Shown here one piece after another: positions 1-26,485 of a DNA stretch of 26,485 nucleotides. Below the pieces are notes generated by a model. That model made no database searches, was not told the DNA's origin, and worked only from the letters and a program-made list of their open reading frames with translations. The DNA lies in the IMG/VR virus record IMGVR_UViG_3300037502_000963, positions 1 through 26,485 of that record; one strand, 5' to 3'. The DNA is from a virus. A program made the position numbers and the translations under genes. Numbering within the stretch: the stretch's first letter is position 1; each line of letters begins with the position of its first letter.

Positions 1-984
1 ATGACCAGGTATTCCTGTTATCGTAGTAATGTAACCTTTTACAAAAGTTAGTAACCTATCAAATTTATCAAATCCAATATTAACTCCTCTGTCTAATCCA
101 TTTTCATACAAATCAAATATTTCGTTTTCCATGTCTTGAATTGTAAACACACCTTCCAATGGATAATCTTTTGCATCTTGTATACTTTCAATTATTCCTT
201 GTATTCCAAACTTTTGTAAACATTCGTTTGCATCTTTACAATCCTTAAAAGTTACCAGCTTACATTTTTCTTTTCCTAAACGAGTTGCAAACTCTTCAGT
301 TAATTGTCTCCCAGCATTATCATTATCAAAACAAAGATAAATAGTTGGAGTTTCATTAAATCTTTCAGATATGTAATCAAAGTATTGTAAATTGTTATTT
401 GATACATTTGCTCCGTTCGGAACGCTTAAAACGTTTTTATAACCACTTTTATACATTGATAAGGCATCAATCTCACCTTCTACTAAAAAAGCGTTTAAAT
501 CGAATTTAAATAAGTTTAAACCATAAAATATAAGTTTAGCATCTTTATGCAGTTTAAAATTCTTTCTTGCATCCCTATATTTGATGTTTATTAGTTCGTT
601 GTTTTCATCAAAGTAATTAAATTGAATTGTGTTTTCATCTTTTTGAGTTTGTGGCATCCATTCAACACCTTCTGTAATTTTCCAATCATTTATTGTTTTT
701 TGGTCTAAACCTCTTTTCTCAAACCATTTAATTGCTTTGTCGGATAAATCAGTTTTGTTTTTCCATTCAGGCTTAACATAAACTTTTTCATCTATTGCAA
801 TTTGTTTAGGAAGCCATCCTTTCCAGTTACAATGATTGCAATGCCAAACTTGTTTATATAAATTAACTCCTAAACATTTATCAGTTTTCTTTTTGCGCTC
901 ATGTGAACATTTTGGGCAGGTAGTGTAAACTTGCCCTGTGTATTTTCCATTAGGAATAATTATATTGTAATCTGAATAAGTCAT
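1..984 (-). CDS. DNA primase-helicase (T7 gp4-like), 3' end outside window
   Basis: Replicative primase-helicase of the phage fork; 328 residues are visible and the frame is still open at base 1. Residues 23-52 hold a zinc-binding pair, CPKC and CNHC, typical of the primase zinc finger that reads template sites. A TOPRIM core follows: EGEIDALS at 169-176 supplies the conserved Glu, and DNDNAG at 220-225 the metal-binding Asp pair. The last visible residues, TGIPGH, look like the beginning of a RecA-type Walker A loop, so the helicase domain is cut off by the window edge. The ATG at 984 overlaps the stop of the upstream replication gene by one base (TAATG), so the two are translationally coupled. 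Family assignment is from motifs; whether the helicase half is intact cannot be seen. Confidence 0.93.
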   Translation of the reverse strand, partial: MTYSDYNIIIPNGKYTGQVYTTCPKCSHERKKKTDKCLGVNLYKQVWHCNHCNWKGWLPKQIAIDEKVYVKPEWKNKTDLSDKAIKWFEKRGLDQKTINDWKITEGVEWMPQTQKDENTIQFNYFDENNELINIKYRDARKNFKLHKDAKLIFYGLNLFKFDLNAFLVEGEIDALSMYKSGYKNVLSVPNGANVSNNNLQYFDYISERFNETPTIYLCFDNDNAGRQLTEEFATRLGKEKCKLVTFKDCKDANECLQKFGIQGIIESIQDAKDYPLEGVFTIQDMENEIFDLYENGLDRGVNIGFDKFDRLLTFVKGYITTITGIPGH

Positions 985-1523
985 TAGTAAATCATTTGAT
1001 TTGGGTTAGTTGGATCGTACTTAATTTGTTTTTCTTTAATAAATGGTAATGTATTTAATAATTTAGTTTTCCAATTTATTATTTTTTTATCATTACCATC
1101 TTTCCAATTATTATTTATCCAAGATTCATATTTTAATTTTACAGCTTCAGAATCTACATTTGGTTTTTGTTCAATTGCATAAGATAAAAAAGAATTTAAA
1201 TTAGGTATATTATTATTTATTTCTTTTACTTCTTCTTTTACTTCTTCTTTTTCTTGTTTATTAGGGGGTATTATAGACCCTTGCATAGGGGGTTTATTAG
1301 GGTTAAATTCTTCATCTTTTGTAATATCATAATAACCCTTAACCTGAGCATCAATAGAATGTTTCTGTGATATATAGGCAAATTTTGCCATACCTTTTAA
1401 ATTAGGTTCTATATTTTTAAATTGCTTATTAAATAAAGCATCGTAAAAAGCTAACCTATCTTTATCATTTAATTCACTTGCAACTTCAAAATAACTTATA
1501 TAAAATTTAATTGCTTTTCGCAT
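984..1523 (-). CDS. Phage replication protein (replisome-organizer-like)
   Basis: 179 residues. The N-terminal part (about 1-70, with a KDRLAFYDALF stretch) resembles the DUF6291-type domain found at the front of many phage replication proteins. A low-complexity Lys/Glu/Asn linker follows (about 90-105). The C-terminal part (about 110-165: FLSYAIEQKPNV, KYESWINNNWKDG, INWKTKLLNTLPFI) is the helical tail usual in phage replication initiators of Bacteroidetes. Its position directly before the primase-helicase, with overlapping stop and start, supports a role in origin recognition or helicase loading. That role is inferred from context and family resemblance; no catalytic motif is present. The gene is the first one downstream of the structured leader at 1531-1614, so its expression probably depends on read-through of that element. 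Confidence 0.7.
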   Translation of the reverse strand: MRKAIKFYISYFEVASELNDKDRLAFYDALFNKQFKNIEPNLKGMAKFAYISQKHSIDAQVKGYYDITKDEEFNPNKPPMQGSIIPPNKQEKEEVKEEVKEINNNIPNLNSFLSYAIEQKPNVDSEAVKLKYESWINNNWKDGNDKKIINWKTKLLNTLPFIKEKQIKYDPTNPNQMIY

Positions 1524-1530
1524 TTATAGA

Positions 1531-1614
1531 AAATAAAAAACCCTTCGGCTTTCGAGGTAACGGACTCTACTCACCAAAGGGGTTAAAATAATATTACTGA
1601 TGCCGTTACTCATC
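1531..1614 (-). ncRNA. Structured leader / candidate attenuator or small RNA
   Basis: Between a promoter-like site (1620-1651) and the replication gene start at 1523 the minus strand can form two hairpins. Hairpin 1 is GATG (1614-1611) with CATC (1602-1599), leaving AGTAACGG in the loop. Hairpin 2 is an 8-bp stem, CCCTTTGG (1581-1574) with CCGAAGGG (1548-1541), including one G-U pair. An inner GAG/CTC stem (1572-1570, 1556-1554) lies within it. The loop of hairpin 2 contains CCGTTAC (1563-1557), a perfect 7-base complement of GTAACGG (1609-1603) in loop 1, giving a kissing-loop or pseudoknot. A U-rich run (1540-1531) follows hairpin 2 immediately, as in an intrinsic terminator. I could not match it to a named RNA family. 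Pairings were read by eye. Confidence 0.6.
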
Positions 1615-1619
1615 TTTTG

Positions 1620-1651
1620 CAAATATACAAAAAGTTTTTTAATTATTCCAA
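1620..1651 (-). promoter_or_regulatory. Bacteroidota-type promoter for the replication genes
   Basis: On the minus strand TATATTTG (1627-1620) matches the TAnnTTTG -7 element of Bacteroidota sigma-A promoters. TTG (1651-1649) lies 21 bases upstream as a -33 element. The same hexamer-spacer arrangement is seen at 5929-5961. Expected transcription start is near 1613, which is the first stem of the structured leader. The -33 part lies inside the 3' end of the preceding gene. Confidence 0.6.
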
Positions 1652-1924
1652 TCCTTTGTAAAATTCTTCACGCATATTTGAATTAATAGTGTGATAAATG
1701 TCTCCGATTTTATCCAAGTATTCACCCTCAGTTATATTCCTTTTTTCAAGTTGTTCTAAAAGTTTAAAACCGATTCTTTGCCATAGATTAAAGTCAGCCA
1801 GCATCTTTTGTTTATATTTACCTGTTAAGTGAGTGCTTTGCTCAATTGTTGCCTTGAATAAACCAATTAATAAATGGCTTTCAAATTCAAGTTTTGCTTG
1901 TTCAGGTGTTAGTGTTTTTTCCAT
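1643..1924 (-). CDS. Hypothetical early protein, helical
   Basis: 93 residues, predicted mostly alpha-helical, with no cysteine cluster, membrane segment or signal peptide. I do not recognise the family. It begins inside the NinG-like gene (23-base overlap, 1902-1924) and is the last gene of the early run before the second promoter. Its final codons contain the -33 part of that promoter. A recombination or replication accessory role is possible from context only. Confidence 0.75.
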   Translation of the reverse strand: MEKTLTPEQAKLEFESHLLIGLFKATIEQSTHLTGKYKQKMLADFNLWQRIGFKLLEQLEKRNITEGEYLDKIGDIYHTINSNMREEFYKGLE

Positions 1925-2444
1925 GTTCTTTGATTTTTAATTTATAAACTTTGATTAATTCTTTGATTTCATCCAATGTTAGTTTTAAAGCATCCCCTCT
2001 TTTATTCATTAGTCTATTGTAAGCATCCTGCCCTATTCTTAAAGGTAAACGTAATCCGTATTCAATTTGATTACCATGTTGATGTTGATTGCAAAAAATA
2101 CATTGAGCGTGAACATTATCTTCATCAAACCTTAGATTAGGATAACGACCAACTGATAAATGATGTCCAGCATCTCGTTTGCCTGTTAATGGTCTATCAC
2201 ATGAAATACAAGGCTTTCCTTCATCCCTTAACCGAATATACTTATTAAACACTATTTGAAGTAAACTAAGCCATTCAGTTCTGGTCCTGGTGTTTTCAAT
2301 CATTACTTTCTTTTTCTCTTTCCATACCTTCGCCTCAGCTAACTTAGTTGCACATTTAGTTCCGCAAACTACCTGAGTGGTTTTAAAAGGAGTGAAGCTG
2401 CCACCGCACTCCTTACATTTTTTATCTTTAATTTTCTTTTTCAT
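1902..2444 (-). CDS. ninG: NinG/Rap-like recombination protein
   Basis: 180 residues, close to the usual NinG length (lambda NinG, also called Rap, is about 200). The N-terminus has a zinc-ribbon-like set of cysteines at 10, 13, 27 and 31 (KKCKECGG, VVCGTKC). The core has CISC at 79-82, the histidine pair GHH at 93-95, then an Asn-containing segment and CIFC at 115-118, an HNH-like arrangement typical of the family. NinG/Rap proteins act on Holliday junctions and other branched DNA during phage recombination. It follows the exonuclease and annealing-protein genes, which fits a recombination module. The start overlaps the upstream small gene by 17 bases; the next gene starts inside its 3' end. 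Confidence 0.85.
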   Translation of the reverse strand: MKKKIKDKKCKECGGSFTPFKTTQVVCGTKCATKLAEAKVWKEKKKVMIENTRTRTEWLSLLQIVFNKYIRLRDEGKPCISCDRPLTGKRDAGHHLSVGRYPNLRFDEDNVHAQCIFCNQHQHGNQIEYGLRLPLRIGQDAYNRLMNKRGDALKLTLDEIKELIKVYKLKIKEHGKNTNT

Positions 2445-2625
2445 TAAGATATTTTATTGCGCCATTTAAAGTATTTTTAGATTGTGTTTCTGCATTAGGA
2501 AAAGAAGGATAAAAATCTGCAAATCCTAATCTTCTTGCCTTTCTTATTATTTGATTTTCATCTTTAGTTAATTCAGGATAATTTATTTCATCCCATTGGT
2601 CTTTTGATTTTTCTTTTGGTGTCAT
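2428..2625 (-). CDS. Hypothetical small early protein
   Basis: 65 residues, highly charged, with a central RKARRLGF stretch and no recognised domain. Its ATG overlaps the stop of the YqaJ exonuclease gene (ATGA, 2622-2625) and its 3' end overlaps the NinG-like gene by 17 bases, so it is translated as part of the recombination cluster. Function unknown. Confidence 0.75.
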   Translation of the reverse strand: MTPKEKSKDQWDEINYPELTKDENQIIRKARRLGFADFYPSFPNAETQSKNTLNGAIKYLNEKEN

Positions 2626-3275
2626 GATTTTTTTCCATTAAATGATTCAAAATATTGATTAAATAGTTCCCTTGCTGCTATTACTTTTTCTTTCATCTTA
2701 GCGTGTACTTCTTCGTTTGCGTTTACTCGATAAATAAACAGTCCTAAGTCACTTATAATACGAGGATCAAAGGATACGAAATCACACCATTTGCGGCCGC
2801 TTAAAAGCATATAGCATTGCATCTGATAATAGTATTCAGGCTGTTCACTTAAGAATGTTTCATCACTTGTAATAAAGCAATGCTTTAAATGATTAGCTCC
2901 ATTAAACGGACACTTTACTTCAATTAACCCATCTTCGCCTACTAAGCCATCAGGACTGCCTGTTAATCCTTCTATTTCGTTTGAATAAAGCATTAAGCTA
3001 TCTTTAACCTCATTGCCTGTTACGGATGAATAAAATTTCTTAGCAGTTGGCTCATGTTCGTTGCCCCACTCAGTTGCAAAGTTATTAACCCCTTGCTTTA
3101 CTTCACCTGATAGCTTTTCCCAAACCTTTTCAAGTATGTATGTTTCAGCTGTTTTGGATAGAACGTCCTTTTTAGAACGTGCTTCAGTCATAATTTTCCA
3201 CACCTCGGATCCGGTGAAATTGCCTTGTCGGTTAATAAACCACTCAGGGCTGTATATTTCAATTGTTGATTCCAT
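2622..3275 (-). CDS. YqaJ-type viral exonuclease (lambda exonuclease superfamily)
   Basis: 217 residues, usual size for the family. It is predicted to degrade one strand of double-stranded ends so that the ERF annealing protein encoded just upstream can pair the exposed strand. PD-(D/E)XK nuclease features in order: an N-terminal GNFTGSEV segment (18-25) like the substrate-binding G-T motif of YqaJ proteins; an acidic GNEHEP (71-76); GSPDGLV (106-112) with metal-binding Asp109; IEVKCP (118-123) with the Glu-x-Lys pair; and the QMQCYM helix (151-156) with the conserved glutamines. The start overlaps the ERF stop (TAATG at 3275), a coupling expected for two proteins that work as a pair. Confidence 0.92.
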   Translation of the reverse strand: MESTIEIYSPEWFINRQGNFTGSEVWKIMTEARSKKDVLSKTAETYILEKVWEKLSGEVKQGVNNFATEWGNEHEPTAKKFYSSVTGNEVKDSLMLYSNEIEGLTGSPDGLVGEDGLIEVKCPFNGANHLKHCFITSDETFLSEQPEYYYQMQCYMLLSGRKWCDFVSFDPRIISDLGLFIYRVNANEEVHAKMKEKVIAARELFNQYFESFNGKKS

Positions 3276-3844
3276 TATTGTAATTGTTTTTTAAGTTCAT
3301 CTTTTAATTGATTTATTTCTACATTTAATTTAGCTTCATTACTTAATGTAGTCCATATGTTTTGTAATTCACTTAATGTACTTGCACCTTTTAAAGTGTG
3401 TTTTATTCCAATTACATTTAAGGGCTTTACTTCTGTTTTAACTAATTTTTCTTGTTCGCCAGCTGCGTCTGTATCTTTGTCGGTAACAATACCCAAAACA
3501 CTGCTCAAACAGTACCTTCTTAAATAACTTATGGCAGAACCCATTACTTGAAATTCATTCATTCCTTTAAGCATTACACCTTGAGGTATTTCAATAACAG
3601 ATTCAATTGTTTCCCCTGTTTCTGTATGGAATACAATTGTTTTAACACAATTACCCATTATAGGCTGAGTAAAGCCTAAGTTGTGTTTTTTAAGTAAAGG
3701 ATTGATTTTATCAAAGATAGTTGGAAGATCCGCATATGAATATCCGTAACCTTTTGTTTCTTTGTGAATTACAGGCACTTCTTGTTGGAATGCTGCTAAT
3801 GATTTGAATAAACTTTGTTTTTCGTTCTTTTCTGTTGTTTTCAT
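3275..3844 (-). CDS. erf: ERF-family single-strand annealing protein
   Basis: 189 residues. Two hallmark segments of the ERF family are present: GYSYADLPTIFDKINPLLKK (residues 34-53), equivalent to the YxYADLxxVxxxxxPLL block, and GSAISYLRRYCLSSVLGIV (102-120) followed by an acidic TDKDTDA. Phage ERF proteins (P22 Erf type) bind and anneal complementary single strands in recombination-dependent replication and genome circularisation. The next gene in the transcript is the YqaJ exonuclease, the usual partner. The C-terminal 60 residues are less conserved and probably mediate partner contacts; that last point is inferred. There is a 16-base gap to the upstream gene. Confidence 0.92.
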   Translation of the reverse strand: MKTTEKNEKQSLFKSLAAFQQEVPVIHKETKGYGYSYADLPTIFDKINPLLKKHNLGFTQPIMGNCVKTIVFHTETGETIESVIEIPQGVMLKGMNEFQVMGSAISYLRRYCLSSVLGIVTDKDTDAAGEQEKLVKTEVKPLNVIGIKHTLKGASTLSELQNIWTTLSNEAKLNVEINQLKDELKKQLQ

Positions 3845-3860
3845 ATTATTTGTTTTTAAA

Positions 3861-4127
3861 TTAATCTAAAATCCAAGTACTTCCGTATGCCTTACCATTC
3901 ATGCAGCATTCTTGACAAGCCGCTCCAGCTTTATGTGCAAAATTATCATTACAATGCTTGCATTTTAATTCAGGCTGCATAATCATCATTATTTGATAAT
4001 AAGTAAATTTAGGAACATTTACTTCAAGTTTATTATCTGTATAATAAGGTTCAAAGCCAGCTTCTTTTAATGCTTTGTATTTTTCTGAAGCTGTTGTTGG
4101 TGTTCCTAAAATGCTAACAGTTTTCAT
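3861..4127 (-). CDS. Small cysteine-rich (zinc-ribbon-like) protein
   Basis: 88 residues. The N-terminal half has a short beta-alpha pattern with no recognised motif. The C-terminal third carries CKHC, then CQECC about 16 residues later, in a CxxC-type pairing that suggests one bound zinc. I do not recognise the family. The start overlaps the stop of the upstream gene (ATGA, 4124-4127), so it is co-translated with it, and ERF follows. A nucleic-acid-binding accessory role is possible. Confidence 0.75.
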   Translation of the reverse strand: MKTVSILGTPTTASEKYKALKEAGFEPYYTDNKLEVNVPKFTYYQIMMIMQPELKCKHCNDNFAHKAGAACQECCMNGKAYGSTWILD

Positions 4128-4363
4128 ATTTTTGATTTTACTTGGTTATATACTTCTTCAAATTGTTCAGCTGTGATTTCTTCATATTGAAAAGGAAAAT
4201 TCATTAAATATCCACTTACTTGAATTTGATATTCATTTTGAAAACAATAAGCAGTAGTTGTTTTGTTTTCTTCAAGTTTAAAATAATGATGATTGTTTTT
4301 TCTGTAAGCTGGTAAGGTTACTTCAACCTCAACTGTTTCTTTTTTTTCAATTGTAATTTTCAT
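4124..4363 (-). CDS. Hypothetical small protein, paralogue of the 5659-5904 product
   Basis: 79 residues of unknown function. It shares the opening MKITIE(K/R)KE, the VEV.LP segment, HYF/HYY, KTT, the P..YE.IT block and the EVYN ending with the product at 5659-5904; roughly half of the aligned positions are identical with almost no gaps, so the two genes are duplicates. Predicted beta-rich N-terminal half and a C-terminal helix. No membrane segment or metal motif. It may be an inhibitor or adaptor expressed early, but nothing in the sequence proves it. Confidence 0.8.
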   Translation of the reverse strand: MKITIEKKETVEVEVTLPAYRKNNHHYFKLEENKTTTAYCFQNEYQIQVSGYLMNFPFQYEEITAEQFEEVYNQVKSKI

Positions 4364-4412
4364 GATAGATTGATTTAATTATGTTTATTTTTACGTTTTT
4401 GTAGTGAATAGA

Positions 4413-4676
4413 TCAAAACGGAAGTCCATCGTCCTCTATTTTAGGAGTGTATTTTGTCTCATTAGGATAGGTTTTTGTTTCAGTATTTTTTTTAAAAGGT
4501 TCTTGGAATGATGCGCTAAAATACTTAGTCCCTTTTTGACTTTCTTTGAACCATAAAGATATTTCCATGTCCTTACCGTTTACAGTTACAGTTCCTTTGT
4601 AATCTGGTTGAGTATCTTTTGTTTTATTATTATTCTTAAAGATAGCTCCTGAGTTGTTTTTGTTTTTACTTTCCAT
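4413..4676 (-). CDS. Small protein with SSB-like acidic C-terminal tip
   Basis: 87 residues. I start it at the ATG at 4676, not at the more upstream in-frame ATG (4847), because the upstream stretch lies wholly over the HTH gene. From 4676 the overlap is only 11 bases, ATGGAAAGTAA, the same kind seen at 5143-5153. The centre (GAIFKNN.K..TQPDYKG, then NGK..EISLWFKES.KGTKYFSASFQEP) resembles small DUF736-like phage proteins and has a short beta-barrel-like pattern. The last residues, EDDGLPF, copy the acidic tip of single-stranded DNA-binding proteins (DDxxPF), which recruits replication and recombination partners. Together with the neighbouring ERF and exonuclease this suggests a small SSB-like protein; the OB-fold is not demonstrated. 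Confidence 0.75.
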   Translation of the reverse strand: MESKNKNNSGAIFKNNNKTKDTQPDYKGTVTVNGKDMEISLWFKESQKGTKYFSASFQEPFKKNTETKTYPNETKYTPKIEDDGLPF

Positions 4677-4911
4677 GTTGTTTTTGTTTTTTGTTAGTGA
4701 TTGTAAATTCTTTGTAATTAACTTTTGTTTTAGGATTCTGCTGCCAGCATTCATTAATAGTGTAACCTTTTTTTCTAATTTTAGCCAATACTTTGTGAAG
4801 GTTAAGTGTGCCACACGCACATTCTTTTTTAGTGATCTGATAGGCATTTGAGCCAGTAATCACAACGCCACCTAATAGCGCATCGAGGATTGCTTGTTCT
4901 TGTGTTTTCAT
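4666..4911 (-). CDS. Small helix-turn-helix protein (HTH_39-like)
   Basis: 81 residues. Residues about 4-55 fit the HTH_39 pattern common in phage early regions: a first helix (QAILDALLGG), the VITGSNAYQI turn, then LNLHKVLAKIRKKGYTI as recognition helix and wing, followed by a basic strand. CAC at 31-33 inside the helix-turn region is unusual for the family. Probably a DNA-binding regulator of early genes. The Lys/Gln-rich tail ends in an 11-base overlap with the SSB-tip gene. Confidence 0.72.
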   Translation of the reverse strand: MKTQEQAILDALLGGVVITGSNAYQITKKECACGTLNLHKVLAKIRKKGYTINECWQQNPKTKVNYKEFTITNKKQKQHGK

Positions 4912-4928
4912 GGTTACAAATTTAATAA

Positions 4929-5153
4929 TTAATTTTTAACTGAATTATAATTTAAAAAATTATCCGTAATTGTTTCTAATTGATTTTGAAGCACATAGTA
5001 TTTTTCCGTTAAGTTTTGGTCGTAAAGCTCTGCTCTTTGTACCTCTCCTAACTTTTCAGCAGTATCATACAACTCACTTTCTATTCTATGTATTTCATTT
5101 AAGGTATATAAACTTCTATTAGTTAACCCATCTGTATAAAATTTATTTTCCAT
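4929..5153 (-). CDS. Hypothetical coiled-coil small protein
   Basis: 74 residues, nearly all predicted helix, with heptad-like spacing over about residues 15-65 (IHRIESELYDTAEKLGEV, YYVLQNQLETI). No domain recognised. The ATG at 5153 lies inside the end of the upstream gene (11-base overlap, 5143-5153), so it is co-translated in the early operon. Confidence 0.72.
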   Translation of the reverse strand: MENKFYTDGLTNRSLYTLNEIHRIESELYDTAEKLGEVQRAELYDQNLTEKYYVLQNQLETITDNFLNYNSVKN

Positions 5154-5352
5154 ACTTTTTAATTTTTAAGTTATAAAATTCTTCTATTAAGTCCAGTAAA
5201 TCGTCATGGCATTCACCATCTTTAAAAGCCCTTCCGATTGTTACTAAGCTAAATGGTTTTTTCTTTTGTATGCTTAATCTTTTAATTTTTGTGTGATCAC
5301 CAAATGTGTAGTAATCACTCATCTTTGTTTTAATTGTTTCTGGTATTTTCAT
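5143..5352 (-). CDS. Small early protein, possible DNA-binding
   Basis: 69 residues, basic. KKKPFSLVTIGRAFKDGEC followed by the helix DDLLDLIEEFYNLK resembles the second half of small HTH proteins in Bacteroidetes phages, where the first stretch would be turn plus recognition helix. The likeness is modest, so a regulator role is only a suggestion. The start overlaps the previous stop (ATGA, 5349-5352). Confidence 0.7.
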   Translation of the reverse strand: MKIPETIKTKMSDYYTFGDHTKIKRLSIQKKKPFSLVTIGRAFKDGECHDDLLDLIEEFYNLKIKKYGK

Positions 5353-5666
5353 ATTACTTGTTTTAATTGATTTTTAACATCTAAACTTTTAAACATCTTA
5401 ATTAGCTCCTGGCATAGTTGGAAGTTCCAGTCATTTTCATATTGGTTATTTCCTATGAATATTTTATGCCTTCCTACCACTTGCCCCTTTTCAAAGAATT
5501 GAAAGTAAAATTGAGTTTCAGAATCAGTAATAAACATTTCCATTACTGTATTTTCTAAATTAACTCTACTTATATTATTCCTATTGTAAAGTATTAAGTT
5601 AGCGTCTATAAACCCGTACCAATACTCTAAATTGTTGTTGAGTTCTACATAATTTGCGTTATTCAT
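5349..5666 (-). CDS. Hypothetical early protein
   Basis: 105 residues, acidic to neutral, rich in aromatic residues and Asn. It has an N-terminal beta-rich part and a C-terminal helix (LCQELIKMFKSL). No known motif. It overlaps the preceding gene by 8 bases (5659-5666) and is the second gene of the early transcript. Confidence 0.75.
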   Translation of the reverse strand: MNNANYVELNNNLEYWYGFIDANLILYNRNNISRVNLENTVMEMFITDSETQFYFQFFEKGQVVGRHKIFIGNNQYENDWNFQLCQELIKMFKSLDVKNQLKQVI

Positions 5667-5904
5667 AAATTAATTTTTTAATGGTGTTATAAACTTCGTT
5701 GTATTCACTTTCAGTGATTTGTTCATAGCTGCATGGATATTGCATCATATATTGAGTAACTGTAATAGATTGCTCATTTTCACCTAAAAATAAAACAGTT
5801 GTTTTTGTTTCTTCTATCATATAGTAGTGATAGGATTGTTTAGTAAAAAGTGGAAGTTGAACCTCCACTTGTACTTTTTCTTTGCGTTCGATTGTGATTT
5901 TCAT
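5659..5904 (-). CDS. First early gene; small protein paralogous to the 4124-4363 product
   Basis: 81 residues, unknown function. As first gene behind the early promoter (predicted start of RNA near 5922, about 18 bases before the ATG) it should be among the earliest and most abundant phage products. It is a clear duplicate of the 79-residue protein at 4124-4363 (same opening MKITIE, VEV.LP, HYY, KTT, YEQIT, EVYN). Keeping two diverged copies in one operon suggests distinct partners. First-expressed small phage proteins are often host takeover or anti-defence factors, but there is no direct evidence for that here. Confidence 0.8.
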   Translation of the reverse strand: MKITIERKEKVQVEVQLPLFTKQSYHYYMIEETKTTVLFLGENEQSITVTQYMMQYPCSYEQITESEYNEVYNTIKKLIYE

Positions 5905-5922
5905 TTGTTTGTGTTTTTAATT

Positions 5923-5944
5923 ATAAAGCAAATATAAAGCAAAT
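5923..5944 (-). repeat. Perfect 11-bp tandem direct repeat over the early promoter
   Basis: ATAAAGCAAAT occurs twice without a gap (plus-strand reading, 5923-5933 and 5934-5944). The core GCAAAT recurs at 5957-5962. The unit is about one helical turn, which would place bound proteins on one face of the DNA. The repeats cover the -7 element of the early promoter. Confidence 0.7.
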
Positions 5945-5961
5945 TATTATATAAATGCAAA
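5929..5961 (-). promoter_or_regulatory. Early promoter (Bacteroidota -33/-7 type)
   Basis: Minus-strand TTTG (5961-5958), a 21-base spacer, then TATATTTG (5936-5929) match the Bacteroidota -33/-7 consensus. The predicted start is near 5922, just before the first gene of the early operon. The same -7 octamer and the same spacer length occur at the replication promoter (1620-1651). It is the only good match in the gap between the holin and the early genes. Confidence 0.65.
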
Positions 5962-5971
5962 TAAATTTTTA

Positions 5972-5999
5972 TTAATTATCGTAACTAATTGATAATCAA
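5972..5999. promoter_or_regulatory. Inverted repeat, possible operator upstream of early promoter
   Basis: TTAATTATC (5972-5980) and GATAATCAA (5991-5999) form an inverted repeat with 8 of 9 positions matching around a 10-base spacer. It lies about 10 bases upstream of the -33 element, a position suited to a dimeric regulator. In DNA this AT-rich the match alone is only suggestive. Confidence 0.35.
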
Positions 6000-6023
6000 C
6001 ACAATTATTTTTAATAAAGTTTA

Positions 6024-6500
6024 TTATTTTATCAGTTTATCTAACTGATTTTGCTTTTGTGCTGATCCTTGACTAGACCCGAAAAAATAAGATATTACTT
6101 GTGTACATACTGCGGAAAGTACGCCTAACACGTAGATTATAATGTCTTTCTCGTTTCCTACTTCTCTAAACATTAAAACGTAAAATAAAACAAATGTTAG
6201 AATAATAACTGCCAATGCTAAAATAGGTGTTATAATCTTATTCAGCAAAGGAGCTTTGTCGCTTGTAGCTATTTGTATTTCTCTATTACGAGCAGATTCC
6301 ATTTCCTTTTGGTACACTTCTAATTGCTTAGTGTGTTCAGCTTCCATTGTCTTTAATTCTTCACTTATTATTTTACGAAGTTCTAAATTAACAGCATCTT
6401 TTTCCTCTTTAGTTTGAACAAACCTATCTACTGCACCAGCTACTTTATCAACTATTTCACCAGCTCCTCCAGAAAATATTTTTTGAAATATATTAGGCAT
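6024..6500 (-). CDS. Holin (3TM/GTA-holin-like)
   Basis: 158 residues. An N-terminal amphipathic region (1-30, IFSGGAGEIVDKVAGAVDRF) and a long charged helix (31-80) precede two strong membrane segments at about 88-110 and 119-140. They are followed by the GSSQGSAQKQ tail found in many phage holins of this class. The layout matches the family of holins with an N-terminal cytoplasmic helix known as GTA_holin_3TM-like. It should make inner-membrane lesions that release or activate the lysis enzyme. It is last in the late transcript, behind the DUF5675 gene and a small membrane protein, which supports a lysis cassette. There is a 92-base gap with a hairpin between it and the DUF5675 gene. Confidence 0.8.
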   Translation of the reverse strand: MPNIFQKIFSGGAGEIVDKVAGAVDRFVQTKEEKDAVNLELRKIISEELKTMEAEHTKQLEVYQKEMESARNREIQIATSDKAPLLNKIITPILALAVIILTFVLFYVLMFREVGNEKDIIIYVLGVLSAVCTQVISYFFGSSQGSAQKQNQLDKLIK

Positions 6501-6564
6501 AAAAATTTTTATTATATTTGCTCATCGTTCTTTGTGTTTTTCTTCATTTATATTTTAAAATCAT

Positions 6565-6590
6565 AAAGCACCCCGTAAGGTGCTTTTATT
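6565..6590. terminator. Hairpin terminator after the lysis enzyme gene
   Basis: An 8-bp perfect stem AAAGCACC (6565-6572) / GGTGCTTT (6579-6586) with a six-base loop. Read on the plus strand it is followed by TTTTATTTTTT, a strong terminator tail; read on the minus strand the tail is weaker (TTTATGATTTT). It therefore looks bidirectional. It sits between the DUF5675 stop (6593) and the holin start. Confidence 0.65.
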
Positions 6591-6592
6591 TT

Positions 6593-7018
6593 TTATACTA
6601 TTTCTATTGTGTGAGGTTCTTGATTATGTAACAACAAACGATTAACTAAATCAGTTTCCGCTTTCGTGCTTTCAAATATTGAGTTTTCACTTTTTTTATA
6701 TCCAACAAGCAAACAACCTAAACTATGATCTGCTGTGTTCCCTCTGTGGATAAGAACACCATCAAAGCCCTTAATATCTAAAATACGTGGTAACATCCTT
6801 TTGAACTTAGGGGATTGATTAACTATCAATTTATAAGTTCCTAAAGGTATTGCAGTTTTACCAAATATCTTTTTACCTTGAATAAAAAGCAAAGAATCTG
6901 TTTGTTTTAATCCCCTGTCTTTATCTTCTAAGGTATAACAAAAAAACTCACCATTTATAAATAGTGAGCCGATAGTACATATATCGTTTTTAACTTCACG
7001 AATTACTTTCAGTTTCAT
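6593..7018 (-). CDS. DUF5675 protein, putative peptidoglycan-active lysis enzyme
   Basis: 141 residues, full family length. Conserved DUF5675 blocks are visible: the LED motif at 30-32, KTAIPLGTY at 54-62, SPKF at 69-72, and IHRGN (90-94) followed by DHSLGC (97-102). The His...Ser-x-Gly-Cys arrangement recalls the active site of L,D-transpeptidases (H...S.GC), so a cell-wall role with Cys102 and His91 as candidate catalytic residues is reasonable. The family is uncharacterised and this is inference. Placement between a small membrane protein and the holin suggests it takes the endolysin slot. It starts inside the upstream gene (23-base overlap). Confidence 0.82.
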   Translation of the reverse strand: MKLKVIREVKNDICTIGSLFINGEFFCYTLEDKDRGLKQTDSLLFIQGKKIFGKTAIPLGTYKLIVNQSPKFKRMLPRILDIKGFDGVLIHRGNTADHSLGCLLVGYKKSENSIFESTKAETDLVNRLLLHNQEPHTIEIV

Positions 7019-7202
7019 CTTCTATTTTTTTAGGTAATACAGCTTGTTCTGGTTTGTTATATAAGTTTTGAAAACGCTCACGTTCTAAACAGTTATAAAG
7101 TTTCTGTTCTAAGTTTTCAACTCTATTGTGTGTATGCCATAGCCATAATACTAAAACAGCAGTTGCGCCATGTTTCTTTATTAATTCTAATGCTTCTTTC
7201 AT
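6996..7202 (-). CDS. Small membrane-anchored lysis-region protein
   Basis: 68 residues. A short hydrophobic segment (about 11-23, ATAVLVLWLW) is followed by a predicted helix (RVENLEQKLYNCLERERF) and a charged tail. One N-terminal anchor plus a helical body is the layout of small holin-like or inner-spanin-like proteins. No lipobox is seen. It directly precedes and overlaps the DUF5675 gene, so it likely takes part in lysis, but the exact role is not shown. Confidence 0.72.
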   Translation of the reverse strand: MKEALELIKKHGATAVLVLWLWHTHNRVENLEQKLYNCLERERFQNLYNKPEQAVLPKKIEDETESNS

Positions 7203-7204
7203 AA

Positions 7205-7432
7205 TTAATTAATTGGTGGGAATGGTGCAGGTGGTACAAATATTTCAAAAGGATAATCTAATAAATAAGAATATTCACTTTCTTTAATTTCATTTTCATA
7301 TTCAGGTGTTGTAAATAAAAAAGATTTATTATTTATATCCTGCGGGAAAAAGAAAAATGTATCTTCATCTAATGCAACTCCCTGTAATTCTAGTGCCGTT
7401 TCATCTGGGATTAATCTTCCTAATTGTTCCAT
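7205..7432 (-). CDS. Small hypothetical protein between fibre and lysis genes
   Basis: 75 residues, acidic, rich in Phe and Pro, ending in VPPAPFPPIN. No domain recognised. It lies 2 bases after the adhesin-like gene and just before the lysis cassette, so it could be a fibre-associated or chaperone-like protein; this rests on position only. Confidence 0.7.
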   Translation of the reverse strand: MEQLGRLIPDETALELQGVALDEDTFFFFPQDINNKSFLFTTPEYENEIKESEYSYLLDYPFEIFVPPAPFPPIN

Positions 7433-7434
7433 AG

Positions 7435-8247
7435 TTATACGTTTATTCCAAAATAAGTCATTAATGTATTTACTCTTGTATAAAAATTAGATGCTTCAGC
7501 ATCCGTTAATCCATCTCCAAATGATAAAAAAGAATATTCATTCGTAAAATAAGTATTGGTTGTTCTTAATTTTGCAATATATATTGATTGAGTATTTCTT
7601 CCAGTAGATGCTGTTGTTAAAGAAAAAACTTCTGTATTATTTATTCTGTATTTTTTAGAATTACTAGCTATTCTATTTATTATATTAAGACCTCTTATAT
7701 TATTTGTTTGCGACAAAAAAGCAGAAGTACTGTCGTTTATTCTTACAGAATAATTATTACTTGTTGTTATTTTTGGAAATAAATAAAAAGCATTATTTAA
7801 TGTACCTGCATCTTCTGTACTAAATGCTGGACCATCGGTAGTGGTATTATTTCTTAAATAAGAACTACCATGTATGGAATCTTGCCCCATTGCAGTAGGA
7901 GCTAAAAATGTATCAGCATAAGCATTTGTAGGTGTCATACCTGAACTTGAAAAAGCCCAACTTGTTCCATGAAATGTTAATCTAAAAGCAGGGTTACTAT
8001 CAACTGGATTAACTAAATTCCATTTGCAACTTGATGCACTTCCCCAAATAGGTAAGTACATTGCTTTTATCTTGGTGTAAATGCCATCACTTTTAAGACC
8101 TAAATAAAATGTATTAATTGCGTTTTTATCCGCATCACTTGTTATTGCTGTATTAGCAGTAAAGTAAGCTAAAGCATCAGCATCGTAAGCTACAGCACCA
8201 CCAGCTACAGAGTAATCACGCGGGGTTAAACCTAATGATAGTTTCAT
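7435..8247 (-). CDS. Tail-fibre/adhesin-like virion protein
   Basis: 270 residues. The N-terminus (DADALAYFTANTAIT, NTFYLGLKSDG, LPIWGSAS, KWNLVNP) is a module seen in Bacteroidetes phages and related prophages. The rest is Asn/Thr/Ser-rich and beta-sandwich-like, close in style to lectin-type receptor-binding domains. It probably binds the cell surface. The start overlaps the upstream gene (ATGA at 8244-8247). Family-level recognition only; the exact place in the virion is unknown. Confidence 0.75.
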   Translation of the reverse strand: MKLSLGLTPRDYSVAGGAVAYDADALAYFTANTAITSDADKNAINTFYLGLKSDGIYTKIKAMYLPIWGSASSCKWNLVNPVDSNPAFRLTFHGTSWAFSSSGMTPTNAYADTFLAPTAMGQDSIHGSSYLRNNTTTDGPAFSTEDAGTLNNAFYLFPKITTSNNYSVRINDSTSAFLSQTNNIRGLNIINRIASNSKKYRINNTEVFSLTTASTGRNTQSIYIAKLRTTNTYFTNEYSFLSFGDGLTDAEASNFYTRVNTLMTYFGINV

Positions 8248-8525
8248 TCTGCGTAAGCTATGATTGAACCACTTGTTAACTGAAGATTTGTAAATACAGC
8301 ATCACCAGGTGCGTAAATAATAGCTCCCTGTTTAAGTGTTTTACTTCCTAATCCTATTGAAGTTAAATAATTAGTAGTAGTATCTGGGGCAAATCCACCA
8401 GTTAATTTAGCAACTACTGTATCGGCTTGTACAATAAAACAATAGTATTTTTTTCCAGTTCTTTCAACTGTGTTGTCTATATATTCACAACCTCCATTTG
8501 CTGTTAATCTTAATGCGTTTGCCAT
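8244..8525 (-). CDS. Small virion protein, beta-rich
   Basis: 93 residues, beta-strand-rich and Ala/Thr/Gly-rich, with a YYCFIVQADTVVAKLTG core and the ending GSIIAYAE. Similar small proteins lie among fibre or decoration genes in many Bacteroidetes phages. No enzymatic motif. One of five late genes preceded by a GTACTTT-type element (8534-8551), here 18 bases before the ATG. Confidence 0.75.
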   Translation of the reverse strand: MANALRLTANGGCEYIDNTVERTGKKYYCFIVQADTVVAKLTGGFAPDTTTNYLTSIGLGSKTLKQGAIIYAPGDAVFTNLQLTSGSIIAYAE

Positions 8526-8533
8526 TGTCTTTT

Positions 8534-8551
8534 ATTTTTTAAAGTACCTTA
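8534..8551 (-). promoter_or_regulatory. GTACTTT element, copy 1 (18-base spacing)
   Basis: Minus strand reads AAGGTACTTTAAAAAATAAA ahead of the ATG at 8525; 18 bases separate GTAC from the ATG. Member of a five-copy set in late-gene leaders. Confidence 0.4.
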
Positions 8552-8565
8552 ATTTATATGTTTTG

Positions 8566-10140
8566 TCAAATAATTAAATATCCAGATATTCTTACACTCT
8601 GCACAACATTAGTTTGACCTATTGATAAAATTCTTAATTCTAATAAATCATTTTCATTTGCAGATAATGTAAAACTATAATTATTAGTTCCGTTTTGAAT
8701 TAAAAAATTGCCTATTTGTACTGATGTGTTTTGAGTTATATTGTTTAAAAATATTCTTGGTGTTGTTCCAACTGATGCCCCTGTACAAATAGTTCCAATT
8801 ACTAATTTTTTAAACGTTCCTGTTTTTGGTGATCTAATATAGTGACCAACTCTAGTACTTGGTGGTGTAGCTGTTTGAATAGGTAAATCAGATATTAAAG
8901 TTCCAAAATAATAATTACTACTTCCTATATTTCCAGCAGTTAACCAACCCACAGGAATACTTATAACTCCGACTGTATCTGCATATGTTTTTACCGCTTG
9001 TACAGTTGGATATAAAGTATTATTTACAGTAGAAAAATCAGTAGCTTTATTTGCAGAATTTTCAGGTGTGTAACCAACTCCTACATTTAATATTGACCAA
9101 TTTGTAGATGTTTGACCTGGTGAATCAGTTAAAGCTCTAATTGAACTACCAACTACTACTGAAGTACCACCCAAAGTACCTCCGACTGAAATATACCATA
9201 GGTCTCCTTTTAATATCGCCCCTGCTGTACCACTTCCACCAGTTGAAGGAAAAACATTTCCACTTGCATCATAGTTTCCTCTATCGTCTAATAATCCAGT
9301 AACTGAACCATCTACATAGGTTTTAACTGCCTTTTGACTTGGGTATAATGTATCACTATTAGCATTTAATGTTCCATCAATACTTTTGTTTACTGTGTTT
9401 TCTGGTGTGTAACCTAAAGCTTGTACTATAGTTTTATTCTCATATCTTGTTGTACCTGAACTCCAAAATATACCATCATTATGACTTGGTTGTGGCACAT
9501 AAACATTATGCAATTCACCTATTTCAAATCCGTTTGTAATCTTTACATATATTTTACCCTGATTTTGATGTGCGTGAACAACATAACCCATCACAACTAA
9601 ATGATTAGGAGCTGTTGGCTGAATATTACTTAAATTACCAGGTGTTGTTGAATCTAAATAAAGTACATTTCCATCTTCCCATGTTTGCCCTTGTAAGCTT
9701 CCAGTAGTATTTATTCCTGTAATTTCACCAACTGTTATAAGTTTACCACTTGCATTGTTATTTATATTCTCATATACTATTCCAATTGTATCTGTACTAT
9801 TGCCATTTGAATCAGCTAAAGCATAATCAACAGCTAATCTTTGACCTTGCGCATCTGTAACTTTCATTACTTTATATTCACTTGCTAAAAGATTATCGCC
9901 TGTTTTATTTACTACTGTTAAATATAAATGTTCAGGATAACCTGCGCTACCTTCTGGAACATAATCTAATTGAGTCCATGTTTGAACTCCATCACCTATT
10001 TTAAATCTTTGTTGGTCTGTGCCACTATAAAAAACATCACTTGTAAATGCAACTTCACCAGCTAATAATATAGGATTGTTTGTACTCCAATTTGCTGCCG
10101 TGTCTCTTCGTAATTGTATTTTCGCTGTTAATGTACTCAT
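8566..10140 (-). CDS. Tail fibre with Mtd-like N-terminal domain
   Basis: 524 residues. Residues 5-61 (KIQLRRDTAANW, GEVAF, FKIGDGVQTWTQL) are the Mtd_N-type module that attaches many phage fibres to the tail. A middle part (about 70-210) is a beta-rich shaft. Two near-copies of GYTPEN...NK...TLYP..AVKTY(V/A)D at 243-276 and 356-386 flank a WYISVGG-type domain. The last 130 residues form a beta-sandwich likely to bind receptor. The start overlaps the upstream stop (ATGA). Fibres of this build commonly vary at the C-terminus. Confidence 0.87.
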   Translation of the reverse strand: MSTLTAKIQLRRDTAANWSTNNPILLAGEVAFTSDVFYSGTDQQRFKIGDGVQTWTQLDYVPEGSAGYPEHLYLTVVNKTGDNLLASEYKVMKVTDAQGQRLAVDYALADSNGNSTDTIGIVYENINNNASGKLITVGEITGINTTGSLQGQTWEDGNVLYLDSTTPGNLSNIQPTAPNHLVVMGYVVHAHQNQGKIYVKITNGFEIGELHNVYVPQPSHNDGIFWSSGTTRYENKTIVQALGYTPENTVNKSIDGTLNANSDTLYPSQKAVKTYVDGSVTGLLDDRGNYDASGNVFPSTGGSGTAGAILKGDLWYISVGGTLGGTSVVVGSSIRALTDSPGQTSTNWSILNVGVGYTPENSANKATDFSTVNNTLYPTVQAVKTYADTVGVISIPVGWLTAGNIGSSNYYFGTLISDLPIQTATPPSTRVGHYIRSPKTGTFKKLVIGTICTGASVGTTPRIFLNNITQNTSVQIGNFLIQNGTNNYSFTLSANENDLLELRILSIGQTNVVQSVRISGYLII

Positions 10141-10739
10141 GCTTGTACTATTTGATTTGTGTAAACTGTTGAACTCGAACCTCCATCTATTTGATTAATT
10201 ACTAAAACTTGATATGTTTCACCGCCTTTTAAAGTAGTTATTACATTTCCGTTTTGATCTATAATAGTTACTAAATTTGAAGTACCTACATTAGTAATTG
10301 TTGAATCAAAAGGTATTTGGCAAGTATCATATTTAAATGGCTGTTTTAATTGCACATCAAAATAGTAACCTGCATCTTCGTCGTCAAATCTTGGTTCGCT
10401 AAATGGATTTAAAGTAATATTATCGGTTATTAATTTCCAACCGTATATAGTTGAGCTTAATTGTGAAATAACATCTAAACAAATTTGCTGCATATCACTA
10501 AACAGCTCTAATTCATTCTTTTTGCCTTTAATTAAACGATCCATTATATAAATACGCAAAACATAAATATAGGCATTACCTTGAACTTGTGGTGCTTCGT
10601 AATCGACCCACATTGCTGGGTAGTTTGTTATTCCACTTGTTGCAAATTCTACTACACTACCATTACCAAATGAATTGATTTGATAGTGAGCATTTGCAAT
10701 ATTATTTAGGTTCTTTATTGTTTGATTTAGTGTTATCAT
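10137..10739 (-). CDS. Tail-completion-like / minor virion protein
   Basis: 200 residues. The first helix (QTIKNLNNIANAH) is followed by strands and the helix MDRLIKGKKNELELFSDMQQ. This is the alpha/beta pattern of small tail-terminator-type proteins, with an extra C-terminal beta domain (about 145-200). Proteins with the ANAHYQINSFG signature sit next to the connector gene in many Bacteroidetes phages. A head-tail joining or tail-completion role is inferred from fold pattern and position. Confidence 0.7.
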   Translation of the reverse strand: MITLNQTIKNLNNIANAHYQINSFGNGSVVEFATSGITNYPAMWVDYEAPQVQGNAYIYVLRIYIMDRLIKGKKNELELFSDMQQICLDVISQLSSTIYGWKLITDNITLNPFSEPRFDDEDAGYYFDVQLKQPFKYDTCQIPFDSTITNVGTSNLVTIIDQNGNVITTLKGGETYQVLVINQIDGGSSSTVYTNQIVQA

Positions 10740-10833
10740 TCAAATATTGTTTCAATATTTCAATTTTATTGAATAGCTTATAACCGCTTTTTTTTGGTTT
10801 AGTAGCGTTTTCTTTTTTCAAATTTTTCTTCAT
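10702..10833 (-). CDS. Short overlapping ORF bridging connector and completion genes
   Basis: A 43-codon frame starts with ATG at 10833 inside the 3' end of the connector gene and ends at 10702 inside the 5' end of the next gene. It fills the otherwise empty 59-base gap completely. The product is very basic at its N-terminus (Lys-rich, KPKKSGYK) and has a short helix KLFNKIEILKQYL. Overlap at both ends fits the tight packing elsewhere, but the frame is short and AT-rich, so chance cannot be excluded. Function unknown. Confidence 0.4.
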   Translation of the reverse strand: MKKNLKKENATKPKKSGYKLFNKIEILKQYLNDNTKSNNKEPK

Positions 10834-11362
10834 AACTTGAATATCTTATATTTCGCCCTGTGTAAATTCCTTGATCGTATGAATAATTTTGAGGGTAAAT
10901 AGTATCAAACCCACTTCCAGGATTATCATATAAAGGATATAAACTTGCATTTTGCAATAAATAATCAATTAACCTTCTTGTATGATATTGAGCTTTGTCA
11001 GTTACCATAGCCATAAACCGATCCAATTCAGTAAAATCAACACCTGTGCTATTGTCGCTGTTTTTTCTTACTATATTCTTGTTTGTTACCTTATAAGTTA
11101 AGAATGGAGCAGCTTCTACCATAGTCCACCACTTTAAAGCTGGTATGATATAATCGTCTAATAAAGTAGTGTTTAATGCTGTTAAACTTCCGCTTTGAAC
11201 TTGACTGATTATTTCATTGTAAAGTCCCGAACCAATATAATTACGAATGTGAATTTTTTGAGCTTCTTCTATTGATATACGGATATATTTTTCATCTACA
11301 TTAGGATCAACAAATGTGTAGTCCTTAATATAAGTTGCTGTTAAAAGTAATACGGTTGCCAT
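10799..11362 (-). CDS. Head-tail connector protein (DUF6712-like)
   Basis: 187 residues. The IEEAQKIHIRNYIGSGLYNEI block (about 31-51), the LLDDYIIPALKWWTMVEAAPFL block (67-88) and a following long helix fit the DUF6712/gp6-like helical connector family that forms a ring under the portal. It follows the portal gene, separated only by an inserted homing endonuclease, in keeping with portal-connector adjacency. The C-terminal 40 residues are Tyr/Gly-rich. Confidence 0.8.
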   Translation of the reverse strand: MATVLLLTATYIKDYTFVDPNVDEKYIRISIEEAQKIHIRNYIGSGLYNEIISQVQSGSLTALNTTLLDDYIIPALKWWTMVEAAPFLTYKVTNKNIVRKNSDNSTGVDFTELDRFMAMVTDKAQYHTRRLIDYLLQNASLYPLYDNPGSGFDTIYPQNYSYDQGIYTGRNIRYSSYEEKFEKRKRY

Positions 11363-11366
11363 GTTT

Positions 11367-11885
11367 TTAAATGTATTTCCAAATAAAACCTCCTGCTGTT
11401 TTTCTTATTTTTGAACCTGAAGCAACAGCAGCAATGCTTCTATGGTCAATTCTTGTTTGTCTATATGCTTCTCTTACTCCAATAAATTCAGAAATCAAAT
11501 TATTATTTTTATCAAATTGTCCTACCTTTTTTTTAAGTGGACTTGTTTCAATTTTTTTCTGCGTTGTTTTTTCTGAGAATTTTTTACCTTTTTGTGAAGG
11601 TGGCATAAGACCTCCTTCTAATATATTAAATAAATTATCATATTCTTTAATATATTTTTTTTCTAACTCAATAGCTTCTTTAACTTCTAAATTAGAATGC
11701 AATATTTCCAATAAAGGTAAAGTTTTATTTTTTTTCAATTCAATTAACCACTGATGTTTTGCGTAATTATCTTTGTTAGATAATCCACAATGTTTATAAT
11801 ATCTTTTTTTAACATTAGTAGTCATTCCAACATATTTAACATCTTTTGTTAATGGACATCTTAATAAATAAATAGTGTATTTCAT
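11367..11885 (-). CDS. GIY-YIG homing endonuclease with NUMOD domains
   Basis: Freestanding intron-type endonuclease, a selfish mobile gene rather than a virion gene. From the chosen ATG at 11885 the protein starts MKYTIYLLRC, i.e. the GIY strand, with KYVGMT as the YIG part. An Arg (KKRYYKH), a catalytic Glu (IELEKKYI) and the FNILEGG closure follow. A NUMOD3-like helix (QKGKKFSEKT) and a C-terminal NUMOD1 segment (VGQFDKNNNLISEF, FIWKYI) supply DNA recognition. A longer in-frame start at 11936 exists, but the extra 17 residues belong to no domain. It lies exactly between portal (stop at 11938) and connector (start 11362), and is richer in Lys/Asn codons than its neighbours. Confidence 0.9.
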   Translation of the reverse strand: MKYTIYLLRCPLTKDVKYVGMTTNVKKRYYKHCGLSNKDNYAKHQWLIELKKNKTLPLLEILHSNLEVKEAIELEKKYIKEYDNLFNILEGGLMPPSQKGKKFSEKTTQKKIETSPLKKKVGQFDKNNNLISEFIGVREAYRQTRIDHRSIAAVASGSKIRKTAGGFIWKYI

Positions 11886-11937
11886 AAAATTATTTTTATG
11901 CAATATACTAAATATTTTCGTGTCTACAAAATTCATT

Positions 11938-13983
11938 TTACTTTTTTATCTTAACTACATTGGCTGCAAATATATGTCTACAAAATGGAGTTCTAACTTT
12001 ACCACCTTTACGAGACCACCAACCACCTCTAAAATTCCAAACATCCCAGCCAACAATTTTACTAATCTGTTCTATTTGCGCTCTTGAATACATTTTATTT
12101 GCATCCAAAAGTTTAACGCAAAATTCTCTTGAATTTGTTTTGTCTGACTTAACGCCTGGTCTCCACTCGTAAGTGTACATGATTTTAAATTCCTCAAATT
12201 CGTTACCGATTTTATTAGAAGTTCTAATAGCTTCGGAAGTTGGTACTCTAATTAATTTAGTATCACCACCAGTTCTTTTCTCACGTACATTTATTTGCTT
12301 TTCATCAATCAACTCTTGAATAATATCGTTTACCCTATCCTCTTTTATTCTTAAAGTATCTGCAATTGTCTTGTTATCCATTAATGGGTCTTTATCTAAT
12401 AAGCCTACAATATCTCTTTTAATTTGTTTGCTTAATGGAGAAACCTCAACCGCAAACTCAAAACGATTATCTTCATTCATGAATGTTTGCTCAATCACTT
12501 CGTAATTTTCTCTATCATCACCAAACATTTTAAAGATTTCAATTACTTCGTCTATTTCGCTTTCAGATGCAAATGAATGGTCGCATATTTGATCTTTAAA
12601 TCTATGAATAGCACTTGAAACAATTTGTTTTGGTTTGTCCTCTTCCGCTAATGGTGGCAAAGATATTAATGCTCTAATTTCGTTAGCATCCATTGTCTCT
12701 AATACTTTAGTTGCAACTAATGGAGATAATGTGTTTAAAGCATCATTAATAGCGTTTGCACTTGCAGTAGCCTTAACATCTAATGGAGGCAATCCATACA
12801 TTTCACGAATTTCAGGAGGAGTCATTACCTTAATTTTTTCTTCAATTGGTAACTGCTCTTCAATAGGATCTAATTCTTTTAAGTAAATACGATTTGCAAA
12901 TCCTTTTAATTTCAATAAATAATTAAAATCTTTTTCAATTTCTTTTTGATTTGGTATTATATAAGTTGATTTGTAAAGCTCGTAAGAATCATTTATCTGG
13001 TCTTTACTTCCTAACTCACCTGCTGTTTTAATTCCAACCAACATAGGATTTGGAATGTGATGCCCAATTATTAATTCTTGAATAACTTGGTCGTTTAATT
13101 CAGTTAACTGTGCATCTACGTTTTGAGGTGTTAAATGTTCAATTGTAGGAGCAGTTTCTCTATTGCCACTAAATGATATTAGTAAACTATTAGCTCTATC
13201 AGTACCGGTGAATTTATCTTTTAAGCGTGCTTCAATTTCTTCTTTCTCTTCTTCAGTTGGTCTGCCATTACTAAAGTTTAAAATAGTGCCTGCATTAAAT
13301 CCACTTTTTATTGCGTTCAATCTATAATTAGAAAGCTCAACATCTATTTCCGCATAAACAGCAGAAGCTACATAGTCAGGTAATGGATAAGCATCTAAGT
13401 CAGGTCGATATTCTTTTGAAACAAATATTTGTCTGCCTGTTGGTTTCTCGGGATCAAATAAAGGAATATATTCTAAGTCGGTATCTTCTGGTGTTTGTTT
13501 TTGTTTTGACCAGTCCTTTGAATACCAATATCCATCTGCATCTTTTGCCTTTCTTAAATTGTTATAAGGAAAATGTAATAATTCAAAATTATTGCCTGCT
13601 TTATTCCAAATAACTTCTAAATAATAACCTCCGAATAACTTTTTATCTAAAACACATTTTCTTACTATATCTTTTAGTGTATCAAAATTTGTATTCTCTT
13701 TATTTAAAAAGTCATTTGCTCTGGCTATATCTTCAATAGATAAATCAGTAGAATCAAAACCAACACCAGCCCCACAAATGTAAAGTACCTTACCATTAAT
13801 AAAAGCATTGTGCTTAGAACTACGATTAAACAAATAAAGTAAATAAGCAGGGTAGTTGTTATAATAACCACCTTCTTTTTCAGCTCCATAAATAACCCAT
13901 TCTTTTGATTTTTCTTCTTTAAATACAGGTGTTTTATGTGCCTGTAATTTTAAATTTATTACATCGTATATATTACTCTCCAT
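11938..13983 (-). CDS. Portal protein with winged-helix and MuF-like C-terminal domains
   Basis: 681 residues, longer than a simple portal (about 400-450). Residues about 1-375 match the HK97/SPP1-like portal body that forms the DNA-entry ring, including the GHHIPNPMLVGI segment (308-319) and the long stem helices. Residues 376-450 are linker-like. Residues 516-566 (LSKQIKRDIVGLLDKDP, NKTIADTL, VNDIIQELI) have a winged-helix pattern. Residues 603-678 (NSREFCVKL, FRGGWW, TPFCRHIF) copy the C-terminal motif of MuF-type head morphogenesis proteins, usually a separate gene. The start overlaps the preceding gene by 11 bases. The domain fusion is seen in sequence; function of the extra domains is inferred. 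Confidence 0.88.
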   Translation of the reverse strand: MESNIYDVINLKLQAHKTPVFKEEKSKEWVIYGAEKEGGYYNNYPAYLLYLFNRSSKHNAFINGKVLYICGAGVGFDSTDLSIEDIARANDFLNKENTNFDTLKDIVRKCVLDKKLFGGYYLEVIWNKAGNNFELLHFPYNNLRKAKDADGYWYSKDWSKQKQTPEDTDLEYIPLFDPEKPTGRQIFVSKEYRPDLDAYPLPDYVASAVYAEIDVELSNYRLNAIKSGFNAGTILNFSNGRPTEEEKEEIEARLKDKFTGTDRANSLLISFSGNRETAPTIEHLTPQNVDAQLTELNDQVIQELIIGHHIPNPMLVGIKTAGELGSKDQINDSYELYKSTYIIPNQKEIEKDFNYLLKLKGFANRIYLKELDPIEEQLPIEEKIKVMTPPEIREMYGLPPLDVKATASANAINDALNTLSPLVATKVLETMDANEIRALISLPPLAEEDKPKQIVSSAIHRFKDQICDHSFASESEIDEVIEIFKMFGDDRENYEVIEQTFMNEDNRFEFAVEVSPLSKQIKRDIVGLLDKDPLMDNKTIADTLRIKEDRVNDIIQELIDEKQINVREKRTGGDTKLIRVPTSEAIRTSNKIGNEFEEFKIMYTYEWRPGVKSDKTNSREFCVKLLDANKMYSRAQIEQISKIVGWDVWNFRGGWWSRKGGKVRTPFCRHIFAANVVKIKK

Positions 13984-14371
13984 AAGTTATAATCGTTTTA
14001 CTTTGATTATCGTATTCATTATATATAGGTAAATTACTTTCTACTTTTACCATTCCTATTTCTAAAAGCCCAGTCGTGTTATTTATATCTAAATTACTTG
14101 AACTTGTTTGCTCATATATAGCATATTCATAAAATCCTGTTTCTGGCAAAGATACAACACCGCTTGTTAAATTAACTGTTCCTGTTGTTTCAGTTATTAA
14201 AAATTTATTATAACGTGTTGGAAAGCCACTTACATCAGATGCAATAAAATTAACTGAACTCATTAATACTTGATGCTTAAATGAAAACAAGTAATAAGGA
14301 TTTGTCAAAGTAACTTTTTCACTTAATGTAAATACAAGAAAGTTGTTTTGTCCTTTGTTTATGATTTGCAT
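13973..14371 (-). CDS. Conserved virion protein, beta-sandwich-like
   Basis: 132 residues, beta-rich. The blocks NFLVFTLSEKVTL, PYYLFSF, RYNKFLITET, TGFYEYAIYEQTS and NLDINNTTGLLEIGMV mark a protein that recurs between tube/capsid and portal genes in Bacteroidetes phages. The GFYEYAIYEQ pattern looks like an immunoglobulin-like domain. Function not established; a decoration or minor head/tail protein is likely. It starts right after a strong terminator and behind a GTACTTT element with 10-base spacing. Confidence 0.75.
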   Translation of the reverse strand: MQIINKGQNNFLVFTLSEKVTLTNPYYLFSFKHQVLMSSVNFIASDVSGFPTRYNKFLITETTGTVNLTSGVVSLPETGFYEYAIYEQTSSSNLDINNTTGLLEIGMVKVESNLPIYNEYDNQSKTIITYGE

Positions 14372-14373
14372 AA

Positions 14374-14390
14374 TTTATAAAGTACCTAAG
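14374..14390 (-). promoter_or_regulatory. GTACTTT element, copy 2 (10-base spacing)
   Basis: Minus strand reads TTAGGTACTTTATAAATT and then ATG at 14371; 10 bases lie between GTAC and the ATG. It lies downstream of the terminator at 14404-14435, so it could mark renewed transcription as well as translation. Confidence 0.4.
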
Positions 14391-14403
14391 TTTTGAACTA
14401 TTG

Positions 14404-14435
14404 TAAAAAACAAAGGAGTGTATTTCTACACTCCT
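14404..14435 (-). terminator. Intrinsic terminator after the tail-tube gene
   Basis: A 9-bp perfect stem AGGAGTGTA / TACACTCCT (14435-14427 and 14422-14414 on the minus strand) with a GAAA tetraloop, followed by TTGTTTTTTAC. It is the cleanest intrinsic terminator in the window and ends transcripts of the tube-like gene. Confidence 0.85.
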
Positions 14436-14465
14436 AAGCAATCAATCAAATAAACGAACAGGAAT

Positions 14466-14975
14466 TTATATGATGCCAGATATTACACCTGAGTTTACTT
14501 TGTTAGCTGGTAATGGCTCTTTGCCTGTTAAAGTTAATGAGTAACCGTTTTTATCACCCATTGCTTTACCAGTTGAGCTTGTACCTGCTGTTAAATGCAT
14601 TGCTCTAGTTTCTCCTGCTAAATGATATACATCGTCAGAATCTTGAACAATAACCATCAATCTGTTTTGAGTAAGTAAACGAACAATGTTACGATTTTTA
14701 GCAGTCATTTTATAAACGCTAAAAGTTAAAGTTTGTTCGTAAAAAGTAGTTCCGTTTTCAATAGATACTGTTGCATTTTCATCAAATTGTGCATCTTCCA
14801 ATTCAACCTCAACAGTCCAGAATTTCTTTCCTGCTGCCATTGTAATTGCACTAACTTGACCAGATGAACTTGTAATTGAAGAAACGTTTGCAAATTCGGT
14901 TAAATAAAGTTTCTTTATTCCCCCGCTTCCTTGACGGCAGTCAAGTGATATTCCCTCTATGAGTGTACAAGGCAT
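14466..14975 (-). CDS. Putative major tail tube protein
   Basis: 169 residues. Opens with CTLIEGISLDCRQGSGGIKKLYLTEF (split here as the DCRQGSGGIKKLY block, residues 11-23) and continues as a beta-rich, Thr/Ser-rich protein with GYSLTLTGKEPLPAN near the end (about 142-157). This family sits immediately after the major capsid gene in many Bacteroidetes phages and has the size and beta content of a tail tube subunit. It is flanked by a hairpin on each side, as expected for a protein needed in high copy. The tube assignment is inference; a head protein remains possible. Confidence 0.68.
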   Translation of the reverse strand: MPCTLIEGISLDCRQGSGGIKKLYLTEFANVSSITSSSGQVSAITMAAGKKFWTVEVELEDAQFDENATVSIENGTTFYEQTLTFSVYKMTAKNRNIVRLLTQNRLMVIVQDSDDVYHLAGETRAMHLTAGTSSTGKAMGDKNGYSLTLTGKEPLPANKVNSGVISGII

Positions 14976-14992
14976 GTTTTATAAATTTTTAA

Positions 14993-15014
14993 AAGGGAGC
15001 TTTTACACTCCCTT
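14993..15014 (-). terminator. Hairpin terminator after the major capsid gene
   Basis: Minus strand forms AAGGGAG / CTCCCTT (7 bp, 15014-15008 and 14999-14993) around an 8-base loop, followed by TTTTAAAAATTT. The U-tract is interrupted, so termination is probably partial, letting some transcripts continue into the tube gene. Its GGGAGTGTA arm resembles that of the terminator at 14414-14435. Confidence 0.65.
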
Positions 15015-15022
15015 GATTAATA

Positions 15023-15991
15023 TTAAGCGTTTGTATATTGTACTACGTGGTCGATGAACTTAACTGCACAGCCAGCTCTGAAAGCTCCAAATACCTTATA
15101 TACTCGGTCATCCTGTGAGTACCATGCTTCGATAGTATCAGTATCATTTTGTAAGTCAGTTCCGTAAACTAAGTTTGAAGCGTAAGTAGCAATGATACGA
15201 TTTTTAACTGCTGTTGGAAGAACACCTGTATCAACTGCATTGTCATTGTTCATACCTGGTACTGCTACAACTTTCATGTTAGTACCTGGATACATTAACT
15301 CCCAATTGTTCCATACATTATCTGTAGTGTACTGAGAACCATAGATTCCGTATGTTGATGTAATCTTAGCAGCTAATACTCTGAAAGTATCATAACCACA
15401 GAATGCAACGATTGGCTCATTTGCTATTGCAGCAGCTGGTACTTTAGAATAAACATCATCAAAAATAGTTAATACGTTTGTTGAGTTTAAAGTTGAAGCT
15501 GTTGCTGCTACTGCTGTTCCTGCTGTGTCAATTGTAGATAACCAACCATTCATTTGTTTTAATACAGTTGAATTGGTGTAAGTTGTTTTACCTTGCCAAA
15601 TCATTTGCTCAACATTCTTTGCTACTTGAGCAATTTTTCTATCAATGATGTTTTGTGCAATTGACATTGAATCTACGTTAGCTCCTGCTGGTAAATACTT
15701 TTGTGTAAAGTAAGCGTTCAAGTCATTTAAACAGAATTGCTCTGAAAACTGAATTCCTACAGTTGCAATTTCAACTTGATTAATTGTTGTTGTACCTGAA
15801 GATGTAAAAGAACATGCAGCCGATTGAAACGGTACTGTTGATTCTAATACTGGGATTTTTGCTGAAGATTTGATACCTGTTCTGATATCTACTCCTAACC
15901 CTAATGTTTTAGCGCCTAAGATCGCTTTGCTGATTAAGTCCGCCTTATTTTCTTCAATATAAGCGGTCATTGTGCCTAATGAAAATGCCAT
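15023..15991 (-). CDS. Major capsid protein
   Basis: 322 residues, usual for an HK97-fold capsid subunit. It follows the scaffold gene and precedes the tube-like gene. Visible features: a polar N-terminal helix (YIEENKADLISKAI), a beta-rich E-loop-like region (about 60-85), the long spine helix (IAQNIIDRKIAQVAKNVEQMIW, 110-132), a variable A-domain insertion and the terminal FRAGCAVKFIDHVV strand. No N-terminal delta domain long enough for self-scaffolding is seen, in line with a separate scaffold gene. A hairpin terminator follows the stop. Confidence 0.88.
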   Translation of the reverse strand: MAFSLGTMTAYIEENKADLISKAILGAKTLGLGVDIRTGIKSSAKIPVLESTVPFQSAACSFTSSGTTTINQVEIATVGIQFSEQFCLNDLNAYFTQKYLPAGANVDSMSIAQNIIDRKIAQVAKNVEQMIWQGKTTYTNSTVLKQMNGWLSTIDTAGTAVAATASTLNSTNVLTIFDDVYSKVPAAAIANEPIVAFCGYDTFRVLAAKITSTYGIYGSQYTTDNVWNNWELMYPGTNMKVVAVPGMNNDNAVDTGVLPTAVKNRIIATYASNLVYGTDLQNDTDTIEAWYSQDDRVYKVFGAFRAGCAVKFIDHVVQYTNA

Positions 15992-16023
15992 GATGTTTTG
16001 TTTTTAGTTTTTGTTTTTAATTA

Positions 16024-16620
16024 TTATTTGAATACTTGTTTTCTAAATTCTTCTAAACTCGATACTGAGCTTACTTTTTTAAAGTTTTCTTTTGAAGTTG
16101 ATTTTGGCTCAACACTTGGAGCATCTGCAACCTTTTCAATCAAAGAAAATAACTTTCTGTTTAAATCGTTTTGCGCTACGATTTGAGCGTTTGCAGCTTC
16201 TAAAGCAGTATTTGAAATTCCTAAAGCAGATTCTAATTTTGATAATCTTTCGTTTAATTCTGCGAACTTAGTTTCAAATTCTTGATTTGAACTCATTTCT
16301 TCCATTACTGGCTCTTCTTCCACAGCTTCAGGTTCTAAACCTTTTACAAGTCCATTCTCAACGTAAACTTTCATCGGTTGATCATTTACCATGATAACCA
16401 TTTCAGTTACTTCAACTGGTACGTCCATAACTCCATCTGGTGTTATAACTTGTAATTTTGAACCTACCTGTATTTCTTCGCTATCAGTTCTAATGATACT
16501 ACCATCTGCTGCTTTGTAGTCAGCAAATTTTAAATCTTTAATTTCGTCTTGAAAAATATCTTTGAATAAATCTTTCATATCCGAAAACACTTCTTTAAAT
16601 GTTTGTTTTTTATTTTCCAT
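16024..16620 (-). CDS. Capsid scaffold protein
   Basis: 198 residues from the ATG at 16620. Acidic and helical: two charged helices near the N-terminus (FKEVFSDMKDLFKDIFQDEI), a small beta segment (about 55-95), then a coiled coil (EFETKFAELNERLSKLESAL, about 110-130) and a basic C-terminal helix (SLEEFRKQVFK), the usual capsid-binding end of scaffolds. Located between protease and capsid genes. An in-frame ATG at 16653 would overlap the protease stop (ATGA) and add 11 residues. I prefer 16620 because the conserved GTACTTTATAAA element lies between the two ATGs and AGAG precedes the second. Likely cleaved by the upstream protease during maturation. Confidence 0.82.
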   Translation of the reverse strand: MENKKQTFKEVFSDMKDLFKDIFQDEIKDLKFADYKAADGSIIRTDSEEIQVGSKLQVITPDGVMDVPVEVTEMVIMVNDQPMKVYVENGLVKGLEPEAVEEEPVMEEMSSNQEFETKFAELNERLSKLESALGISNTALEAANAQIVAQNDLNRKLFSLIEKVADAPSVEPKSTSKENFKKVSSVSSLEEFRKQVFK

Positions 16621-16626
16621 TGCTCT

Positions 16627-16644
16627 TTTTTTTATAAAGTACAG
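16627..16644 (-). promoter_or_regulatory. GTACTTT element, copy 3 (18-base spacing)
   Basis: Minus strand reads CTGTACTTTATAAAAAAAAG, with 18 bases between GTAC and the ATG at 16620. It decides between two possible scaffold starts in favour of 16620. Confidence 0.4.
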
Positions 16645-16649
16645 TAAAT

Positions 16650-17708
16650 TCATTTAGTTGCAATCTCAGCAACTTTTTTTCTTAAATTGTGTATTCTATC
16701 AGCTAACTGTTCAATAATGCTTACAGGGGCATCTTTTAGCTTTCTTTGAGCAAACGCACCCTCAACACTAAACCCTTTAAACACTCCTGTCTTTATAAAG
16801 TCATTCCAAACTTCGTTGTTATCTACTTTAAAAGTTCCGAACCAACTACCCTCTGTTAATGTTGGATAACCTTCTGGTGTTTTAATGCCACGATCTTTAT
16901 CAATGATAAAAGATTCAACCATGTAAACACCGTTTACTTGCCTTTCAGCATCATGCATCATATTTACATTGTGAGTATAACCTTTTTTAAAGAATCGTTG
17001 TGCAATCTTTTCTATTTGGTCTTTATCGAATACAACATAATACTCACCGCTTTCGTCTTTGCGATATATTGGTAAATCTGCAATCATTAAAGCTCCGCTA
17101 ATCATTCTTTTTTCTTTATTAGCAAAGAATTTAAATTGAGAGTTCATGTTTTTATTTTCCCATTTGCTATAACATATAGCAGCTGCTTGTTCTTGTTCTT
17201 TTCCATTTCCTACTTCAACAGATATGCAACGTGAAACAAAGTCGTCTTTACTTTCACCGGCACGTGGATTAACTACCATTTCTTGTCTATCTATTTGTTC
17301 AAGTTTTCTTTGCGCCCATTCAATACCTGCATCACCACCCCATGCTAACCACATTAATCGACCACATCCATCTCCTAATTCTTTTTGGCTGTTTTGTCTG
17401 TGTCTTTCAAACGCTGCCATTCTCGCAATGGTTTCTCTGCTTATAGCTTCTCCATTTGCTAACTGATTTGCACGTGCCTTACCTACAGGAGTTCCACAAT
17501 CGCCCCATCCGTTTTCCTCTGCCCATCTTAAAGCTATCTTTGCATTCTCACTTGCTTGTTTTGGGTAGTCGTTATAGCTTTCAAATTGTTGGTCTTTAAA
17601 TGCAAACCAATTTGTTTCTGTGGCTGGTTGATCTACTAATGCTACGAATTCCACTCCAAGTTCATCGCTATCATCTATTACTAATTTATACACTGGTAAA
17701 TTTTCCAT
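16650..17708 (-). CDS. Prohead protease (XkdF/S78-like) interrupted by an inserted segment
   Basis: 352 residues. The first strands, residues 6-31 (YKLVIDDSDELGVEFVALVD, then QPA), and the region 190-320 together make one XkdF-like serine protease: ISGALMIADLPIYR, a histidine in NMMHDAE (His252, or His246 nearby), WFGTFKV, and GFSVEG with Ser314 as candidate nucleophile. Between them, residues about 45-188 are an insertion with two modules. One is a WAEENGWGDCGTPVG / RANQLANGEAIS / GCGRLMWLAWGGDAG module; the other is RAGESKDDFVSRCIS...AAAICYSKW. Both modules recur in Bacteroidetes phage head proteins. The enzyme should mature scaffold and capsid proteins. One base separates it from the tape measure stop. 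Confidence 0.88.
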   Translation of the reverse strand: MENLPVYKLVIDDSDELGVEFVALVDQPATETNWFAFKDQQFESYNDYPKQASENAKIALRWAEENGWGDCGTPVGKARANQLANGEAISRETIARMAAFERHRQNSQKELGDGCGRLMWLAWGGDAGIEWAQRKLEQIDRQEMVVNPRAGESKDDFVSRCISVEVGNGKEQEQAAAICYSKWENKNMNSQFKFFANKEKRMISGALMIADLPIYRKDESGEYYVVFDKDQIEKIAQRFFKKGYTHNVNMMHDAERQVNGVYMVESFIIDKDRGIKTPEGYPTLTEGSWFGTFKVDNNEVWNDFIKTGVFKGFSVEGAFAQRKLKDAPVSIIEQLADRIHNLRKKVAEIATK

Positions 17709-17709
17709 G

Positions 17710-19608
17710 TTATCCTATTTTTGAATTATTACTTAATTTGTTTACTCTTTCTGTTACTGCTCTGCTTTCACTTTCTACTACATACGCTTTCATCGGTGCT
17801 GCTTGTCTTTGCCCTTGACTTGCTACCGTTCCATCTGGGTTTAATTGGGTAACTGTGTTTTGTGCTGTTAATCCTTGCGGAGGTTGTCCGCCACCTTGTG
17901 AGAAAGTACCTAAGTTACCGCCACCACCACCGCCACCAGTTGATGGAGCTTCAAACTTTTGTTTTGCAATTACAGCTACCCTTGCCAATCCGCTTGCTAT
18001 TGCTAAACCTGCTGCAACAGCTCCACGTATCGGAGAAGTTGGATCACCAGGAACTACTTGTGATGCAAATGCTGACTGAGCAGCTAAATATGTTTCAATG
18101 GTAGTTTGTGCTAAACTTGCTGCTTTCTTTACATTAAATGCTTTCTTTTGGCTTTCTATACTTTTACCCGCAAAAGCATCTGTTAATTCTTGAACAGCGT
18201 TTAAACTTTGTAAAGTTGATTGAACAGCAAAATCCGAATTTCTTTTTCTTATTGCTAGTTCTTCGTCTCGTCTTTTCTTTTCAGCTTCAAACTCTGCTTG
18301 TATCCTTGCGTTGTTTTCTTCTCTGCGTTTATTTTGTAAATCAGATAATCTTTTTAATTCAGCATCAACTGCATTTTGATAATCAGTTTCTTGTTTTAAT
18401 TTAAAAGCATTATATGCTTCAATTTCTTGTGGTGTTGCATATCCTAAAGCTATACGTGTTTCAATTCTTTGTTTTGCGATTAACTGCTCGGCATCACCAA
18501 ATTTATTACTTAATGCTTCAATTGAATAATCAATAAACTTTTGTTCAGATTGTCTATAAAACTCAGCATCTGCTAAATCTTTAGCTTTCTTTTTATCTGC
18601 TGCTTCTTTTTCTTTTGCAGCTTTATCTTTATCTTTTGTTTCTTTTTCTTTATTAGCATCTGTTTCTAATTTAGCCTCTTGTATTTTTAAACCTTGTTGA
18701 AGTGCTAACCTATCATTAGCTAACTTTTTCATTTCTTCTAATGACTTGCTGTTAGCTTCTTGAAGTTCTTTTAGTTCTTTACCATCTCTAAATTTCATCA
18801 AGGCCGAACGCTCAACAATTTCTTGTTTTAAAGCTTGTACTCTTTTATCAATGCTTTTTATTTCAGCTTTTGTGTTTTCCTCGTTAATCTTTGCAAGTTC
18901 CTGAGCATTTTTTCCCTGTGCTGCTGCTAAATCTAATCTAAATTTATTTTCGTTTTTAAGTTTTTCAGCAGCTTCATTCATCAATTCAAGTTCTCTTTCT
19001 CTTTGCTTAATTGATTTTTCCATTGCTTCTGTTTCATCATCTTGAGCATTTACAAGTAGATAAATCCCTGCTACTAATGCTGCTACTGCTGCTACTATCG
19101 CACCTATTGGATTTGCTGCTACTGCTGCATTCCATAACCATTGAGCTGCTGTTACTATTTTTGTACCAATGGCTGTTGATTTTAACATAGCTCCAACTAT
19201 CTTCAAACTATCTCCCATCCCTGCAAGTCCTTGAATGCCCTGTGCTAAAGCCATTGCAGCTTGTACTTTTGCAAGTGATTCATTTAACGCTTCGGATTCA
19301 CTTCCAAATAATTGTGCTGCACCCTGTGCTGCTGCAAATCCATTCGCTATGCCTGCTCCTAAGTTTGCAAATGCCTGAAATTTAGCTTCTGGCTTTAACA
19401 TATCGATTGATTCGTTTAAATCATCAATACGTTCTTTTGTGCCTGCTAATTGATTTCTTATTGCTGCAAATTCTTTTGTGCCTTCCTTACCTGCAGCAGC
19501 AAGTTCAAACATCTTATCTTCTAAAATGTTAAATTGCTCTCTTAGGTCTTTTGCAGATGCAACCGCCCCTGCGGTTTCTATATCTATTTCAAAAACTGTT
19601 TTTGCCAT
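17710..19608 (-). CDS. Tape measure protein
   Basis: 632 residues. N-terminal helices with GTKEFAAIRNQLAGTKERI (about 43-61), an Ala/Gly-rich zone with AAQGAAQLFGSESEALNESL (93-112), and a hydrophobic membrane-like segment (about 167-187) are followed by a long Lys/Glu/Ala coiled coil (about 195-480). KKAASLAQTTIETYLAAQSAFA and a Gly-rich stretch lead to the C-terminus, the usual ending of Bacteroidetes phage tape measures. At about 0.15 nm per residue, a rule for tape measures, it would specify a tail near 95 nm. The start lies behind a GTACTTT-type element at 10-base spacing. Confidence 0.92.
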   Translation of the reverse strand: MAKTVFEIDIETAGAVASAKDLREQFNILEDKMFELAAAGKEGTKEFAAIRNQLAGTKERIDDLNESIDMLKPEAKFQAFANLGAGIANGFAAAQGAAQLFGSESEALNESLAKVQAAMALAQGIQGLAGMGDSLKIVGAMLKSTAIGTKIVTAAQWLWNAAVAANPIGAIVAAVAALVAGIYLLVNAQDDETEAMEKSIKQRERELELMNEAAEKLKNENKFRLDLAAAQGKNAQELAKINEENTKAEIKSIDKRVQALKQEIVERSALMKFRDGKELKELQEANSKSLEEMKKLANDRLALQQGLKIQEAKLETDANKEKETKDKDKAAKEKEAADKKKAKDLADAEFYRQSEQKFIDYSIEALSNKFGDAEQLIAKQRIETRIALGYATPQEIEAYNAFKLKQETDYQNAVDAELKRLSDLQNKRREENNARIQAEFEAEKKRRDEELAIRKRNSDFAVQSTLQSLNAVQELTDAFAGKSIESQKKAFNVKKAASLAQTTIETYLAAQSAFASQVVPGDPTSPIRGAVAAGLAIASGLARVAVIAKQKFEAPSTGGGGGGGNLGTFSQGGGQPPQGLTAQNTVTQLNPDGTVASQGQRQAAPMKAYVVESESRAVTERVNKLSNNSKIG

Positions 19609-19610
19609 TA

Positions 19611-19625
19611 CTTATTAAGTACCAA
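19611..19625 (-). promoter_or_regulatory. GTACTTT element, copy 4 (10-base spacing)
   Basis: Minus strand reads TTGGTACTTAATAAGTA and then ATG at 19608; exactly 10 bases lie between GTAC and the ATG. Confidence 0.35.
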
Positions 19626-22589
19626 TTATGAGTAAACTCGTATTTCTATTTGAGTGTCCAATAAAACATCGTCTAAATAACCCGACCCTAATGTGTCAGC
19701 AACTTGTACTGCTATTTCATTATTACCTATTCTGTTAGCTAATATTATCGCCTGAACTCCAACCATGCTTAACCCTGTTTGGTTTATCATTACAAATGTT
19801 TTGTTTGCTGTAAATTCACCGTTTGATATTAATTTATATTCACCAACTGCATAATAACTAGATGTTATTCCGCTGCTCATTGTTGTTTCTAAAACATTTA
19901 TCGTTGGTGCTGTTACCCCTGTTTGAGTTAACAATGCCACATATTTTTTATAAGATACATTATTTAATGTTTTAATTCCATTGTTATAACTTACATTAGA
20001 TTCTGTTACTGTAACTCCACTACTGTTAGTTATTGCTACATTTGAAACACCACCTAAAACTGTAACCCCTGAACTTGCTAAAACACTAATATTTTTACTT
20101 CCAGCTCCTACTACATTTGAATCGCCACTTACAATTACACCTTCACCACTTTGAACAATATTATTCCTACCGCTTACTATTGCTCCATCTGCTATTTGAT
20201 TATTGTTAAATGTAGTTGCTACCCTTCCAGTTGGTGCTGGTGTATCTAAATTAATTTCTTTAGTACCGCCATTTATATCAACTCCATTATCGTCTTCAAA
20301 TGGTGGTAAAGTTTTTAATTTTATGAATTCACATTTTGTTGGCTGGTTATTTATTCGATCATAATCAATAATCTTATTTAACCTCCAATATTCATTTTCA
20401 AAAAAGTAAGTATCTCTAAAATCTAAGTTTTGAATATCCCACTCATTTAATAAAAAGTAACCTGAGAATATTTTAGAATCTTTATCACTTATTTGCTCAA
20501 TATAATCTTTCCAATATTTATTATAAAGGTTATTGCCTGTATATTTTATTGGTGTATAATATACTTGATAAGGAACTCCAAAATTTAAATCAAATGTTGG
20601 ATTTTGAACATCGTCTAAGTGACCAGCGTAAGGATAGTTACTTCTAAAAGTAGTACCACTTGTTGCTATGTGCTGCCATTGTACATTAGTGGTTTTAAGA
20701 CCACCCCAATATAACAATCTTAAATTTGATTGTGTTGGTTGTATCTGACCGTTTGAATTTAAAGTATATATCTTAGATAATACTCTGTCATGACCTATCG
20801 TGTCAACTAATGGTGTTGGGCTAAATATTAATTCTGTTCTTACTTCACCTTTTAAGAAATCATTTAATATATCATATTTCTTTTGACCATAAATTTCATT
20901 AAAAGTTGTTTTATAGTTTTGGTTAAAATAATCCGAATCCTCTTTATAACTAAAAACATAAGATTTTGTATTTAATTCACCTAATGGTATTATTTTAGTT
21001 TCTTTTGAATAATCTATCTTGTCTGACCAATCCTGTACAGTTCCACTACTATAAAATGTAGGTCTTGGCTCAATTATTAGTTTATTAGCATTTGCCTTAT
21101 CTACTTCGACAAATAAATTAAAAGCTTTTACTATTGAGTTAAAAAATTCACTTTGCTTTATTTTGTCAGGAAGTACAGCGTTTATTTCTACATCATCGTC
21201 TTCTTGTATATTGGTATCTGCTAAAGCTACTGAAAAATAACTGTCTTGTAATATATTAAGTTCAGCATAACTATTTAATCCAACTGTTTCACGTGAAGTT
21301 CCAACTGTATAAAGTGAAGGTGGTGAAAGTTGATCGCCTGCTGTTTTTGATATTTTTACTTGTATTATATCATTTTTTTCTAAATATGCATTTATAGATA
21401 ATGTTCCATCACTAGTTAGTGAGGTTGAACCACTTGATATTGTAGCACTATAATTTTGTTGATTTAATATATTAAATGAATCTTCCCTTGCTGCAATAGC
21501 TGCATATGGTTGTATATTTATTACTCTACTTGCTATTGTTTGAATATATGATCCTTTATTTTGTGGATTTCTAATTATTCCTAAAATTCCAACCGTATTA
21601 AAAGTTGTTGCTAAACTTACATTTGCTGCAGTAGGATAGTGTTTTACATTAGCTCTAACATATGCGCTAATAGTATAAGTTCCAGATTTTTCAATTGTAA
21701 ATGTTTGATAATTACTACCACCATCTTGATCTGAGAAATTATTTCCTACATCATTATTAGGTGCAGTTGTTTTATCTTGATAATTTAATGTTACTGCGTA
21801 TTCTCTTGATCCATCACCTAATATAGGATATTGATTATCCTGTTTAATTGTTTGAGTAGATGTTTTACTTGCCCTTCCTGTTCTTTCAGTTACTTGTTGA
21901 TTTGTAAGTTTTAAAGCAGATGCACCTGAATAAGGTATAACAAGTTTTTTAAATATTGTTGAATTGAAAAAGTTTGACTGATAGCTAAAACCTGCATCTG
22001 AAAACATTTTATCAATTATAGTTTTAACAAATAATGCGGGAAACATGTTTGTAACATTGAACCTACTGTTTATTTGAAATCCATAATCAATCATCGGATA
22101 ACAGAATCCAGAGGTGTTACCCCAACTTAACTCTTGGTTGTATAAAGTATATTTGTGATTATACTCACTAAAATCTAAATCACGTAAATATTTATTATTA
22201 AAAAACTGATAAACGTTTTGTAGCTCACCAAAGAATGCCACTTCATATTGTATCTCGTATTTATCAGTTACATTAACATTTAATAACTGGCAAATACCTT
22301 TGAACTGAGTAGCTTCGTTGTAAGTTATTTCAGCAACAGCTTTTAAATTCGGATTAAAGTTCGGAGTAAAGTTAGTAGTGCCTGTACTATTAATGACTGC
22401 GTTAACATTCCAAATATTCGAAAACAATTTATTGTTAAAAGTAGTACCAGGTAATATAACCGTTTTGCTCCATGTTGTAGAGCGTTTCTCAGGTTCACGT
22501 ATATCCGCAATATTAAAGTTAAGAGGGATTGAAACTTCATCCGTTAAATCTATTTGCTCATTATTGATATAAATTTTAGTTAAAATCAT
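19626..22589 (-). CDS. Large tail tip / hub protein with C-terminal beta-helix
   Basis: 987 residues. The N-terminal part (IYINNEQIDLTDEVSIPLNF, EKRSTTWSKTVILPGT, FKGICQLLNV) marks a tail protein conserved in Bacteroidetes siphophages, probably the tail-associated hub that binds the tail tip. Residues about 795-870 show an imperfect short repeat (GAIVSGRNNIV, GVIVSGDSNVV, GVTVLGGVSNV, GVTVTESNV) typical of a trimeric left- or right-handed beta-helix, as in tail spikes. The start overlaps the previous stop (ATGA, 22586-22589). It precedes the tape measure instead of following it, which is unusual. Confidence 0.78.
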   Translation of the reverse strand: MILTKIYINNEQIDLTDEVSIPLNFNIADIREPEKRSTTWSKTVILPGTTFNNKLFSNIWNVNAVINSTGTTNFTPNFNPNLKAVAEITYNEATQFKGICQLLNVNVTDKYEIQYEVAFFGELQNVYQFFNNKYLRDLDFSEYNHKYTLYNQELSWGNTSGFCYPMIDYGFQINSRFNVTNMFPALFVKTIIDKMFSDAGFSYQSNFFNSTIFKKLVIPYSGASALKLTNQQVTERTGRASKTSTQTIKQDNQYPILGDGSREYAVTLNYQDKTTAPNNDVGNNFSDQDGGSNYQTFTIEKSGTYTISAYVRANVKHYPTAANVSLATTFNTVGILGIIRNPQNKGSYIQTIASRVINIQPYAAIAAREDSFNILNQQNYSATISSGSTSLTSDGTLSINAYLEKNDIIQVKISKTAGDQLSPPSLYTVGTSRETVGLNSYAELNILQDSYFSVALADTNIQEDDDVEINAVLPDKIKQSEFFNSIVKAFNLFVEVDKANANKLIIEPRPTFYSSGTVQDWSDKIDYSKETKIIPLGELNTKSYVFSYKEDSDYFNQNYKTTFNEIYGQKKYDILNDFLKGEVRTELIFSPTPLVDTIGHDRVLSKIYTLNSNGQIQPTQSNLRLLYWGGLKTTNVQWQHIATSGTTFRSNYPYAGHLDDVQNPTFDLNFGVPYQVYYTPIKYTGNNLYNKYWKDYIEQISDKDSKIFSGYFLLNEWDIQNLDFRDTYFFENEYWRLNKIIDYDRINNQPTKCEFIKLKTLPPFEDDNGVDINGGTKEINLDTPAPTGRVATTFNNNQIADGAIVSGRNNIVQSGEGVIVSGDSNVVGAGSKNISVLASSGVTVLGGVSNVAITNSSGVTVTESNVSYNNGIKTLNNVSYKKYVALLTQTGVTAPTINVLETTMSSGITSSYYAVGEYKLISNGEFTANKTFVMINQTGLSMVGVQAIILANRIGNNEIAVQVADTLGSGYLDDVLLDTQIEIRVYS

Positions 22590-23809
22590 CTTCTTTGTCT
22601 TTTTCTGTTTTGTGAATAGGTAAATGAAATAACTAAATTAAATAGTTGCTGACTTGCTTCGTATTTTGTTTCATAGTTAGCATTCGTGATATTTACAGAA
22701 ACTAAATTGCTGCCTTCATAAATATAAACATCTGGACTTGTTACAAGCTGTTCTAACCATTCGCTTTCAGCTTCCGTTATCCAATCACTATTGATTGTAA
22801 TCGTATCGTCTAATACAGTTTCATATTGACTTAAACCTCTGCTCATTCTTGAGTAATTGTAATTAACACCACTCCATTCGTTTGGATTGCTTTTGTAAGT
22901 ATTACGTTTTATGTTGGTGCTTTTTGTCTTTGCACCGGTGAAAGTGTAATAATCATACTTACCATAGTTATTCATGAACTTAAAACGGATAGGAGCGTAT
23001 TTACTACAATATTCATCTATTGTAATTCTTTTAATTTCACTTACTGCTGAATATGTTGGTGGCTCATCCGAATATAACATTTGTATTGTATAATAAGATG
23101 AACTTGCGTTGAATATTGGAGCAGTACCTTCGTATAAATCACCAGTAACTAATGAATTTAAAAAGTCATAAGATATATTTGCATTTAAACTATATTCAGC
23201 TACATTGCTATAATCAAAAGGGGATTGCAACTTAACTGTTTTTTGCAACGTTCCTGTTACTGTATATACCTTTATTTCTAAAAAAGTTTGACCAACATTT
23301 TGAACTAAATAACCAATATTTAATTTTTCTCCAACTCTTGTTAAAATATTTGGGCAATCAGTTAAAAATTTAGAACTTGAATTAAATAATGAATATTTAT
23401 TTTTAGTATAATCTAAAAATGTTAAAGGATCAAAAACACCATTATAAGCATAACCAGTTCTAGTTGTTAAGTTAGTGTAGTTAGTTATTCCACTACTTGC
23501 CCCGTATTGTTCTCCAAATTTAACATCGTATGAAACAATTGAATTACCACATGTTTTAAATGCAGTTGTATTGTCATCTGCATCCATAGATAAATAATTC
23601 TGTATTATTCCGCTAATATCAAATACACCTGAACTATTAGTAGGATTCTTTCCTACTTCCAAACGTGTATAATCGGATGAACCGTTTACATAAATATCTG
23701 CTATATATCTAAAATTAGGTTGTGTTACATTCGTGCTGCTTAATGTAAATATCATTTGATTATATGCCGGTGCGTAACTTGCAGGTGTGTTATATACTGT
23801 TATTGCCAT
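22586..23809 (-). CDS. Tail structural protein
   Basis: 407 residues, beta-rich and full of Asn/Ser/Tyr, without enzymatic motif. Blocks near the C-terminus (RFKFMNNYGKYDYYTFTG, GLSQYETVLDDTITINSDW, WLEQLVTSPDVYIY) resemble a family encoded next to the large hub protein in related phages; a distal-tail-like role is likely. It starts at 23809 overlapping the neck gene stop (TAATG) and overlaps the hub gene by 4 bases. Specific role not shown by sequence. Confidence 0.72.
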   Translation of the reverse strand: MAITVYNTPASYAPAYNQMIFTLSSTNVTQPNFRYIADIYVNGSSDYTRLEVGKNPTNSSGVFDISGIIQNYLSMDADDNTTAFKTCGNSIVSYDVKFGEQYGASSGITNYTNLTTRTGYAYNGVFDPLTFLDYTKNKYSLFNSSSKFLTDCPNILTRVGEKLNIGYLVQNVGQTFLEIKVYTVTGTLQKTVKLQSPFDYSNVAEYSLNANISYDFLNSLVTGDLYEGTAPIFNASSSYYTIQMLYSDEPPTYSAVSEIKRITIDEYCSKYAPIRFKFMNNYGKYDYYTFTGAKTKSTNIKRNTYKSNPNEWSGVNYNYSRMSRGLSQYETVLDDTITINSDWITEAESEWLEQLVTSPDVYIYEGSNLVSVNITNANYETKYEASQQLFNLVISFTYSQNRKRQRR

Positions 23810-24315
23810 TATGGTTCAAATTCTTTTATTATATCTTTTTCTAATTGTGGTATTTCACTTGTTAAGAATGGTTTTCCTTTATATCCAAAACGCTTTATCG
23901 TTCCTTTTTTAAGTATGTTAGTAGCTATTGCATAGCTCAAAGACCTTCTTTCTTCTTGAGTGTTTGCTATTTTTTGTAGTTCTGGCTTATCGCCTATCCA
24001 TTTTAAAATCTTAGGTTGTAATTCTTTTCTTTTTTCTTTAGTAAATCCTTTTGGCTTAGTGCCTTTTTCTAAGTCTTCCCAATAATCTTCAATCTCAATC
24101 TTTACAGTTACAATATTGCCATTTTTTGTAGTAGGTAATGGTTTTATAGATTGATAAATATTTCCACTTGCTACAAATCCAAACTTATCTAAATTATTTA
24201 ATACTCTTTTAATAAATTTATTTACAGCATCGTTAGGAGTGTTCTTATCTTCTAAGTTGTTTAAAAGATTATCTAACTCTTTTGAAACTTCATCTTTAAT
24301 TACACCTGTTGCCAT
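23809..24315 (-). CDS. Neck/tail-completion protein (HK97 gp10-like)
   Basis: 168 residues. The GFVASGNIYQSIK segment (about 46-58), the WEDLEKGTKP turn (about 79-88) and the C-terminal KGKPFLTSEIPQLEKDI block follow the gp10-like pattern of small phage neck or tail-completion proteins (SG-x-L/I-x-x-SI, E-x-G, pF). It should sit at the head-tail junction. The ATG at 24315 overlaps the end of the frameshifted chaperone reading frame by 16 bases. Confidence 0.75.
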   Translation of the reverse strand: MATGVIKDEVSKELDNLLNNLEDKNTPNDAVNKFIKRVLNNLDKFGFVASGNIYQSIKPLPTTKNGNIVTVKIEIEDYWEDLEKGTKPKGFTKEKRKELQPKILKWIGDKPELQKIANTQEERRSLSYAIATNILKKGTIKRFGYKGKPFLTSEIPQLEKDIIKEFEP

Positions 24316-25054
24316 TTATTTCTGTCTTTAATGTAACTTAAATAGTTTAAGAATGCTACTACATTCATATTTAAAAAGTAATCCCATTTTGTTCTATCCT
24401 TACCGCTTAAATTGTCAAGTGTAACATACCAACTCCAATAATCTAAGTGTTTTTGTTGTTCAGTTCTTTCATTTCGCTCTGGATCACTTCCCTCGCTTCT
24501 TTCATTTGATTTACCAAATAATCCTCTATAGTTGGATATAAATTCTCTATAACTTTGCAAAAAAAAACACAGAGAGGATAAACAATGCCAACATTCATTG
24601 ACTTTATGTGTTCAACTCTTTCTTTATAATCCATTTCAACCTCTTTGTATTTAAACCAGTTTAATTTGTAAGGTTTAACAAACATTGCTACTAACTGAGG
24701 TAAGTTTGCTATTATAGATTCTTCGCTCTCTGTTAATTTAGCCAAGCTTATAAACTCTCCAGCATTTAGTTTACTTATATCATAATTAACAATCCATCTG
24801 TACCCATTATGTTTAAATACCTCAACTGCCTTCGGAAACTCCATGTGAAAAATAAAGTTAACCGATTTAATTAATTCTTTAAGCTGGTCTATTCTTATTC
24901 TTTCAACATCTGCAACAGGAATATCGGTTATAATAGATATAATTCTTATTTCACGATCTATTGCATCAATTTCCTTGTCTCTAACTATATCATAGATAAG
25001 AGGAAACTTACCTATTGATATTTCATGCCAACTGTTTGGAATTTCTATTGTCAT
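24300..25054 (-). CDS. Tail assembly chaperone, long form by -1 frameshift
   Basis: Predicted 251-residue fusion: 165 residues of the short form up to ...CVFF, a -1 slip on T TTT TTT (24566-24560), then 86 residues read in the -1 frame, beginning LQSYREF and ending at 24300. The downstream part (HLDYWSWYVTLDNLSGKD, KWDYFLNM, VVAFLNYLSYIKDRN) has the look of the T-domain of phage gpGT-type chaperones, which hold tail proteins before assembly. The downstream frame has no ATG, only a TTG inside the slippery run itself, and no good ribosome site, so independent translation is unlikely. Position two genes after TerL and before tail genes supports the assignment; the rate of slippage is unknown. 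Confidence 0.75.
24443..25054 (-). CDS. Tail assembly chaperone, short form (gpG-like)
   Basis: 203 residues when no frameshift occurs. IEIPNSWHEISIGKF at the N-terminus and a helical body (EIRIISIITDIP, VERIRIDQLKELI) match the G-type chaperone of Bacteroidetes siphophages. The last 38 residues, after the slippery site, are a different helical tail in the zero frame. The leader carries the GTACTTT element with 10-base spacing (25057-25073). Likely needed in excess over the long form, as in lambda G/GT. Confidence 0.82.
   Translation of the reverse strand: MTIEIPNSWHEISIGKFPLIYDIVRDKEIDAIDREIRIISIITDIPVADVERIRIDQLKELIKSVNFIFHMEFPKAVEVFKHNGYRWIVNYDISKLNAGEFISLAKLTESEESIIANLPQLVAMFVKPYKLNWFKYKEVEMDYKERVEHIKSMNVGIVYPLCVFFCKVIENLYPTIEDYLVNQMKEAREVIQSEMKELNNKNT
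24559..24567 (-). other. Slippery run for -1 programmed frameshift
   Basis: Nine consecutive T residues on the minus strand. In the zero frame they are read as GTT TTT TTT TGC, giving the heptamer T TTT TTT of the X XXY YYZ class at 24566-24560. A shift of -1 enters the frame that runs to 24300. No strong downstream hairpin was seen by eye; a homopolymer can slip without one. Confidence 0.72.
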
Positions 25055-25056
25055 AT

Positions 25057-25073
25057 TTTAAAAAGTACCTTTG
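25057..25073 (-). promoter_or_regulatory. GTACTTT element, copy 5 (10-base spacing)
   Basis: Minus strand reads CAAAGGTACTTTTTAAAAT and then ATG at 25054; 10 bases lie between GTAC and the ATG. It lies in the short gap after the TerL stop. Confidence 0.4.
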
Positions 25074-25075
25074 TT

Positions 25076-26281
25076 TTACATTAATGTGTATCGACCTGTT
25101 TTATATTTTGAATAAGCATGGAAGCTCAAACAACTTGCCATAACACCATCGTCATGGAAGCCATTAGGGGCTGAATACTTTATCACTCTGCTTTTTGGAT
25201 TATATTCGTAAGTAAACATTTCAAGCTCTTTGTCTAACCAGTCCACATTTAAGAATCTAACCTCTTTATTTTGATTTGCAACTATTAAACTTTCAACTAT
25301 TTCCTTTTTGCTTTGGTTAGTAGTTACAAATGGCTCAATAGTACAAAACGATGAACATTCCTTTTGTAGCATTTCAAATATCACATCACCTATTGAGTTA
25401 ACCTCAACTAATGCTGTTTGAACTCTGTTTTCTCGTAATCCATGAGCTATGTTCTTAACTATGCTGTGCCAGTCGGTATGTCTCCATCGTTCAATATAAA
25501 ACTGTTCACCTTTTTCATTGAATATAGATAGTACCGAATAATCGTCTGCCCTTCCTAAGTCAATCCCTGCGAAAGCTCTCCCATTTGCTTTATTATCGCT
25601 TAATTGCCTATTATTGAATAATGTTGCTGTGCCATCTACAAACTCTGCTAAGTATTCCTGCCTAAATACCATGTCAGGAAGCGTGTATTTAGCATCGTCA
25701 ATCTCTTTTGGGTTAATCATTGGGTTATCGTAGGAAGTCATAGTAAAGGACTTGTACTGCTCGTTAATCCCATCCAATTGGTACATCTTATAGAAATGGT
25801 TTTTACCTTTTGGAGTGCTAATTAATAAAACCTTTTTACCTTTAACTAAAACGGTTGCCCTTAATACCTCAGTCCATGCTTTCTCATCCATAAATGCAAA
25901 CTCATCACAAACAAGGTAATCGAACGTGAAGCCACGAATGTTATCGTATCTTTCAGCACTAAAGAATTGAATTGTTGATCCTGTTATGTATTCGAGTACC
26001 AACTCCGACTGATTAACCTTTCGGTATATTTCAGGTCTTTTGGCAAATGCTTTGTAAACCTCTTCAAATACTTTTTTAGATTGTTTATATACAGGGCTTA
26101 CCCATGCGCATTTTACTTTTTTATTATTTAAAGCCCAATATAATAACTGATTAGAAGCGAGTAAGGTTTTACCAAACTGCCTACCTATATTGATAACATA
26201 ATACTTTTCATTGCTGAAATTTATAGCATCATGTATTATCTTCTGATTCCTGTGTGGTGTGTATAGTATTGCTTTCGCCAA
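25076..26281 (-). CDS. terL: Terminase large subunit (TerL)
   Basis: 401 residues; DNA-packaging motor and headful or site nuclease. ATPase: Walker A GRQFGKT at 33-39, Walker B YLVCDE (122-127) with catalytic Glu127, coupling motif STP (155-157). RNase-H-like nuclease: AGIDLG (238-243) with Asp241, Glu293 (LVEVNSIGD), and HDDGVMA (376-382) with Asp377/Asp378. All key residues are present. The start is TTG at 26281: an in-frame TGA stands a few codons upstream and no ATG lies between it and Walker A, so TTG is the only workable start. It overlaps the small subunit gene by 53 bases. Confidence 0.95.
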   Translation of the reverse strand: MAKAILYTPHRNQKIIHDAINFSNEKYYVINIGRQFGKTLLASNQLLYWALNNKKVKCAWVSPVYKQSKKVFEEVYKAFAKRPEIYRKVNQSELVLEYITGSTIQFFSAERYDNIRGFTFDYLVCDEFAFMDEKAWTEVLRATVLVKGKKVLLISTPKGKNHFYKMYQLDGINEQYKSFTMTSYDNPMINPKEIDDAKYTLPDMVFRQEYLAEFVDGTATLFNNRQLSDNKANGRAFAGIDLGRADDYSVLSIFNEKGEQFYIERWRHTDWHSIVKNIAHGLRENRVQTALVEVNSIGDVIFEMLQKECSSFCTIEPFVTTNQSKKEIVESLIVANQNKEVRFLNVDWLDKELEMFTYEYNPKSRVIKYSAPNGFHDDGVMASCLSFHAYSKYKTGRYTLM

Positions 26282-26485
26282 AGTCCGCTGTGAATTTCAT
26301 ATTACCACTTACTTTCAATTCTTGTTGCTCAATGTAGCCACGTTTTTTTCCTTTACACTTTAAATAGAACATAGTTGATAAAGGATTGCCTTTTTTAATT
26401 TGTTGGTGCAAAGCTGACTCCGCAAAGTCCAAAGCTACATTGTCAATCTCTTTTACTTTACGTTTATACTCTTTATCTTTTTTTA
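26229..26485 (-). CDS. Terminase small subunit, C-terminal part (5' end outside window)
   Basis: 84 residues are visible; the frame stays open to the right edge, so the N-terminal HTH is not seen. The segment KEYKRKVKEIDNVALDFAES, ALHQQIKKGNPLSTMFYLK, then CKGKKRGYIEQQE carries the classic TerS signature (DFAES.L...I..GN..... FYLK.KGK.RGY). This region forms the oligomerisation core and contact to TerL. The tail overlaps TerL by 53 bases. Internal ATG/TTG codons in the visible part are not starts, because the conserved frame continues upstream of them. Confidence 0.85.
   Translation of the reverse strand, partial: KKDKEYKRKVKEIDNVALDFAESALHQQIKKGNPLSTMFYLKCKGKKRGYIEQQELKVSGNMKFTADFGESNTIHTTQESEDNT

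Follow-up and report, generated by a model that had tools for sequence, protein, structure and literature searches.

The window analyzed here is a 26,485-base virus record whose gene set (ERF, YqaJ, NinG, DUF6291, primase/helicase, and terminase) points to a tailed phage with a Bacteroidetes-type host. A leader spans minus-strand positions 1627-1535, between two genes of the same strand. Upstream, a 93-amino-acid (aa) gene of unknown function (1643..1924) stops ahead of the promoter; downstream lies a 179-aa DUF6291 gene (984..1523; Pfam E value, 7.5e-8) whose product is replication-initiator-like. The next gene in the operon overlaps the DUF6291 gene and encodes a DNA primase/helicase (Toprim, phrog_239; 1..984, minus strand). 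Elsewhere in the window, amid structural genes, a minus-strand GIY-YIG-homing-endonuclease-like open reading frame (YTIYLLRCPLTKDVKYVGMTTNVKKRYYKH; 11367-11936) has no leader ahead of it.

Structure of the predicted leader RNA

A first-pass annotation had proposed that a kissing-loop leader, driven by a promoter and ending in a terminator, lies directly ahead of the replication genes, and our analysis supports this reading. The parts that it listed (a -7 element, a 4-bp hairpin exposing GTAACGG, the complement CCGTTAC, and a U-tract) are all present on the minus strand. The -7 element, TATATTTG (1627-1620), fits the flavobacterial sigma-A consensus TAnnTTTG and its position from -12 to -5 (PMC9723704), and a box of the same type also precedes most homologous leaders. 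The RNA is predicted to start at A1615, where hairpin P1 begins (GATG/CATC; 1614-1611/1602-1599). The P1 loop (A-GTAACGG) holds the 5' kissing strand GTAACGG (1609-1603) and is followed by an unpaired, A/U-rich linker (1598-1582) of variable length and sequence. P2, an 8-bp terminator-like stem including one G-U pair (CCCTTTGG/CCGAAGGG; 1581-1574/1548-1541), encloses a conserved core made up of G-TGAGTA on the 5' side (1574-1568) and GAAAG on the 3' side (1553-1549), both invariant in 26 aligned RNAs. Within the core, the 3-bp inner stem S3 (GAG/CTC; 1567-1565/1556-1554) closes a loop (T-CCGTTAC) carrying the 3' kissing strand CCGTTAC (1563-1557). The 8-bp hairpin annotated as exposing CCGTTAC stands as stem P2, but the loop itself is closed by S3. 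A U-tract (T6; 1540-1535) completes the intrinsic-terminator-like signal, and the ATG at 1523 lies 11 nucleotides (nt) past it rather than the 8 counted originally. A stable hairpin with an immediate U-tract, in a leader behind a promoter, is the layout of an intrinsic terminator or attenuator.

The AGUA/GAA joint of the core (UGAGUA/GAAAG) forms what we take to be a loop-E (bulged-G)-like motif. Loop-E (sarcin-ricin, bulged-G) motifs with an AGUA/GAA internal loop occur, for example, in T-box stem II; loop-E is a motif rather than a family, however, and the leader has no T-box features. The window contains the arrangement GTAACGG-N(25-55)-CCGTTAC a single time, 100 shuffles contain none, and the fold of the 84-nt RNA beats 199 of 200 shuffles (z = -2.66). 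Shuffling the leader alone yields an equally loosely placed 7-nt complementary pair about 4% of the time, and the single-sequence evidence for the kissing pair is moderate. It is the comparative evidence that settles that the pair is real.

Comparative analysis of homologous leaders

Relatives of the DUF6291 gene carry the leader at the same place with diverged sequence; one of them (L003) has GTTGCAG/CTGCAAC in place of GTAACGG/CCGTTAC. The core pattern GTGAGTAGAG-N-CTCGAAAGC matched 71 stretches in viral contigs, and inner-stem variants of the pattern added further viral stretches, giving a total of 95 loci, from which 67 distinct RNAs were kept. Selection was based on the stem, the U-tract, and the inner stem; the kissing pair was not a criterion. 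An exact kissing match of 6 to 8 nt was nevertheless found in each of the 66 RNAs whose upstream sequence was long enough (7 nt in 60 RNAs, 6 nt in 5, and 8 nt in 1), comprising 26 different sequences. In an alignment of 26 RNAs, 94.8% of pair cells form, and both sides have changed in 19 of 23 pairs. For the kissing helix, 97.3% of cells are paired. Pairing reaches 69% in shuffled controls and at most 41% with slid partners. The first-pass annotation had made its proposal depend on compensatory changes in related phages, and these are strongly present, with all seven kissing pairs compensated in the alignment. Covariation extends to all four helices, the kissing helix included; S3, for instance, appears as GAG/CTC, AGG/CCT, GGG/CCC, GTG/CAC, and AAG/CTT. 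The invariant letters include GUGAGUA and GAAAGC. The U-tract is nearly universal, with interruptions in some leaders (L023 and L047).

No covariance model in Rfam 15 (including isrK, c4, riboswitches, and ribozymes) matched at its gathering score, and subthreshold matches in the window were at chance level, in agreement with the earlier annotation, which could assign no known family. A search of open-licence papers found no description of the leader RNA. Judged by covariation, the leader is a structured RNA family not listed in Rfam, with very strong covariation of its tertiary (kissing) contact. A pistol or hepatitis delta virus (HDV)-like ribozyme, which would have a similar helix order, was rejected given the lack of an Rfam match and the nearly universal U-tract, and a type III antitoxin or CRISPR-repeat mimic was rejected for want of repeats.

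Distribution and genomic context

Among 84,980 species genomes, we found three exact core matches, none with a kissing pair or U-tract, as expected by chance. The model gave no match in 396 Bacteroidota genomes, searched under stricter filters and without a positive control. Because neither set gave a true match, the leader seems to be carried by phages and to be uncommon in prophages. In annotated phages, blastn with the RNA itself returned nothing true, and cultured examples were reached through a downstream protein. Olleya phage Harreka_1 (42 bits; kissing GTGGTGG/CCACCAC) and Flavobacterium phage elemoF (41 bits; GTGGAGG/CCTCCAC) carry the leader one to two genes upstream of a gene annotated as a replication protein. 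Cellulophaga phages phi19:1 and phi10:1 have the same layout with another joint (kissing GTACGAC/GTCGTAC). Flavobacterium Lillamyvirus and Muminvirus isolates also share the layout with a different joint; their leaders have no significant match to model R2 and are either analogues or distant members. Leaders of the promoter-kissing-terminator type with still other joints (TTAGTA/GAACG; UGAC/UGAU) were seen in the same or related phages (L025:2167-2273, L046:1057-1141, L080:1254-1337, and L249:3010-3091 [minus strand]), those of L249 and L080 preceding replication-like genes. Nearly all matches in a pattern search with the L046-type joint were due to chance. A second recurrent unit, a promoter plus short terminator of about 70 nt (TAAATTTGCTCTTCGTTCTTTGTG...GTGCTTTTTT), lies elsewhere in several of these phages (L229 minus strand, and also L232, L233, L241, L246, and L248) and is possibly a small RNA.

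In 61 of 65 cases, the start codon of the downstream gene lies 0 to 14 nt past the U-tract. This interval has no room for a second promoter; transcription of the downstream genes must therefore pass through the hairpin, which becomes part of their mRNA. The case for a cis-acting leader rests chiefly on this point. The annotated link to replication genes holds (DUF6291, replisome organizer [phrog_13246], and DnaD-like loader [phrog_186]) but is too narrow, since many of the distinct RNAs are followed by genes for homing endonucleases or other nucleases (GIY-YIG/NUMOD3, HNH_3, phrog_655 and phrog_99 homing or HNH endonucleases, and endonuclease-VII-like proteins). KilA-N and a few unknown genes make up the remainder. 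Two of the proteins, that of L140 (160 aa) behind a leader of the class described here (class 1) and L383 gp88 (QQO97094.1) behind a class 2 leader (see below), are look-alikes of unknown function (MSFLEQDLENIIYK.. and MNILEKDLEEIIYK..), both with a PD-(D/E)XK-like pattern.

Close relatives carry a different RNA behind the same promoter, which we call class 2 RNA (L006:2864-2990, L011:1502-1629, L013:2220-2347, L089:2436-2563, and L383:1347-1482). In its fold, P1 and an upstream strand precede a long terminator stem that holds two hairpins, and there are one or two kissing pairs, which covary. The upstream strand and an inner loop pair in five variants: CATCTAC/GTAGATG, CTGTAAC/GTTACAG, CTATAAC/GTTATAG, CTATCAC/GTGATAG, and, in Nekkels_1, GTCTAAC/GTTAGAC. 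The P1 loop can pair with the other inner loop (TTGGAA/TTCCAA in Nekkels_1). Class 2 RNAs also contain a possible antiterminator hairpin, ACATTTAG/CTAAATGT. In phi19:1 and Nekkels_1, 49 promoter bases are identical, and then the RNA class differs. This identical 49-bp promoter segment upstream of the leader (L386/L383 versus L381) is found in phages of different genera, with the RNA class swapped directly after it; this is a recombination joint. That two unlike folds at one place both tie an upstream strand to a terminator loop suggests one function.

Exchange of kissing alleles

The 44 members of the group around the window have no more than four kissing sequences between them, with counts of 18, 13, 11, and 2. 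The discrete alleles exchanged between loci nearly identical on both sides are GTAACGG, GTTGCAG, GTCGTGG, and GTTGCGG. Of 157 pairs whose downstream DNA is 90% identical or more, 79 differ in allele. Mean divergence over the 157 pairs was 0.205 for the kissing strands and 0.188 for the linker, compared with 0.000 for P1, S3, and the core, 0.025 to 0.028 for P2, and 0.033 downstream. In L017 and L053, for example, both flanks are nearly identical, and the alleles are GTCGTGG and GTAACGG. The Flavobacterium phages lillamy, morran, and snusmum/mumin, which are virulent (PMC7077304), were isolated on the same two host strains, and their otherwise similar leaders carry three alleles (GTGAGACG, GTGAGAAG, and GTGGAACG), all compensated. 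A single sample can hold different alleles or classes, and L046 and L080 each have two leaders with unlike kissing sequences. Such discrete exchange in otherwise fixed loci could point to RNA-RNA specificity in trans, and it is unusual for P1 to stay fixed while the neighboring kissing helix is exchanged, a combination that a specificity determinant would show. Recombination without selection on pairing is also possible, because the linker diverges equally.

Possible modes of action

We consider the leader to be probably a cis-acting transcription attenuator with a kissing-loop fold, carried by phages of flavobacteria-like hosts; from its layout we infer termination, read-through, and regulation with its input. 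Host RNA polymerase would initiate at the TATATTTG promoter, at A1615. P1 would fold first, and its loop would then pair with the S3 loop, with P1, the kissing helix, and S3 stacking as one rod beside the loop-E-like joint. Once the 3' arm of P2 emerged, P2 and the U-tract would act as an intrinsic terminator, at which some polymerases would stop (RNA of about 80 nt) and the remainder would read through to the gene 0 to 14 nt on. The fold would set the read-through and some factor would tune it, limiting or timing the synthesis of costly phage proteins (replication initiators and homing nucleases). The annotation's two options, a leader or a small RNA of about 85 nt, are on this scheme not strict alternatives, since termination would give the small RNA and read-through the leader. 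Its suggestion of a pseudoknot that could form together with the terminator or be exclusive with longer-range pairing survives in part: all helices can coexist, and the kissing pair and P2 are not mutually exclusive, so that class 1 offers no evident two-state switch. An alternative antiterminator pairing in class 1 was rejected, as truncated RNAs fold into the long-range kissing strands and the 5' arm of P2 has no common alternative partner.

A terminated RNA of about 80 nt might also act in trans, as a sensor of copy number or co-infection, although we find this doubtful. Its loops would kiss nascent leaders of the same allele and alter their termination, and more genome copies, or more co-infecting phages with the same allele, would mean lower expression, by analogy with plasmid antisense RNAs and incompatibility groups. 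Alleles swapped between near-identical loci such as L017/L053, with P1, S3, and the core the same and P2 hardly different, argue for such a role, as do the three compensated alleles in cultured phages of the same two hosts and the mixed alleles or classes in one sample, with unlike leaders even within L046 and L080; IsrK and P4 are precedents, and plasmid control RNAs show a similar logic (see below). Pairing within one RNA should, however, outcompete pairing in trans, the similar divergence of kissing strands and linker leaves room for recombination with little selection, and no further conserved or consistent target of the alleles was found in the phage genomes. We are equally tentative about self-recognition among lytic phages, in which terminated copies would recognize and shut down same-allele leaders while co-occurring phages exchange alleles or modules.

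The strong fold, the position of P1 at the extreme 5' end, and the U-rich stretch abutting the start codons would also suit a constitutive structured 5' leader that gives nuclease protection or a ribosome landing site with little termination. This is unlikely: a stem followed at once by T6 to T9 is a textbook terminator, and protection needs neither a kissing loop nor allele exchange. A small-molecule site formed by the invariant UGAGUA/GAAAG core and the kissing helix and controlling termination is very improbable, even though about 13 invariant core nucleotides, a tertiary kissing contact, and a fused terminator are what many riboswitches have. The leader is found in phage contigs only and is absent from the searched host genomes, where an aptamer ahead of cellular metabolic or transport genes was not seen, and the genes behind it have no metabolic role; the core can change to TTAGTA/GAACG and AUUA, cultured phages show other joints, and a generic loop-E motif accounts for the core. 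We give hardly any credence to a self-contained small RNA gene with other (host) targets and incidental downstream genes: it would explain the promoter-like box, the terminator-like hairpin, and the conserved core, but not why the start codons of genes from few classes follow at a fixed 0 to 14 nt, and the core is paired or structural while the loops vary most.

Relation to known RNAs and implications

The attenuator that we favor has partial counterparts. IsrK of prophage Gifsy-1 is a 77-nt phage RNA with its own promoter and intrinsic terminator; read-through yields the downstream mRNA, on which the short form acts in trans (PMC4825925). An IsrK-like dual-RNA layout would fit the leader, whose putative short and long forms are read from that layout, but IsrK belongs to an enterobacterial prophage with an antirepressor downstream, and the leader has no Rfam match at the gathering threshold. 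With the P4 seqA/CI RNA and the c4 antisense RNAs, loop pairing in a phage replication-gene leader controls premature termination (PMC4825925, PMC2864571). These RNAs serve lysogenic immunity, with a processed CI that pairs in trans, whereas both strands of the leader lie in one RNA; cultured Muminvirus relatives are virulent and have no lysogeny genes (PMC7077304), and neither pattern nor model placed the leader in host genomes (84,980 species; 396 Bacteroidota). Plasmid control RNAs (I-complex RNAI, the repZ pseudoknot, and the pT181 attenuator) use kissing loops in replication-initiator leaders, and a few loop changes make new specificity groups (PMC10724649 and references therein). They are, however, made from the opposite strand, and no antisense RNA is evident at the leader. 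Structured RNA also lies directly upstream of the T4-type homing endonuclease genes I-TevI, segB, mobE, and seg43(25) (PMC2988022), but most of these hairpins hide the ribosome-binding site and have no kissing loop, terminator, or family in common with the leader.

The leader is phage-restricted so far, is common to replication initiators and selfish homing endonucleases, and is swapped between relatives both as alleles and as whole modules. As it occurs in cultured phages that have laboratory hosts, attenuation and allele-specific action in trans are directly testable. To our knowledge, gene control in lytic Bacteroidetes phages has been little studied. Self-recognition, if true, would make replication and the expression of homing nucleases depend on genome copy number and would create RNA-encoded compatibility groups. 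The leader would add RNA attenuation to replication control in lytic Bacteroidetes phages.
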